A stretch of DNA of 64,000 nucleotides from an uncultured Synechococcus sp. (GTDB taxonomy: Bacteria; Cyanobacteriota; Cyanobacteriia; PCC-6307; Cyanobiaceae), in contig CAJWYF010000003.1 in assembly GCA_913049535.1 (NCBI GenBank), positions 1-64,000 of the forward strand, in the 5' to 3' direction. Position 1 is the stretch's first letter. Each line of letters begins with the position of its first letter. A program made the translations under genes and the position numbers. The notes beneath the pieces were generated by a model that was not told the DNA's origin, ran no database searches, and worked only from the letters and a program-made list of their open reading frames with translations. This document shows positions 1 to 64,000 of this stretch, in pieces.

Positions 1-1
1 G

Positions 2-292
2 ACCTTCGGCTTCCTCCCGCCGATGACCCAGGACGAGATCTACGACCAGATCGCCTACATCATTGCCCAGGGTTGGAGCCCGCTCATCGAGCACGCCCAC
101 CCCAGCCGCTCCATGGCCACCTATTGGTCCTATTGGAAGCTGCCCTTCTTCGGAGAGAAGGATCTGGGTGTGATCGTCAGCGAACTCGAGGCCTGCCATC
201 GCGCCTACCCCGACCATCACGTTCGTCTGGTTGGTTACGACGCCTATACCCAAGGCCAGGGTGCTTGCTTCGTTGTCTTCGAAGCTCGCTGA
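2..292 (+). CDS. rbcS: Ribulose bisphosphate carboxylase small subunit, form IA (5' partial)
   Basis: This is the small subunit of hexadecameric Rubisco, which fixes CO2 inside the carboxysome. The reading frame is open from base 2 and encodes TFGFLPP just before an internal Met at base 23, so the true start lies upstream of the window and about 20 residues are missing. The visible part has the family-typical MATYWSYWKLPFFGE and ACHRAYPDHHVR segments and ends with ACFVVFEAR, the normal C-terminus. It is followed by a hairpin and then by csoS2, the alpha-carboxysome order, so the large subunit gene should lie just left of the window. Identification is near certain. Confidence 0.97.
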   Translation, partial: TFGFLPPMTQDEIYDQIAYIIAQGWSPLIEHAHPSRSMATYWSYWKLPFFGEKDLGVIVSELEACHRAYPDHHVRLVGYDAYTQGQGACFVVFEAR

Positions 293-313
293 GCGCTGAG
301 CGCAGTTCCCAAC

Positions 314-341
314 AGGTCCCCGCTGCGGCGGGGACCTTTTT
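314..341 (+). terminator. Hairpin plus T-run between rbcS and csoS2
   Basis: A perfect 10-bp stem (AGGTCCCCGC at 314-323 pairing with 328-337) closes a 4-base loop and is followed by five T residues at 337-341. This is a textbook intrinsic terminator shape. Because the carboxysome genes continue downstream on the same strand without an obvious strong promoter, it more likely attenuates than stops transcription. That would let Rubisco be made in excess over shell proteins and would protect the rbcLS mRNA 3' end. A second short palindrome (AAAAGCTTTT, within 342-353) follows. Confidence 0.8.
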
Positions 342-368
342 CAAAAGCTTTTTTTTCCGGGGGCGGAT

Positions 369-2720
369 ATGGCAAAACAGTCCAGTCGCGAAGCCGCTTT
401 GGCTCGCCGCATGGCGCTCTCCAGCGGTGGCAAGACCGCAGAGACGCGCTACTCATCCAGTGCCGGTCGGGTGCGCACAGCCGCTGAGGCTCGCCCGAGC
501 CGTACGGTCGCTCCCGCCGTGTCCCCCCGCGTCGCTGCAGCTGCACCTTTGGCAGTTGCTGCTCCTTCGCCATCTCTGGAGCTTGGCTCCGGTAGTCCTG
601 CTCGTCGTCATAGCGGGACGCGCATCGCCAATCCCAGCCGCGACCTGGTCCTGGCTCGCCGTGAGGCCCTCTCCAAGCGAGGCAAGCGAGCCGATTCCAC
701 CAAAGATCGCAACCGCGCTGATGTGGCACGCGAGTCGGCCAGTGCCAGTACCACCGCTGCGGTCAGCAACGCCGAGCACAAGTGCGCCTGCAAGGAGGAA
801 CGTCCCGCAACTGCGTCTGCCCCCTCCCCGACGCGCCTGAGCCTCGAAGTCCCTTCTGCAAGCTCGCGACCTGCCCCCCGTCGCCGCGCCCAGCACAACC
901 CCAGCCGAGCCTTGGTGCTGGCACGCCGCGAAGCCCTCTCCAAGCGTGGCAAGTCCGCGACGACCTCCCAATCCAGCGGAACAGCTGCTGTGGCCCGACA
1001 GGGCAATCCCGACATGAGCAGCCGCGAACTGGCGCTCAAAGTGCGTGAGCTGCGCAGCAAGACCGGTTCCGCCTCGAAGGTGGGCGCCAATGGCAGTGGC
1101 AGCCGTACCCGCCCCTCGGGACCCAACCGCCACGGAGCCAAGCAGGCCGCCGCTGCTGCTGATGCCCATTGGAAAGTTGGCGCCAGTGAGACCCTCAGTG
1201 GTCAGACCGTGACCGGTACGCAGGCGAACCGTTCGTCCAAGACCACCGGTAACGAGGCCGCCACCTGCCGCTCCATCACAGGGACCGAGTACCTCGGCGC
1301 CGAGGTGTTCAACACCTTCTGTCAGGCCCAGCCCTCTCCCCAGCAGCCCGCCAAGGTGCGTGTCACCTCCACCAGCCACGGCAATCGCGTCACCGGCAAT
1401 GAGGTTGGTCGTAGTGAAAAGGTCACCGGTGATGAGCCCGGCACCTGCAAGAGCGTCACCGGAACCGAGTACGTCGGTGCTGATCAGGCCGCGTCCTACT
1501 GCGGTGGTGTGACTCCCTCGGTGGCCAAGGTGGGGCGCAGCCAGACCATCGGTGGTCAGGCCGTCTCGGGCGTGATGGTGGGTCGCAGTGAAAAGGTCAC
1601 CGGTGATGAGCCTGGCTCTGGACGTCAGCTCACGGGCGATCAGTACATCGGCGGTGAAGCCTCAATCCCCGGCCGTGCCCCCAGCAAGGTCACCAGCCTC
1701 AACACGTTGCGCGGCACTGGCGTGACTGGCACCGCCGTGGGCCGCGCTGAGCGCATGACGGGTAACGAAGCCGGTAGCTGCCGCGAGATCACCGGTGATG
1801 AGTACATCGGCTCCCAGCAATACCAAGGTTTCTGTGGGGGACGCCCCGCGCCTGAGGCCGCGAAAGTGGGCTTCAGCCTCACCAATCGCAACCAGGTGGT
1901 GAGTGGCAGTCGCACGGGCCGCTCGACGGCGGTCACTGGTGATGAGCCCGGCACCTGTAAGGCCGTCACTGGCACGCCTTATGCCGGACTTGAGCAGGCT
2001 GGTGAGTTCTGCGGGACCCGAGCTGTGGACTCCATCCGCGAGCGCACACCGGTGCGTGGCTCCAACCGCATGACCGGCATCCAGCCCGGCATCGGTGGTG
2101 TCATGACCGGCGCTGAGCGGGGTGCTTGCGAGTCTGTTTCTGGAACTCCCTATGTGGGAGCTGACCAGCAGGCCTCTGCCTGTGGGCGTTCCTTCAGCCC
2201 CGATGCTGATTTTCCCCAGCCGCTTCAAGCTCAGCCTTGGCAGGGGTTCAGTGTGCAGTCACCATCCCAGGCTGCCTTTGACGAGCGTCAGCGCACGGGG
2301 TCAGTCACCGGCAGTACCTATGAACAGGGGGGGCGTATCACGGGTCCCTTCGACATGGCTGGCGGGAAGGTGACCGGAACCGAGCAGTTCCGCTTTGATC
2401 GCAGCGCCGGTCCTGTCCTGCAGGACGCTGCCCCGGTGTCCATCGATGAGGACCAACGCCCTGGCTCCCGCGTCACTGGTGAGGGCTCTGGCACCAAGAT
2501 CACTGGTGATGACTGGGATCGTGGTGATCGTGTCACGGGCACGGAGGGCTCCTCCGCCCGTCGTCGCAACCCGTCGCGCGTCGGTCCCATGAACGCCATG
2601 ACGATGCTGAACCAGAAACGCAATGACGAGGTCGAACTGCCCGTCAGCCGGGTGACGGGCTCCAGCGGCAACACCGATAAGGGTTCACTGATCACCGTCT
2701 CCGGCGGCGCCCGCGGCTGA
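369..2720 (+). CDS. csoS2: Carboxysome assembly scaffold CsoS2
   Basis: CsoS2 (783 aa) is the intrinsically disordered scaffold that links Rubisco to the alpha-carboxysome shell. Four N-terminal Rubisco-binding repeats are visible at about residues 5-21, 90-106, 179-195 and 218-233, with the motif LARREALSKRGK in the middle two. Six middle-region repeats follow between about 268 and 605, built on VTG(T/N/D) triplets and paired cysteines. The third repeat (about 388-435) lacks the cysteines. A C-terminal region with further VTG motifs runs to 783. The ATG is preceded by a G-rich stretch. The stop overlaps the next start (TGATG). Confidence 0.97.
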   Translation: MAKQSSREAALARRMALSSGGKTAETRYSSSAGRVRTAAEARPSRTVAPAVSPRVAAAAPLAVAAPSPSLELGSGSPARRHSGTRIANPSRDLVLARREALSKRGKRADSTKDRNRADVARESASASTTAAVSNAEHKCACKEERPATASAPSPTRLSLEVPSASSRPAPRRRAQHNPSRALVLARREALSKRGKSATTSQSSGTAAVARQGNPDMSSRELALKVRELRSKTGSASKVGANGSGSRTRPSGPNRHGAKQAAAAADAHWKVGASETLSGQTVTGTQANRSSKTTGNEAATCRSITGTEYLGAEVFNTFCQAQPSPQQPAKVRVTSTSHGNRVTGNEVGRSEKVTGDEPGTCKSVTGTEYVGADQAASYCGGVTPSVAKVGRSQTIGGQAVSGVMVGRSEKVTGDEPGSGRQLTGDQYIGGEASIPGRAPSKVTSLNTLRGTGVTGTAVGRAERMTGNEAGSCREITGDEYIGSQQYQGFCGGRPAPEAAKVGFSLTNRNQVVSGSRTGRSTAVTGDEPGTCKAVTGTPYAGLEQAGEFCGTRAVDSIRERTPVRGSNRMTGIQPGIGGVMTGAERGACESVSGTPYVGADQQASACGRSFSPDADFPQPLQAQPWQGFSVQSPSQAAFDERQRTGSVTGSTYEQGGRITGPFDMAGGKVTGTEQFRFDRSAGPVLQDAAPVSIDEDQRPGSRVTGEGSGTKITGDDWDRGDRVTGTEGSSARRRNPSRVGPMNAMTMLNQKRNDEVELPVSRVTGSSGNTDKGSLITVSGGARG

Positions 2721-4255
2721 TGGTGCTCCGTCGCGGCCAGAGCCAGCGACCTCTGGCTCCGACGGCCCCTCGTCGTCGGCCGGCTCCGGTCGTGGTGTCC
2801 CAGCCTGTGGTGACCCCCAGCCCTGTGGCGCCTCGACCGAGTTCAGCGCTCTGGCCGAGTGATCAGCACCCGCTGACGGATCTGCGCGCCAACAGTGATC
2901 TGCTCGCTTATGAGCAGGAGACCAAAGGAGCGTTCGACAGCATCGTGCCTGTCCTGCAGAAGCTGTCTGCAATGCAGCGTGAGCCTGACTTCGTCAGTCG
3001 CGCCCAGAGCCTGGCCAAGGCCGAGCTGGGCTACGAGTTGCCCCAGCTCATCCTTTCCAACGCCTGGGTCAGCCAGCTGGACATGCGTTCGCTGTTTGCC
3101 TGGTGTGTGTTTGAGACCTACGAGCGCACGTCCAATCGCTTTTTTCTCGATGATCCCCTCAAGGGCACCGATGGGGATGCCTTTCATCAAAAGCTGATCG
3201 ATTGCGGTTTCCACCTGCTGGACATCACCCCCTGTGCGGATGGTCGGCTCGCCCACACGATTGCCTACACGCTGCGGATTCCATTCAGTTGTGTCCGTCG
3301 TCGTCCCCATGCCGGTGCTCTCTTTGATATCGAGGACACCGTCGATCGTTGGGTACGCACCGAGCACTCACGCTTCCGCGAAGCCAAGCCCAACGCCGCC
3401 CATGAGCCAACCCGCTATCTGAAGTGTGTCGTCTATCACTTCAGTTCTCTTGATCCCAGCCACGAGGGCTGTGCTGCCCATGGCTCAGATGATGCTGCCG
3501 CAGCAGCGGCGGGCATGTCACGGCTGGATTACTTCCGGCAGGCCGTCGAAAACGGTTTCTGTTGCGGTGCATCCGTTGATCTGCTGCTGCTTGGGCTGGA
3601 CACAGACACCGATGCCATTCGGGTCCATGTGCCTAATCGCGACGGCCATGCCTCCCTGGAGCAGTGGCTTGATGCCCGCGATGTCTATGGGGCCACCGCG
3701 GCTTTAGCGCCGGATCAGGCACGCCAACGCATTCTTGAAATGGTTCAAGAGCAATGCCCCGGTCCAGCCGATGAGGGGATGATGGGTTTCATTGCCCTGC
3801 TGCTGGAGAACAACCTCTCCCAGATCGATTACGTGCGTCAGTTCCATGGCGGCACCTACAGCGATGCTGGGCATTCCGAGCGATTCATCGGTGTCGGGAT
3901 CGGCTTCAAAGAGATCCATCTGCGCAACCTCACCTACTTCGCCCACATGGAGACGGTGGAGGAGGGCTCGGCTGATCTTGATGTCGGCGTCAAGATCTTC
4001 ACGGGCTTGAACGTCTCGCGTGGGTTGCCGATCCCGATGGTGGTGCGCTTCGACTACCGCAGTTCCGTTCCCGGAGCCCGCGAGCGAGCCATCCGCAGCG
4101 GCGAGCGGGTGATGCAGGCCCTGCAGAGCCGCTACAGCGATCTCTACAAGCAGGGGCTGCTGCATTTGCTCCTCTCGGTGCGCGATCGCAACGGCTTGGC
4201 ACCGAGTGAGACCGTCCGTACCACCATCACCACCACAGCCCCTGGAGGTCACTGA
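2720..4255 (+). CDS. csoSCA: Carboxysome shell carbonic anhydrase CsoSCA (CsoS3)
   Basis: This is the epsilon-class (sub-beta) zinc carbonic anhydrase that converts bicarbonate to CO2 inside the carboxysome (511 aa). Likely zinc ligands are Cys172 (in TPCADGRLAH), His240 (VVYHFSSLDP) and Cys251 (HEGCAAHG). Asp174 and Arg176 form the adjacent catalytic dyad, as in the Halothiobacillus enzyme. The N-terminus (1-45) is a Pro/Arg-rich tail of the kind used for binding in the carboxysome. The C-terminal domain is the degenerate symmetry-related half. The ATG overlaps the csoS2 stop, indicating translational coupling. Confidence 0.96.
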   Translation: MVLRRGQSQRPLAPTAPRRRPAPVVVSQPVVTPSPVAPRPSSALWPSDQHPLTDLRANSDLLAYEQETKGAFDSIVPVLQKLSAMQREPDFVSRAQSLAKAELGYELPQLILSNAWVSQLDMRSLFAWCVFETYERTSNRFFLDDPLKGTDGDAFHQKLIDCGFHLLDITPCADGRLAHTIAYTLRIPFSCVRRRPHAGALFDIEDTVDRWVRTEHSRFREAKPNAAHEPTRYLKCVVYHFSSLDPSHEGCAAHGSDDAAAAAAGMSRLDYFRQAVENGFCCGASVDLLLLGLDTDTDAIRVHVPNRDGHASLEQWLDARDVYGATAALAPDQARQRILEMVQEQCPGPADEGMMGFIALLLENNLSQIDYVRQFHGGTYSDAGHSERFIGVGIGFKEIHLRNLTYFAHMETVEEGSADLDVGVKIFTGLNVSRGLPIPMVVRFDYRSSVPGARERAIRSGERVMQALQSRYSDLYKQGLLHLLLSVRDRNGLAPSETVRTTITTTAPGGH

Positions 4256-4257
4256 TC

Positions 4258-4584
4258 ATGCTCATCGTCAAGGTCATCAAACCCCTGGTCTCCACCAATC
4301 GGATTCCGGATTTTGAGCACAAACACCTTCAGGTGGTGCAGGACGGCAGCTCCAAGAAAGTCGCTGTTGATGCCGTTGGTGCCAAGCCAGGGGACTGGGT
4401 GATCTGCGTTGGCAGCTCCGCAGCGCGTGAGGCCGCCGGCAGCAAGTCCTATCCCAGTGATCTCACCATCGTTGGGATCATCGACCACTGGGAGCCGGAT
4501 CCTCCAAAGCCCTCCAGTTCCAGTGCCCCGGCTGCCGCAGCGCCGCCGGCCTCTGCCCCGGGCACACCCCCGGCGAAAAGCTGA
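4258..4584 (+). CDS. csoS4A: Carboxysome vertex protein CsoS4A (BMC-P)
   Basis: A pentameric BMC-P protein of the CcmL/EutN family that caps the twelve vertices of the icosahedral shell (108 aa). The domain spans about residues 1-82, with the typical start MLIVKVIKPLVSTNRIP and GAKPGDWVICVGSSAAR in the middle. Residues 83-108 are a Pro/Ala/Ser-rich tail longer than in most CsoS4A proteins. It starts two bases after csoSCA, and its stop overlaps the csoS4B start. Confidence 0.95.
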   Translation: MLIVKVIKPLVSTNRIPDFEHKHLQVVQDGSSKKVAVDAVGAKPGDWVICVGSSAAREAAGSKSYPSDLTIVGIIDHWEPDPPKPSSSSAPAAAAPPASAPGTPPAKS

Positions 4585-4835
4585 TGGAGATCATGCAGGT
4601 GGTCGGCTCATTGGTGTGCTCCTACCGGGTGGGTGGTCTTGACCACATGAACCTGAGGGTGTTGCGCAACAACAAAGGCAAAAAGTTGGTGGCCGTTGAT
4701 CCTGTCGGTGCCTCCCCTGGCAATTGGGTCTTCACGGCCAGCGGCTCAGCAGCCCGCTTTGCCTGCCCTGATCCCAAAGTCCAGACGGACCTCACCATCG
4801 GCGGGATCATTGATTTCTGGGCACCTGACGGCTGA
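4584..4835 (+). CDS. csoS4B: Carboxysome vertex protein CsoS4B (BMC-P)
   Basis: The second BMC-P vertex protein (83 aa), paralogous to CsoS4A. It shows VGSLVCSYRVGGLDH and GASPGNWVFTASGSAAR, the equivalents of the CsoS4A loops, and it has no tail. The TGATG overlap with csoS4A argues for coupled translation of the two vertex proteins. Confidence 0.95.
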   Translation: MEIMQVVGSLVCSYRVGGLDHMNLRVLRNNKGKKLVAVDPVGASPGNWVFTASGSAARFACPDPKVQTDLTIGGIIDFWAPDG

Positions 4836-4888
4836 CCCAGACCTGATTTCTTCTCCTTTCGCCCCGCCAATCGCTCCCACCCAACGCC

Positions 4889-5458
4889 ATGGCTACCCCC
4901 ACCCCTCGCCAGCCTTCCAGCCGTCAGCCCTCCAGCCGCCGCAGCAGCACTGGCCGAACGGCCAGCAGCCGCTCCACAACGGCCAAAACATCGGCTGTGA
5001 GTGAGCCAGCCAAGGCGCTGTCCGCCGCTGCGGCCGAGACAACCTCTGCACCAGCCAAAGCTGCGGCATCGTCTGCAGCGGCCTCGGGTACTGCGTCCCG
5101 AGCCAGCAGCAGCCCTTCTCGTAAGCCCCCATCCACGTCTCCTTCCACCGCCATGACTGACTCCGTGCAGGGCATTGCCCTCGGCATGATCGAAACCCGC
5201 GGCCTTGTGCCCGCCATCGAGGCTGCCGATGCCATGACCAAAGCCGCCGAAGTGACGCTGTTGGCCCGTGAGTTTGTTGGCGGTGGCTACGTGACCGTGA
5301 TGGTTCGCGGGGAGACCGGGGCGGTAAACGCTGCTGTGCGGGCTGGTGCCGATGCCTGTGAGCGTGTGGGTGATGGCCTTGTTGCTGCCCACATCATTGC
5401 TCGCCCCCACAGTGAGGTGGAGCCGGCCCTGACCGCCAGCGGCGCACGCCGTAGCTGA
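4889..5458 (+). CDS. csoS1E: BMC-H shell protein with long N-terminal tail (CsoS1E-like)
   Basis: A bacterial microcompartment shell protein (189 aa). Residues 1-88 form a low-complexity tail rich in Ser, Ala, Thr, Arg and Pro. Residues from about 93 onward form one BMC hexamer domain (ALGMIETRGLVPAIEAADAM, then FVGGGYVTVMVRGETGAV). This architecture and its place after csoS4B fit CsoS1E of alpha-cyanobacteria. The basic tail suggests contact with cargo, scaffold or nucleic acid, which is an inference. Met89 could be an alternative internal start giving a plain CsoS1-type protein. Confidence 0.88.
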   Translation: MATPTPRQPSSRQPSSRRSSTGRTASSRSTTAKTSAVSEPAKALSAAAAETTSAPAKAAASSAAASGTASRASSSPSRKPPSTSPSTAMTDSVQGIALGMIETRGLVPAIEAADAMTKAAEVTLLAREFVGGGYVTVMVRGETGAVNAAVRAGADACERVGDGLVAAHIIARPHSEVEPALTASGARRS

Positions 5459-5463
5459 GATTG

Positions 5464-5928
5464 ATGGGGACCGCACATCCACGCGTTCTGGCGGCCCTCG
5501 GTCGAGCTCTCAGCCTGGAGCTCACCGCAGTCCAGCAGTACTTGACCCATGCCTCCTTGCTGGAGGCATGGGGCGATGCATCCGGTTCGGATCGATTCCG
5601 CCGTGAAACGGTCGAAGAGATGCAGCACAGCGAGCGCATCGTCAAGCGAATGATCGCCCTGGGCGTTGCGCCTGCTGCATCCCAGCTGCAACCGGTGTCA
5701 ACAGCTACAGATCTGCCTGGCCTGCTCGAACTAAACCGTCAGCTCGAAGATCAGCTGATTGTTCATTACGCAGAAGCTACGCGCTTTTGTCGACTGATCG
5801 GAGACACCATTCATGCCGAGTTCTTCCAGGCTCTTTTGGAGGAAGAACAGCATCACAGTGGGGACATCACCCGCTGGTTGAGCGAATTGCGTCCTCCCCT
5901 GCAACGGCAGGAGCGAGCCCGCTTCTGA
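5464..5928 (+). CDS. Ferritin-like diiron protein of the carboxysome operon
   Basis: A four-helix ferritin/bacterioferritin-like protein (154 aa) regularly found at this place in alpha-carboxysome operons. Both diiron half-sites are visible: an early Glu in LELTAVQQYL with EEMQHSE, and a later Glu in QLEDQLIVHYAEA with EEEQHHSGD. The ATG at 5464 is preceded directly by an in-frame TTG at 5461 that could also serve. The role in the carboxysome (redox control, iron storage or peroxide defence) is not settled. It starts within a few bases of csoS1E. Confidence 0.85.
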   Translation: MGTAHPRVLAALGRALSLELTAVQQYLTHASLLEAWGDASGSDRFRRETVEEMQHSERIVKRMIALGVAPAASQLQPVSTATDLPGLLELNRQLEDQLIVHYAEATRFCRLIGDTIHAEFFQALLEEEQHHSGDITRWLSELRPPLQRQERARF

Positions 5929-5967
5929 TTCTCGATAGATTTTCCGTCCCCCAGCCGACCTCGTCGT

Positions 5968-7827
5968 TTGACTGCCGAGCTCCCACTCTCAATCCAGCTG
6001 GCGTGGCTGATTCCGCTGTACGGCTTCAGCGGCATGCTGCTGGCGCTGCCATGGGCTACAGGCCTGGTCAAACGCAATGGCCCGCGGCCTGCTGCCTACA
6101 TCAACCTGCTGCTCACCATGGCCGGGGTCATCCACGGTTCTGTGCTGCTCAGCTGGGTGGAACAAAACGGTGCTGTGCTGCTCGAGTGGCCCTGGTTCAA
6201 TGCTGCCGGGCTTGAGCTCAACATCGGTTTTGATCTGACGTTGACGAATCTGGCGGCGCTGGAGTTCGTCACGATCATGAGTCTGCTGGGGCAGTTCTTT
6301 GCCCTGGGCTACCTCGACAAAGAGTGGTCTCTGGCCCGTTTTTATGCCCTGCTTGGCTTTTTTGAAGGGGCCATGGCCGGCGTCGTACTGAGCAGCAATC
6401 TCTTCTTGAGTTATTTCGTGCTGGAGATGCTCACGCTCTCCACCTACCTGCTGGTTGGTTTCTGGTATGCCCAGCCCTTGGTGGTCACCGCCGCAAGGGA
6501 CGCCTTCCTCACCAAGCGTGTCGGTGATGTGTTGCTGCTGATGAGTTTGGTGGCGCTGTCGGCCTGGGCTGGATCCCTCGATTTTGAAGACCTCTACACC
6601 TGGGTCGGTGAGGTGCGGGTTGATGGCTCCATCAGTCCGTTGCTGGAAACCCTGATCGCCCTTGGCTTGATTGCAGGTCCGATGGGCAAGTGTGCCCAAT
6701 TCCCCATGCACCTCTGGCTTGATGAGGCCATGGAGGGACCTAATCCTGCGTCCATTCTTCGCAACTCCGCGGTGGTCACCTGTGGTGCCCTGGTGCTGCT
6801 CAAGGTGATGCCCCTGCTGCAGCTCTCGCCTGTTGCGATCGATGTTCTCTTGATCATCGGCACGATCAGTGCCCTCGGTGGCGCCCTGGTGGCCATCTCC
6901 CAGGTGGATATCAAGCGGGCTTTCTCCTACGGCACCACCTCTTATTTGGGTCTTGTCTTTATCGCCATCGCCATGCAGCAGCCGGTGGTGGCTGTGCTGC
7001 TGCTGTTCGCCCACGGTTTGGCCAAAGCCCTGATCTTCATGAGTGTCGGCAGTGTGATCGCCACCACCAATTGCCAGGACATCACCGAACTCGGAGGTTT
7101 GGGCACGCGCATGCCCGCCACCACCACCAGCTATCTGGTGGCTGGAGCCGGCTTGACCGGACTGTTGCCGCTGGGTTGCTTCTGGTGCTTCGGCCTGCTG
7201 ATTGATGGTCTCAACGGCTCAGCGCCTTGGCTGGTGCCGGTGGTGCTGCTCACCAATGGCCTGACGGCGTTCAATCTGGTGCGGGTGTTCCGTCAGGTGT
7301 TTCTTGACACGCCCCACCCCAAGACCCGGCGCACACCGGAGGTCAATTGGTTCATGGCCCTGCCGATGGTCAGCCTGGCGGTCTTGGTGCTGCTGGTGCC
7401 GTTGGTGTTCCGCAGCATCTACTCCACGCCAAGCCTGGACACGGTGAGCTCCAGCAGCGTCTCGCTCGTGGTGCTCAGTGGGGCCCTGGGCTCACTGGTC
7501 GGTTCGTTGATTCCGCTCGATAAGTTCTGGTCACGCTCGGTGCTCAAACCCCTGCGCACCGTGCAGGATCTGCTGGCCTACGACTTCTACACCGAGCGCT
7601 TCTATCGCTCCACCATCGTTGCTTTTGTTGCCTTCATCGCGCGTATGACCGATGCCTTTGATCGCCAGGTGGTCAATCGCCTGGTGAACCGCATTGGCTC
7701 CGCCTCATTGGTCTCAGCAGAAGGTCTCAAGCTTGCTGTCAGCGGCCAGACCCAGTCCTATGTCCTCACCGTTTTGTTGGCCATTGTTCTGTTGTTGTCC
7801 GGCCTGATCTGGTGGAGGGTCGCCTGA
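5968..7827 (+). CDS. ndhF4: NDH-1 subunit 5 homologue for CO2 uptake (NdhF4 type)
   Basis: A 619-residue polytopic proton-pumping subunit related to NuoL/NdhF. It works in the thylakoid NDH-1MS' complex that couples electron flow to CO2 hydration. Typical motifs include FFEGAMAGVVLSSNLF, the GPMGKCAQFPMHLWLDEAMEGP channel region and DIKRAFSYGTTSYLGL. I take TTG at 5968 as the start because the N-terminus (IQLAWLIPLYGFSGMLLALPW, around residues 9-30) then aligns with the family. No ATG precedes it. The assignment to the 4-type rests on its partners ndhD4 and chpX and the carboxysome context. Confidence 0.9.
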   Translation: MTAELPLSIQLAWLIPLYGFSGMLLALPWATGLVKRNGPRPAAYINLLLTMAGVIHGSVLLSWVEQNGAVLLEWPWFNAAGLELNIGFDLTLTNLAALEFVTIMSLLGQFFALGYLDKEWSLARFYALLGFFEGAMAGVVLSSNLFLSYFVLEMLTLSTYLLVGFWYAQPLVVTAARDAFLTKRVGDVLLLMSLVALSAWAGSLDFEDLYTWVGEVRVDGSISPLLETLIALGLIAGPMGKCAQFPMHLWLDEAMEGPNPASILRNSAVVTCGALVLLKVMPLLQLSPVAIDVLLIIGTISALGGALVAISQVDIKRAFSYGTTSYLGLVFIAIAMQQPVVAVLLLFAHGLAKALIFMSVGSVIATTNCQDITELGGLGTRMPATTTSYLVAGAGLTGLLPLGCFWCFGLLIDGLNGSAPWLVPVVLLTNGLTAFNLVRVFRQVFLDTPHPKTRRTPEVNWFMALPMVSLAVLVLLVPLVFRSIYSTPSLDTVSSSSVSLVVLSGALGSLVGSLIPLDKFWSRSVLKPLRTVQDLLAYDFYTERFYRSTIVAFVAFIARMTDAFDRQVVNRLVNRIGSASLVSAEGLKLAVSGQTQSYVLTVLLAIVLLLSGLIWWRVA

Positions 7828-9329
7828 TGTTGAGCGCACTGCTGCTGATCCCCTTCATTGGGGGTCTGGCCCTGTTGCTGCTGCCCAGCAGCCTGCCGCC
7901 CACCCGCATGCGGGCGATCGCCATTGTGTTCCTCACGCTGCAGCTTCTGTTGGCTGTCGCGCTGCTGATCCCCTTTGATCCAGCCAATGGCGGCCCCCAG
8001 CTGCAGGAGTCCTTTTCCTGGATCAGCAGCATTGGCCTGGACTACCGCCTCGCCGTTGATGGCCTATCGCTGCCCCTGGTCCTGATCAATGCCGCCCTGA
8101 CACTGGTGTCTGCTATCTGCACCCGCCAGATCAGTCAGCGGCCTCGGCTCTATTTCTCCATGCTCCTTTTGATCAGCGGGGCGGTGAATGGAGCGTTTCT
8201 GGCCGACAACCTGCTGCTGTTCGTCATCTTCTATGAACTGGAGCTGATCCCCCTCTGGCTGCTGATCGCCGTGTGGGGCGGTGCCAACCGTGCCTACGCC
8301 TCAACCAAGTTCCTGATCTTTACGGCCATCTCCGGGTTTCTGATCTTGGCGGCTTTCCTTGGCCTCGCCTTTGTCAACGGCAGCGTGAATTTCGACATCA
8401 CCCCGGCGCTCACCGACCAGCTGCCGGTGGTGACGCAGCTGGTGCTGTTGATCACATTGCTGATCGGCTTTGGCATCAAGATTCCCCTGGCTCCCTTCCA
8501 CGTCTGGCTCCCGGATGCGCACACCCAGGCGTCGACTCCGGTCTCCGTGATGCTGGCCGGGGTGCTGCTGAAGCTTGGCACCTACGGCCTGATTCGCTTC
8601 TGTCTCGGTCTCTTCCCCGATGTCTGGCCCCTGATCGCTCCAAGCCTGGCCATCTGGGCGGCCATCTCGGTGCTCTACGGCTCTTTGGCCGCCATTGCCC
8701 AGCGCGATATGAAGCGCATGGTGGCCTTCAGTTCCGTCGGCCACATGGGCTATGTGCTGCTTGCTGTAGCCGCCGCCACCCCCACCGCCCTCTTGGGCGC
8801 CGTCTTCCAGATGGTGAGTCATGGGGTGATCTCGGCCCTGCTGTTCTTGCTGGTAGGGATCGTTTATCGCAAGACCGGCACCCGCGATCTGGAGGTGCTC
8901 CGCGGGCTGCTCAATCCTGAGCGAGGCCTTCCTTTCACCGGCACATTGATGATTCTTGGCGTGATGGCCAGTGCCGGCCTGCCAGGGATGGCGGGCTTCA
9001 TCTCCGAATTTCTGGTCTTCCGCGGCAGCATTCAGGCTTTTCCGCTTGCCACACTGCTCTGCATCGTCGGTTCTGGCCTGACCGCTGTGTATTTCCTGTT
9101 GCTGGTGAACCGCGCCTTCTTTGGGCGTCTGGCGGTGACCCCCAAAACCGATCCGATCGAGGACGGGCGCCTCGATGTGCAGTTGTTGCCGGTTGCTCCG
9201 CGCGAGACCGTCCCAGCGCTGGCCCTGGCGCTCTCTGTCATCGGCATCGGCATCCTGCCCTCTGGTCTGGCCCGCATCAGTGACTCTGCGACGCAGCTTC
9301 TGTCGCAGTTGCATGGAGGTCTGGGCTGA
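7827..9329 (+). CDS. ndhD4: NDH-1 subunit 4 homologue for CO2 uptake (NdhD4 type)
   Basis: A 500-residue antiporter-like membrane subunit of the CO2-uptake NDH-1 complex. It carries LLFVIFYELELIPLWLLIAVWGG, the family's helix with a conserved Glu, then APFHVWLPDAHTQA with the discontinuous helix and FSSVGHMGYVLL. The ATG overlaps the ndhF4 stop (TGATG). An upstream in-frame GTG at 7812 is less likely because it would lie inside ndhF4. NdhD4/NdhF4/ChpX together define the low-affinity constitutive CO2 uptake system in cyanobacteria. Confidence 0.92.
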   Translation: MLSALLLIPFIGGLALLLLPSSLPPTRMRAIAIVFLTLQLLLAVALLIPFDPANGGPQLQESFSWISSIGLDYRLAVDGLSLPLVLINAALTLVSAICTRQISQRPRLYFSMLLLISGAVNGAFLADNLLLFVIFYELELIPLWLLIAVWGGANRAYASTKFLIFTAISGFLILAAFLGLAFVNGSVNFDITPALTDQLPVVTQLVLLITLLIGFGIKIPLAPFHVWLPDAHTQASTPVSVMLAGVLLKLGTYGLIRFCLGLFPDVWPLIAPSLAIWAAISVLYGSLAAIAQRDMKRMVAFSSVGHMGYVLLAVAAATPTALLGAVFQMVSHGVISALLFLLVGIVYRKTGTRDLEVLRGLLNPERGLPFTGTLMILGVMASAGLPGMAGFISEFLVFRGSIQAFPLATLLCIVGSGLTAVYFLLLVNRAFFGRLAVTPKTDPIEDGRLDVQLLPVAPRETVPALALALSVIGIGILPSGLARISDSATQLLSQLHGGLG

Positions 9330-10471
9330 TGCCAGTTATTCCCGCCAACCTGGTCCAGGCCGGCCCCCATCCCGGTATCGAGCAGCTGCAGCAAAAACTG
9401 CTCAGCAACCAGACCCTGCTCGAGGACACGCCTGATCATTTGATTCAGGTTGTTGATGTGCTTCGCAGCTACGGCGAAGTGCTTGATGCTTACAGCATCA
9501 ATCTCATCTTTCAGGCCGAGAAGCAGTTCCTCAATCCCTTCCCGGTGTTCCGTTTTCTCGATGGGGATCTTTCACCAGCGAAACTCTGGCGTCACTTCTG
9601 GCACGACCGCATCAATTTCGAATACGCCGAGTACTGCATGCGGGCCATGCTGTGGCATGGCACCGGTGGGATGGATGCTTATTTCGACAGTCCTGATTTC
9701 GAGCTGCGCTGCGCTGCGATCATCAATCACAAGCGCCGCAATCTGGATCCTCTCCCGACCCTGCTGCATCCGCTGTTCCCGCAGTTCCTGCCTGAACTGA
9801 TCCGAACGGCCGCCACAACCCATGCCTTGGGCCAATTCTGGCGGATCATGAGCGATCTGTTCATTGATCTTTCAGAAGCCGAAAAAGCCGGTGAGGTCAC
9901 CAGCATTGCTGGTGTGGTGGATTTCATTCGTGATCGGTTGGTGGCAGCAGCCGGTAATCCCATCACCTATGGCGTGGACGTGAACGGCAAGCACTTCTGG
10001 GTGCTGCCTCCTGAGGCGAACCTCACCTTCCTCGTCGATGTGGCTGTGCCTTACGTGGAAGCTGTTTTTCTGCGGGGCACACCATTCCTCGGCACCATTT
10101 CATTCAACGCCCAGGCACGACAAATCTCACCGGACAAGGAGACGTTCCAGTACGGGGCCCTCTTTGCTGATCCCCTGCCCAGCATGGGAGCTGGCATCCC
10201 CCCCAGCCTGTGCATGCAGGACATGTTCCGCCATCTGCCAGAGCGGCTGCACCAGTGGTACCGCGACCGCGGCCGCGGCGAGGGTGATGTGCGGGTCAAG
10301 ATCTGCCAGAGCTTCCAGAAATCGATGTTCTGCGTCACCAACGCCGCCATCAAAGGAACATTTCCCCATGCGCTGGATACCGCTGACGCTCATGAGCAGG
10401 CTGCCAATGCTGCCTATGCCCTCGCGTGGGCCACGCGCCTGAGTGAGGCGCGCACCAACGCCTTGGGGTAG
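9329..10471 (+). CDS. chpX: CO2 hydration protein ChpX/CupB
   Basis: A 380-residue soluble protein of the ChpX/ChpY (CupB/CupA) family. It docks on the NdhD4/F4 membrane arm and acts as a vectorial carbonic-anhydrase-like subunit turning CO2 into bicarbonate. Family features seen are the opening block (IEQLQQKLLSNQTLLEDTPD), a central RHFWHDRINFEYAEYCMRAM-like segment rich in His, Cys and Glu, and the C-terminal KICQSFQKSMFCVTNAAIKG. The start overlaps the ndhD4 stop. I cannot tell CupA from CupB by sequence alone; the partner genes favour CupB/ChpX. Confidence 0.9.
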   Translation: MPVIPANLVQAGPHPGIEQLQQKLLSNQTLLEDTPDHLIQVVDVLRSYGEVLDAYSINLIFQAEKQFLNPFPVFRFLDGDLSPAKLWRHFWHDRINFEYAEYCMRAMLWHGTGGMDAYFDSPDFELRCAAIINHKRRNLDPLPTLLHPLFPQFLPELIRTAATTHALGQFWRIMSDLFIDLSEAEKAGEVTSIAGVVDFIRDRLVAAAGNPITYGVDVNGKHFWVLPPEANLTFLVDVAVPYVEAVFLRGTPFLGTISFNAQARQISPDKETFQYGALFADPLPSMGAGIPPSLCMQDMFRHLPERLHQWYRDRGRGEGDVRVKICQSFQKSMFCVTNAAIKGTFPHALDTADAHEQAANAAYALAWATRLSEARTNALG

Positions 10472-10480
10472 GTTCCCTTG

Positions 10481-10735
10481 ATGGACCAACCCTGGACTCA
10501 CCGGCAGCGTCCGGAGCGGCTCGAGCGACGACTCGAGTTCAGTGACTACGAAGCAACGCGTCTGTTTCTGGAGCGCCTCGAGCAGCTCTCCGAGCAGCAA
10601 TCGCGTTATCCAGACATCAGTTTTGGGCGGACCTATGTGAATCTCACCCTGGCCCCAGTGAGCGAGGGTGATGATCCGGTGGTGACGGAGGCGGACCACG
10701 CCTTTGCCGCCAGCATTGATGCACTGGTGGATTAG
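10481..10735 (+). CDS. acRAF-type Rubisco assembly factor (PCD-like fold)
   Basis: An 84-residue protein of pterin-4a-carbinolamine dehydratase fold, matching the alpha-carboxysome Rubisco assembly factor acRAF. The region where true dehydratases carry a His-His-Pro-Asp motif reads [16 protein letters not shown]. The catalytic histidines are gone, as expected for a chaperone. It closes the carboxysome/CO2-uptake gene set, 9 bases after chpX. A TTG directly precedes the chosen ATG. Its 3' end overlaps the dnaA stop region by four bases. Confidence 0.85.
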
Positions 10736-12129
10736 CGCCGCCTGGAATTCATCTGCAGCAGGTCCTTCACCTGCTGCACCTGCGCTGCCAGGGATGGGTC
10801 GCTGGAGAGCTTTTTCTCAACCTGCTGCACCGCGTACATCACGGTGGTGTGGTCCTTGCCGCCGAACTGCTCACCGATCTTGGGCAGGCTGAGATCGGTG
10901 CATTGACGCATCAAATGCATCCCCACCTGCCGCGCCTGGCTGATGGCGCGCTTGCGGCTGCTGCTGCACATCTCAACGGTGCTGACCCCAAAGACTTCAG
11001 CCACTTTCTCCAGCACCAGCTTGGGGTTGATGTCCCCCTCCGGCATGCCGGTTCCCAGCAGGGGTGCCACCGCATCCACGGTCATCGGCAGCCCCGTGAT
11101 GGAGGCAAAGGCCACGGCCCGGGTCAGGGCCCCCTCCAGTTCTCGGATGTTCGAGGTGAAGCGTCCTGCGATGTATTGGATCAAATCCCGCGGCAGGCGC
11201 ATCTGTTCCTGCTCAGCCTTCTTGTGCAGGATCGCCATGCGTGTTTCCAAATCCGGCACTTGGATGTCAGCGATCAACCCCATGGAGAAGCGGGAGATCA
11301 GACGCTCCTGCAATCGCTGGATCTGGCTGGGGGGACGGTCGCTGGCGATGACAATCTGGCGGCCGGCTTCATGCAGCGCATTGAAGGTGTGGAAGAACTC
11401 TTCCTGGGTGTACTCCTTGCCTTCAATGAACTGGATGTCATCCACCAAGATCAGATCAGCGGCGCGGTAGCGGTCCCGGAAGGCCTGCATGCCGTCTTTG
11501 CGGATCGCCAGGATCAGGTCATTGGTGAAGGTTTCGGTGGAGACGTAAAACACCCTGGCGTCAGGGTTGATCTCCAGGCGGTAATGGCCGATGGCTTGCA
11601 TCAGGTGGGTCTTGCCCAGGCCGACCCCACCGCAGAGGAAGAGGGGATTGAACTCACGGCCGGGTGATTCCGCGACAGCCAAAGCGGCGGCATGGGCCAT
11701 GCGGCTGTTGGCCCCGACCACGAAGCGCTGAAAGCTGTATCGGGGGTTGAGGTTGCTCTGGAGCCGTGGCGGCTTGCCGGCAGGGGTGCTGGGCTGAGGG
11801 ACTGCAGGCGGGGTAGGCACCGCCTCGAGGGGGGCGCTGGCCGCCCCCTCCAGCTCGGCTTGGTCGTCGCTGCCAGCCTGAATCGCCACCTCCACGGGGC
11901 CGCCGCTGATGGCGCTGGCCACCTCCGCGATCAAGCCCAGGTAGTTGCGGCGCAGCCAGCCTGCGGCGAAGGGATTCGGGGCCTGCAGCACCAGGCGTCC
12001 GCGCTCGCTGTGCACGCAGATGGCAGGTCGTATCCAGGTTTCAAAGGTGGGCTTGCTGAGGTTGGACTGCAGCTCAGCGCGGACCTGGTCCCAGAGCGTT
12101 GTGTCAGGCAAAGCGGGGGAGGCTGTCAC
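10732..12129 (-). CDS. dnaA: Chromosomal replication initiator DnaA
   Basis: DnaA, the AAA+ protein that opens oriC (465 aa from the chosen GTG). Domain I starts with [21 protein letters not shown]. The Pro-rich linker is followed by Walker A ([11 protein letters not shown], about 167-177), Walker B ([14 protein letters not shown]) and the C-terminal DNA-binding signature ([19 protein letters not shown]). An ATG 29 codons upstream is in frame, but the extension is unlike the family and runs into the divergent htrA leader, so GTG at 12129 is preferred. It is not next to dnaN here. Confidence 0.96.
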
Positions 12130-12242
12130 GTCTGGAGAACCGATCCACCCTTGGCCAGGGGACCGAATATAGGGGCCCCTTCTGCCTGACGCCGCATGTG
12201 GCGATACTGATTCCATCGCCGTTTGTTGCTTCCCTCACGCCT
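12130..12242. promoter_or_regulatory. Divergent dnaA/htrA intergenic region
   Basis: A 113-base spacer between divergent dnaA and htrA. On the minus strand TATATT (12171-12166) is a fair -10 candidate for dnaA. On the plus strand GATACT (about 12203-12208) could be a -10 for htrA. I saw no DnaA-box-like TTATCCACA motifs, so this does not look like oriC. The promoter calls are by eye only. Confidence 0.4.
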
Positions 12243-13355
12243 GTGCCTGGATTCCTTTCCCGTGGCCTCGCTGTTGCCTGTCTTGGTCTGCTGGCTGGGT
12301 GTCAGGCCAGCCTGCGCCAACCCACCAAAACCAAGCCGCCTCAGATCAGCGATGCCCCTGCTGCCACGCCGCTGAAACCCGGCACCAACTTTGTGGCCGA
12401 TGCCGTGGCCGAGGTGGGACCGGCGGTTGTGCGCATCGACACCAAGCGTGATGTGGTCAATCCCCTCGGGATCTTTGGTGGAGGACCACCGGTGCAGCAG
12501 CAGGCCGGACAGGGCTCGGGTTTCATCACACGCTCCGATGGGGTGCTGCTCACCAATGCCCACGTGGTTGAGGGGGCAGGAACCGTGACGGTGACCTTGC
12601 CGGATGGCAGCAGCTATCCCGGCAAGGTGCTGGGCGCAGACCCCCTCACCGATGTAGCTGTGGTCAAGGTGGCTGCGCAGGATCTGCCCGTTGCTCCGTT
12701 GGGTGATTCGGCGGATGTCAGGCCCGGTCAGTGGGCGATCGCCATCGGCAATCCCCTGGGCCTCGATAACACCGTCACCATGGGCATCGTCAGTGCCAAG
12801 GCCCGGCAGAACGCCCTCGGTGGCGGCCAGCGGGTGGCCCATATCCAGACCGATGCTGCCGTTAACCCAGGCAATAGCGGTGGTCCACTGATCAACGATC
12901 GCGGTCAGGTGATCGGCATCAACACCGCCATCCGCCAGGCACCGGGGGGAGGCCTGAGCTTTGCCATTCCAATCAACAAAGCCAAACAGGTGGCCCAACA
13001 GATCCTTGAGCAGGGTCGCGCCAGCCACCCCTACCTGGGTGTCAGGCTCCAGTCCTTGACCCCCCAGCTGGCCCGCGAGATCAATGCCACGGGGAACCAG
13101 TGCGAATTGCCGGAGCGCAATGCTGTGGTGATTGTCGATGTGGTCAAGGACACCCCTGCAGCGGCAGCGGGCTTCCAGACCTGCGATCTGATCCTCTCGG
13201 TCGGCGGTCAGGAGGTGGATAACCCCACCGAGGTGCAGCTGGCTGTGGAGGCGGCCAAGGTGGGCGAGGAGCTCAAGGTGATCGTCGAACGCGATGGTGA
13301 GAGCCGCGAGTTGCTGGTCCGTCCTGCTGAGTTGCCGCAGCAGCCAGGGGGTTGA
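12243..13355 (+). CDS. HtrA/Deg-family serine protease, lipoprotein-like
   Basis: A trypsin-like protease with one C-terminal PDZ domain (370 aa), of the cyanobacterial HhoA/HhoB/HtrA group, for extracytoplasmic protein quality control. The catalytic triad is His107 (LTNAHVVEG), Asp137 (DPLTDVAVVK) and Ser212 (NPGNSGGPL). With the GTG start at 12243 the N-terminus becomes a short signal peptide ending in LLAGC (Cys20), a lipobox, which suggests membrane anchoring. Longer in-frame starts (12099, 12198) would bury the signal and enter dnaA. The gene overlaps the next by four bases. Confidence 0.9.
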   Translation: MPGFLSRGLAVACLGLLAGCQASLRQPTKTKPPQISDAPAATPLKPGTNFVADAVAEVGPAVVRIDTKRDVVNPLGIFGGGPPVQQQAGQGSGFITRSDGVLLTNAHVVEGAGTVTVTLPDGSSYPGKVLGADPLTDVAVVKVAAQDLPVAPLGDSADVRPGQWAIAIGNPLGLDNTVTMGIVSAKARQNALGGGQRVAHIQTDAAVNPGNSGGPLINDRGQVIGINTAIRQAPGGGLSFAIPINKAKQVAQQILEQGRASHPYLGVRLQSLTPQLAREINATGNQCELPERNAVVIVDVVKDTPAAAAGFQTCDLILSVGGQEVDNPTEVQLAVEAAKVGEELKVIVERDGESRELLVRPAELPQQPGG

Positions 13356-13939
13356 GGCGTCATCGCCCCCCGCAGCGTCTGCTGGTGATGGCCCGTCGCC
13401 CCAGCCCTGGTCGTTGCAAGAGCCGGCTTGCCGCTGCGATCGGGGCGTCGGCAGCAGCTCGGGTCCAACAGCGGCTGCTGTGGCACACCCAGGCGGAGGC
13501 GGAACGTTGGATGCAGCAGAGGGGAGGCACATGGGCCCTGGCGCTGGGGGAGCAGCAAGGCTCCGGTGGCCTGGGCCAGCGCCTGCAACGGCTGATGGGC
13601 CGTGAACTGCGCCATGGCGGTGCCCAGATTGTTGTGGTGGGCAGTGATCTTCCCGGGCTCTCGGCTGATGATCTGCAGCAGGCCTTTGCAGCGCTGGAGC
13701 ACCAGCCCCTGGTGGTTGGTCCAGCGGCCGATGGTGGGTATTGGCTGATTGGCCTGACGGCTGCCGCCTTTGCCCACCAGCGCGGGCGCTTGTTCAGCGG
13801 CATCCCTTGGGGCGGTGATCAGGTGCTGGCCTGCACCCTGTCGCGCGCCGCTGAGCTGGCCTTGGCTCCGGTGCTGTTACGTCAGCAGCACGACCTGGAT
13901 CGGCTCGGTGACCTGGAGCCCTGGTGTGGTGAGGCCTGA
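13352..13939 (+). CDS. TIGR04282-type glycosyltransferase (arsenosugar-associated)
   Basis: A 195-residue nucleotidyltransferase-fold protein of the DUF2064/TIGR04282 family, named for arsenosugar biosynthesis glycosyltransferases. It has the start MARRPSPGRCKSRLA, a GSDLPGLSADDLQQAF Asp motif and VVGPAADGGYWLIGL. It lies immediately before a TIGR04283-type partner, the usual pairing. Substrate is unproven; no arsM methyltransferase is visible beside it. The ATG overlaps the htrA stop. Confidence 0.8.
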   Translation: MRRHRPPQRLLVMARRPSPGRCKSRLAAAIGASAAARVQQRLLWHTQAEAERWMQQRGGTWALALGEQQGSGGLGQRLQRLMGRELRHGGAQIVVVGSDLPGLSADDLQQAFAALEHQPLVVGPAADGGYWLIGLTAAAFAHQRGRLFSGIPWGGDQVLACTLSRAAELALAPVLLRQQHDLDRLGDLEPWCGEA

Positions 13940-14618
13940 TGCTGCCGATCGCGCTCAGTGGAGCGTGGTGATCCCTGCGCTGCAGGAGGTGCAGCAGTTG
14001 CCGCTGCTGCTGGGCCAGTTGCAGGGTCCTGAGCAGGTGGTGGTGGTCGATGGCGGCAGCAGCGATGGCACCGCTGCTGCTGCTGCCGCCATGGGAGCCC
14101 ATGTGGTTCATGCCAGTGCGGCGAATCGCGGCTTGCAGCTGGCTGTCGGTGCTGCCCATGCCACGCGCCCTTGGCTGCTGTTCATCCACGCTGATGCCCG
14201 CTTACCCGAGCAATGGCAGGAGCTGCTGGCGGAGGCGCTTGCTGCAGAAGCGGTGATTGCTGCAGCGTTCCGTTTGCGGGTGCGGGGCCGTGGCTGGAAG
14301 CTGCGGCTGCTGGAGCGGTTGGTGGGCCTGCGCAGCCGTTGGCGTGGCCTCCCCTATGGCGATCAGGGGTTGGCGATTGCAGCGGATGACTACCAGCAGA
14401 TCGGCGGCTACCGGCCACTGCCACTGATGGAAGATCTCGATCTGGTGCAGCGACTGGGCCAGATCGGCCGTGTGGCCCTTGCCGCTGGTGCGGTGCAGGT
14501 CAGCGACCGCCGTTGGAGGCGCCTCGGTGTGTGGCGCAGCAGTTGGCGCAATGCCAGGTTGCGGGCCGCCTGGCGCCGCGGGATCGATCCGCAGGAGCTG
14601 GCACGGCGCTACCGCTAG
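13929..14618 (+). CDS. TIGR04283-type family 2 glycosyltransferase (arsenosugar-associated)
   Basis: A GT2-fold glycosyltransferase of about 229 aa. It shows WSVVIPALQEVQQLPLLL, the nucleotide-binding VVVDGGSSDGT, LLFIHADARLP (the DxD-like acidic motif) and GLPYGDQGLAI. The frame is open far upstream, but that extension lies inside the previous gene. GTG at 13929 (or 13926) gives a normal N-terminus and a short overlap with the TIGR04282 gene. The pair probably forms one pathway unit. Confidence 0.8.
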   Translation: MRPDAADRAQWSVVIPALQEVQQLPLLLGQLQGPEQVVVVDGGSSDGTAAAAAAMGAHVVHASAANRGLQLAVGAAHATRPWLLFIHADARLPEQWQELLAEALAAEAVIAAAFRLRVRGRGWKLRLLERLVGLRSRWRGLPYGDQGLAIAADDYQQIGGYRPLPLMEDLDLVQRLGQIGRVALAAGAVQVSDRRWRRLGVWRSSWRNARLRAAWRRGIDPQELARRYR

Positions 14619-15130
14619 CGGGCGTACCAGAAGGCGCAGCGCTCACCACGGGGCTCAAGGTCCCATCCCTGGGCTTCATAGAAGGACACCACCCCTGCAT
14701 CGGCGAACAGGGTCACCTTCTCCACGTCCATGGCCCGCAGGCGCTCAAGCAGGACCTGCATCATCCCCTTGCCCAGACCGCACCCCTGGTAGAGGGGATG
14801 GACCGCCAGATCCCAGATCGTGGCGTCAAGAACGCCATCCCCGGTGCAGCGGGCAAAGCCCACCAGCTTGGGCACGCGGGGGTCATGCCGCCAGAGACCA
14901 ACCACCAGCAGCGAGTTGCTCAGGGCCTTACGCACCCGACGCAAGGGCCGCCGGCTCCAGCCGACCGCATCACAAAGCTGCTCGAGCTCGACCAGGTCGA
15001 TCTCCCGCTCAAAGCTGGCCACCAGCCGCAGCCGCTCGTTGCTGGTGGGCAACTCACGCCACCAGCCGCCGTAAAGCCGATCGAGCAGGGGTTCCGCCTG
15101 CGAGGCTGTTGTTGTTGCCTGCGAGGCCAT
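14615..15130 (-). CDS. GNAT family N-acetyltransferase
   Basis: A 171-residue GNAT acetyltransferase. Motif A, which binds the acetyl-CoA pyrophosphate, reads VHPLYQGCGLGKGMM. Motif B ends with VVSFYEAQGW. It resembles cyanobacterial and plastid GNATs that acetylate amines or proteins, but the substrate cannot be read from the sequence. It is convergent with the glycosyltransferase gene, with a four-base overlap, and divergent from the alpha/beta hydrolase. Confidence 0.85.
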   Translation of the reverse strand: MASQATTTASQAEPLLDRLYGGWWRELPTSNERLRLVASFEREIDLVELEQLCDAVGWSRRPLRRVRKALSNSLLVVGLWRHDPRVPKLVGFARCTGDGVLDATIWDLAVHPLYQGCGLGKGMMQVLLERLRAMDVEKVTLFADAGVVSFYEAQGWDLEPRGERCAFWYAR

Positions 15131-15195
15131 GGGACCGTGCCCTCCGGCCTGGACCGGGCATTGACAACCACCAACCTAAGGGACTTCCCCATTCG

Positions 15196-15873
15196 ATGAG
15201 TTCAGCGCTGCCATTGCTGGTGATGGCCCATGGCTGGCTGCTGCGCGGCAGGTTGTGGCAGCCCTTGGTGCGGCTGCTGGAGCCTCGCTGGCGCTGCTGG
15301 ACACCCGACCTGCCGGGTTATGGCCAGGCGCGGCGACCGCAGGGTCTGCGGCCGACACTGCCGGCCTACGGCAGTTGGCTGGCCGCTGAGGCCAGCCGCC
15401 GTGCCGATGGCGCACCCCTGGTGCTGATCGGCCATTCCCTGGGCGGCAGTGTGGTTCTGCACGCCAGCGAGCAGCTAGGGCCGCAATTGTGCGGGGTGGT
15501 GCTGATCGGTTCGGGGGGCGGGGTGTATCAGCGCCGGCCCTTCCTCCAGTTGCGCCGGGTGGGTCGCCTGCTGGCGCTGACCCAACGGGACCGCCGGGCT
15601 GCCCGCGGTCTGCTGATCAACAGCACCCAGCGCCAGGCGGTGGCCGATCTTCCCAGGCGCGTCTCACAGCTGTCGGTGCCGAGCCTGTGGATCGCTGGTA
15701 GCCGCGATCGTGTGATGCAGCCCCTCTATGTGCGGCACCTTGCAGGGTTCGCCCCGGAGCATCAAGTGGAGGTGCTGCAGGGGGCAGGCCATCTGCCGAT
15801 GCGCGATCAACCAGGACCGTTGCAGCAGGTGCTCGAGCCTTGGCTTCAGAGGGTGGCGAGCCCGCGCTCTTGA
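15196..15873 (+). CDS. Alpha/beta hydrolase
   Basis: A 225-residue alpha/beta-hydrolase. The nucleophile elbow is VLIGHSLGGSVVLH. The acid is probably the Asp in IAGSRDRVMQ and the His lies in GAGHLPMRDQPG. An oxyanion-loop HGW motif sits near the N-terminus (VMAHGWLLRG). The frame is open for 242 more codons upstream, but that stretch runs antisense through the acetyltransferase gene and lacks family similarity, so ATG 15196 is used. The substrate is unknown. The 3' end overlaps the convergent ABC gene by 28 bases. Confidence 0.85.
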   Translation: MSSALPLLVMAHGWLLRGRLWQPLVRLLEPRWRCWTPDLPGYGQARRPQGLRPTLPAYGSWLAAEASRRADGAPLVLIGHSLGGSVVLHASEQLGPQLCGVVLIGSGGGVYQRRPFLQLRRVGRLLALTQRDRRAARGLLINSTQRQAVADLPRRVSQLSVPSLWIAGSRDRVMQPLYVRHLAGFAPEHQVEVLQGAGHLPMRDQPGPLQQVLEPWLQRVASPRS

Positions 15874-17621
15874 AGGTCGGCCAGTTGGGCATAGAGCCCG
15901 CCCTGGCGACGCAGCTCTTGATGGCTGCCCTGCTCCACCAGACGGCCGCGTTTGAGCACCAAGATGCGATCGCTGGCTTCCACAGTGGCCAAGCGGTGGG
16001 CGATCACGATGGCCGTGCGGTGGTCGAGCAGACGCCCTAGATCCCGTTGCAATGTCGCTTCTGTGCTGGGGTCCATGAAGGCGGTGGCTTCATCCATCAC
16101 CAGCACGGAGGGATCCCGCAGGGCCACCCGGGCGACCGCCAGCAGTTGCCGTTCGCCCGAGCTCAGGTTGCCGCCGCGTTCCCGCAAGGGGGTGTCGAGG
16201 CCCTGCGGCAGACGTTGCAGCAAGGGGTTGAGGCCCAGTTCAGCGCTGAGCTGCTCGAGTTTTGCCCTCGGCAGCTCGCGGTCCAAGGTGAGGTTGTCGG
16301 CCACGCTGCCGCTGAAGAGGAAGGTGTCTTGAAGCACCACGCCGAGTCGGCGCCGCAGCTCGTTGATCGGGAGATCGCGGATGTCGGTGCCATCGAGCAG
16401 GATCCGGCCCTGCTGCGGCTCGTAGAGGCGGCAGAGCAGACGGATGACCGTGCTCTTGCCAGAGCCGGTGGGTCCCACCAGAGCGACATGCTCACCGGGC
16501 GTGATGTGCAGATTGAGGTGTTGCAGGATCGGCTCATCGGGCCGGTAGGCGAAACAGACGTCCTCAAAGATCACCTCGCCATGGGCTGCTCTTTGGTCCA
16601 GCACCGGCGTGGGTTTGCCGCGCTCGACGATCTCCTGGGGCTCATCAAGCAGTTCACCAATGCGTTCCACGGCCGTGAGGCCGCCCTGGATCTGGGTGAA
16701 CCGCTCCGCCAGTTGGCGCAGTGGATCAAACAGCCGCTGGGAATAAAGGATGAAGGTGGTGAGCACCCCCAGCCCCATGGCTCCTGCGGTGACAAGACTG
16801 CCTCCAACCGCAAGTACCAGGGCCACAGCAGCCAGGGCCACCCACTCCAGCAGGGCGGAGATGCTGCTGTCGTAAAGGATCGTGCCGTTGATGGCTTTGC
16901 GGTAAAGGGAACTGGTGCGCCCGAAACGCTCACTGTTGAGTTGCTCTCTGCGGAACATCTGCACCACCTCCAGGCCCTGGAGGTTCTCCTGCAGATCGGC
17001 ATTGAGTTGGCTCAGCTCCTCTCGCACCCGGTAGTTGGCGCGGCGGTAGCGCTGCTGCAGCTTGATGACGGTCCATGTCAGTGGCAGTTGCAGGGCCAGC
17101 AGCAGCAGCCCCAGGCGCCATTCGATCGTCAGCATCAGCGTGGCGATCACCAGCAGGGTGACCAGATCTGCCAGAACGCCAATCGCGCCGCTGCCGAAGA
17201 CTTCAGCGAGGGCATCGACGTCGCTGGTCAGACGGGTGAGCAATTTGCCCACCGGCGTGCGGTCGTGAAACCGCAGTGACAGGTCCAGGGAATGGCGGAA
17301 CAGATCCGTCCGCAGCCTGGCCGTGAGCCGTTGGCCGATGCTCTGCACCAGAAAGCTTTGACTGCCCTGAAGGGCGAGGCGCGTCAGCACCGCCAGCAGC
17401 ATCAAGCCGATCAAGCTGTGGACCGCCTGCGTTGTGGGCATGGCCTGCAGCCAACCCCAGGCGGTTTCACCGCGCAGAACGCTGACCACCTGACCAACGA
17501 GCAGGGGTTGCACGGCGCTGGCGGCTGCCACCGGGATCAGCATGGTCAGTGCTGTGGCGAGCCGGCGCCGGTCGCGGCGCAGGTAGGGGAGCAGCCGCCG
17601 GACCCGACGCAAATCGCTCAT
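15846..17621 (-). CDS. ABC exporter, fused TMD-NBD (MsbA/multidrug-like)
   Basis: A 591-residue half-transporter of type IV fold, expected to dimerise. About six membrane helices fill residues 20-310. The NBD has Walker A (GPTGSGKST), signature ([16 protein letters not shown]) and Walker B with catalytic Glu ([12 protein letters not shown]), then the H-loop His ([10 protein letters not shown]). Substrate cannot be assigned. Its ATG overlaps the hisG stop by four bases, so it is probably cotranscribed with hisG. Confidence 0.92.
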
Positions 17622-18259
17622 GGGGTGGCCCCGCTCGTCTCCATGGCCTGAACCAGTTGACGGAGCTCGCCACCGTCGAGGCGCAAGGCCAATGGGTTGC
17701 CGATCAGGCGGGCGGTGCTGTGGAACAGGTCTTCAATGGCGATCAGACCGTTGTCACGCAGCGTTCGGCCCGTGGCGACGAGATCGACAATCGCCTCGGA
17801 TATGCCCGTGAGCGGTCCGAGTTCCACCGAGCCGGTGAGATGAATCAACTCAACGGGTAGATCGAGCTGATCAAAGAATGCTTTGGCCGAATGGGTGAAC
17901 TTGCTGGCCACCCGGCAGTGGGCCGGCAGGTCTGCTGCCCGCCGGTAGGGGCTGCTCTCTTTCACCGCCACAGCCATGCGGCAGCCTCCAAACCCCAGAT
18001 CCAGCAACTGGGCCACGGTGCGCTTCTGTTCGCTCAAGACATCGAAGCCCACGACACCCAGCTGGGCCTGCCCGTAGGCCACGTAAACGGGCACATCGCC
18101 ATTGCGCACCAGCAAGGCTCGAGCTCTGCCGCAGGCGCTGGGCAGCATCAGCTGCCGGTTGTCCTTGTCGGTGATCGCGCTGAAATCGAAGCCTGCTGCT
18201 GCAAACCGTGCCACGGAATCCTTCAGCAGTGCTCCCTTGGGTAGGGCGACAGTGAGCAT
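17618..18259 (-). CDS. hisG: ATP phosphoribosyltransferase, short form
   Basis: HisG (213 aa) catalyses the first step of histidine synthesis, ATP plus PRPP. It is the short form with no C-terminal regulatory ACT-like domain, so it should need a HisZ partner encoded elsewhere. Visible motifs are [14 protein letters not shown] at the start, the [10 protein letters not shown] loop and [15 protein letters not shown], the PRPP-binding segment. The ATG at 18259 is chosen; an in-frame extension of 34 codons lacks similarity. Confidence 0.95.
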
Positions 18260-18323
18260 GCAGCGTCCCGCTCCAGCGCTGGACTTTAACGAGCTGCCGC
18301 ACACTGGGGGCAGATGCCCTGCT

Positions 18324-19097
18324 GTGGTGGAGATCCTCAGACTGCCTGTGCTTCGGGACAACTACGTCTTCCTGCTGGTGGATTCCGCCGGTGGCCGCGC
18401 CGCCGTTGTCGATCCGGCCGTGGCCGAGCCCGTGGCAGCCGTGTTGCAGCAGCAGGACCTTGAACTGGCGGTGGTCCTGCAGACCCATCACCACCACGAC
18501 CACATCGGAGGTACGGCTGAGCTGCTGGCGCGCTGGCCCCAGGTAGAGGTGTGGGCCGCTGCGTCGGATCGTGCGCGCATCCCCTTGCAGACCAGGGGTC
18601 TGGCTGGGGGTGATCGCTTGGTGTTATGGGGCCGATCCGTTGAGGTGCTGGCCATCCCTGGCCATACCCGTGATCACATCGCTTACTACCTGCCCGCTGC
18701 TGGAGCGGATGGCCCTGAGCTCTTCTGCGGTGACACGCTCTTTGCTGGCGGTTGCGGCCGGATCTTTGAGGGCACAGCGGCTCAGATGCTTGCCTCTCTC
18801 GAGCTGTTGGCCGCCCTGCCGGCAGCAACGCGTGTGTGGTGCGCCCACGAATACACCGAAGCCAACCTGCGCTTTGCGATCACCCAGGAGCCGGAGAACC
18901 AAGAGCTGCTCGAACGCTTGAAGCGTGTCGTCAAGCAGCGCGCCGACGGAGAGGCCACCATTCCTTCAACCATTGGCATCGAGCACGCCACCAACCCGTT
19001 TTTGCGCTGCAGGCAACCTGCTCTGCAGGCGGTCACTGGCGCCACCGAAGCTGCCGATGTGCTGGCGGAGATCAGGCGCCGTAAGGATGTGTTTTGA
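18324..19097 (+). CDS. gloB: Hydroxyacylglutathione hydrolase (glyoxalase II)-like
   Basis: A metallo-beta-lactamase-fold hydrolase (257 aa) with the dinuclear motif [12 protein letters not shown], then [28 protein letters not shown] and [14 protein letters not shown]. These are the glyoxalase II signatures, so it probably hydrolyses S-D-lactoylglutathione. GTG at 18324 (or 18327) starts the family-like [18 protein letters not shown]. An ATG at 18258 is in frame but sits in the palindrome shared with the hisG start and adds 22 non-conserved residues. Confidence 0.9.
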
Positions 19098-19179
19098 GGG
19101 CCGTGTGCCTGGGTCCGAGCGCAGGCGTTGTTGGGGCGCTGGGTGAAGCGATGATGGCCTCAGTTGGTGTCAGGCGCTG

Positions 19180-19578
19180 ATGAGCGGCCATGGTCTAGAG
19201 GCGGTTGAAACCAAGGCGGCACCTGCCCCGGTAGGCCCCTACAACCAGGCGGTCAAAGCCGGCGGGATGGTGTTCTGCTCAGGTCAGATCCCCCTTGATC
19301 CCAGCACCGGCGTGATGGTGGGTGACGGTGATGTGGAGGCGGAGACACATCAGGTGCTCAGCAACCTGGAGGCGGTGCTGCGCGCGGCAGGTTGCACGCC
19401 CCAGCAGGTGGTGCGTACAACGGTTTTCCTGCTTGATCTGGCTGATTTCGCCAAGGTCAACGCCATCTACGCCGAACTTTTTGGCCAAGGGGTGGCCCCA
19501 GCCCGTGCCTGCGTCCAGGTGGCAGCCCTGCCCAAGGGAGCCAAGGTCGAAATCGACTGCATCGCTCTGTCCGACTAA
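19180..19578 (+). CDS. ridA: RidA family reactive enamine/imine deaminase
   Basis: A 132-residue RidA/YjgF/UK114 protein that hydrolyses 2-aminoacrylate and similar imines made by PLP enzymes. The conserved Arg lies in APARACVQVAALPKGAKVEI. Other family blocks are GPYNQAVKAGGMVFCSGQIP and VVRTTVFLLDLADF. It stands alone on this strand and overlaps the convergent EamA gene by four bases. Confidence 0.93.
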   Translation: MSGHGLEAVETKAAPAPVGPYNQAVKAGGMVFCSGQIPLDPSTGVMVGDGDVEAETHQVLSNLEAVLRAAGCTPQQVVRTTVFLLDLADFAKVNAIYAELFGQGVAPARACVQVAALPKGAKVEIDCIALSD

Positions 19579-20489
19579 GCGCTCGCTTCCCGCTGGCCCA
19601 GCTGGTTGAGGATCAGGGCCAGGAGGATCAACGCACTGCCGCCAATGGCTGCAGGCCCCAGGGGTTCGCCCAAGAGAAGGTGGGCCCCCATCAGGGCGAC
19701 CACCAGAGTCAGCGAACTCCACAGGCTGATCTGGGCGGCTCCGAGCTGCCTGTAGCTCAGCATCAGCGTCCATTGACTGCCCAGGCTGATGGTGAGGCCG
19801 TAGCCGCCGATGACGCCGAGCACCCACCAAAGTTTCAGGGCGATGAAGTGATCTGGCCCGTACAGGGTCAGGGCGATGACAGCAAAGATCACCGCTGCGC
19901 CGAGGCTGCCGAGACCCACCGTCAGCCCGACCCCCATGCCCCTGGTGCTGCAGGCCCGGTTGAGCACTCCACCGATGGCGAAGGCGATGACAGCCAGGCT
20001 TCCCCAGGCCACCCCCAGCCATTGATCGTTTGGGGTCAGCATCCCCATCGCTCCACCGCTGCTGCTGCTGCCAAGCAGCACGCCAGCGCAGATCAGCCCC
20101 AAGGTGAGCGGAAACAAGGGGGGAAGCCGCTCACGCAGCAGCCCCGCGGCGGCGATGGCGGAGAGGGGGACCGTGAGGCTGAACAGGAGGGTCTGAGCCA
20201 CCACGCTGAGGTGCTCGAGGGCAAGGAAAAATCCGATGGGTCCGAGGAGATAACCCAGAAATCCCTGCAAGGCCAGCAACTGCCGTTCGGCTGCTGGGAG
20301 GTTTTTCAGCTGATCGCCGAGGACCCGCCGCTCCTGCAGCACCATGACCACACCAGTGATGAGGCTGGAGAAGAAAAAGACGTTGCAGAAGCTGATCAGT
20401 TCATCGCCGCCACGCTGCAGCAGCTTGAGGACATTGCCCTCAGAGCCCCTGAGCAGGATGAACAACCCCAGCAGGAGGGCTGACTTCAC
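19575..20489 (-). CDS. EamA/DMT family transporter
   Basis: A 304-residue, roughly ten-helix membrane protein of the drug/metabolite transporter superfamily, with two EamA repeats (residues about 1-135 and 155-300). The second half ends with the typical GAAQISLWSSLTLVVALMGA and LGEPLGPAAIGGSALILLAL. Substrate is unknown. It overlaps the upstream DUF4079 gene by four bases. Confidence 0.85.
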   Translation of the reverse strand: MKSALLLGLFILLRGSEGNVLKLLQRGGDELISFCNVFFFSSLITGVVMVLQERRVLGDQLKNLPAAERQLLALQGFLGYLLGPIGFFLALEHLSVVAQTLLFSLTVPLSAIAAAGLLRERLPPLFPLTLGLICAGVLLGSSSSGGAMGMLTPNDQWLGVAWGSLAVIAFAIGGVLNRACSTRGMGVGLTVGLGSLGAAVIFAVIALTLYGPDHFIALKLWWVLGVIGGYGLTISLGSQWTLMLSYRQLGAAQISLWSSLTLVVALMGAHLLLGEPLGPAAIGGSALILLALILNQLGQREASA

Positions 20490-21181
20490 CGGGATTGGCT
20501 GGGGCAGGTGCGCTCACTCCAGTTGCACTGATTCAGAAAGGGTTGCTGCCAGTGCAGTGGGATTTCCAGTAGGTCTCTGGTGCCGCTGAGGCCCTGGCTG
20601 ATGAACAGCAGCGCCGCCAGGGCATTGGCTGCGATGTGCAGCCGGCGCCAGCGAAGCTGCCGCAGGATTTCTGGCCGTGCTGCCAGGTTGAAGAGCATCA
20701 GCCCGCAGATCAGCACCCCTCCCCAGTAATGGGATTGCCAGAACGCCGGCTCCAGCGGGTTGTCGCTGAGCCGGAAGACCTCTGGCTGCGCGCCGAGGGT
20801 GAGCAGACCCAGCCAGGTGATCAGGCTGAAGCTCAGGCGCAGGCCCGCTCCCTGCACGCGCAGCAGTGCCACCAGGGCGCTCAGAGTCCCAAGCCAGGCC
20901 AGCAGCAGGGCGATCAAGGCTGTGGCTCCCCGCTCACTGCTGCCCAGTGCCTTGCTGGCGATCACCACGGCCAGCGCTATCAGCACCACCACGACCACTG
21001 CTGCGGCAAGCCACTGGCCCCAATCGCTGTGGTCCCGTCCTGTTGCAGGCGGCAGCTTGGCTTTTTGGACGCGGCGCTGACGGGTTTGAAGGCCCAGCCG
21101 TGCCACGACCCCCACCAGCGGATAGATCAGCGTCACCGCGAGGAAAGGGTGAATGATCCAGAGCCAGTCCATGGCCTGCAT
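20486..21181 (-). CDS. DUF4079 family membrane protein
   Basis: A cyanobacterial membrane protein (231 aa; Met4 at 21172 is an equally good start). About five to six helices are visible, beginning with WLWIIHPFLAVTLIYPLVG and including FWQSHYWGGVLICGLMLF and RRLHIAANALAALLFISQG. The several helix-embedded His residues recall DUF4079/cytochrome b561-like proteins. Function is not known. It is likely cotranscribed with the EamA transporter. Confidence 0.8.
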   Translation of the reverse strand: MQAMDWLWIIHPFLAVTLIYPLVGVVARLGLQTRQRRVQKAKLPPATGRDHSDWGQWLAAAVVVVVLIALAVVIASKALGSSERGATALIALLLAWLGTLSALVALLRVQGAGLRLSFSLITWLGLLTLGAQPEVFRLSDNPLEPAFWQSHYWGGVLICGLMLFNLAARPEILRQLRWRRLHIAANALAALLFISQGLSGTRDLLEIPLHWQQPFLNQCNWSERTCPSQSR

Positions 21182-21234
21182 CGGGCTGGGGCATCGCTGT
21201 TGTCAAACTCGCCACGGCTGGCCGCTCTGGCAAC

Positions 21235-23121
21235 TCACGGCTCCGGCAGCGCGCTTAGTTCAAGCCAGCGGTCCTCCCCACTGGAGATTTGTTCACAGAT
21301 CTCGGCCAGCTGCTGCGTCAGTGACTCCAGCGTGCTGTAGTCGGCCTTGGCCAGTTGAGCTTCCAGCTCGGCTTTGTCGCTCTCCCACTGCGGTAGTTGC
21401 TCTTCTAGGGCATTGAGCTCGCGCTGCTCCTTGTAGCTGCGGCGCCTTGGCTTGTCGTTCTTGGGCTTGGCAGTGACCTCTTTGCGCTGGGATGGGCCCA
21501 CCTCTGAGGTTGCGCTGGCAGTGGCGGCATTGCGTTGCTCCTGCTCTTGCCATTCGCTGTAGTTGCCTTCAAAGCGCTCCAGCTCTCCGCCAGGTCGGAA
21601 GCAAAACAAGCGATCAACGGTGCGATCGAGAAAGTAGCGGTCGTGAGAGACGATGATCACGCAACCGCGGAAATCTTCGATGTAGTCCTCCAGCACTGCG
21701 AGCGTCTGGATATCAAGGTCGTTGGTGGGCTCATCAAGCAAGAGAACATTCGGTGATGCCATCAACAGGCGGCAGAGGTGAAGCCTGCGGCGCTCACCGC
21801 CTGAGAGTCGTGCCACCGGGCTGTGCTGCTGGGCAGGTGGGAACAGAAACCGTTCCAGCAGTTGAGAGGCAGTCAGCCTGTTGCCTTGCCCTAGATCGAT
21901 CTGCTCGGCCACCTCCTTGATCACATCAATGACCTTGAGGTCATCACGCAACGCTTCTGAGTGTTGGTCAAAGCGTCCGATCACGACGGTTTCACCGCAG
22001 CGCACCGTGCCGCCATCGGGTTGTTGTCGCCCGCAGAGCAAATCCAGCAAGGTGGATTTGCCCATGCCGTTGGGGCCGATGAATCCAACGCGATCCTCTG
22101 GGCTGAAGCTGTAACTGAAGTCATCGATCAGCACGCGATCAACCAACCGTCGCTGCAAACCCTCCACTTCAATCACGGTCTTGCCGAGGCGACGGCTGAC
22201 GCTGGCCATCTCCACCTTGGCCTTCGCGCCTTTGAACGACTGCTCCTGCATCGCTTCAATGCGCTGGATCCGAGCCTTCTGCTTGGTGCTTCTGGCTTTC
22301 GGGCCGCGCTTGAGCCATTCCATCTCACGCCGCATCACCGAGCGGTAGGCCCGCAAACGCGCGGCATCAGCCACTTCTTCTTCGTTTTTCTTGGTGAGGT
22401 AGGCGCCGTAATTGCCCGGGTAACGCCGTAGGTCGCCGCTGTCGAGTTCGACGATGGTGTCGGTGACCCGCTCGAGGAAATAGCGGTCGTGGGTGATGAG
22501 CACCAACGCACCGCTGAAGCGCTGCAGAAAGCCCTGCAGCCATTCAGTCGCCACAGCATCAAGGTGGTTGGTGGGTTCATCCAGCAGCAACCCGTCGGGT
22601 TCAGCCACCAGGGCCGATGCCAACGCCAGGCGCTTGCGGTAGCCGCCCGAGAGTTCACCCACCTTGCGGTGATGGTCGCTGATGCCAAGACGGCTGAGGA
22701 CTTCCTGGCACTGCCGTTCCAGTTCCCAGGCCTTGAGCTCATCCATGCGGCTGCTCAGCCCGCTCAGTTCCCCCAGCAGCGAGGCATCGGTGGGGTTGGC
22801 CTCCAGCTGCCGGGTCAGCCCCTCGTAACGCTTGACAAGCTGCATCTTCTCGCCACTTCCGGCAAAGACCTGTTCGAGCACCGTTCGCTCAGGATCCAGG
22901 GCCGGGTTCTGATCGACATAGATGACTCGGCTGCGCGGGTTGATTTGCACCTTGCCCTCCCCGGGAGGTTCCAGGCCGGCCATCACCCGCAGCAGCGTTG
23001 ATTTGCCCGAGCCGTTGGTGCCGATCAGACCGAGACGCTCCCTCGGGCCGACTTCAAGATTGACTCGGGCCAGCAGGGTCTTGACCCCGAAGTCCTTGCT
23101 CACCTGTTGCAGGCTGATCAA
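21235..23121 (-). CDS. ABC-F family ATPase (Uup-like)
   Basis: A soluble ABC-F protein (628 aa) with two ATPase domains and no membrane segment, expected to act on ribosomes or on branched DNA as Uup does. Walker A motifs are GTNGSGKSTL and GPNGMGKSTL; signatures are LSGGYRKRLAL and LSGGERRRLHL. The inter-domain linker carries the charged WLKRGPKARSTKQKARIQRI. Residues about 545-628 form an acidic/basic coiled coil like the Uup C-terminal domain. It overlaps the upstream GNAT gene by four bases. Confidence 0.92.
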   Translation of the reverse strand: MISLQQVSKDFGVKTLLARVNLEVGPRERLGLIGTNGSGKSTLLRVMAGLEPPGEGKVQINPRSRVIYVDQNPALDPERTVLEQVFAGSGEKMQLVKRYEGLTRQLEANPTDASLLGELSGLSSRMDELKAWELERQCQEVLSRLGISDHHRKVGELSGGYRKRLALASALVAEPDGLLLDEPTNHLDAVATEWLQGFLQRFSGALVLITHDRYFLERVTDTIVELDSGDLRRYPGNYGAYLTKKNEEEVADAARLRAYRSVMRREMEWLKRGPKARSTKQKARIQRIEAMQEQSFKGAKAKVEMASVSRRLGKTVIEVEGLQRRLVDRVLIDDFSYSFSPEDRVGFIGPNGMGKSTLLDLLCGRQQPDGGTVRCGETVVIGRFDQHSEALRDDLKVIDVIKEVAEQIDLGQGNRLTASQLLERFLFPPAQQHSPVARLSGGERRRLHLCRLLMASPNVLLLDEPTNDLDIQTLAVLEDYIEDFRGCVIIVSHDRYFLDRTVDRLFCFRPGGELERFEGNYSEWQEQEQRNAATASATSEVGPSQRKEVTAKPKNDKPRRRSYKEQRELNALEEQLPQWESDKAELEAQLAKADYSTLESLTQQLAEICEQISSGEDRWLELSALPEP

Positions 23122-23648
23122 GGTGATGCGGGAGCGGAGGCTTTGAGCCTCTCATGCAAGCCGGGAAGATGCTTGCGCATCCGGTAGCGCTCAAAGGGGA
23201 TGCCGCCAATCAGGATCTGCTCGGGGGCCACCTGCTCCCAGCCTCTTTTCAGGAACAGGGGTCGGCTGAGCTGGCTCGCCTCGGTGTGGAGTGCGCTGCA
23301 ACCGTGGCGTTGGGCCTCTGCTTCCAGCGCATGCAGCAACTGGCTGCCGCGGCCCTGACGGGAGGAGCCCCCACGGCAGTAGAGCAGGGCGATGCGATCG
23401 GGAGGATGCAGCACGGCAAAGGCTTCTGCTTGCTGTGGCCCCTCGCTGATGAGTCCGTAGCCCTGCTGCAGCGGTTCATCCAGCACCCCTGGCAGAAGGG
23501 CCAGGTCAGACCATGCCCGGACTTGATCGGGGCTGTAAAGCCCAGGGGCCTGGCTCAGCACAGCCTCGCGATAGATCTCCAGCGCTGCAGGAATGTCGCC
23601 CGCCAGCAGCCGGCGTGGTGGTGGAATCAAGTCACCTCGGCGTTGCAC
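23118..23648 (-). CDS. GNAT family N-acetyltransferase
   Basis: A 176-residue GNAT protein. The acetyl-CoA-binding loop reads CRGGSSRQGRGSQLLHALEA, and the C-terminal half has LHTEASQLSRPLFLKRGW, the conserved beta-bulge region. It resembles the YafP-like group, but the substrate is unknown. It overlaps ABC-F downstream by four bases and the CHAD gene upstream by 17, so the three probably form one operon. Confidence 0.82.
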   Translation of the reverse strand: MQRRGDLIPPPRRLLAGDIPAALEIYREAVLSQAPGLYSPDQVRAWSDLALLPGVLDEPLQQGYGLISEGPQQAEAFAVLHPPDRIALLYCRGGSSRQGRGSQLLHALEAEAQRHGCSALHTEASQLSRPLFLKRGWEQVAPEQILIGGIPFERYRMRKHLPGLHERLKASAPASP

Positions 23649-24528
23649 AACCCACCACCAGTTGGCGCAGGCCCTGGCGGCTTTCGTTGCTGCTGTAGCG
23701 GCTTTTCAGCCCTTGAAACTGTTGCCATTGCTGCTGCTCAAAGCTGAGCAGCAACTGCTCGAGTTCCGGCATTCCTTTCTTGAGCTCCTGCTTCAGCAGG
23801 CTGCGCAAGACATCGAGATCCTGCAGGCCGCCCAGGCATGTCTGCAGATGCCGCAGTTCGTCAATCCAGACGCCGTACTCAAGGCCGTAGTAGTCACGGA
23901 AACTGTCGGCCTGATAGCGGGTCGCTTTGACGACCTTGCGCAGCTCATGCAACGACTCGGCGTCCTGGCCTGGATCATCGGCCTGCCAGCCCGGATGCAG
24001 AAGTAACTCCCCCAGCCGTCGTAATTGCAGGTCGGGCAGCACATCCAATAGGGGGCGCTCACCAAGGCTGGTGAGCCGGGGATGTTTCAACCAACGCCGG
24101 CAGCTGCGCAACCACTGCTTGAGTTCAGCGCTGTCCAGTTGAGCCTGCGCTTGTTTACGGGCGCGTCCGCGGTTGCGCTCGAGACGTTCGATGCAACCGC
24201 GCAACCTTGAAGCTTCCGCGGTGGTGAGTTGCGGCAGGAGATCACCGCGCAGGTGTTCACACAACACATCGAGATCGCGCACCCTTCCAAAGCAGCGTCC
24301 TTGGCGGGCCACCTGACGGCTGCTCAATTTTTTCGGGAGCTTCAGCGGCTCATCGGCCAGTTGGACCGTCGCTCGCAGCCGCCGCAGATTCACGCGCAGT
24401 TGATGCAGGGCTTCTGGCTGGTGCTGTTGCCTCAACCGGGAGCGGTGCTCATCAATGTGCCTGAAGCAGGTCTGCAGCTGCTTGAGGCTTTGCTCCCCCC
24501 AGCTTGGGACCACGGACATCGGGATCAC
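23632..24528 (-). CDS. CHAD domain protein
   Basis: A 298-residue all-helical CHAD protein, with the conserved-His signatures ALHQLRVNLRRLRATVQL near the N-terminus and SLHELRKVVKATRYQADSF in the second half. CHAD domains bind polyphosphate through basic faces, and the many Arg/Lys in these helices fit. A polyphosphate kinase gene lies about 3.5 kb away. The start ATG at 24528 is followed closely by Met4. Confidence 0.88.
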   Translation of the reverse strand: MIPMSVVPSWGEQSLKQLQTCFRHIDEHRSRLRQQHQPEALHQLRVNLRRLRATVQLADEPLKLPKKLSSRQVARQGRCFGRVRDLDVLCEHLRGDLLPQLTTAEASRLRGCIERLERNRGRARKQAQAQLDSAELKQWLRSCRRWLKHPRLTSLGERPLLDVLPDLQLRRLGELLLHPGWQADDPGQDAESLHELRKVVKATRYQADSFRDYYGLEYGVWIDELRHLQTCLGGLQDLDVLRSLLKQELKKGMPELEQLLLSFEQQQWQQFQGLKSRYSSNESRQGLRQLVVGCATPR

Positions 24529-25006
24529 TTGCTGTTCTCATCTTGAACTGAAATGGGCCGTTGAATTCATTCCGTCAGAGGCTTCTCCATGTCTCGGCAA
24601 TCATCTGCGTCAGCTTGGAGGGGGGATGGTGCTCTTCAAGAAGCGGATAATGCAAGGCATGGTTGCTTGACATTAACGGGCTGGTTGTGTTGGGGATGCT
24701 TGCTTAAACGGTGTTCACTGAGGGGTGGAAGGTTCGCTTGACCCGCTCAGAAACTTCGCTGAGGAGGTTGAGGATGCTTGTCTTGATCGGGTTCTACAGG
24801 GTTGCCTCAAGGCGCATCGTGCAACGGGCCTGACCTCTTCACTCTCATGGCTAGAGGTTGTTAGTGGTTGTGATGCGCTTTTGTGCGCCTGTGCGGCCAT
24901 TGGAGCATCAGCGCTGCTGAAACATCAGTGCCCCAATTTTCTGTTTGACCCTTTTCAAAGGGTTGATCTGATGGTTATCTTGTTGAAGTAGATTCTTTTC
25001 AGCGGA
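24529..25006. other. Longest gene-free stretch, upstream of cyAbrB
   Basis: About 478 bases between divergent CHAD and cyAbrB genes, looking less GC-rich than its flanks. A TTGACA box lies at 24667-24672 with no convincing -10 at normal spacing. Closer to the regulator, TAGATT at 24989-24994 could be a -10, giving a very short leader. Short open frames exist (for example 24725-24991, 88 codons, GTG start), but their product shows no recognisable domain. No tRNA-like fold was seen. It could hold cyAbrB regulatory sites or a small RNA. Confidence 0.5.
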
Positions 25007-25372
25007 ATGCTCACTGGTAACGACCTTCTCACCAAGGTGCGCGAGCTTGGCGATGCAGGTAAATCCGAGATCGTTCGCGCCTGTGGCTATGTCTCTAATA
25101 AGAAAGACGGCGGCGAGCGCCTGAACTTCACGGCTTTCTACGAAGCTCTTCTCGAGGCCAAAGGCGTCGAGATTGGTGGTGCCACCGTTGGTAAGGGTGG
25201 TCGCAAGCTCAGCTATGTCGCCACTGTTCAGGGCAATGGCAATCTGTTGATTGGTAAGGCCTACACCGCTCTGCTGAACCTCAAGCCCGGCGATGAGTTC
25301 GAGATTAAGCTCGGCCGCAAGCAGATCCGTCTGGTTCCCGTGGGTGGCGACGGAGAGGAAGAAGAAGAGTGA
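25007..25372 (+). CDS. cyAbrB-type transcriptional regulator
   Basis: A 121-residue cyanobacterial AbrB protein. The N-terminal part (LTGNDLLTKVRELGDAGKSE) is the family-specific region and the C-terminal part (LLIGKAYTALLNLKPGDEFE) is the AbrB DNA-binding fold, followed by an acidic tail of Glu residues. cyAbrB regulators tune carbon/nitrogen balance and inorganic-carbon uptake genes and are essential or near essential in several cyanobacteria. A large inverted repeat follows the stop directly. Confidence 0.93.
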   Translation: MLTGNDLLTKVRELGDAGKSEIVRACGYVSNKKDGGERLNFTAFYEALLEAKGVEIGGATVGKGGRKLSYVATVQGNGNLLIGKAYTALLNLKPGDEFEIKLGRKQIRLVPVGGDGEEEEE

Positions 25373-25380
25373 TTGGGACA

Positions 25381-25424
25381 TGCACGGGTCGGGGCTGAGG
25401 TCAACCTCAGTCCCGACCCGTGCA
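25381..25424. terminator. Long inverted repeat, probable bidirectional terminator
   Basis: Bases 25381-25401 pair with 25404-25424 over 21 positions with one G-T type mismatch; the core is TGCACGGGTCGGGG. The repeat lies eight bases after the cyAbrB stop and 18 bases before the stop of the convergent gene. No T-run follows on either side. The position between convergent genes suggests a terminator or mRNA 3'-end stabiliser for both. Confidence 0.75.
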
Positions 25425-25442
25425 GAACAGCCCATCACAGGA

Positions 25443-26615
25443 TTAGCTTCCGCCAAGGTTGTATGTGGTGCGCACCTCAGCTCCATCGGCGTCCTTCTGG
25501 ATCACATCCAGGATGGCCGTCGGTGGAGTTGCTGCTTTCATATCCATATTGCTTCCTGCCCCGTTGGTTCGCGTGGCCTTGCCTGCTGCTGCCTGGCGCA
25601 GCGCCTGGCAATAAGGGGAAACGTCTGCGTTGGGATCAAATCCTTTCATCCCCTGCTCACCGCTGATGTCGGTCTGCATGACCGATAGCGCCACCAGCTG
25701 TCCGGCGTCATAGCCAGAAGCCTCGACCATTCCAGGTTCATAGCCGAAGCGTTGTTGAAAACTGCTGTTGAAGTTTTTCCACCCAGGTCCCCGGTTGGCT
25801 TCATCGACGCCCAGCTGTGACGCAACAGTGCTTCCCCGTGGAGCGACGTTCCAGACCAGCTGCACGCTCTGAGGCCAGCGCTGTTGCAGGATCTTTTGCA
25901 TCAGATCGCTGTTCTTGCTGGTCATGACGACCAGGGCCAGTGGCCGAAACCAATCCACATCCAAAGCCAGTTGTTTCACGGCCTCGCTGTCATCACCATT
26001 GACGGTCCGCGCGCCTGGATCCAAGCCAATCAGTTCTCCCCCCTGGCTCTCCATTGTTTCGAGGAAACGTTCCGCCAGTTGTTGTTGATCGGCCGTCCCA
26101 TCGGTGACCAGCATGAATTTGCGGCGGTCCTGCTCCAGCAAGGCCTTCACCAGCACATCGATTTCAAGGCTGCGGGAGGCGGACACCGGCCAGAGCCGGT
26201 CTGAGCCTGGACGGCTGGCGAGCTGCTGCAGTGATATTCCCCGTTGCAGTGGCAGCAACACCTGCCGTTGGCGGCGCTCAGCGAGAAGGCCCGTCGGCAC
26301 CAGCGCTGCTGCTGGTGGTGCCACCAAAAGAGGAGGCAAGGAGCGATGTTTGAGTTTCCCGCTGAGATCGCTGCCTGGAGACAACCAGCCGATGGACCAA
26401 TCCGTCTGCTTATTGGTGCACAGCCGTGATTGTTCTTGGGCTAAGAGGAAACCTCGACGCAGGCCATCGCCAAGACCGGCAATGGCGCCTTCGCTGGGAA
26501 GCAAGACCAGGGCATTGCCAGGTTGAGGCAAGGCGGCCACAAGGCTCTGACTGCCTAAGACGGCAGCGATGACACCGAAGCTCCGCCACATTCGGCGCCA
26601 GGAGTCAGTGGTCAT
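25443..26615 (-). CDS. Periplasmic-binding-protein-like (LivJ/LppC fold) protein
   Basis: An exported protein of about 390 aa resembling type 1 periplasmic ligand-binding proteins. With ATG 26615 the N-terminus is a signal peptide (MWRSFGVIAAVLGSQSLVAA). The body shows VLLPSEGAIAGLGDGLRRGF, FMLVTDGTADQQQLAERFLE and VEASGYDAGQLVALSVMQ, which are the ordinary landmarks of this fold. Longer in-frame starts (26708, 26657) would overlap the tic22 start. No permease is nearby, so ligand and partner are unknown. Confidence 0.7.
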   Translation of the reverse strand: MTTDSWRRMWRSFGVIAAVLGSQSLVAALPQPGNALVLLPSEGAIAGLGDGLRRGFLLAQEQSRLCTNKQTDWSIGWLSPGSDLSGKLKHRSLPPLLVAPPAAALVPTGLLAERRQRQVLLPLQRGISLQQLASRPGSDRLWPVSASRSLEIDVLVKALLEQDRRKFMLVTDGTADQQQLAERFLETMESQGGELIGLDPGARTVNGDDSEAVKQLALDVDWFRPLALVVMTSKNSDLMQKILQQRWPQSVQLVWNVAPRGSTVASQLGVDEANRGPGWKNFNSSFQQRFGYEPGMVEASGYDAGQLVALSVMQTDISGEQGMKGFDPNADVSPYCQALRQAAAGKATRTNGAGSNMDMKAATPPTAILDVIQKDADGAEVRTTYNLGGS

Positions 26616-26690
26616 GCCGCAATCCGTCCAGCGCCGGCAGGTTAGGTCGGTTGCCATGACTACGCTCGAGCCAATCCAATAGCGGGTCTC

Positions 26691-27401
26691 ATGCAGGACG
26701 TTTTTCATCGGCTGCGTTCTCTGGCAGCGGCTGCTTCTGCTGCGTTGCCTCTCGCCCTGCTGGCTGCTCCTGCTCTGGCGATTCCAGAGGAACAGGCCCT
26801 CAAGAAGCTCTCGGTGATTCCTGTTTTTCTGCTGACATCCGAGAAGGGCGTCCCCCTGCCAATCCCTCAGGGTGATGACAAGCTGCTCCTACCGATGTTC
26901 TTGCAGAAGAGCCGAGCCGAGCAGGAACTGGGCACCTTCCAAAAGACCAACCCTGACGCCAAGGCCAAAGTCTCTGCCATTCCGATGAATGTGGCCAACG
27001 AGAGGGTCAATGAGATGAACGAGAAACTCAAGGCCGATGGCAAACAGATTGTCACGCCAGTCGTTGGTGCCAAAACTGACATGGATCAGGCCACGGCCAT
27101 CCTGCGCAAGCAGGGCGTCAGCGCAGAAGACATCCAGAAAGGTCTTTCCGTTCCAGTCTTTTTCCATAAACCGTTCATCACCGTCAACAGCCCCAATGGC
27201 GTCCGCGGTGTCTTTTTCCTCAGCTACGGCGATGCTTCGCGAGCAGCCTCCAGCATTCAAGGTGCCAAACCTGAGATCCAGGCTGCGGACATCACCAACG
27301 CGCTAGCCCAAATCATTGATGAGAAGAAAGATAATTTCGTTTTCTATCCCACCTCAGATTTCTTCAAGCTCATGAAAGAGGAGGGCGGGCAGCAGAACTG
27401 A
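26691..27401 (+). CDS. Tic22 family protein
   Basis: A 236-residue exported protein of the Tic22 family, homologous to the chloroplast intermembrane-space import factor. In cyanobacteria Tic22 is a thylakoid-lumen/periplasm chaperone needed for outer-membrane biogenesis. A signal peptide with AAPALA cleavage site covers residues 1-30. The repeated family pattern appears as LSVIPVFLLTSEKGVPLPI and LSVPVFFHKPFITVNSPNG. It is divergent from the binding-protein gene. Confidence 0.88.
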   Translation: MQDVFHRLRSLAAAASAALPLALLAAPALAIPEEQALKKLSVIPVFLLTSEKGVPLPIPQGDDKLLLPMFLQKSRAEQELGTFQKTNPDAKAKVSAIPMNVANERVNEMNEKLKADGKQIVTPVVGAKTDMDQATAILRKQGVSAEDIQKGLSVPVFFHKPFITVNSPNGVRGVFFLSYGDASRAASSIQGAKPEIQAADITNALAQIIDEKKDNFVFYPTSDFFKLMKEEGGQQN

Positions 27402-27408
27402 TGCCAGC

Positions 27409-27585
27409 TCAGCTGTCTGTCGGGATGAGCTGGGCCAGCAGCCCAGCTCCCATCAGACCCAAGCCCAGGCCGAGTGCCAAGGTGTGATTGGCCTGATCTC
27501 CCCAGGCTGCTGCGGAAAGAAAGGCACCTCCGAGCAGGAGACAAGGCACCAGAACGATGCCCTTGGCGGTTTTGTTCAAGCTCAA
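27409..27585 (-). CDS. Small membrane protein, hypothetical
   Basis: A 58-residue protein if read from TTG at 27585. Its sequence has two hydrophobic helices (KGIVLVPCLLLGGAFLSAAA and LALGLGLGLMGAGLLAQLI). The start overlaps the stop of the upstream gene, a coupling pattern that supports translation. An upstream ATG at 27609 adds eight residues inside that gene. No family recognised. Confidence 0.5.
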   Translation of the reverse strand: MSLNKTAKGIVLVPCLLLGGAFLSAAAWGDQANHTLALGLGLGLMGAGLLAQLIPTDS

Positions 27586-27965
27586 GCGGCACCCTCGCTG
27601 CTGTTGCACTCACCGCCAAGGCTGGCCAGCTTTGCGCTCACGAGTTGAGTGCTCAGATCCAGGTCGCTGCCCAAGGGGCGCACCTTGGCCAGGAGCAGGC
27701 CATCGCGGCTGCCCATCGGCATCAGATTGACCCGCTGACGCCGGGGCAGTTGTTTGCGCAGGTAATTCACGGCCTCAACCTCTTGACCAGGCACCGGGGT
27801 GATGCAGGCCAGCCGCACACTGTAAGTGCGGTTGTGGTCCCCGATCAGCAGCAGATCAGGCTCGCGCACCTGCAGCACTTCCGCGGCCTGGGCCGTCGGT
27901 GGCACGAGCAGAAGCAGCGCTAGTGCCGCTGCCGCCAAGGTCTGCCACCATCCCCAGAGCTTCAT
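27582..27965 (-). CDS. Secreted SNase-like protein, probably non-catalytic
   Basis: A 127-residue exported protein with signal peptide (LALLLLVPPTAQA). The mature part follows the staphylococcal-nuclease/OB order: a VRLACITPVPGQE strand where nucleases have the active-site loop, then an AVNYLRKQLPRRQRVNLMPM helix, then DGLLLAKVRP and STQLVSAKLASLGG. The catalytic Asp/Arg/Glu set is not evident. The fold assignment is by pattern and moderate. Confidence 0.6.
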   Translation of the reverse strand: MKLWGWWQTLAAAALALLLLVPPTAQAAEVLQVREPDLLLIGDHNRTYSVRLACITPVPGQEVEAVNYLRKQLPRRQRVNLMPMGSRDGLLLAKVRPLGSDLDLSTQLVSAKLASLGGECNSSEGAA

Positions 27966-28054
27966 CGCGATGGATCAAACAGAAAAACATTCTCGCCAAC
28001 AGCGGGGGGCTCGCGTGGCACGGATTACCCCAGGGAGGTTCTGAGTCCTGTGGC

Positions 28055-28924
28055 ATGGCCCCTCACTGGAAAGACATCGCTCACTACCAGGTGCCCACGG
28101 ATGGCTCGTTTCAGCTGAGTGACCGTCACCCCGACTTCCACGGCGAGATTGCCAACAAAAAAGATGCAGCAGAGCTGCTGCAGCAAGGCGTCGATCAACT
28201 CGCTGAACTGCAGGATGTGCTCTACGCCGATGGTCGCTGGGGCGTGCTGGTGGTCTTGCAGGCAATTGATGCTGCCGGCAAGGACTCCACCATCAAGCAC
28301 GTCATGAGTGGTGTGAATCCCCAGGGCGTGAAGGTGCACAGCTTTAAAAAGCCCTCAGCTGAGGAGATGGGACACACCTGGCTCTGGCGTTACAGCCAGC
28401 GAGCCCCATCACGTGGTGAGATCGGTATCTTCAACCGCTCGTATTACGAGGAAGTGCTGGTGGTCAAGGTGCATGACCTCGTGTCCCATCAGGGGCTGCC
28501 GCCGTCGCTGGTGGATAAGAAGGTGTTTCCACACCGTTATGAGGACATCAATGCCTACGAGCAACACCTCACCCGTAACGGCATTTTGGTGTTGAAGTTC
28601 TTCTTGCACATCAGTCCTGATGAGCAGCGCAAACGCTTCCTCAAGCGACTGGATCGCCCCGACAAGAACTGGAAGTTCTCGCTCAGTGATCTGGAGGAAC
28701 GGCGCTATTGGGATCAGTACCAGGAGGCCTTCGAGTCCATGATGCGTCACACCAGCACCAGCTATGCCCCCTGGTACTGCGTGCCGATGAACAACAAGTG
28801 GTTTGGTCGTTTGGTGGTGACCAAGACGATCATTGAAAAGCTACGGGAGCTCAATCTGCACTACCCGACGTTGAATGACGAGCAGCGCCAGGCCCTCGAG
28901 AAGGGCAAGGAGATGTTGGCTTAG
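28055..28924 (+). CDS. ppk2: Polyphosphate kinase 2 family protein
   Basis: PPK2 (289 aa) transfers phosphate between polyphosphate and nucleotides. The P-loop is [16 protein letters not shown], the Walker B/acidic motif [15 protein letters not shown], and the lid region contains [16 protein letters not shown]. The one-domain length and start pattern fit the AMP/ADP-phosphorylating classes (class I or III cannot be separated by eye). ATG 28055 is chosen over a longer frame that begins inside the preceding divergent gene. Confidence 0.9.
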
Positions 28925-30768
28925 AGCCTGCTGCCGCAGTTGCTGCAGAACAAATGCTCGCTGGGGTTGTCGTGCTGGCAGTTGCTGCAGGTGCGTCGCT
29001 CACTGAGCGCCAGCTCTGGATGGCTGGGGAGACCCACCATCTGGGCGTTGCTCTTGCCGGGGGGAACCATGGGGTAGCAGTTCTCTCCGCGGCGCACATG
29101 CACATCAATCAGCATCGGGCCTGGAGCATCAAAGGCCCGCTGCAACTCGGCATGCAGGTTCTTCCGATCATTGATCAGGACGCCGTTAACACCAAAGGAG
29201 CGGGCCAGAGCGATGAAATCGGGCATGCCGGGCAACATGTCCGAGGCTGAGTAGCGCTCTTCGTAGAAACTCTCCTGCCACTGGCGCACCATGCCCTGCC
29301 AGTGGTTGTTGACGATCACCAGCTTCACCGGCAAGTCGTATTGGGCCAGCGTTCCCAACTCTTGAATGTTCATCAAGATGCTGGCATCGCCGGCAATGCA
29401 CACCACCTGCTGATCCGGAAGGGCCACCTGCGCTCCCATGGCAGCAGGCATGCCAAAGCCCATGGTGCCAAGGCCAGCACTACTGATCCACTGGCGGGGT
29501 CCACAGCGCAGATACTGGGCTGCCCACATCTGGTGCTGCCCGACATCGGTGGTGACCGTGGCGTTGGGAGCAAGATCCCGCACCGCCATCAGCACCTCCT
29601 GCGGGTAGATGGCGCCTTCGGGTTGCGGTGTGACCAGGGGATAGCGCGATTTCCAGCTGTCGATCTTGGCCAGCCAGGCCGTGGTGGCTGGCTCAACCTG
29701 GCGCTGCAGGCTCTCTTCGAGCAGCTGCGCCAGGCTGAGCTTCACATCACCAAGAACAGCAACCTCGGGCTTGCGGTTCTTGCCGACTTCGGCTGGGTCG
29801 ATCTCGAAATGGATCACCTTGGCCCGTGGCGCAAAGGTGTCGAGCTTGCCGGTCACCCGATCGTCAAAGCGTGCACCAACGGCGATCAGCAGGTCGCATT
29901 CGGTCACCGCGAAGTTGGCGAAGGCGGTGCCATGCATTCCCAGCATGCCCACGGACAGGGGGTCTTTTTCATCAAATGCCCCCTTGCCCATCAAGGTGGT
30001 GGTGACAGGGATGCGATGACGCTGGGCAATGGCGTTGATGCTGTCGTGAGCTCCAGCTGAGATCGCACCGCCACCGACATACAGGAGCGGACGCTGGGCC
30101 TGCTCGATCAGTTCAAGAGCCGCAAGGATGTCAGCGCGCTGATGGGTGGGCGGATGCTGGAAACCCCGCGGAATGATGCTGCCGGGCTCGACGGGGATGT
30201 AATCGAACATCTGCTGGCCGACATCCTTGGGGATGTCCACCAACACAGGACCTGGTCTGCCGCTCGCGGCAATGAAGAAGGCCTGGGCGATCACGCCGGC
30301 TAGATCGGCCGGGTCGCGCACCAACCATGAGTGCTTCACGATCGGCAGGGTGATGCCGAAGATATCGGTCTCTTGAAAGGCATCGGTGCCGATCATCGGC
30401 CGTGGCACCTGACCGGTGATGACCACCATCGGCACCGAGTCCATCTGGGCGGTGGCAATGCCTGTCACCAGGTTGGTGGCACCAGGCCCGGAGGTGCCAA
30501 AGCAAACTCCCACCTTGCCTGTGGCCCGGGCGTAGGCATCAGCGGCGTGGGATCCACCCTGCTCATGGCGCACCAGGATGTGACGCAGATCACCCCGTTG
30601 CTCGGCCAGATGGAGCTCGTCGTAAATCGGCAGGATCGCGCCGCCGGGATAACCAAAGATGTGGCTCACCCCGTGACGATGCAGCGCGTCCATCAGCGCA
30701 AAGGCACCACTGACCCGCTTTGGGACGACCACGGCGCTTGCTGTGGGCGTGGGGGACGTGATTGTCAC
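28921..30768 (-). CDS. ilvB: Acetolactate synthase large subunit with C-terminal zinc ribbon
   Basis: The catalytic ThDP subunit (615 aa) for branched-chain amino acid synthesis. The activating Glu lies in [20 protein letters not shown] and the ThDP/Mg site is [20 protein letters not shown]. The last 22 residues are an addition: Cys594, Cys597, Cys608 and Cys611 in a CxxC-x10-CxxC arrangement, a rubredoxin/zinc-ribbon knuckle. GTG at 30768 is preferred (30783, also GTG, adds five residues). It is convergent with ppk2, overlapping by four bases. Confidence 0.95.
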
Positions 30769-30803
30769 GGCTGAACCCGGCACTCAAGAGGTAGTTCCCC
30801 AAC

Positions 30804-31343
30804 TTAAGTGCCGGCTCGACTGGCTGCCATGGCCCGCAGGATGCGAGCCGGATCCAGCCAGCGTCCGCCGTAGCGCAGTCCCCAATGCAGGTGAGGTCCA
30901 GTGGTGCGGCCTGTCATGCCGATATGACCGATCGCCTGACCGAAACGCACGGGGTGGCCTTTCTGCAGGCTGATGCCGCCGCTGCGCAGCTTGCCGTTGT
31001 GCACGGTGCCGCCGAGATGGCAATAGATGTGTTCGTAGGCCCCAGAGCCGATCACCAGTCCGTTTCCGCAGATCCCGTCCTGAATCACCTCCAGCACCCG
31101 GCCGCTCCACCAGCTGCGCACCTCACTGCCAAGGGGTGCGGCGATGTCAAGGCCATGGTGCACCTGGGCTTGACCTCCGTTGAGTCGGCGCATGCCGTAG
31201 TGGCTGGTGTAGGCCTGGAACTGGGCCACCGGGAAAATGCCTTGACGCCAGCGGCGATCAAGGCTGGCCTCCGCCGGATCCATGGCGCCAGGCATCAGGA
31301 AACCGGCGCCAAGCGCCAGAGGCAGCAGCAGGGGTAAGCGCAA
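30804..31343 (-). CDS. M23 family metallopeptidase (LytM-like)
   Basis: A secreted 179-residue peptidoglycan peptidase-type domain with signal peptide. Zinc and catalytic motifs are VHHGLDIAAP (HxxxD) and TGPHLHWGLRY (HxH), both intact. IYCHLGGTV lies between them. It lacks the coiled coil of EnvC-type activators, so a direct endopeptidase role is likely. It stands 35 bases upstream of ilvB. Confidence 0.88.
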   Translation of the reverse strand: MRLPLLLPLALGAGFLMPGAMDPAEASLDRRWRQGIFPVAQFQAYTSHYGMRRLNGGQAQVHHGLDIAAPLGSEVRSWWSGRVLEVIQDGICGNGLVIGSGAYEHIYCHLGGTVHNGKLRSGGISLQKGHPVRFGQAIGHIGMTGRTTGPHLHWGLRYGGRWLDPARILRAMAASRAGT

Positions 31344-31400
31344 GAGGTGGGCCCAGAAGCTCCTCTTTCAGGATGCACAGAGAAAATGACTCTGGCTGCT

Positions 31401-32564
31401 TTACAGAAGGCCCAGGGCGTGCAGAGGTCCCCGCCCACTGAGCAGCTCCAGCAGGAAGGCGGAGAAGCCCAGCATGGCCAGACGGCCGTTCCAGACCTCG
31501 GAGCTGTTGTTCCAGCCCCACTCCCATTTCTCCTGCGGATACAACTTGGTGCGCGCCGGTAACTCCGCGGCTTGGTCAAGATCCACTTCCGGTCCGGCCA
31601 GCGAGTCCTGAACCAGGTCAGCGAGGCTCTCAATGAAGGTGGGGTCGGTGTCCAGTGCCGGCACCCTGCGGAAATTGCTCACCCCTGCTTCGGTGGCGAT
31701 CTCCCGGTATTCGATGTCGATCTCTTCGAGCGTCTCGATGTGCTCGCTCACAAAGCTGATGGGAACGACCACCAGTTCCTTGACCCCCTGAGCACCAAGC
31801 TCTTCAAGCGCCTCCTCGGTGTAGGGCTGCAGCCACTCCACAGGGCCCACACGGCTCTGGTAGGCCAGGGTCCAGGGGTTGCCTCGGCCCAGCTGCTCCA
31901 TGATCAGTGCAGCGCAGCTTTCGATCTCTTTCTGATAAGGGTCACCGACTTCCTCGACGTAGCTCTTGGGCACGCCGTGGGCACTGAAGAAGATGTGGGC
32001 AGCAGCCGGATCGACGCAGGCATCAATTTCCTTGGCGATCAGCTGCGCCATGGCCCGCAGGTAACCCGGGTGGTCGTGCCAGCTGCGAATTGCACGCAGA
32101 GGCAGTTTGGCGAAGTTGGGATCGCCCTGACGCAGCCGTTGCAGCTCGCGGAAGCTTGATCCGCTGGTGCTGATCGAGAAGTGCGGGTAGAGCGGCAGCA
32201 CCACCACCTGATCGATCTCATCGGCCTTGATGTCGGCCACGGCTGATTCGGTGAAGGGGTGCCAATAACGCATGGCCACATACGTGGTGGCATTGACCTC
32301 CCGCTGACGCAGGACGCTCTGGAGTTCCCGTGCCTGCTGATCTGTGATGCGGCGCAGCGGCGAGCCTCCGCCGATGGAGCGATAAGCCTCCTGGGACTTG
32401 CGACTGCGCAGGGTGCTGATCAACCAGGCCAGTGGCTTCTGGAGCTGGGGGATGGGCAGCCGGATGATCTCCGGATCAGCAAACAAGTTGTAGAGGAAGG
32501 GACCGACGTCCTGGATCCGCTCCGGGCCCCCCAGATTCAGGAGCACGATGCCAACCCGGGACAT
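31401..32564 (-). CDS. hemH: Ferrochelatase with C-terminal chlorophyll-binding (HLIP-like) domain
   Basis: HemH (387 aa) inserts Fe2+ into protoporphyrin IX. The core runs from [20 protein letters not shown] through [20 protein letters not shown] (active-site His) to about residue 325. After a short linker the tail carries [19 protein letters not shown] at about 357-375, the chlorophyll-binding motif of light-harvesting-like proteins and one membrane helix. This fusion is the standard cyanobacterial form. ATG 32564 begins the family-typical N-terminus. Confidence 0.96.
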
Positions 32565-32637
32565 AGGGACTCTCAAGACTGCAGGGGAGCCTACCCGCCA
32601 CTGGCTGATTGGTGCTTGCATCGGTACGTTCCGGCCT

Positions 32638-33780
32638 ATGAGCCGCCCCCAGGACGATCCCCTCAGCAGGATGAATGCCGGCCTGCAGGCCAGCGGCATC
32701 CGTCTGCGGCTGGAGCGGCGCGGCCAGCGCCTGGGGCTGCGGGGCCCCCTGCCTCGCCGCGATGGGCAGCCCGGTTTGAAGGTGCAGCGGCTCAGCCTGG
32801 GGCTGATGGATGACGAGGCTGGACGGAAGCAAGCCCTGCAGCGCCTGCACCAGGTTGATGCGGAGCTGGCTGCTGATTGTTTTCGCTGGCCCCAGAACCG
32901 GCCCGGTGCCGGGCAGAGGACCACACCGCTGGAGGCTGCGCTCGAGCGCTTTCAGCAGCGTTTTGCCGACGAACCTCGGCGCCGCCGCACACCAGCGGGG
33001 GCACGCAGCACCTGGAGTGCGGCCTATCTGCCCTACCTGCGGCGATTGCGGGAGCAAGGGGAGCAGCATCTGAGCGCTGAATTGCTCCAGCGCGTGCTCG
33101 AGAGCTATCCGATGGCCACTCGCTCCCGCCAGCAGTGCGGACTGGTGCTGGGCCTGCTGGCGAGGCAGGAGGAGGTGATGTTGCCGCCCAATTGGCGTGA
33201 TCAAGCTGCTGGGTATGGCCTGCATCAGGCCCGTTTCCGGCAGCTGCCCAGCGACGGCCGCATCCTGGAGCTGGTGGAGGCCATTCCCAATCCAGCCTGG
33301 CGTCTGGTGTACGGCTTGATGGCCACCTATGGCCTGCGCAATCACGAGGTCTTCTTCACCGATTTCAGCGGGCTTGACGGGGATCGCGATGCCGTGGTGC
33401 GCGTCCTCCCCACCACCAAGACCGGTGAACATCAGGTTTGGCCCTTCCAACCCGAGTGGGTGGAGCGCTTCGGGTTGCGATCACTCGGGGTCAGCCGTGA
33501 TGGTTTGCCCCCGGTCTGCACGGATCTCAATCGCACCACCCTGCAGCAGGTGGGCCGGCGGGTGGCCGAGCAGTTCCGCCGCTATCAACTGCCCTTGACG
33601 CCCTACGACCTGCGCCATGCCTGGGCGCTGCGCACCATTCACATGGGCTTACCCGATACCGTGGCGTCGCGCATGATGGGCCACTCCGTGGCGGTTCACA
33701 CCCGCACCTACCACCACTGGATCACCCGCCGTGATCAGCAGCAGGCGGTGGATGCGGCCTTGGCACGCCGCGGGGCCTGA
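32638..33780 (+). CDS. Orphan tyrosine recombinase (phage integrase family)
   Basis: A 380-residue tyrosine recombinase-like protein. The C-terminal catalytic part shows the first Arg ([13 protein letters not shown]), a beta-hairpin Lys (PTTKTGEH), the RH box ([11 protein letters not shown], with Tyr where HxxR normally has His), and [15 protein letters not shown] with the second His and the nucleophile Tyr. The N-terminal core-binding half is Arg/Leu-rich. No att repeat, tRNA or other mobile genes flank it, and it sits in housekeeping context, so it may be a resident Xer-like enzyme. Confidence 0.8.
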
Positions 33781-33791
33781 ATCTGATCACG

Positions 33792-34436
33792 ATGGCAGGC
33801 TCTCCTTTGCGGCAACTGGCTTACCGCCACCGCTGGATCTACGACGCGGTCACGGCCACGTCTGCCCTGAGCGTCGGCGGGGTGGGCCGCCTCAGAGCAC
33901 TGGCGGCCGAATGGATGGTTCCTCTCCTGCCGAAGGGATCAGCGGTGCTCGACCTCTGCTGCGGCAGCGGTGAGGCTGCAGCTCCCTTGCTCCAGGCGGA
34001 TCTGCGGGTGACGGGCCTGGACATCGCCCCGAGGGCTTTGGAGCTGGCGGCGCTGCGCCACAGCGATCTCACCCTGGTTCAGGGCCTTGCCGAAGACCCG
34101 CCGCTGCCGGAGTCCTCCTTTGCCGGGATTCAGCTCAGCCTGGCCTTGCACGAATTCCCAGCTGCTGAGCGGCGCGCGCTGCTGCGATCAGCGCGGCGTC
34201 TTCTGCAGCCTGGAGGCGTTTTTGTGATGGTTGATCTCCACCCTGCTGCCGGTCTGATGAAGCCACTGCAGCAGATGTTCTGTGCGCTGTTTGAAACCGA
34301 AACTGCCACTGCCTTTCTGCAACTGGATCTGCCCCAGGAGTTGGCCGACTGTGGTTTGCAGGTGGAACGGCATGAACTTCTGGCCGGGACGGCCCTGCAA
34401 CGATTGCTGTGCCGACCCCAGCCCGCGAGCCCATGA
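33792..34436 (+). CDS. SAM-dependent methyltransferase
   Basis: A class I methyltransferase (214 aa) with motif I VLDLCCGSGEAAAPLL, the acidic motif II VTGLDIAP and LLQPGGVFVMVDLHP. The substrate is not readable; the fold is close to UbiE/MenG-type enzymes. Its stop overlaps the cobO start (ATGA), and the recombinase stop is 11 bases upstream. Confidence 0.82.
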   Translation: MAGSPLRQLAYRHRWIYDAVTATSALSVGGVGRLRALAAEWMVPLLPKGSAVLDLCCGSGEAAAPLLQADLRVTGLDIAPRALELAALRHSDLTLVQGLAEDPPLPESSFAGIQLSLALHEFPAAERRALLRSARRLLQPGGVFVMVDLHPAAGLMKPLQQMFCALFETETATAFLQLDLPQELADCGLQVERHELLAGTALQRLLCRPQPASP

Positions 34437-35056
34437 GCCCTGCTGACGCCGCTGCCGACGCAGCCGAATCCCATCGACTGCGTATGCAACGCCGCAAGGA
34501 GGTGCAGGACCAGCGCGTGGGCGAACGCTCCGTTGAGAAGGGGTTGCTGATCGTCACCACCGGCCATGGCAAGGGCAAGACCACCGCAGCGCTCGGACTG
34601 GTGCTGCGCAGCCTTGGTCACGGTGAGCAGGTGGCGGTGGTGCAGTTCATCAAGGGCGCTTGGCAACCAGGGGAAGCCAAGGCATTGCAGTGCTTTGGCG
34701 ATCAGATCCGCTGGCACGCTCTTGGTGAAGGGTTCACCTGGGAGACCCAGGATCGCGAGCGGGACATCGCTCTGGTGGAAGAGGCCTGGCAGCAGGCCCT
34801 CACCTATCTGAAGGATCCCGCCATCCATCTGGTGATGCTCGATGAGGTGAATGTGGCGATGAAACTGGGCTATCTGCCACTGGATCGTGTGCTGGAGGGC
34901 GTTCAGCTCAGGCCGGAGGGCACCCACGTGGTGCTCACCGGTCGTGGGGCCCCCGATGGCCTGATCGAGGCGGCTGATCTGGTGACGGAGATGACGTTGG
35001 TGAAGCACCCCTTCCGCGAGCAGGGGGTGAAAGCCCAACGGGGCATCGAGTTTTAA
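34433..35056 (+). CDS. cobO: Cob(I)yrinic acid a,c-diamide adenosyltransferase
   Basis: CobO/BtuR (207 aa) adenosylates the corrinoid in B12 synthesis. The P-loop is VTTGHGKGKTTAALGL, and VMLDEVNVAMKLGYL and VVLTGRGAPDGLIEAADLVTEM complete the fold. The ATG overlaps the methyltransferase stop; an in-frame start 24 bases earlier is less likely. With cobK in this window it indicates a complete cobalamin pathway. Confidence 0.94.
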   Translation: MSPADAAADAAESHRLRMQRRKEVQDQRVGERSVEKGLLIVTTGHGKGKTTAALGLVLRSLGHGEQVAVVQFIKGAWQPGEAKALQCFGDQIRWHALGEGFTWETQDRERDIALVEEAWQQALTYLKDPAIHLVMLDEVNVAMKLGYLPLDRVLEGVQLRPEGTHVVLTGRGAPDGLIEAADLVTEMTLVKHPFREQGVKAQRGIEF

Positions 35057-35059
35057 CGC

Positions 35060-35227
35060 TCAGGCCTCATTGAGGTCTTCGCCGTTGAGATCGCGGCGCA
35101 GCAACCATGTGGCGGAGGTCAGGACCGAAAGGCCGCTGACCAGCAGGGCCCGATGCACCTCCGGCTGCCGCCAGGCGCTGGCATCACGCGTGGCATCGGC
35201 CACGGCTGAGAGGGTGAGCCGGGCCAT
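35060..35227 (-). CDS. Small hypothetical membrane protein
   Basis: A possible 55-residue protein from ATG 35227 (35281 also in frame). One hydrophobic stretch (RALLVSGLSVLTSATWLL) is followed by a charged end. It fills the space between cobO and pyrH and is convergent with cobO. No family recognised, and coding status is uncertain. Confidence 0.35.
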   Translation of the reverse strand: MARLTLSAVADATRDASAWRQPEVHRALLVSGLSVLTSATWLLRRDLNGEDLNEA

Positions 35228-35356
35228 GACTCCGCTGCGGCTGCCGTCACCCATGGGATCGCCCTGATTGCCGCCATCCAAGCGGCGTGGTGATGCTGCG
35301 GCAACCCCGGGCAGTTGCAGAGGTGCTTGCTACTGTTCGCCGGATAGTTTTTGCCG

Positions 35357-36070
35357 ATGGCGTACCAACGGGTTCTGCTCAAGCTCAGCGGAGAGGCCCT
35401 GATGGGAGAGCAGGGCTACGGCATTGATCCAGCGATCGTCAGTGCCATTGCCGCCGATGTGGCGTCCGTGGTGGCTTCAGGCACTGAGCTGGCGATTGTG
35501 GTCGGTGGCGGCAACATCTTTCGAGGCCTTAAAGGCTCTGCCGCGGGTATGGAGCGCGCCACGGCCGATTATGTCGGCATGTTGGCGACCGTGATGAATG
35601 CGATCACGTTGCAGGACGGGCTCGAGCGTGCCGGGGTGCCGACCCGTGTTCAGACCGCCATTGCCATGCAGGAGGTGGCTGAGCCTTACATCCGACGCAA
35701 GGCCATGCGTCATCTGGAAAAGGGTCGTGTGGTGATCTTTGGGGCCGGATGCGGCAATCCCTTCTTCACCACGGACACCACGGCGGCGTTGCGTGCTGCT
35801 GAGATCAATGCCCATGTGGTCCTCAAGGCCACGAAGGTGGATGGTGTCTATGACAAAGATCCCGTGCGCTTCCCCGATGCCGTGCGCTACGAGAGCCTGA
35901 CCTTCCAAGATGTGCTCACCGGAGAACTCGGGGTGATGGATGCCACCGCCATTGCCCTGTGCAAGGACAACGCCATCCCGATCGTGGTATTTGATCTATT
36001 CGGTGCGGGCAATATTGCCCGGGCCGTCGCAGGTGAACCGATCGGCACCCGCATCACCCCCGCCGCTTGA
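35357..36070 (+). CDS. pyrH: UMP kinase
   Basis: PyrH (237 aa) phosphorylates UMP to UDP. It shows [40 protein letters not shown] and [17 protein letters not shown], all typical. ATG 35357 is preferred over TTG 35351. It leads a compact operon with frr, the usual bacterial pairing. Confidence 0.97.
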
Positions 36071-36072
36071 CC

Positions 36073-36612
36073 ATGGATCTCGTCGCCAGCATGCGCAAGT
36101 CGCTGGAAGCCACCCAGCGCAACTTCAACACCATCCGCACCGGGCGGGCCAATACGTCCTTGCTCGACAAGATTGTTGTTGAGTACTACGGCGCTGACAC
36201 CCCGTTGAAGTCTCTGGCGACGGTCTCGGCCCCTGATGCGCAGACGATCCAGATCCAGCCCTTCGACATGAGCGCGATGGCGATGATCGAGAAGGCGATC
36301 GCCACCAGTGATCTGGGCCTCACGCCCAACAATGACGGCAAGCTGATCCGCATCAACATTCCCCCCCTCACCGAGGAGCGGCGCAAGGAGCTGTGCAAGC
36401 TCGCGTCCAAGTACGCCGAGGAGGGCAAGGTGGCGCTGCGCAACCTGCGCCGCGATGCTATTGACCAGATTAAAAAGCAGGAGAAGGAGGGTGAGCTCTC
36501 CGAAGACCTAAGCCGTGATGAGCAGGACAAGGTCCAGAAGCAGACCGACAAGTCCATTGCTGAACTGGAGAAACTTCTCGCTGATAAAGAAGCCGACATC
36601 CTCAAGGTGTGA
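36073..36612 (+). CDS. frr: Ribosome recycling factor
   Basis: RRF (179 aa) splits post-termination ribosomes with EF-G. It has [20 protein letters not shown] and [20 protein letters not shown], matching the family at full length. It begins two bases after the pyrH stop, and its stop overlaps the next GTG start. Confidence 0.97.
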
Positions 36613-37754
36613 GTGTCTCCGTTGCCGTCGTTGGCGCGGGTGCTGCCGGTGCTGCCGCAGCATTTCATTTGGCCAGTCGTGGTCACCGAGTGGTGCTGCT
36701 GGATGAGCGACCGCTGCCGCGTGCCAAGCCCTGCGGCGGTGGCATGGCGGCATCGGTGCAGAACTGGTTTCCGTTTGATCTGACCCCAGCGGTCGATCGG
36801 GTGATTGATCAGGTGCGCTTCACCTGGTGCCTTGAGGATCCTGTGATCGCTGATCTCCCCGGTGAGGCACCCTTTTGGATCGTGCGCCGCGATGCCCTCG
36901 ACGGCTATCTGGCGGATCAGGCTGGCCGCGAGGGCGCCGAGCGCCTAGAGGGTCATGCTGTGCGTGAGGCCTGCCGTGATGGCGATGGCTGGCAGCTGAC
37001 CCTCAGCGGCCCCGAGGGGGAGCGGCACCTCAAGTGTCGCCGGTTGGTGCTGGCCCATGGTTCCCATGGCACTTTGGCCCGTCAGCTTGGGGTGGGGGAT
37101 CCAAGGCCGAGGCTCGCCTCAGCCCTCGCCGTTGAGGTGGAAGGGGCCGTGAGTGAGCCCCAGACCGCCCGGTTTGAATTTGGCCTGGTCAAGCATGGGT
37201 TTTGCTGGTGTTTCCCCCGCCATGGGGGTTACAGCATCGGCGTCGGCACCTTCTTGGGGCAGAGCGACGGTGACTACAACGCCGTGCTGGAGCAATTGCT
37301 GCCCGACCTTGGTCTCAAGGCTGATGCGGGTGAGCGGCGGCGCTGGCCGCTGCGGGTGTGGAACGGCCACCACCCCCTGCACCGGCCTGGAGTGGTGGTC
37401 ATTGGCGATGCGGCCTCACTGGCGGATCCATTTCTTGCCGAGGGCCTGAGGCCAGCACTGCTGTCGGGTTTACGCGCTGCAGAAGCGGTGGACCGCGACC
37501 TGGCCGGCGACTCCGATGCCCTGGGCGGGTACACCGCAGCCATGCGGCGGGAGTGGGGTGAATCCATGAGCTGGGGCCGTCGCATCGGCCAGGTCTTCTA
37601 CCGCTTTCCCAAGGTGGGCTACCAGCTGGGCATCAAACGACCCACCGCCCCCCGTCGTATCGCCCAGATCCTGAGTGGTGAGATGGGCTACGGCGATATC
37701 GCGCAACGGGTGATTCGCCGTTTGGGCGGCGGATTGCTTGGGGTGAAGTCGTGA
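36609..37754 (+). CDS. FAD-dependent geranylgeranyl reductase-like oxidoreductase
   Basis: A 381-residue flavoprotein. The N-terminal dinucleotide fold is [20 protein letters not shown], the PCGGGM motif typical of geranylgeranyl reductases follows at about residue 41, and [19 protein letters not shown] is the second FAD motif. It is related to ChlP but shorter and diverged, so the substrate could be another prenyl or quinone compound. GTG start overlaps the frr stop (GTGA). Confidence 0.85.
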
Positions 37755-38755
37755 TTGAGCTGCTGCTCCCCTGTCCGCTCAGCGCTGGTTGGGAGTTGCT
37801 CTGGCAGCACACCTTGCCGAGGCAGGCCGCAGGGGTGCCGCTGGGCGGGTTTTCAGGCATGGAGCTCGAATGGCGTTCGCGGCGGCTGTGGCTGCTCAGT
37901 GATGCGCCGCGCACTCACAGCCTGGAGTTGCGATGGGGCGGCAGTGTGCGCCAGCCCCAGTTCGAGCTCAAGCCCGCCAAGGCGCTGCTGGAGCAGGGCA
38001 GCGGCCGCCTCGATGCTGAAGCCCTCGTGCGTCCAGGCCAAGGCAGCCGCTTTTGGATGGCCAGTGAAGGGCGTTCTGGCCAGCAACCTCCTGCCGCGCT
38101 GCTGGCCCTTGAGCTCACCGATGCCGGTGGCTTCCGCGTCGTGCAGCGCGCAGCACTGCCCGATGGCTGGCAACCCACCCCAGGCAAGGGGATGCGTTCC
38201 AACAAAGGCCCTGAAGCGCTTGTGGCCCTCGCGCCAAAGCGGCTGCTGCTGGCTGCTGAGTCCCCTCTGCAGCAGGATCCAGGTCGTCATTTGCGCCTGC
38301 TGCTGGCTGATTTGCAGGGACCACAAGTGGCCTATTCACCGCTGGGAACGCCTCTGTTGGTCTCGCCTGCCTCAGGCTTTGCGGCCCATTGGGGCTTGAC
38401 GGCCCTGTTGCCTGCCGCTCCGACGGTTCCGTCCAGGCAGAAGCGAACGCCCCCGCTGCTAGCGCTCTGGCGTGGCTACGCCGAGCCGGACCAATGGCGC
38501 AACCGCCTTACGCTGCTGCCACCGCTGGCGCTCAATCAACAAGCCACACCGGCGCTGGCCCCCAGTGCCAGCTGGAATCTGCAGCGGCTTGGGCTTGAGC
38601 CCGACAACTGGGAAGCCTTAGAAGCCGGGCCCACCTTGGATGACGGCAGGCCCACACTGCTGCTCGCCAGCGATGACAACTTCAATCCCCTGCAGCAGAA
38701 CCGTCTGGCGCTGCTCGCCCCCCGGCGCTCCGGCCGCTGTCCGACCTGGCCTTGA
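37751..38755 (+). CDS. Esterase-like/phytase-like beta-propeller protein
   Basis: A 334-residue protein with the pattern of the esterase-like-activity-of-phytase family. It shows GGFSGMELEWRSRRLWLLSD, DAEALVRPGQGSRFWMASEG, KGPEALVALAPKRLLLAAE and SDDNFNPLQQNRLALL near the end. Short repeating strands suggest a propeller. There is no signal peptide. GTG start overlaps the previous stop, completing the pyrH-frr operon. The reaction is unknown. Confidence 0.7.
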   Translation: MIELLLPCPLSAGWELLWQHTLPRQAAGVPLGGFSGMELEWRSRRLWLLSDAPRTHSLELRWGGSVRQPQFELKPAKALLEQGSGRLDAEALVRPGQGSRFWMASEGRSGQQPPAALLALELTDAGGFRVVQRAALPDGWQPTPGKGMRSNKGPEALVALAPKRLLLAAESPLQQDPGRHLRLLLADLQGPQVAYSPLGTPLLVSPASGFAAHWGLTALLPAAPTVPSRQKRTPPLLALWRGYAEPDQWRNRLTLLPPLALNQQATPALAPSASWNLQRLGLEPDNWEALEAGPTLDDGRPTLLLASDDNFNPLQQNRLALLAPRRSGRCPTWP

Positions 38756-38763
38756 AGGCCGGC

Positions 38764-39933
38764 TCAGCGCACCGCTGCCAGGGCAGCCCCAAGGCCAGCG
38801 CGGACATCTTCCGGGTGCAGCTTGCCGTCGTGATCCGAGTCCAGTGCATCGAACACCGCGTCACTGCCCAGCCATTCCTCCCGGCAGATGCAGCCATCGC
38901 CATCGAGGTCGTTGAGTAGGAAGATCTCCTGGGCGGCATGGGCGAAGGCGGCGCCGCCTTCCAGCACAGCCATGCGGTGGGCCAGCTGGGCCTCGAGGGT
39001 TTCGATCGCCTTGGTGAAGCCCTGGATTCCTTCGGCGAGCTTTTCGTGCGCCATCTGGTCTTCTCCCATCATCTGCTCAAAGCTGGTGGCATTGATGCTC
39101 AGCTTGTCCACATCGGTGCTGGGGTTGGCCCCGTCGAGTTTGCGCACCAGGTTCCCCTCTTGATTGCGCAGCTGATCCAGCAGCTTGGGGGAGATCGTCA
39201 GCAGGTCACAGCCGGCCAGCTCAACGATTTCATCGACGTTGCGGAAGCTGGCACCCATGACCTCCGTGGTGTAGCCGTGAGCCTTGTAGTAGTTGAAGAT
39301 CTTGGTGACCGAGACCACGCCGGGGTCTTCCGGGCCGGGGTAGCTGTCGCGGCCGGTGCTCTTCTTGTACCAGTCGAGGATGCGACCGACGAAGGGGGAG
39401 ATCAGCGTGACGCCAGCCTCGGCGCAGGCAGCGGCCTGGGCGAAGCCGAACAGCAGCGTCAAGTTGCAGTGGATGCCTTCCTTCTCGAGGGCTTCAGCCG
39501 CTTTGATGCCCTCCCAGGTGGAGGCGATCTTGATCAGCACGCGCTCGTTGCTGATGCCGGCATCGTTATAAAGGCCGATGAGCTTGTGGGCCTTGGCGAT
39601 GGTGGCCTCGGTGTCGTAGCTCAGGCGAGCGTCGACCTCGGTGGAGACGCGGCCGGGAACGATCTTGAGGATTTCCTTGCCGAAATTGACGCAGATCTCA
39701 TCGAGCGCCTCGGTGACCACCTGCTCGGCAGGGGCGGTGGGACCGATGAGCTGACGGGAGGCCCGCAGCGTCTCATCAATCAGGCTTTGGTAAGCAGGAA
39801 TTTGAGCCGCCGCCAGGATCAGTGAGGGGTTCGTGGTGGCATCACGGGGTGTGAACTTCTCGATCGCTTGGAGATCGCCGGTGTCGGCGACCACCACGGT
39901 CATGCTGGACAGCTGCTCAAGCAAGGTGGCCAC
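38764..39933 (-). CDS. tal: Transaldolase with C-terminal EF-hand pair
   Basis: Transaldolase (389 aa) of the pentose phosphate/Calvin network. The Schiff-base Lys is in [19 protein letters not shown], and [10 protein letters not shown] and [20 protein letters not shown] are family blocks. Residues after about 330 form a separate calcium-binding tail with two EF-hand loops, at about 342-353 ([12 protein letters not shown]) and 365-376 ([12 protein letters not shown]). The tail suggests Ca2+ control of carbon flow, an inference. Convergent with the esterase-like gene. Confidence 0.95.
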
Positions 39934-40003
39934 GGCATCAGCAATGCAGATGCCTGCAAGGTAGCCATGGTGTGCAACTGAGGTTCAAGCCTGCCTTAAG
40001 GCT

Positions 40004-41800
40004 TCAGTTCCGCTGCTTCCGGCTCGGGGGGATCCTCTCGATCACCAGCAGGGCTTCCATGATGCTCTTGGCGACTGGTGCCGCCACGGTGGAGCCATAG
40101 GCGTTCTCCCCCTGCGGTTCGTCCACCACCACCAGCACGACATAACGGGGCTCATCAATGGGGAGGTGAGCCACAAAACTGGTGATCAGAGCGCCTGGGA
40201 TGTAGACGCCATTGGCGGCTTTCTGCGCCGTGCCGGTTTTGCCGCCAATGCGGTAGCCGGCGATGCGTGCCTGCTGACCGCTGCCCTGTTGCACCACGCT
40301 TTCAAGCCAGGCGAGCACCTGGGAGCTGACGGCAGGGTCAAGCAGGGGTTGACGATGCGTCGGGCCAGGGCCGGCCAGGTCATCACCGCTGCGCAAGCCA
40401 CGGGTGATGTGGGGGCTCACCAGATGGCCACCGTTACTGAGCATGGCGTGCAACTGCAGCAGCTTGAGCGGCGTGAGGGCCAGACCCTGCCCAAAGGCGG
40501 CCGTGGCCGGCTCGATGGGATTGCCCGTGAACACACTGCGGCTCTTGAGCTGGCCGCTGACCGCACCAGGCAGGTCGGTGTCAGGGGCGGAGCCGACGCC
40601 AAGTCGTTCGAGCCATTCCCAGTAGCGCTCCGCCTTGAGCCGCTGCATGGCGCGCACCATGCCGACGTTGCTGGAGACCTGCAGCACCTTGGCCAGACCC
40701 ACCGTGCCATGGGCCACCTTGTCGTGGTTGTAGATCGGCCAGCCACTGATCACCAGGCTGCCCTTGTCCACCACCGTGCTGGCTGGGGTGAGGGCTTTCT
40801 CTTGAAGGGCGATGGCCAGATTGATGGGTTTGAGCGTGGAGCCCGGCTCATAGAGATCCTGCACCGACCACTCCCGGAACAGCCCGGGGGAGAACTCCCA
40901 GAATTCGTTGGGGTCGTAAGTGGGAACAGAGGCGAGGGCCAGCAATTCCCCATTGCGGGCATCCATCACCAGTGCCGCACCACGCTTGGCTGACCATTGC
41001 TGCACCTGGCGGGCCAGCTCCAGCTGGGCGACGCGCTGTAGCCGTGTATCCAGCGTCAGCTGCAGCCGCAGATCGTCGCGGTGCATTCGACCAGCGCCAA
41101 TGCCATCGGGAAGCGGCGTGCCATCTCCGCCTTTGCGAATCCCCAGCGCATGCTCCTGACTTTGCAGACGTTGGTTGAGGCTCAGTTCCAGTCCGGCCTG
41201 GGGCACCCGCTCGAGGTTGAGAAAGCCCAGCACGTTGGCGAACAGGCTCCCCTGGGGATAAACCCGCTGAGGTCCGTGCTCGAAGTCGATGCCATCGATG
41301 CCCAGCGCGCGCAAGCGGGTGGCCAGTGATGGCTCGACGTTGCTGCTGAGGCGGACCCCGGAGCGGTGCTGTCCCATGCGCTGCACCAGCTCGCTGGCCG
41401 GAACGCCCAGCAGTGGTGCCAGCTTGGCCGCCACTTCGGCTGTGCTGCGGCGGGTGGATGCCTGATCGCCTGGGAACCGGAAATAGCGGGGATGAGCCCA
41501 GACGGTGACGCGTTCTTCATCGATGGCCAGCAGCCGGCCGCGGCGATCAACGATCGTGCGCCGCCTCCCCAGTGGAGTACGGGTTTCGGTCTGGACCCGG
41601 CGTGCACGGGCCTCCAGTCGGGTGCCTTCGATGAGCTGCAGCCAGGCCAGTCGCAGGCCCAGTCCCCCCAAAGCCAGGGCCAGAAGCACCATCACGGTGA
41701 TCAGGCGACTGGCCGGCACGGGATGCAGTTGCAGCACCCGCTGCGTGCGGCGGGTCCCGCGCAGGGTGCGACCACGCTTAGCGGTGGGCATGCGGGTCAC
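40004..41800 (-). CDS. ftsI: Septal peptidoglycan transpeptidase FtsI (PBP3)
   Basis: A class B penicillin-binding protein (598 aa). One membrane helix (MVLLALALGGLGLRLAWLQL) is followed by the dimerisation domain and the transpeptidase. The active-site motifs are STLKPI (SxxK), SSNVG (SxN) and KTGTAQ (KTG). The N-terminal tail is strongly basic. It starts two bases after the stop of a small membrane protein that looks like FtsL. Confidence 0.94.
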   Translation of the reverse strand: MTRMPTAKRGRTLRGTRRTQRVLQLHPVPASRLITVMVLLALALGGLGLRLAWLQLIEGTRLEARARRVQTETRTPLGRRRTIVDRRGRLLAIDEERVTVWAHPRYFRFPGDQASTRRSTAEVAAKLAPLLGVPASELVQRMGQHRSGVRLSSNVEPSLATRLRALGIDGIDFEHGPQRVYPQGSLFANVLGFLNLERVPQAGLELSLNQRLQSQEHALGIRKGGDGTPLPDGIGAGRMHRDDLRLQLTLDTRLQRVAQLELARQVQQWSAKRGAALVMDARNGELLALASVPTYDPNEFWEFSPGLFREWSVQDLYEPGSTLKPINLAIALQEKALTPASTVVDKGSLVISGWPIYNHDKVAHGTVGLAKVLQVSSNVGMVRAMQRLKAERYWEWLERLGVGSAPDTDLPGAVSGQLKSRSVFTGNPIEPATAAFGQGLALTPLKLLQLHAMLSNGGHLVSPHITRGLRSGDDLAGPGPTHRQPLLDPAVSSQVLAWLESVVQQGSGQQARIAGYRIGGKTGTAQKAANGVYIPGALITSFVAHLPIDEPRYVVLVVVDEPQGENAYGSTVAAPVAKSIMEALLVIERIPPSRKQRN

Positions 41801-41802
41801 GC

Positions 41803-42333
41803 TCAGTACCCGCTCGCGATCAGTTCCAATTGGAGCGGCTGCTCAGCAGGACCGCCTGGGCTCTGCGCCGGAGGGCTGGGCATGAACAACAGGTCTTTGC
41901 TGCTGGCAGCCACCAAGGTGCCGGGGTGGCTGGCGCGGCTGAGGAAGTGTTGCTCCAGGGCCGAGCGGCTTTCCAGCACGCGATGCTCGAGCTCTTGGGC
42001 GGATTGAAGGTTGCGGAAATCCCGCCCCCAGCGGCCCTGCCAGTGAAGGGTTAGCCCCGCCAGGGCGAGAGCGGCAACGCCAGTAGCCAATAGAGCTCCA
42101 TCGGCCACGCGATGCAGTCCTGCCAACCAAGGGGCCTGGCGCTCGACCCGTCGCGCTGAAAGAGACCCCTGCAGCAATTCTAGCGAGCGTTTCTGGCGCT
42201 GAACCCGTCGCTGCGCCACCCGGCTGCGGCGATCGTTGAGGGAGACCTGCTTCGACCGTGTGGGGTCCGGGTGCTGCTGCAGGGGGACGGCAACCACCGG
42301 CTCTTGACCGCAGACGATGTGCCAGTGAACCAC
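41803..42333 (-). CDS. FtsL/DivIC-like membrane protein upstream of ftsI
   Basis: A 176-residue bitopic protein. Residues 1-72 are basic and cytoplasmic, about 76-97 form one membrane helix (GALLATGVAALALAGLTL), and about 104-130 a coiled-coil-like stretch (FRNLQSAQELEHRVLESRSA). It ends with SHPGTLVAASSKDLLFMPSP, which resembles the conserved post-coil segment of septum-initiator proteins. Topology, size and position immediately before ftsI match FtsL of other bacteria. Overall similarity is low, so the name is an inference. Confidence 0.65.
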   Translation of the reverse strand: MVHWHIVCGQEPVVAVPLQQHPDPTRSKQVSLNDRRSRVAQRRVQRQKRSLELLQGSLSARRVERQAPWLAGLHRVADGALLATGVAALALAGLTLHWQGRWGRDFRNLQSAQELEHRVLESRSALEQHFLSRASHPGTLVAASSKDLLFMPSPPAQSPGGPAEQPLQLELIASGY

Positions 42334-42355
42334 TCGCCCCTGGGGCCGGCAAGGT

Positions 42356-43732
42356 TTAGCTGCCCAGCAGCAGCAGATTCACAAAGGTGAGTCCATTCCA
42401 AAGGCCATGCATCGCCACGGAGCTGAACAAACGGCCCGTGCTCCAGCGCAACCAACCCAGGCCCACACCAAGGGCAAACAGCGGCGGTGCCTCGCTGAGG
42501 CTGAGGTGAGCCAGGGCGAAGACCAGGGCACTGACGCCAATGCCTGCCGGGATGCCCCAGCGGCGACCGACCACCGGCAGCAGAACGCCGCGGAACAGCA
42601 CTTCCTCAAACAATGGAGCCAGCACCGTTGCTGTGAAGGCCAAAAAGAGAATGGCGACGCCACTGCGGCCATTGAGCACCTCCTCCAGGAGTGGATTGCT
42701 GCCACCGGCATCAGGCCAGAAGCGCTCCACCAGCCAGCCAAGCAGGGCCACCAGCGGCAAGCTCATCAACAGGCCACGCAGGGCCTGCGGCCAGCACTGC
42801 CAGCTCGGCTGCCATTGCAGCCATCGCCCTTCGCCGGCAGGACGCTCGCGCAGCAGCAACGCCAGGACCCCCAGAGCTGGCAGGGCGGCGACGCTGTACA
42901 GGATCAGCACTTCCAAGGCCGCCCTCAGCGCTGGAGTCAAGCTGATGCCATCCAGGATCGTGCCCAGAATCGGCATGGCCAGCAGCGGTGTCACAAGGCC
43001 GCCGAGTACGACAAAGCCCCCCGCGATCAGCAGCACGGTTTCGGTGATCGTCAGATCCGGACCACGCAGCTCTGGGGCCACTGGCTGCTGCCTGCGCCAG
43101 CGTTTCCAGAGCTGCTGGAGCAGCAGAACCCCGCCGGCCAGCACACCGAAGAGCGGCAGGAGATTGACCAGCACCAGTCGCCAGCTGGCCCAGCGCAGCG
43201 TCGCTGTCGAGACGCAGGCATCAGCCGGCAGCTTCAGGGCATCACAGACCAGCAGCCGGTAGAGCGGCCGATCAGGCAGCGGTGGCAGGGGCTGCTGGTC
43301 CAGTTGCGGCGCCAGCAGCGTTTCGGCGAGGGGGCGCAGATCGGCTGGCCCGCTCTTGATGACGGTGTTGAGGTGCCGGCGCGACTGGTCCACCAGGCCC
43401 AGGCTGTCCTCCAGTAGCGCCTGGGCCAGGAGGCTGTCACTGCTGCCCGCTCGCGGGCTTTGCTGCAGGGTCCGCAGAAGTTGCTGTTCCGGCGGTACGG
43501 GGCCGGTGGGCAGGAGTTCACGGCCGCCGTCCCGTTCGGCCAGCACCTCCAGCTCCAACTGGCGTTGCTCCAGCACGTTGCCGACAGAGGGGCGTTCGAT
43601 GCTTTGGGCCAGCGAAAAGCCCCAGATCAACAGGGCGATGGCCAGGCTCAGCAGGGCCAGCAGGCTCAGCAGCGGTGCTGTTCGCCTGGTTGAGTCCCTG
43701 CCTGGCACTGCTGCACTCCTGTTGCAAGGCAT
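42356..43732 (-). CDS. CPBP family intramembrane metalloprotease
   Basis: A 458-residue membrane protein. The last 200 residues form the CPBP (Rce1-like) glutamic protease with APLFEEVLFRGVLLPVVG (EExxxR), FALAHLSL and MHGLWNGL motifs intact. The N-terminal half has a signal anchor (LLSLLALLSLAIALLIWGFS) and a soluble helical region not part of the family. ATG 43732 is used; an upstream in-frame ATG at 43858 lies inside the divergent gene. Substrate unknown. Confidence 0.88.
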   Translation of the reverse strand: MPCNRSAAVPGRDSTRRTAPLLSLLALLSLAIALLIWGFSLAQSIERPSVGNVLEQRQLELEVLAERDGGRELLPTGPVPPEQQLLRTLQQSPRAGSSDSLLAQALLEDSLGLVDQSRRHLNTVIKSGPADLRPLAETLLAPQLDQQPLPPLPDRPLYRLLVCDALKLPADACVSTATLRWASWRLVLVNLLPLFGVLAGGVLLLQQLWKRWRRQQPVAPELRGPDLTITETVLLIAGGFVVLGGLVTPLLAMPILGTILDGISLTPALRAALEVLILYSVAALPALGVLALLLRERPAGEGRWLQWQPSWQCWPQALRGLLMSLPLVALLGWLVERFWPDAGGSNPLLEEVLNGRSGVAILFLAFTATVLAPLFEEVLFRGVLLPVVGRRWGIPAGIGVSALVFALAHLSLSEAPPLFALGVGLGWLRWSTGRLFSSVAMHGLWNGLTFVNLLLLGS

Positions 43733-43792
43733 TGTCACTGCTGGCCGGGGCCAGGGTGCGTACGATGGCGCCCCGAACCGCGTAGACCCCCC

Positions 43793-45121
43793 TTGGCCAC
43801 GAGGATTTTGCTGGTGCGGCACGGGCTCAGCAGCTTCAACCAGGAAGGCCGTATCCAAGGTCGTGAGGATGCCTCCCAGCTCAGTGACGCCGGCTGTGAA
43901 CAGGCCGAACGCCTTGGGGATGCGCTCAAGGATGTGCCGCTCACCGCAGCCTTCTGCTCACCGCTGCAGCGGGCTCAGCGCACCGCGGAGTTACTGCTCA
44001 GTCGCCAGGGCAGCGGTGTGGCCCTCAACAGCACTGAACAGTTGCTTGAAATTGATCTCTCGCTGTGGAGCGGTCTGCTCCACAGCGAGGTGGCGCGGCT
44101 GCATCCGGAACAGGAGCGTCTCTGGCGCACCGCCCCCGATGCGCTGCAGCTGGAGCGCGCTGATGGCAGCAGCTACTTCCCAGTCCGTGACCTGCTGGTG
44201 CAGGCCCAGTCCTTCTGGGATGAGCTGCAACAGCGGTTTCCTCCTGAAGGAGATCACAGCGTCCTGGTGGTGGCCCACAACGGCATCCTGCGCTGTCTGT
44301 TGCTCGCGGCTCTGGGACTGCCCGCCAGTCACTTCAACCGCTACCGCATCAACAATGCCTCCCTGTCGGTTCTGAACCTCAAGAGCGGCGGTCAGGTTCA
44401 AATCGAGTCGCTCAACACCATTACCCACCTGGGGGAAAGCCTTCCATCACGCAAAAGCGGTCCACGCGTGTTGCTGGTGCGCCATGGCGAAACGAATTGG
44501 AACAAGGAAGGTCGCTTTCAAGGCCAGATCGATATTCCTCTCAACGAGCGAGGCTGGGCCCAAGCCGAAGCTGCCGGCAATTTCCTCAGTGATGTGGCCG
44601 TCGACCGGGCTTTCGCCAGCTCGCTGGCGCGCCCCCGGCAGACCGCTGAAGCGATCTTGAAGCAGCAGGCTGCCGATCTGCCGATCACCAGCTGCCCCGG
44701 CCTGGTGGAAATCGGTCACGGCGCCTGGGAAGGCTGCCTTGAGCAGGAGATCCGCGATGGCTGGCCTGAGCTGCTGGCGGCCTGGCAGAGCGAGCCCCAC
44801 ACCGTCGAGATGCCCGGTGAGGGTGGCGAGACGATTCAGCAGGTCTGGGAGCGCTCCGTTGCGGCCTGGAAGGAAATCATTGATGGCCTTGAGGATGGGG
44901 AGACCGCTCTGGTGGTTGCCCATGACGCCGTGAACAAGACCATCCTCTGCCACCTGCTTGGTCTTGGTCCGCAGGACATCTGGGCTGTCAAACAGGGCAA
45001 TGGTGGTGTGAGCGTCATCGATTACGCCCCCGGTGGTGAAGGCGACCATGTGATCGCCAGCCTCAACCTCACCGGCCATCTCGGTGGTGTGCTGGATCGC
45101 ACGGCAGCTGGCGCCCTGTGA
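43793..45121 (+). CDS. Tandem histidine phosphatase (two phosphoglycerate-mutase-like domains)
   Basis: A 442-residue protein with two complete histidine-phosphatase domains. Domain 1 (about 1-215) starts ILLVRHGLSSFNQEGRIQGR and ends VVAHNGILRCLL. Domain 2 (about 225-442) starts VLLVRHGETNWNKEGRFQGQ and ends VVAHDAVNKTILCHLLGL. Both keep the RHG nucleophile and the second His. The likely start is TTG at 43793. Such cyanobacterial double enzymes are annotated as phosphoglycerate mutases or phosphoserine phosphatases; the substrate is not proven. Stop overlaps the next GTG. Confidence 0.9.
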   Translation: MATRILLVRHGLSSFNQEGRIQGREDASQLSDAGCEQAERLGDALKDVPLTAAFCSPLQRAQRTAELLLSRQGSGVALNSTEQLLEIDLSLWSGLLHSEVARLHPEQERLWRTAPDALQLERADGSSYFPVRDLLVQAQSFWDELQQRFPPEGDHSVLVVAHNGILRCLLLAALGLPASHFNRYRINNASLSVLNLKSGGQVQIESLNTITHLGESLPSRKSGPRVLLVRHGETNWNKEGRFQGQIDIPLNERGWAQAEAAGNFLSDVAVDRAFASSLARPRQTAEAILKQQAADLPITSCPGLVEIGHGAWEGCLEQEIRDGWPELLAAWQSEPHTVEMPGEGGETIQQVWERSVAAWKEIIDGLEDGETALVVAHDAVNKTILCHLLGLGPQDIWAVKQGNGGVSVIDYAPGGEGDHVIASLNLTGHLGGVLDRTAAGAL

Positions 45122-46362
45122 AGCGGCTGCTTAAGGGCTTGCAGCTGCTGCAGGGCCCTGGGGCAACCGTGCAGCGCGGCGATGCCCTTCTCGATGGCGA
45201 TCAACTGGTTGCCTTTGGTCCGGAGCTCTCCTCTGAGCCGGAGGTTGATCAGGTCATCGATACTCCTGCCAGGGCCCTGCTGGCCCCGCTTCTGATTGAT
45301 CCCCACAGCCATCTTGAGGATCCAGAAACCGGACGGGCGGAGACCCTCAGCAGCCTTTGTCAGGAGGCCAAGGCCGCTGGCTACGGCACGGTGGCGCTGC
45401 TACCCAAAGCAGCTTCCTGGCGCGACCGGCCCGAACACCTCAACCCGCTTTCCTCTGCTGGGCTGGATGTGCAGCTCTGGGGTTCGATCACCAAAGCGGG
45501 CACCGGCGTTGAGCTCGCTCCTCTGGGGGATCAGCTCAATGCCGGGGCCATCGGCCTCAGCGATGGCGACACCATGCCACCGCTGCCCCTGTTGGAGCGT
45601 GTGCTGCTGTTGGGGGAAGCCGATGCTGCTCCTCTGCTGGTGGCACCACGGGATCCGGCCTTGACCCAAGCCGGTTTGGTGCGAGAAGGCGTCGACACGC
45701 TGCGAATGGGATGGCCCCCTGATCCTGTCAACAGCGAGCTGTTGCCGCTTCACAGCCTGATGGCACTGGCGCCGCGGGCTCCGCAGCTGCGGTTGATGAA
45801 CCTCTCCACGGCGGCCGGCATTGCCTTGCTGGCTGATGCTCCATCGCCGCCGCCCGCCAGCACCAGCTGGTGGCATCTGCTGGTGGATCACAGCAGCCTT
45901 GATCCACTGGCCGATGGCTGGCTTGTTCACCCGAGCCTTGGCGGCGCGCAAGATCGTGCTGCCCTGCGCCAGGGCTTACGCGATGGACTGCTCTGGGCTG
46001 CTGCTGTGCATCACAGCCCCCTTGACCATGAAGAGCACCTGCTCCCTTGGGACCAACGGCCTGCAGGAGTGGCGGGATATCAGCAGGTGTTGCCGGCCCT
46101 CTGGCAGGCCCTGGTCGATGGTGAGGGCTGGCGTGCGGATGAGCTTTGGCAGGCCTTGAGTTGGGGCGGCTCCCGCTTCCTGGGACTGGCGCCAGAGCAG
46201 TTGCAATGCGGCGGCCGCCGCTGGTTGCTGTTTGATCCTGATGCCCCCCATCAGCCGCGCCAGGGGTCCCATGCCGCCAACTGCCCGCTCCGCAGCAGCC
46301 CGCTTAAGGGGCAGGTGCTGGCGACGGGGTTGCTGGAGCCTGCGTTGTGGGATCTGGACTGA
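45118..46362 (+). CDS. Dihydroorotase homologue, probably non-catalytic
   Basis: A 414-residue amidohydrolase-fold protein related to dihydroorotase. The first metal motif is present (LLIDPHSHLEDPE), but later landmarks are altered. The HAED block reads LLVAPRDP, the HxST block reads RLMNLSTAAG, and the TDHAPH block reads AVHHSPLDH. With the metal His and catalytic Asp gone it should be inactive, like the PyrC' partners of aspartate transcarbamoylase. GTG start overlaps the phosphatase stop; 3' end overlaps lepB by 59 bases. Confidence 0.82.
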   Translation: MKRLLKGLQLLQGPGATVQRGDALLDGDQLVAFGPELSSEPEVDQVIDTPARALLAPLLIDPHSHLEDPETGRAETLSSLCQEAKAAGYGTVALLPKAASWRDRPEHLNPLSSAGLDVQLWGSITKAGTGVELAPLGDQLNAGAIGLSDGDTMPPLPLLERVLLLGEADAAPLLVAPRDPALTQAGLVREGVDTLRMGWPPDPVNSELLPLHSLMALAPRAPQLRLMNLSTAAGIALLADAPSPPPASTSWWHLLVDHSSLDPLADGWLVHPSLGGAQDRAALRQGLRDGLLWAAAVHHSPLDHEEHLLPWDQRPAGVAGYQQVLPALWQALVDGEGWRADELWQALSWGGSRFLGLAPEQLQCGGRRWLLFDPDAPHQPRQGSHAANCPLRSSPLKGQVLATGLLEPALWDLD

Positions 46363-47014
46363 CCAGGGAACCTGCGCTGGCCACAGGCCAGAAGCGGAAC
46401 AGGGCCCGGCCGATGATCTGATCATCCGGCAAGAAGTGGGTGCCAGGCCAGAATCGGCCGTCCCAGCTGTTCGCTCGGTTATCGCCAAGCACCAGCACCG
46501 ATCGAGGCGGCACGACAGCGCGCAGAGGTTGACATCCCTTGCCCTGATCGCTGGCGCAGAAACGCTCTACGTAGGGCTCATCGACCGCCTTGCCGTTGAT
46601 GCTCAGGCGGCCATTGGGGTCCACCACCACCTTGTCTCCAGGGATCGCCACCACGCGTTTGATGAAGGCTTCACAGGCGGGTTCCTGCAGACCTGGAAGC
46701 CCTCCAATGAAGGGGAGATTCACCAAAAAGCAGCGCAAGGGACCAGCTGCGTAGTCCTGCTTGAGGGCCGGGTCAAAGGCCTGGGGGGCACGGAAGACAA
46801 CGATTTCACCGCGCTGGGGTGATCGGAACCGGTAGGTCAGCTTCTCCACCAGCAACCGATCCTGCAGTTGCAGTCCAGGCAGCATGGAGCCCGATGGGAT
46901 GTAGCGGGCCTCAACGATGAAATGGCGTATGCCCAGGGCCACAGTCAGGGTGACCACCAAACTGCGCCAGAAGCCCCAGGGGGAAGTCGAGCGGGATTTC
47001 TGCGCCGCGTTCAA
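46304..47014 (-). CDS. lepB: Signal peptidase I
   Basis: Type I leader peptidase (236 aa). One N-terminal membrane anchor (SLVVTLTVALGIRHFI) precedes the serine nucleophile box YIPSGSMLPGLQ and the lysine box AFIKRVVAIPGDKV. The late LVLGDNRANSWDGRFWG-like box is also present. The final 25 residues are Pro/Ala/Thr-rich and overlap the convergent dihydroorotase-like gene. Cyanobacteria usually have two LepB enzymes; which one this is cannot be told. Confidence 0.94.
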   Translation of the reverse strand: MNAAQKSRSTSPWGFWRSLVVTLTVALGIRHFIVEARYIPSGSMLPGLQLQDRLLVEKLTYRFRSPQRGEIVVFRAPQAFDPALKQDYAAGPLRCFLVNLPFIGGLPGLQEPACEAFIKRVVAIPGDKVVVDPNGRLSINGKAVDEPYVERFCASDQGKGCQPLRAVVPPRSVLVLGDNRANSWDGRFWPGTHFLPDDQIIGRALFRFWPVASAGSLVSPDPTTQAPATPSPAPAP

Positions 47015-47071
47015 GTCTGATTTTGAATTTCAAACACCTTAAGAGGATCTGCCAGCTCGACCACCCCCGGA

Positions 47072-47317
47072 TCAGCCTGGGATGAAGGAGCGCAGACGCC
47101 GGGCCTCCTGACCAGCAAGAGCCTGAAGTTCGGCGTCGCTGCGCAGGCTGTCCTGCCTGGCTTGGGCCTCGAGCACGTCCTGCTCGGCAAGCTCAAATCC
47201 CGCACCTCGGGCCAGCTCGAGAAACTCCTCCAGACCCAGGGGCTGTTGCAGCGCTCCAGCAAGGCGCTCGTCGTTCTTGGCGTGGGCCAAGAAAGCATCC
47301 AGCTGCTCGAGGGCCAT
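47072..47317 (-). CDS. Nif11-domain protein
   Basis: An 81-residue protein of the Nif11/Nif11-like leader family: MALEQLDAFLAHAKNDERLA, then QPLGLEEFLELARGAGFEL. Proteins of this family are leaders of ribosomally made peptides or stand-alone Nif11 proteins. Here there is no Gly-Gly cleavage site with a Cys-rich core after it; the tail is Gln/Arg-rich. It lies 57 bases upstream of lepB on the same strand. Confidence 0.78.
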   Translation of the reverse strand: MALEQLDAFLAHAKNDERLAGALQQPLGLEEFLELARGAGFELAEQDVLEAQARQDSLRSDAELQALAGQEARRLRSFIPG

Positions 47318-47387
47318 GGCTGTCCCGTGGGTGGGCTCAACGTACTCGTCCGTACCCTGAAGCTCGGACTCCGACGGCGGTTCTGGG

Positions 47388-48920
47388 ATGGTTCAACCGC
47401 GTTGGCTGCGGCCGCGGCACTGGGGCGACTCGTTCGGCAGCGTCCCGGCAGGCCGGCGCTGGGAGCAGTTTGTGGCGCTCTGGGCCAGCCTCAATCTGGC
47501 GCTGGTGATTTTCGACATCACTTATGTGCCGTTGCGGGACTTCTGGCTGCAGCGCCGCCTCTATCCCTTACCCGGCAGCTCACTGGTCATCCCCTTGACC
47601 GTGCTGCCTGACATCACGGTCTGGGTGGATCCGATCAAGGGCATCGAACCCCATCGCGACACCGCCCACTACCAGCGCCACTGGCAGCAGCTCGATGCTC
47701 AGCTGCTCAGCCACGGCCCCAGCACCCCCCGGAGCCGGTCGCTTCTGGCCGAACAGTTGCGCTTGACCGAGCTGATGATTGATGAGAACCCGTTCCTTGT
47801 GGCCAACAAGTCCGGGACGCTGGAGCGCATCAAAAATCAGTTGCGCCAGCATGCCGAGCCTCCCCAGGACTCCGCACGCCAGGCCGCGGCGATGCTGCTT
47901 TCACCGCAGTGGATGGAACAGCACCCCTGGCCGGAGGAACGTCGCTTCTGGCAGCGGGAGCTGCTCCCCTTGGTGGCTACCAACTACTGGCGCTCCATTG
48001 ATGAAAACGGCCGTCCCACCGACCGTTTCTGGCGCATTGATCTGCTCTGGTTCCAGAGCGTTTTTGCCATCGACATCCTGCTGCGCTGGCTGGCGATGAA
48101 GCGTCGTCGCCCGTCCATGCCCTGGCGGGATGTGGTGCTCAGGCGCTGGTATGACCTGCCCCTGCTGCTGCCGTTCTGGCGCCTGAGCCGCGTGGTGCCG
48201 GTGACCGTGCGGTTGCGCAGCAGCGGTTTGTTGGATGCCGAGCCGGTGCGTGCTGTGGTCAGCCGCGGTGTGGTCACGCTGATGGCCGTGGAGCTGATCG
48301 AAGTCCTTGCTCTGCAGCTGGTGGATGGACTGCAAGGTCTGGTGCGCTCACCCCAGGTGACGGATCGACTGAGCGCCCTGGGGCGGCCTCTGCAACTGCA
48401 GCTCAACTCCGATCTGCAGGGGGAGGCTCAGCAAGGGGAGCTCGAGCAGTTGCTGCGACTGTGGCTGCCGCTGCTGCTGGGGAAAGTGCTGCCGCGGCTG
48501 GAGCCGGAACTGCAGGATCTGGCAGCCCATGCTCTGCAGCGGAGCCTCGAGGCAACTGCATTCCCGCCGGCGTTGCAGCAACTCAAACCTCTGCTGCTGG
48601 TGGAGCGGCAGCTCAGTCGACAACTGGCTGGTGGGATGGTCGATGGTGTTTTGGAGCTCTCCCGCGGTACAGCAGACGAGCTGCGCCAGCGAGATCAGCA
48701 AGGCCGGGATCTGCTGCAGCGCACCAGCGAGGCCTTCTGGCGGGAACTGGCTGCCGTGGCAGCAGAAGCCAGCACGCTCGAGCGCAGCCAGGACTTGATC
48801 TGCGCGCTGTTGGAGCAGCTCAAGCGCACCTACCTGGTCGGGGTGAACCAGGCTGGTGTGGAGGGGTTAATGGATGAGCTGGACCAGATCAGCGACGACC
48901 AATCGGCAGCAAGGCCTTGA
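47388..48920 (+). CDS. Unrecognised membrane protein with S4-like arginine segment
   Basis: A 510-residue protein I do not recognise. A helix near residues 28-48 (LWASLNLALVIFDITYV) is followed by a soluble region with a conserved-looking DPIKGIEPHRDT. A membrane block then runs LLWFQSVFAIDILLRWLAM and WYDLPLLLPFWRLSRVVPVT, where arginines repeat within a hydrophobic helix as in voltage-sensor S4 segments. No pore helix is seen after it. Residues 320-510 are long amphipathic helices. Its 3' end overlaps the ferredoxin gene by 32 bases. Confidence 0.6.
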   Translation: MVQPRWLRPRHWGDSFGSVPAGRRWEQFVALWASLNLALVIFDITYVPLRDFWLQRRLYPLPGSSLVIPLTVLPDITVWVDPIKGIEPHRDTAHYQRHWQQLDAQLLSHGPSTPRSRSLLAEQLRLTELMIDENPFLVANKSGTLERIKNQLRQHAEPPQDSARQAAAMLLSPQWMEQHPWPEERRFWQRELLPLVATNYWRSIDENGRPTDRFWRIDLLWFQSVFAIDILLRWLAMKRRRPSMPWRDVVLRRWYDLPLLLPFWRLSRVVPVTVRLRSSGLLDAEPVRAVVSRGVVTLMAVELIEVLALQLVDGLQGLVRSPQVTDRLSALGRPLQLQLNSDLQGEAQQGELEQLLRLWLPLLLGKVLPRLEPELQDLAAHALQRSLEATAFPPALQQLKPLLLVERQLSRQLAGGMVDGVLELSRGTADELRQRDQQGRDLLQRTSEAFWRELAAVAAEASTLERSQDLICALLEQLKRTYLVGVNQAGVEGLMDELDQISDDQSAARP

Positions 48921-49257
48921 TGGCACCGAGCAGGCTGTTGGAACCTGAGCCGACGCCGTCGGAGGGACGGGTGCGGACGGTCACATCACCATTGACGCTT
49001 GTGCGGCAGCTGAGGCGATAGCTGGCGGGACGGTCAGCCAGGTAGACCTCTTCGACATCGGAGCGGGCAGAAAGGTTCTCCATCCCTTCCACCACCTCCA
49101 TCACGCAGGTGCCGCACTGGCCAACACCGCCGCAGTTGTTGAGGTTGTTGAGGCCCTGGTAAGGGTTGACTCCAGCATCGAGAGCAGCCTTGCGCAGGTT
49201 TGCTCCTTCGATGCAACCGACCTGCTGGCCTTCCTGCTCAAAACGGATGGTGGGCAC
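48889..49257 (-). CDS. Plant-type [2Fe-2S] ferredoxin
   Basis: A 122-residue ferredoxin-fold protein. Cluster cysteines lie in NNCGGVGQCGTCVMEV and in YRLSCRTSVNG, i.e. four Cys in the order of beta-grasp ferredoxins. The spacing and the Gly-rich first loop differ a little from PetF, so this is a specialised ferredoxin with unknown partner. A C-terminal extension of about 25 residues follows the domain. Confidence 0.88.
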   Translation of the reverse strand: MPTIRFEQEGQQVGCIEGANLRKAALDAGVNPYQGLNNLNNCGGVGQCGTCVMEVVEGMENLSARSDVEEVYLADRPASYRLSCRTSVNGDVTVRTRPSDGVGSGSNSLLGAIKALLPIGRR

Positions 49258-49375
49258 GGCGGTCGGATCTCAGGCGCCGACCAACTTAACCGGATGAGGG
49301 CACAAGGTTGTGCTCTGGAGTCAAAGAAGACGCGCTGTCTAACATCAGAGTTTCCAATTTGTTCGCTCTGCTGCC

Positions 49376-50050
49376 ATGGCTGCATCCGTCACCGGCGCGG
49401 GGTATGACGACGCTGCCCAGCGCAGGATCCCTGGCTACAGCAGCCTGGCGCGCCTGGCAATTTCGCTGGTGGCTGGTTTCCCAAGTCTCGCGGCAGCGGG
49501 TGCTCCGCTGCTGGTGGTGGGATGCGGCACCGGTGCTGAATTGAGTGAGGCGCGACGTCAGCGACCCGATTGGATGCTGACCGCTGTTGATCCTGCAGCT
49601 GAGATGGTCGCTGAGGCCAAGGCGCGGCTCGCTCAGGCCGCCTCGGCTGTGTCGTGGATCGAAGGGCCGGCGCAGAGCGTGCCTGGGGAATCCTGCTTTG
49701 GTGGGGCCATCGCTGTGCTGGTGCTGCAGGAGCTGGCCGATGACGGCAGCAAACTTGACTTTTTGGCGGCGTTGGCACGATTGCTGCAACCGGGAGCCCC
49801 TCTTGTCTTGGTCGATTTGATGGGGGGCGGCAGTGGCCTCAACAGTGCCATTGAGCAGCAGTTTCAAGAGGCGCTGCTGCGCTTCCAGCGCAGCAGCGAA
49901 TTGCCCCTTCCAGGTGTGGATGAAGTGCCCTTGCATCCCATCGGTGAAGCGCGCCGTTCAGCGCTGCTGGCCGCCGCGGGCTTCAGTGATCCGATTCGGT
50001 TTTATCAGGCTCTTGGGGTTGAGGGAGTTCTGGTGCAGCGGCGGCAGTGA
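49376..50050 (+). CDS. SAM-dependent methyltransferase
   Basis: A 224-residue class I methyltransferase with motif I LLVVGCGTGAELSEARRQ, acidic motif LTAVDPAAEMVAEAKARL and LLQPGAPLVLVDLMGGGSG. The substrate is unknown. Its last 68 bases overlap the convergent ppa gene, the largest overlap of two genes in the window. Confidence 0.82.
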   Translation: MAASVTGAGYDDAAQRRIPGYSSLARLAISLVAGFPSLAAAGAPLLVVGCGTGAELSEARRQRPDWMLTAVDPAAEMVAEAKARLAQAASAVSWIEGPAQSVPGESCFGGAIAVLVLQELADDGSKLDFLAALARLLQPGAPLVLVDLMGGGSGLNSAIEQQFQEALLRFQRSSELPLPGVDEVPLHPIGEARRSALLAAAGFSDPIRFYQALGVEGVLVQRRQ

Positions 50051-50543
50051 TGCAGCGGTTGATGTGATCCATCACCGGTTGCCCCTCCAGCCAGCCTTGA
50101 ATTTCGGTCATGCGTCCATCCATGCCGCGGTGGGTGCGGAAGAATTCAGCGATGTCCTCCAGTTGCTGGGCTGAGAGCTGGCCGAGGTTGCTCATCCGAT
50201 CGAGGTGGGGATCGTTGGCTGGGACGCAGAGCAACTTGGCGTCGTAGCGCTGTTGATCGATCACCTCCAGCAATCCGATCGGCCTCGAGAGGATCATGCA
50301 GCCGGGAAAGGTGGGTTCTTCCATGACCACCATGGCGTCGAGGGGGGAGCCGTCCTCCGCCATGGTGTTCGGCACAAATCCATAGTCGAACGGATACTGC
50401 ACCGAAGGATGCAAGACCCGGTCGAGGGCCATCAGGCCTGGGGCCGGCAAGTATTCGTATTTGTTGCGTCCACCAGCTGGCACCTCGACCACAACATGGA
50501 TCAATCCAGGTGAGGGCTGGGCTGGAATGGCGCGGAGATCCAC
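49983..50543 (-). CDS. ppa: Inorganic pyrophosphatase, family I
   Basis: Soluble pyrophosphatase (186 aa). It has NKYEYLPAPGLMALDRVLHP, YPFDYGFVPNTMAEDGSPLD (the Asp-rich Mg site) and CVPANDPHLDRM. It pulls biosynthetic reactions by removing PPi. Residues after about 165 form a short tail. A small membrane protein gene lies 12 bases upstream on the same strand. Confidence 0.96.
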   Translation of the reverse strand: MDLRAIPAQPSPGLIHVVVEVPAGGRNKYEYLPAPGLMALDRVLHPSVQYPFDYGFVPNTMAEDGSPLDAMVVMEEPTFPGCMILSRPIGLLEVIDQQRYDAKLLCVPANDPHLDRMSNLGQLSAQQLEDIAEFFRTHRGMDGRMTEIQGWLEGQPVMDHINRCITAAAAPELPQPQEPDKTESDH

Positions 50544-50554
50544 GGATGGTTGGT

Positions 50555-50803
50555 TCAGGGCCTACGGATGATCGAGCCCGTCCAAGAAGGCGTCTGCACA
50601 GGGTGCAACGGCATCAGGGTGTCCGCAAGGACGACCGTTAAAGGCACGGCAATCGCGGCGATGCCGATAAACAGTCCAGTGAGTTGATCTAGAGGTCTGG
50701 AGCCAGGACTGTGGGGGTCTTCAGCACTGGCTGTTCCTGTCTCGTTGCCGGCAGCGTCTGGCCCCGATGCAAGGGAGGACGGCTGGGGTAGGGCAGGGGT
50801 CAT
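50555..50803 (-). CDS. Small membrane protein, hypothetical
   Basis: An 82-residue protein with a Ser/Pro/Gly-rich first half and one helix (LTGLFIGIAAIAVPLTVVLA). It lies directly upstream of ppa on the same strand, probably in one transcript. No function can be given; a single-helix protein of this size is common in picocyanobacteria. Confidence 0.55.
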   Translation of the reverse strand: MTPALPQPSSLASGPDAAGNETGTASAEDPHSPGSRPLDQLTGLFIGIAAIAVPLTVVLADTLMPLHPVQTPSWTGSIIRRP

Positions 50804-50844
50804 GGAAGAGGGACAGGAACAACCCGCTCAACGACGGTTGAGAT

Positions 50845-50863
50845 GCAGTGAAAGAGTCACTGC
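50845..50863. repeat. Inverted repeat GCAGTGA-N5-TCACTGC
   Basis: A perfect 7-bp inverted repeat (50845-50851 and 50857-50863) with a five-base loop. It lies 42 bases upstream of the small membrane protein gene and 60 bases beyond the stop of the HTH gene. It could be a weak terminator for the HTH gene or an operator. Confidence 0.5.
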
Positions 50864-50922
50864 GTGGGCTGCGCATATCATGCCACCGGAAAACCTGGTT
50901 GTCGTCAGCCAGGGGAAAAGGT

Positions 50923-51375
50923 TCAGGCTGCCTTTCGCTCGCTGGCTTCGCGGCGGGATGTCAGCTCGGTGGCGGGCTCGACGCCGCTGCTGGCAAGCAG
51001 ACTGCGAATTTCCTTGAGTTCTTCGAGAATGGTGCTCAGCAGTTGCTGCGTAGCGGAATACGGGGAGTTGAGAACCTCCACCGTGACTTCCTTGATACGG
51101 AGAACATCCCGCGCGAAGCGAGCAACTTCATTGGGGTGAAAAAGAAGCGCTTCTTTTTGATCGCTTCGGTACTCAGGATTGAGCTTGCGAGGGTTGAAGG
51201 GTGGGTTGAGATTACGGGGGTCAGTATTGGTGTAGCGATAAACAGACGCGCGGGAACGATTCAACGCGCGCTGCACTTCGTCGATGCCAATAAGGGCTTC
51301 ACCGCTGTCGTTATCGGAGCTTCCAACGGCTTCAGATGATGTGCCGGAATAACCCATCGGAGGCATGGCAACCAT
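50923..51375 (-). CDS. Small helix-turn-helix protein (excisionase/MerR-like)
   Basis: A 150-residue protein. Residues about 27-100 fit a winged-HTH of excisionase/MerR type: LIGIDEVQRALNRSRASVYR is the HTH, and FHPNEVARFARDVLRIKEVT a following helix. The C-terminal part (LLSTILEELKEIRSLLAS) is a likely dimerisation helix. Met7 is an alternative start. Homologues in picocyanobacteria have been labelled resolvase-like, but no catalytic domain is visible. It is divergent from proS. Confidence 0.7.
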   Translation of the reverse strand: MVAMPPMGYSGTSSEAVGSSDNDSGEALIGIDEVQRALNRSRASVYRYTNTDPRNLNPPFNPRKLNPEYRSDQKEALLFHPNEVARFARDVLRIKEVTVEVLNSPYSATQQLLSTILEELKEIRSLLASSGVEPATELTSRREASERKAA

Positions 51376-51493
51376 GAGACAGCAGTGGGACGGACGGGAC
51401 TTCGCAGACCTTAGCAGATGTTTTTCTCTGTTCCATAAATAATGCTTTCGGTGTGGAGGTTGTAAAAGCGTCCCTGCTCAGCTGAATTTGCAT

Positions 51494-51517
51494 TCACTGT
51501 GCCAATTCGCACAGTGA
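51494..51517. promoter_or_regulatory. Palindrome TCACTGTGC-N6-GCACAGTGA upstream of proS
   Basis: A perfect 9-bp inverted repeat (51494-51502 and 51509-51517) around CAATTC, 31 bases before the proS ATG. The symmetry fits an operator for a dimeric regulator or a leader hairpin. The divergent HTH gene starts about 120 bases away and is the obvious candidate regulator, which is an inference. Confidence 0.6.
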
Positions 51518-51548
51518 TAGGTTCCGGCCTCGCCCGGTTTCAAGCCTC

Positions 51549-53351
51549 ATGCGCGTCTCCGCTCTTTTGTTGGTGACGCTTCGCGATGACCCCGCAGAAG
51601 CAGAGATTCCTTCTCACCGTCTGTTATTGCGAGCTGGCTACATCCGTCGCGTCGCGTCCGGCATCTACGCCTATCTGCCCCTGATGTGGCGGGTTCTGCG
51701 CAAGGTGTCGGCCATCGTCCGTGAGGAGATGGATGCCACCGGTGCCCTCGAGACCCTGCTGCCGCAGCTGCAACCGGCTGAGCTCTGGCAGAGGAGTGGT
51801 CGCTGGGCCGGCTATACCGCAGGCGAAGGGATCATGTTCCACCTGCAGGACCGACAGGAACGAGAGCTCGGCCTTGGCCCCACCCATGAAGAGGTCATCA
51901 CCGCCCTGGCTGCAGATCTGCTGCGCTCCTACAGGCAGTTGCCGGTGAGCCTGTATCAGATCCAAAGCAAGTTTCGCGATGAAATCCGGCCGCGCTTCGG
52001 GCTGATGCGTGGCCGCGAATTCATCATGAAAGACGCCTATTCCTTTCACGCCAGTGCTGAGGACCTGGCACGTGAATTCGGGGTGATGGAGAAGGCCTAT
52101 GGCCGGATCTTCCGGCGCTGCGGCCTGCAAGCTCTCGCGGTGGAGGCCGATAGCGGGGCGATTGGTGGCTCCGCAAGCAAGGAATTCATGGTCACCGCTG
52201 CTGCTGGAGAAGATCTGATTCTTCGCAGTGCCGATGGCTCCTACGCCGCCAATCAAGAGCGGGCGGAATCGGTGGCGCAGCCCGCGCTGGCCCTTGAGGC
52301 GGAGCGCTGCACGCTGCTGGAGACACCGGCGCAGGGAACCATTGAGGCACTCTGTGACGCCCATGGCTTCCACCCCAGTCAGATCATCAAGGTGATTCTG
52401 TTGGTGGCTCGTTTTGAGCAGGGGCGCGCCCAGCCCGTGCTGGTCAGCCTGCGGGGGGATCAGCAGCTCAATGAAGTCAAATTGAGCAATGCATTGCAGC
52501 AAGACCATGCCCAGGATTGGGGCAGCTTGCTCTCGCTGCAGGCCCTGGAGGCCACGCAGCTTGCTGATGCCAGCTATCTGCCCCTGGGTTTCATCGGCCC
52601 TGACCTGGGCGATGCGGTGCTGCGCGGAAGCCCCCAGTTGGAGTCTTCATTCCTTCGCTTGGCCGACCACACCGCGCTGGCCCTGGACTGTTTTGTCTGC
52701 GGCGCAAACCGCGCCGATCAGCACCGTGTCGGCGCGCAATGGGGCCAGCACGGGCTCGCCGCGCCCATGGCGCTTGATGTGCGCTGCGCCCTTGAAGGTG
52801 ACGGGCTAATCGATGAGCCAACCCAGACCCTGTGCAGCAGCCGTGGCATCGAGGTGGGTCACATCTTCCAGCTGGGGCGTAAGTATTCCGAAGCCTTGGA
52901 TGCGCGCTTCACCAACGAACAGGGCCGCGATGAGGCCCTGTGGATGGGCTGCTACGGCATCGGCGTTTCGCGTCTGGCCCAGGCGGCTGTGGAGCAGCAC
53001 CATGACGAGGCCGGCATTGTCTGGCCCGTGCCGATCGCCCCGTTTGAGGTGGTGGTCGTGATTGCCAGTACCAAGGAGCCGGTGCAGGTGGAACTGGCTG
53101 AGCGTCTCTACAGCGAGCTGAAAGCCTCGGGTGTGGATGTTCTGCTCGACGACCGCAACGAGCGCGCTGGGGTCAAATTCAAGGACGCTGAATTGATTGG
53201 AATCCCCTGGCGCCTTGTGGTGGGTCGCGGAGCCGCTGAAGGGGTGGTGGAGCTTGTAGAACGCGCCGGTAATGCCAGGCGCGACGGTGCCCCAGCTGAG
53301 CTCATGGCTGCATTGAAGGAACGATTGCAGCAGCAGCGACTCGGGCTCTAA
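51549..53351 (+). CDS. proS: Prolyl-tRNA synthetase
   Basis: ProRS (600 aa), bacterial type, charging tRNA-Pro. Class II motif 2 is in FRDEIRPRFGLMRGREFIMK and motif 3 in GCYGIGVSRLAQAAVEQHHD. The editing insertion typical of bacterial ProRS is present between them (about residues 250-400, with HPSQIIKVILLVARFEQG). The C-terminal anticodon-binding domain has VDVLLDDRNERAGVKFKDAE. ATG start lies after a palindromic leader. Confidence 0.97.
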   Translation: MRVSALLLVTLRDDPAEAEIPSHRLLLRAGYIRRVASGIYAYLPLMWRVLRKVSAIVREEMDATGALETLLPQLQPAELWQRSGRWAGYTAGEGIMFHLQDRQERELGLGPTHEEVITALAADLLRSYRQLPVSLYQIQSKFRDEIRPRFGLMRGREFIMKDAYSFHASAEDLAREFGVMEKAYGRIFRRCGLQALAVEADSGAIGGSASKEFMVTAAAGEDLILRSADGSYAANQERAESVAQPALALEAERCTLLETPAQGTIEALCDAHGFHPSQIIKVILLVARFEQGRAQPVLVSLRGDQQLNEVKLSNALQQDHAQDWGSLLSLQALEATQLADASYLPLGFIGPDLGDAVLRGSPQLESSFLRLADHTALALDCFVCGANRADQHRVGAQWGQHGLAAPMALDVRCALEGDGLIDEPTQTLCSSRGIEVGHIFQLGRKYSEALDARFTNEQGRDEALWMGCYGIGVSRLAQAAVEQHHDEAGIVWPVPIAPFEVVVVIASTKEPVQVELAERLYSELKASGVDVLLDDRNERAGVKFKDAELIGIPWRLVVGRGAAEGVVELVERAGNARRDGAPAELMAALKERLQQQRLGL

Positions 53352-53410
53352 GCGCAGATGCGACCCACACCTCTAAAGTCCACCCGATTCAGCACTAAGG
53401 CGAGGTTTCA

Positions 53411-53836
53411 GTGATTGCAGCTCTGCGCACGTTCTGCCGTTCCCTGCTGCGCCATGGCCTGGCCCTGGTGCTCACGGCGAGCTTGCTGCTGGGGTTGACG
53501 GCTTGCTCAGGCACTCCCAACGGCCTGTCTGGTTCCTACGTCGATGACACCGTGACGGTGGTCAACACGCTGCTGAGCACGATCAGTCCCGAGGAGGGAT
53601 CAGCCAGCAGCGAGCAGCAGGAGCAGGCCAGGGCGCTCATCAATGACTACATCGCGCTCTACCGGCCCAACAGCGCGGTGAACGGACTGGCCTCCTTCAC
53701 AACCATGCAGACGGCCTTGAATTCACTGGCTGGTCACTACGCCAGCTACAACAACCGCCCCATCCCGGAAAATCTGCGCGCCCGTCTCGAAAAGGAACTG
53801 CATAAAGCTGAGCTCAGCGTCGTTCGAGGCAGCTGA
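53411..53836 (+). CDS. psb27: Photosystem II assembly lipoprotein Psb27
   Basis: Psb27 (141 aa) binds CP43 in the lumen during PSII assembly and repair. A signal peptide ends in the lipobox LGLTACSG with Cys32. The mature four-helix part shows YVDDTVTVVNTLLSTISPE, DYIALYRPNSAVNGLASF and YNNRPIPENLRARLEKEL, all typical. The start is GTG. This is a firm marker of an oxygenic phototroph. Confidence 0.95.
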   Translation: MIAALRTFCRSLLRHGLALVLTASLLLGLTACSGTPNGLSGSYVDDTVTVVNTLLSTISPEEGSASSEQQEQARALINDYIALYRPNSAVNGLASFTTMQTALNSLAGHYASYNNRPIPENLRARLEKELHKAELSVVRGS

Positions 53837-53916
53837 TTCGCCGTTCGGGTCTGATTTTTTGACGGAGGGCCCGGTGATCTGAAACACTTGCGGATTGTCT
53901 TGAGAAGCGGCCCTGA

Positions 53917-56252
<2,336 letters not shown>

Positions 56253-56551
56253 GCTGCAGCTGCGCCCAGGACCTGTAAGCCTCCGACGCTGCGACCGGCC
56301 ATGTCAGCCATTCCGGCAGCTCATAGCTGTGGTGTTGGAGCACAGCCTGCTCCAGAGCCTTGAGCAGGCTGAGGCGGGTCTTCATCAGCAGCTGGATTTC
56401 AGCTTCATCGCAGAGCTTGCCCTCCCAGCGATAGAGCGATGTCACGGGCAACAGGCTGATGCAGGCCACCAGGTCCTGCTCCAGGAGGCGTGAGGCCAGG
56501 GCTTTGGCGCGGCTGAGGTCGGCCTCAGTGGTCAGCGCCAGCATCAGTGGA

Positions 56552-57376
56552 TCAGTCAACGCCATCGGCGCTCAAGCGATCCTCCGATCCTGCTTCCGGT
56601 GCCCCCAGCCTGGCCAGCAGTGCTTCAAAGCTCAATCCGTTCTGCACCGTGTTGGGGCGTTGAATCAGCAGCAGCCTCAAGCCCAGGTCGCGGCAGATTT
56701 GGTGCCATAGGCGCTCTGGTGCTCCGCCCGATTGCCGTGCCAGCACACAGGTGATGCCCCAGCGCCGGCAGAGAGCCGCCTCGACGGATCCGTGTGCCGA
56801 TGCGCCGGATTGAGGCCTCAGGCAGGCGATTTTTTCCGCTGGTAGCCCCAGCTGCAGGGCCTGGCTCAAGGCCCCTGGGGTGGGCAGCAGCCGGGCCGCA
56901 TGGCCACTGGCCCGGCTGAGCGTTAAGGCTTTACCAAGCTCCCTTGCTCCCACAGCCAGCAGCAGCTGTTCACCCTCAAGAGACACGGACTGCAACTGCG
57001 CAAGATCCTTCAGCAGCGTGGCTTCGCCCAGCGGCAGGACAGGTCGTTGCAGCCGCAGGAGCGGCTGCTCAAGGGTCTGACAGGCCTGCTGAACAGCTGG
57101 ATGGAGGCGTTGCGCAAAGGGATGCGCGGCATCAACAACCCAGCGACAGGGCCAGCTCGCCAGCCGACGCTGCAGCGCCTGACCTTCCCCCAGCGCGCCG
57201 ACCTGTCGCTCAAGCCGGGGATGGAGGGGATAGGCCCTGGCGGCCGCAGCACTGACCACGCTGACCCGCAGCCACCACCCTCGTCGCAGCAATTCCTGCG
57301 CCAGGGGGGGGCCTTCGCCGGTGCCGCTGATCAGCCAGATCCGTTGCTTTGCCGCAGCGCCGTGGATCTCAGCCAT
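56552..57376 (-). CDS. cobK: Precorrin-6A reductase
   Basis: CobK/CbiJ (274 aa) reduces the corrin macrocycle during B12 synthesis. It has IWLISGTGEGPPLAQELLRR at the N-terminus, VVDAAHPFAQRLHPAVQQAC, and CVLARQSGGAPERLWHQI near the end, where the family has an Ala-Lys-Asp-Ser-Gly-like block. Divergent from ssb by 58 bases. Confidence 0.9.
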   Translation of the reverse strand: MAEIHGAAAKQRIWLISGTGEGPPLAQELLRRGWWLRVSVVSAAAARAYPLHPRLERQVGALGEGQALQRRLASWPCRWVVDAAHPFAQRLHPAVQQACQTLEQPLLRLQRPVLPLGEATLLKDLAQLQSVSLEGEQLLLAVGARELGKALTLSRASGHAARLLPTPGALSQALQLGLPAEKIACLRPQSGASAHGSVEAALCRRWGITCVLARQSGGAPERLWHQICRDLGLRLLLIQRPNTVQNGLSFEALLARLGAPEAGSEDRLSADGVD

Positions 57377-57434
57377 GGGGCTGGCCGCTCCAGCGGGTGT
57401 GGGGGAGGATGGGCGCCCCAGCTGCGCACCGGAC

Positions 57435-57896
57435 GTGAATCACTGCCTGCTTGAGGTGGAAGTGCTCGAGGCACCAACGATCCGATACACCCAGGACAAC
57501 CAGATGCCCATCGCTGAGATGCAGGTGCGGATGGATGGTCTTCGCCCTGAAGACCCTCCGGGGCAGCTCAAGGTGGTGGGTTTCGGCAACCTGGCCCAGG
57601 ATCTTCAGAACCGGGTTCAGGTGGGCCAGCGGCTGGTCCTGGAGGGGCGCCTGCGGATGAATACCACCCCCAGGGCCGATGGCTTGAAAGAGAAGAAAGC
57701 CGAATTCACGCTCTCGCGACTGCATCCCCTGGCCGCTGCTTCGGCGGGCGGAGCAGCCGCGCCAGCGCCCTCCCGACAACCTGTGGCGACGAATGCCGCT
57801 GCTCCAGCAGCTCCTGCGCCTCAGCCTGCAGCCGAGGCCCCCAGCTGGAACACCGGGCCTTTGGTGGACATGCCGGAGGATGAGATCCCCTTTTGA
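57435..57896 (+). CDS. ssb: Single-stranded DNA-binding protein
   Basis: SSB (153 aa) of the cyanobacterial type. The OB fold spans residues 1-105 (HCLLEVEVLEAPTIRYTQDN, then LKVVGFGNLAQDLQNRVQVG). An Ala/Pro-rich linker leads to the acidic tip DMPEDEIPF that binds replication partners. GTG at 57435 is chosen; the frame is open upstream inside cobK. Confidence 0.92.
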   Translation: MNHCLLEVEVLEAPTIRYTQDNQMPIAEMQVRMDGLRPEDPPGQLKVVGFGNLAQDLQNRVQVGQRLVLEGRLRMNTTPRADGLKEKKAEFTLSRLHPLAAASAGGAAAPAPSRQPVATNAAAPAAPAPQPAAEAPSWNTGPLVDMPEDEIPF

Positions 57897-57926
57897 AGCG
57901 GGTGTCAAACGCTTGGTCCGATTCAC

Positions 57927-58106
57927 TCAGGTGTCGCTGAGCTGATCGGCGGCCCGCTCGAGCAGCTGACCCAGTTCTCGCTCGAGCGCTGCCAGATCCA
58001 GCCGTGCTTCTGGCCAGCGCCCGTCGTCCAGCTGACGCAGCAGCCAGCGCCTGTCCTGCTGCAACTGTTCGATCAACGCCTGAGCTGTGGGGCTTGAATG
58101 GCTCAT
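57927..58106 (-). CDS. Small hypothetical protein, coiled-coil
   Basis: A 59-residue open frame read by hand between ssb and the DUF2854 gene: ATG at 58106, TGA at 57927-57929. The product begins MSHSSPTAQALIEQLQQDRR and continues as Leu/Arg/Glu-rich helix (LAALERELGQLLERAADQL). Composition and ATG start look real and it fills the gap exactly, but no family was recognised. Confidence 0.6.
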   Translation of the reverse strand: MSHSSPTAQALIEQLQQDRRWLLRQLDDGRWPEARLDLAALERELGQLLERAADQLSDT

Positions 58107-58158
58107 CTGCGGTTCCTCTTGCCCGCCATCCTCGCCTCCGTTGCGGGAAGATGGCGCG

Positions 58159-58701
58159 ATGAAGGATTTGTTCTCCCCCGGCTCACTGCTGACCGTCGCA
58201 GGAGCGGTGCTGACCGTGATCGGTTCGGTGGCCTACGCCACCGATTCCCCCAACCTCAGCCTGCCGACGATTTTTTACGGCATCCCGATCTTTCTGGGCG
58301 GATTGGCCCTGAAATCCTCCGAGCTTCCCCCGGCTGAACGCCTGACCAAGCCAGCGGAATTCAAGGCACTGCGCGAGGCCAATGCCACCGATGGCCAGAG
58401 CAAGCTGCTCAAGGATGTGGTGCGCTGGCGCTATGGCCAGAAAGCCCATCTCGAGAGCTCATTGGAATCGCTCAAGCTCTGGGATGAAGAGGACCCCCCG
58501 CAGCTAGAGACCATCGCTGAATACGACTATGAAGGGCGCTATGCCCTGCGCTTGAGCTTCGCGCTGGGTTCAGTGCCGCTCGAGCGCTGGCAGGAGCGGC
58601 AAGAGCGGCTGGGCCGTTTCTTTGGACCCGGTCTTGAGGCGGAATTGGAAGATGGAGGGTCCGGTCGCCTTGATCTCTGTCTGCGTCAGCCATGCCCGTA
58701 G
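58159..58701 (+). CDS. DUF2854 family membrane protein
   Basis: A 180-residue protein of the DUF2854 family, found in cyanobacteria and plastid-bearing plants. Two membrane helices ([18 protein letters not shown] and [14 protein letters not shown]) are followed by a soluble domain with [20 protein letters not shown]. Function unknown. It overlaps argB by 10 bases. Confidence 0.88.
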
Positions 58702-59579
58702 AGCCCAGCATTCACGCGCAGGACAGCCTCCGGGTTGAGGTGCTCAGTGAAGCCCTCCCCTACATCCAACGGTTCCGTGGCCGGCGGGTGGTGATCAAGT
58801 ACGGCGGTGCCGCCATGGTCCGGGATGATCTGCGCGATGCGGTCTTCCGGGACGTGGCCCTGCTCGCCAGCGTCGGTGTCGAGCCGGTGGTGGTCCATGG
58901 CGGGGGACCGGAAATCAACCAATGGCTCAATCGACTGTCGATCGAAGCGGTGTTTCAGGAGGGTCTGCGGGTGACCGATCCAGACACCATGGATGTGGTC
59001 GAAATGGTCCTGGTGGGCCGCGTCAACAAACAGATTGTCAACGGCCTCAACCGCGTTGGCGGACGGGCGGTGGGTCTTTCAGGGGCTGATGGTGGTCTGG
59101 TGCAGGCCCGCGCCCATGGTGATGGTTCACTCGGTCTTGTGGGCGATGTGGCTCGCGTCGATCCCTCGGTGATCATTCCGCTGCTTGAGCAGGGCTACAT
59201 CCCTGTGATCTCCAGCGTCGCGCCCAATCACGAGGGACAGCCTTACAACATCAACGCCGACACGGTGGCAGGTGAACTGGCCGCTGCTCTCGATGCCGAA
59301 AAGCTGGTCTTGCTCACCGATACCCCTGGCATCCTCAAAGACAGAGATGATCCAGCTTCGCTGTTCCGTCAGTTGAGCCTTGCCGAGGCCCGCGCCTTGA
59401 TTGACGATGCCATCGTTGCTGGAGGCATGGTCCCGAAAACCCAATGCTGCATCCGTGCTTTGGCTCAGGGGGTTCGCGCCGCCCACATCCTTGATGGGCG
59501 CGTTCCTCACGCCCTGCTGCTGGAGGTGTTCACCAAAACCGGCATCGGCACCATGGTGGTGGGCAGCTGCCGCAACTAG
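58692..59579 (+). CDS. argB: Acetylglutamate kinase
   Basis: NAGK (295 aa) phosphorylates N-acetylglutamate in arginine synthesis. It has [34 protein letters not shown], and [20 protein letters not shown]. The N-terminal helix and [13 protein letters not shown] end are the hexameric, PII- and arginine-regulated type usual in cyanobacteria. Confidence 0.96.
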
Positions 59580-59583
59580 GACC

Positions 59584-60630
59584 ATGGCGGAGGCACTGGA
59601 TCAGGCCATGGCCCGTTCACGCCGCGCCCTCGAGCGCGGCGACTATCGGCAGGTGCTGCAGCAATTGGAGCCCCTGGCTGATCAGCTCCCCGCCAGCCTG
59701 CGCCAGGGGGGAGAGCTCAGGCTGCTGATGGCCACCGCCCATCAAGGCCTGGGTCAGAACGAACGGGCGATCAGCTGCAGCCGTGCCGCCGGCAGCTGTG
59801 CTGATCCCCAGTTGCGACGTCAGGCCATGGCGCTGCTGGCTGTGCTGGAAGCCCCGGAGCTGCAGGTCGGTGCTGATCGGCTGGTGCAGTTGCCCCAGCT
59901 TGGTTCTATGCCGTCGCTTGAGGGCATCGCCAAGGGCTCAGCGGTGCGCAGGCGCCGCCGCCAGCCCGCCCCACCACCGCCGCCGCCTGTGGGGCGCACC
60001 CGTTCGCCCGTGGGCTTTGCTGTGGTGGCCGTTGCCCTGCTGTTGGGGTTGACCCTGCTGCTGGGTGGATGCGTGCGGGTAGATACCGCTTTTGACTTCC
60101 GATCTCCTGGCCGCGTCCGTGTTCTGCAGCAGTGGCAAAGCCCAGCTGCAGAGACATCCACAGTGCTGGGCGGTCCCAGCAGCCATCTGCTGCTTGCTCC
60201 AGCGCTGGAGGGTTGGTTGCAGCAGCAGGTGCAGGGGGCTGCCCAGATGTTGGGGGAGCCGCTTCCAGAGCCCGAGCTGCAGTGGCGCGAGCGCAATTGG
60301 CTGGTGGGCGTGCAGCAGAAGCTTGAGCTGCAGTGGGATCTCACTGCTGTTAAGGCAGTACCTGGTCTGGAGCTGCATCTGCATCTGCGACCGTTTGCTG
60401 AGCGCTCGGTGCAGCAGGCCAGGCCTGAGGTGGCGCAGGAGGGGGCCACAGGCCTGGATTGGCAGCCCCAACCAGCCATGACCAATCGACTGGTGCTGCG
60501 CTGCTGGCGCTGGAGCGCCCTGGGGTTGGGTGCCGCGGCCATTGCGGCATTTCTTTCCCTGACCGTGGTGCTGCGTGCGCAGTTGGAAGGCCTCAAAGCT
60601 CCAGTGGGTCCGGGTCAATGGAGAGATTGA
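59584..60630 (+). CDS. DUF3153 protein with N-terminal TPR-like region
   Basis: A 348-residue protein starting four bases after argB. Residues 1-95 are helical and TPR-like (MARSRRALERGDYRQVLQQL, MATAHQGLGQNERAI). Then come a basic/Pro-rich linker, a helix ending LLLGGCVRVDTAFDF, and a DUF3153-like extracytoplasmic domain ending in a second helix. The LLGGC sequence resembles a lipobox but lies far from the N-terminus. Function unknown. Overlaps priA by 38 bases. Confidence 0.72.
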   Translation: MAEALDQAMARSRRALERGDYRQVLQQLEPLADQLPASLRQGGELRLLMATAHQGLGQNERAISCSRAAGSCADPQLRRQAMALLAVLEAPELQVGADRLVQLPQLGSMPSLEGIAKGSAVRRRRRQPAPPPPPPVGRTRSPVGFAVVAVALLLGLTLLLGGCVRVDTAFDFRSPGRVRVLQQWQSPAAETSTVLGGPSSHLLLAPALEGWLQQQVQGAAQMLGEPLPEPELQWRERNWLVGVQQKLELQWDLTAVKAVPGLELHLHLRPFAERSVQQARPEVAQEGATGLDWQPQPAMTNRLVLRCWRWSALGLGAAAIAAFLSLTVVLRAQLEGLKAPVGPGQWRD

Positions 60631-62809
60631 CGCTGCGCGGCAGCAGCTGACGCAGCTCCTGCTCTGCTGGCAGGGGCAATGGGCTCTCTGCCGGGCCCTG
60701 CAGCAGCAACTGCCAGCGGCTCAGGCCTGCCACTTTGGCCCGTGCCGCTGGTGCAGGGCCGATGGCACACCAGCCAGCCTGCTCGATCTTGGCCCGGATG
60801 GCCTCCAGCAACGTGGTGGCGCTGCTGGCGGTGATGCTGGCCTGCGGGCTGGAGAAACGCAGGAGGCAGGCGCGGCAATACGGCACCAATTGGCCTTGCT
60901 CTCTGACGGCGGTTTCCTCTTCCAGGAAACGGCCGTAGCGGCCATCAACGAGATGGCGAATGACGCGATGGTCCGGGCTGTAGGTCTGCACCAGCACTTC
61001 CCCTGGCTGCTCGCCCCGTCCGGCGCGTCCGGCCAGCTGCAACAGCAGCTGCAGGCTTTGTTCGGCAGCTCGGACATCCGGTCGATGCAGCAGGCCATCA
61101 GCTGCCAGGACAGCGGCAAGGGTGACCTGAGGTAGATCCATCCCTTTGGCCAGCATCTGGGTTCCCACCAAGACATCGGCCTCCCCGGCTGCAAAGCGAT
61201 CGAGCAAGCGCTGGTGCCCGTCGCGGCCGCGGGTGCTGTCGCGATCAAATCGCAGCAGCCGCAGGCCTTCCAGTTCCTGCTCGAGGCTGTCCATGACCCG
61301 TTGGGTGCCGGCGCCAAAGGGTTTGAATGCGGTGGAGCCGCAGTGACTGCAGCGTTGGTTGATTTCCTCGCGGTGATCACACCAGTGACAGCGCAGCCAG
61401 CTGTGGCCATCGCGGCCGCGGTGCACCGTGAGCGAGACATCGCAGTGCGGGCACTGGACCGCTTCTCCGCAGCTGCGGCAGCTCAAGAAGGTGCTGTAGC
61501 CGCGCCTCGGCACGAGCACCACAGCCTGTTGGCCTCGCTCTGGCAATGCAGCCAGTCGCTCCAACAGGGGCCGGCTAATCAGACGGCGGTGTCCATCAGC
61601 GAGTTCCAGACGCATGTCTACAACCCGGACCGGCGGCAGTGGCCGCTCACGGATTCGTTTGCTGAGGTGCAACAGGCCAAGTGGTGCGTCTTTGGACCGC
61701 GTGAGCAGCCAGCTCTCCAAGCTCGGTGTGGCGCTGCCCAGCAACAACAAGCATTTCTGCAGCCTGCTGCGGATCCAAGCCACCTCCCGGGCGTGATAGC
61801 AGGGCATGGGCGACTCCTGCTTATAGGAGCTGTCGTGCTCTTCATCCAGGACGATGAGCCCAAGCTTGGGCAGGGGCAGAAAGATGGCGGATCGGGTTCC
61901 GACGACCAGGCAGGGAGCTCCACTGCGGCAGCGGCGCCAGGCTCGCAGGCGTTCGCTCTCGCCCAGCCCTGAGTGAAAACTCACGACCGCATCGCCAAAG
62001 CGGCGGCGGCATCGCTCCAGTAATTGCGGGATCAGACCGATCTCGGGTGTGAGCAGCAGCACGCTCTGGCCCGCGGCCAGCGGTTCTAAGCAGCAGCGCA
62101 AGTACACCTCGGTTTTGCCTGAGCCGGTGACACCCCAGAGCAACCAGGCCTGTTGATCTCCAGAGGCCTTGATGGCCTCCAGCACCTGCTGCTGCTCAGC
62201 ACTAAGGGGTGGTGGCTGCTCTTGAGGACTGATGGCTTCAACCGCGCTCTCTTTGTCTTCCAGATGCCGTCGCTGCGTCTTGAGCAGCTGGCGTTGCTCC
62301 AAGGCCTTCACGATGGAACGGCTCAGCCCCTTCTTCTCAAGCTTGCTCAGGCTTTGTGGCCCGTTGCGTTGAAGCTCTTGCAACAGGCGCTGCTGCTTGG
62401 CGCTCAGGTCATTCGCACCGTCATCGGATGGATACGGCTGCGTGAGCTCGGCCACCAGTTGTTGCCGGCCATGGCTGCTGTTGGAGCGCTTTTGTCCCAA
62501 CCAGCCGCTGGGCAAGGCGGTTTTCAGGACCTGAAAGGGAGCGGTGTGGCAAAGCATTGAGACCTCCACGAGCAGGTGTTGCCACGCGGGGTCGACCGCA
62601 GCACTTTCGAGCTGCTCCAGCACGGGTTCGAGCTGGACGCCAGCTGGGACCTCGGCACATTCAGCGCTCACCAGACCGGCATGAAGACGTCCGCGCAGGC
62701 GAACGCGAACCAAATCTCCGGCCTGCAGAGGGCCAACGCCGCTGGCGTCATAGCTCAGTAATCGACCTTCTCGTCCTGCCTCGACCCAGACACTGACTGG
62801 CTTCACCAC
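60593..62809 (-). CDS. priA: Primosomal protein N', replication restart helicase
   Basis: PriA (738 aa) reloads the replisome at stalled forks. Walker A GVTGSGKTEVYLR, DEEH box LIVLDEEHDSSYKQE and the paired zinc clusters (FLSCRSCGEAVQCPHCDVSL, then RCHWCDHREEINQRCSHCG) are clear. The N-terminal 3'-end-binding domain is present. It is divergent from the sigma factor gene. Confidence 0.95.
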   Translation of the reverse strand: MVKPVSVWVEAGREGRLLSYDASGVGPLQAGDLVRVRLRGRLHAGLVSAECAEVPAGVQLEPVLEQLESAAVDPAWQHLLVEVSMLCHTAPFQVLKTALPSGWLGQKRSNSSHGRQQLVAELTQPYPSDDGANDLSAKQQRLLQELQRNGPQSLSKLEKKGLSRSIVKALEQRQLLKTQRRHLEDKESAVEAISPQEQPPPLSAEQQQVLEAIKASGDQQAWLLWGVTGSGKTEVYLRCCLEPLAAGQSVLLLTPEIGLIPQLLERCRRRFGDAVVSFHSGLGESERLRAWRRCRSGAPCLVVGTRSAIFLPLPKLGLIVLDEEHDSSYKQESPMPCYHAREVAWIRSRLQKCLLLLGSATPSLESWLLTRSKDAPLGLLHLSKRIRERPLPPVRVVDMRLELADGHRRLISRPLLERLAALPERGQQAVVLVPRRGYSTFLSCRSCGEAVQCPHCDVSLTVHRGRDGHSWLRCHWCDHREEINQRCSHCGSTAFKPFGAGTQRVMDSLEQELEGLRLLRFDRDSTRGRDGHQRLLDRFAAGEADVLVGTQMLAKGMDLPQVTLAAVLAADGLLHRPDVRAAEQSLQLLLQLAGRAGRGEQPGEVLVQTYSPDHRVIRHLVDGRYGRFLEEETAVREQGQLVPYCRACLLRFSSPQASITASSATTLLEAIRAKIEQAGWCAIGPAPAARAKVAGLSRWQLLLQGPAESPLPLPAEQELRQLLPRSVNLSIDPDPLEL

Positions 62810-62868
62810 GCCCTTCGTGCCGCCTGAGAAAATCGATAAACAAATATCTTCTGTGATGGATGGAGATC

Positions 62869-62897
62869 TTGCGCGTAGCCATCCCTTTTCTTAAGAT
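62869..62897 (+). promoter_or_regulatory. Candidate promoter of the principal sigma factor gene
   Basis: TTGCGC at 62869-62874 and TAAGAT at 62892-62897 are separated by 17 bases, good spacing for a sigma-70-type promoter. Start of transcription would be near 62904, giving a leader of about 230 bases before the ATG at 63135. Confidence 0.5.
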
Positions 62898-62908
62898 GGA
62901 TGAGTTGA

Positions 62909-62979
62909 GCTGCTAAAGCAGCAGTCGGAACACGGCAGAGTTCCGTCCAGTGGGAAGACTTCGAGGGGTTCTCTCCCCT
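62909..62979 (+). other. Structured 5' leader of the sigma factor gene
   Basis: Three short hairpins follow one another in the presumed leader: GCTGC/GCAGC (62909-62922), CGGAAC/GTTCCG (62926-62945) and AGGGG/CCCCT (62964-62979). The remaining bases to 63134 show no gene. The leader could act in post-transcriptional control, but each stem is only 5-6 bp. Confidence 0.4.
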
Positions 62980-63134
62980 GGTCTGCGATCACCCCTGACA
63001 ACCCTGTCGTTGCTCTGGATACGTCCCGGAATCGCTTCACTCACCTGTATCGCTTGATCGTTGTCGGTGGCCGCCCGCGGGTCACCGCCTCTTTGAGTGA
63101 GCTGTCTTGTTTACCCGTTCTCTCTTCTGATCGC

Positions 63135-64000
63135 ATGCCCGCCGCATCCGCCAAGTTGACAGCCCCTGCCGCCGAAGAAGCAGCAGCTTCCCAGGTTCTG
63201 GAAGTGATTGCAACTCCTGCTGCCAAGTCCACCAAGGCCAAGACCACCAAGGCTGCTGCGAGTAGGGCAAAGGCTGCAGAGACCGCAGAGACCAAGTCCG
63301 CTGTCAAAACCACCAAGGCCAAAGCTAAGACTGTGGCGAAAACCACCAAGACTGCAGCGGCCAAAGCCAAGCCGGCGGCCAAGACCACCAAAGCTGCAGC
63401 GACCAAGCCTGCCGCTAAAACCACCAAGGCCAAGCCAACAGCTGCAGAGACTCCTGCACCAACAGCAACCCCTGTGGTGGCGGTCTCCACCACCGTTTCA
63501 AAGGACGGCAAGGCCGCCAAGCTTCCCAGCATCAAGATCGGCCCCAAAGGTGTTTACACCGAGGACTCGATTCGCGTTTATCTCCAGGAAATTGGTCGCA
63601 TTCGTCTGTTGCGGCCGGATGAAGAGATTGAACTGGCTCGCAAGATCGCCGACCTGTTGCACCTCGAGGAGATTGCCGATCAATTTGAAGAGGACAACGG
63701 CAAATATCCCGATAATCGCGAGTGGGCCGCTCTGGTGGAGATGCCCCCCATCAAGTTCCGCCGGCGTCTGATGTTGGGCCGCCGGGCCAAGGAAAAGATG
63801 GTGCAATCCAACTTGCGCCTGGTGGTCTCGATCGCCAAGAAGTACATGAACCGAGGCCTCAGCTTCCAGGACCTGATTCAAGAAGGCAGCCTCGGCCTGA
63901 TCCGTGCAGCTGAGAAGTTTGATCACGAGAAGGGCTACAAGTTCTCCACCTACGCCACCTGGTGGATTCGTCAGGCCATCACCCGTGCGATTGCTGATCA
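63135..64000 (+). CDS. rpoD: Principal RNA polymerase sigma factor (3' partial)
   Basis: The start of a group 1/2 sigma-70 factor that runs off the right edge; 288 codons are visible with no stop. Residues 1-125 are an Ala/Lys/Thr-rich tail with five KTTK units (36-98). Region 1.2 is [20 protein letters not shown] (144-163), and region 2 includes [40 protein letters not shown] and [18 protein letters not shown]. The full region 1.2/2 and the long leader suggest the housekeeping factor, but a group 2 paralogue cannot be excluded without the rest. Confidence 0.92.

Follow-up and report, generated by a model that had tools for sequence, protein, structure and literature searches.

A probable cyanobacterial FtsL, encoded directly upstream of ftsI and ending in an invariant tyrosine

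The gene that directly precedes ftsI in the 64,000-nucleotide stretch of Synechococcus DNA analyzed here (the window) is, with high confidence, the cyanobacterial orthologue of ftsL, in a divergent and previously unannotated form. This identification follows from synteny combined with profile homology established through the non-photosynthetic sister classes of the phylum, which provide the decisive bridge. FtsL and FtsB have both been listed as absent from cyanobacteria (PMC7766704, PMC4748335), and their reported absence left the recruitment and activation of FtsWI unexplained for a whole photosynthetic class. A study of the dcw genes described nearly all of them as dispersed in cyanobacteria and named murC-murB and ftsQ-ftsZ as the sole remaining doublets (PMC8871954), a list from which the ftsL-ftsI pair appears to have gone unrecognized. 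One genome paper does tabulate ftsL for Prochlorothrix, but since ftsA and ZipA are listed alongside it, we set this entry aside as an automatic category list rather than a prior report. No paper was found in the open-licence literature on sll1832/1834, alr0717/0719, slr1601 or the Synpcc7942 neighbours.

According to the listing of open reading frames, the full frame occupies positions 41803-42333 of the minus strand and encodes 176 residues from a GTG start; the plus-strand reading of the same interval is interrupted by stops. The preliminary description had reported this 176-residue frame without its strand. The frame is present, although its first 12 codons are likely to be untranslated, because a close relative (L003) carries an in-frame stop within them and has a 164-residue frame beginning MVAVP, a point that serves as the start in many relatives too and corresponds in the window to the GTG at 42297. 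The true start is thus probably that GTG, giving a protein of 164 rather than 176 residues. The other end of the frame lies, as had been described, two bases before ftsI, with the TGA stop at 41803-41805 followed by 2 nt and the ftsI GTG at 41800. Both strands carry overlapping frames in this GC-rich region, as might be expected of a spurious or mis-called one; we give that reading next to no credence, as the protein and its position are conserved class-wide with full-length alignment, and every synonymous codon is used at its conserved tail. The features of the region are collected in Table 1.

Table 1. Coordinates of the putative ftsL, its predicted parts and its two neighbours in the window (residues numbered on the 176-residue frame)
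Feature	Position	Strand	Basis
Putative cyanobacterial ftsL at its most likely extent (164 aa)	41803..42297	-	GTG start 42297, stop TGA 41803-41805
Upstream in-frame extension of 12 codons, probably untranslated	42298..42333	-	Stop in close relative L003
Basic N-terminal part, predicted cytoplasmic, residues 13-75	42109..42297	-	14 K/R vs 4 D/E
Predicted single transmembrane segment, residues ~76-97	42043..42108	-	Hydropathy and helix in AlphaFold2 model
Predicted periplasmic coil running on from the transmembrane helix, residues 98-134	41932..42042	-	AlphaFold2 helix 68-134 and conserved columns
Post-coil block, residues 135-155, SHPGTLVAASSKDLLFMPSPP	41869..41931	-	HHalign alignment
C-terminal tail Ser-Gly-Tyr-COOH	41806..41814	-	Terminal Tyr invariant in family
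ftsI, encoding the 598-aa septal class B penicillin-binding protein (PBP_dimer and Transpeptidase)	40004..41800	-	PF00905 E=8e-65, PF03717 E=9.6e-9
CPBP/Rce1-like intramembrane protease gene, directly upstream of ftsL	42356..43858	-	PF02517 E=2.3e-19

The architecture first read from the sequence, consisting of a basic N-terminus, one helix at residues 76-97, a coil and the post-coil segment SHPGTLVAASSKDLLFMPSP, was recovered in all its parts by hydropathy, the count of basic residues and AlphaFold2 modelling. The model places an uninterrupted helix at residues 68-134 with pLDDT mostly between 91 and 97, while the tail is of low confidence and unstructured. Together with the positive-inside N-terminus, this predicts the topology of FtsL, in which an N-in protein crosses the membrane through one helix that runs on into a periplasmic coil. 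Within the coil, the near-invariant residues W102 and L109 are seven positions apart, i.e. at heptad spacing, and the post-coil block follows the family pattern GLVpp.P..lIFLpPpP. The family thus shares with FtsL of other bacteria the single N-in transmembrane helix leading into a coil, a short post-coil strand and weak similarity to FtsL profiles. Unlike them, it has a long, variable and basic N-terminus, and the IFL strand is followed by another 24-41 residues, which form a variable, proline-rich linker and a tail whose last residue is always tyrosine. Searches of the PDB by sequence and with Foldseek retrieved no FtsL and nothing useful, as is expected for a long helix.

The neighbourhood of the gene is that of ftsL in other bacteria such as E. 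coli and P. aeruginosa (models TIGR02209, NF053549 and PF04999), where it stands before ftsI and, where the cluster survives, after rsmH. The ftsI of the window is the closest relative, and orthologue, of the ftsI found in the dcw cluster of the sister classes; the second class B penicillin-binding protein of this genome (C41) is just 31% identical. The preliminary description had named a lack of conservation next to ftsI in related genomes as one ground for rejecting its reading; ftsI in fact adjoins the gene downstream, in the same orientation, at 135 of the 145 distinct loci and likewise at 80/80 named loci in a Nostocales alignment. Four loci within the Cyanobacteriia (L211, L223, L227 and L224) retain rsmH upstream and ftsI downstream, while in L045/L159, also of this class, the gene still follows rsmH and ftsI has moved away. 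In the sister classes, the FtsL-type gene likewise lies between rsmH and ftsI, the rsmH of one such locus (L142) being confirmed by PF01795 at 2.7e-91. The order rsmH-[gene]-ftsI is the canonical ftsL slot.

A profile built for the family (A1) and run over 291 genomes of the phylum found one copy in 127 of them, which by count from the listing are 127 of the 141 Cyanobacteriia and none of the 150 sister-class genomes. Twelve of the 14 Cyanobacteriia missed belong to a single genus that resembles Prochlorococcus in genome size (1.6-1.7 Mb); in all four of these that were examined, ftsI is directly preceded by a divergent copy whose product ends in RGY. Another miss (G098) has its ftsI close to a contig end. 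G162 (locus L116), in which neither the A1 profile nor inspection of the region upstream of ftsI revealed an FtsL, is the only such unexplained genome of the class, and may represent a fragmented assembly or a real loss. The near-universal, single-copy presence of the gene in the class would fit an essential role. We note that in a small-genome sister family (f43; L136-L141), most genomes examined are without an FtsL-type gene before ftsI and DivIC is present.

Direct comparison with curated families was less telling. The window protein matched no family of Pfam or NCBIfam, and the profile search against the FtsL and DivIC families suggested at the outset gave no direct match above cut-off for any single member of the family; what it did yield were weak FtsL matches of the consensus and of some members. 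PF04999 was above cut-off in 0/194 genomes of the phylum, an absence that is weak evidence because, of 14 control genomes, just one reached the same cut-off. The best single member scored E=3.7e-4 against TIGR02209 (ftsL_broad), and the best NCBIfam match of the family consensus was NF053549 (FtsL_Actino; E=7e-4, 19.4 of 55 bits). When 61 diverse members were scanned against 18,950 NCBIfam models, FtsL_Actino was the most frequent weak match (9 members), followed by T2SS_GspM (5) and ftsL_broad (4). The curated FtsL cut-off, below which the whole family falls, serves for annotation and does not define an FtsL. A mean-field direct coupling analysis of 135 pairs of the protein with FtsI, underpowered at an Neff of about 100, returned noise, and even the within-protein pairs were not helix-like, so that it was discarded as evidence.

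The bridge to FtsL is provided by the sister-class proteins encoded upstream of ftsI (L126-L135, L142), which combine a transmembrane helix and a coil with a typical post-coil block (e.g. DRVENQATSKLKMVPRDESVFMALP, IDRKAGWLGMRQPEEVVYIKRP) and for which FtsL models make up most of the leading NCBIfam matches (down to 5e-7 for single members and 2.4e-10 for the consensus). HHalign matched the cyanobacterial family to these proteins almost end to end, at 95% and E=3e-8 over 83 columns spanning the transmembrane helix, coil and post-coil block, and still at 94% when the tail was removed; segment-shuffled controls gave at most 9.4% and a reversed alignment 1.8%. Taken separately, the window's subgroup reached 56% and the remainder of the class 95%, the two being joined by a 99.9% match to each other. 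Besides their rsmH and ftsI neighbours and an aromatic C-terminus, the two sets share a YxHTV/YGxTV motif after the transmembrane helix, and the cyanobacterial lIFLPP(P) falls onto VVYIPLP within the sister 'LGL..pEEVVYIPLP', so that 'EEVVYIPLP' matches 'lIFLPPP'. They differ in that the sister proteins keep the canonical post-coil I..A..LG block and their consensus scores with both FtsL and DivIC models, whereas the cyanobacterial family has a reduced version of the I..A..LGM helix that FtsL typically carries between coil and strand. The adjacency to ftsI, the homologue between rsmH and ftsI in the sister classes and the rsmH-ftsL-ftsI order still intact in some Cyanobacteriia all support the FtsL equivalence proposed earlier.

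FtsL and FtsB/DivIC share the same topology and are hard to distinguish by sequence, and the sister FtsL-type proteins also match the DivIC model PF04977 (consensus 8.5e-10), which raises the question of whether the gene might instead encode the FtsB/DivIC equivalent, pairing with another FtsL. We consider this improbable: HHalign relates the cyanobacterial family to the sister DivIC at 1.8%, compared with 95% for the protein encoded between rsmH and ftsI, the sister genomes encode a separate DivIC above cut-off elsewhere, and a scan of the window protein with PF04977 gave no match. The Cyanobacteriia, moreover, have a widespread family of their own that leans towards DivIC, that of slr1601 (NF052344, 'putative cell division protein'). 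It occurs in 52 of 60 relatives and in this genome (G000:C6:13523-13756, L245, among the loci L233-L252), has the FtsB topology of a transmembrane helix and coil with a post-coil block resembling FDpqqarsvMQEQ...VVW, and aligned to DivIC at 34.6% (HHalign), the shuffled maximum being 16.3%. Both DivIC/FtsB (PF04977) and the slr1601 family resemble the product of the ftsI-adjacent gene in being bitopic coiled-coil proteins, as expected of a dimer partner, but they are encoded by a separate gene at another locus and display no profile similarity to the cyanobacterial ftsL family. Judged by sequence, the slr1601 family is the probable cyanobacterial FtsB/DivIC and partner of FtsL, an assignment weaker than that of FtsL itself.

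The gene might also specify a cyanobacteria-specific factor of the ftsI operon that is unrelated to FtsL and resembles it by topology alone, whether through convergence or displacement. The lack of a direct match above any curated cut-off, the reduced post-coil helix and the additional conserved C-terminal tyrosine are what such a factor would lead one to expect. Yet transmembrane helix, coil and post-coil block align with the sister FtsL-type protein of the same locus far above shuffled controls, the aromatic C-terminus is common to the sister proteins, and the rsmH-X-ftsI order is intact within the Cyanobacteriia, all of which make an unrelated origin very improbable. CyDiv (All2320), an Anabaena protein proposed to be FtsB/DivIC-like and a late part of the divisome, also combines a transmembrane helix with a coil; it is ruled out as the same gene by its published description, being reported only in filamentous cyanobacteria, monocistronic, co-directional with glnB and of opposite predicted orientation (PMC4748335).

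If the gene is ftsL, as we propose, its mode of action may be sketched from solved FtsWIQBL complexes and work in other bacteria. In the FtsWIQBL complex of P. aeruginosa, FtsL contacts FtsB along its whole length, packs on the pedestal of FtsI and completes the FtsQ/FtsB sheet with its last strand (PMC7614612); in E. coli, the cytoplasmic part of FtsL recruits FtsW, and its AWI region activates FtsWI via FtsI (PMC7733951). By analogy, cyanobacterial FtsL would pair through its transmembrane helix and coil with an FtsB/DivIC-type partner, for which the slr1601 family is the best candidate; its post-coil strand would join the FtsQ/FtsB sheet, and its coil, lying against the FtsI pedestal, would allow FtsWI to be recruited and activated at the septum. 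What the sequences establish is the structure of the gene, its conservation and synteny, and its homology to an FtsL-type protein of the canonical slot, besides a predicted topology; the partners of FtsL, its septal location, its effect on FtsWI and any function of the terminal tyrosine are inferred. If FtsL occurs throughout the cyanobacteria and probably has its FtsB partner in the slr1601 family, the core of the cyanobacterial divisome becomes conventional and directly testable; in model strains, ftsL is expected at or near ftsI (sll1833, Synpcc7942_0482, alr0718), and with a profile made for the family, many genomes could be annotated correctly.

The C-terminal tyrosine is a new feature for FtsL, of which we found no description in the open-licence literature. 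It terminates 145/145 distinct sequences, preceded by glycine in 119, alanine in 23, asparagine in 2 and serine in 1, the tail mostly taking the form P-x-Gly/Ala-Tyr-COOH with proline the commonest residue at -4; positional entropy is zero at -1 and exceeds 2.4 bits from -3 inward. A nucleotide signal for the translation of ftsI was ruled out as the reason for the terminal GY: all four glycine and both tyrosine codons occur, and the tail is kept in the 10 loci that have no ftsI next to the gene, which together argue for selection at the protein level. An aromatic residue also closes each of the 11 sister proteins that were recovered (GF, EGF, GY, AY or AW), so that the aromatic tail is probably older than the oxygenic cyanobacteria. 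A free, conserved C-terminal aromatic residue on a flexible periplasmic linker suggests what is probably a short docking motif. To our knowledge, most cyanobacteria are without the FtsN/FtsA trigger. More tentatively, P-x-(Gly/Ala)-Tyr-COOH could be a periplasmic docking signal, received by FtsI, FtsW, FtsQ or a PDZ-type partner, that acts as an essential, class-wide switch for septal synthesis and perhaps replaces this trigger. The residue is easily mutated.

Three observations concern the surroundings of the pair. The CPBP/Rce1-like protease gene is a conserved same-strand neighbour, standing upstream in 63 loci that belong mostly to the family of the window, and a functional link of this protease to FtsL turnover is possible. 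An intact ftsL-ftsI pair occurs in a record of Nostoc carneum NIES-2107 titled plasmid1 (L306), which may be explained either by an essential division pair residing on a large replicon or by a mislabelled record. Downstream of ftsI in the window, positions 38764-39933 of the minus strand encode a transaldolase-like protein with a C-terminal stretch resembling two EF-hand calcium-binding loops.
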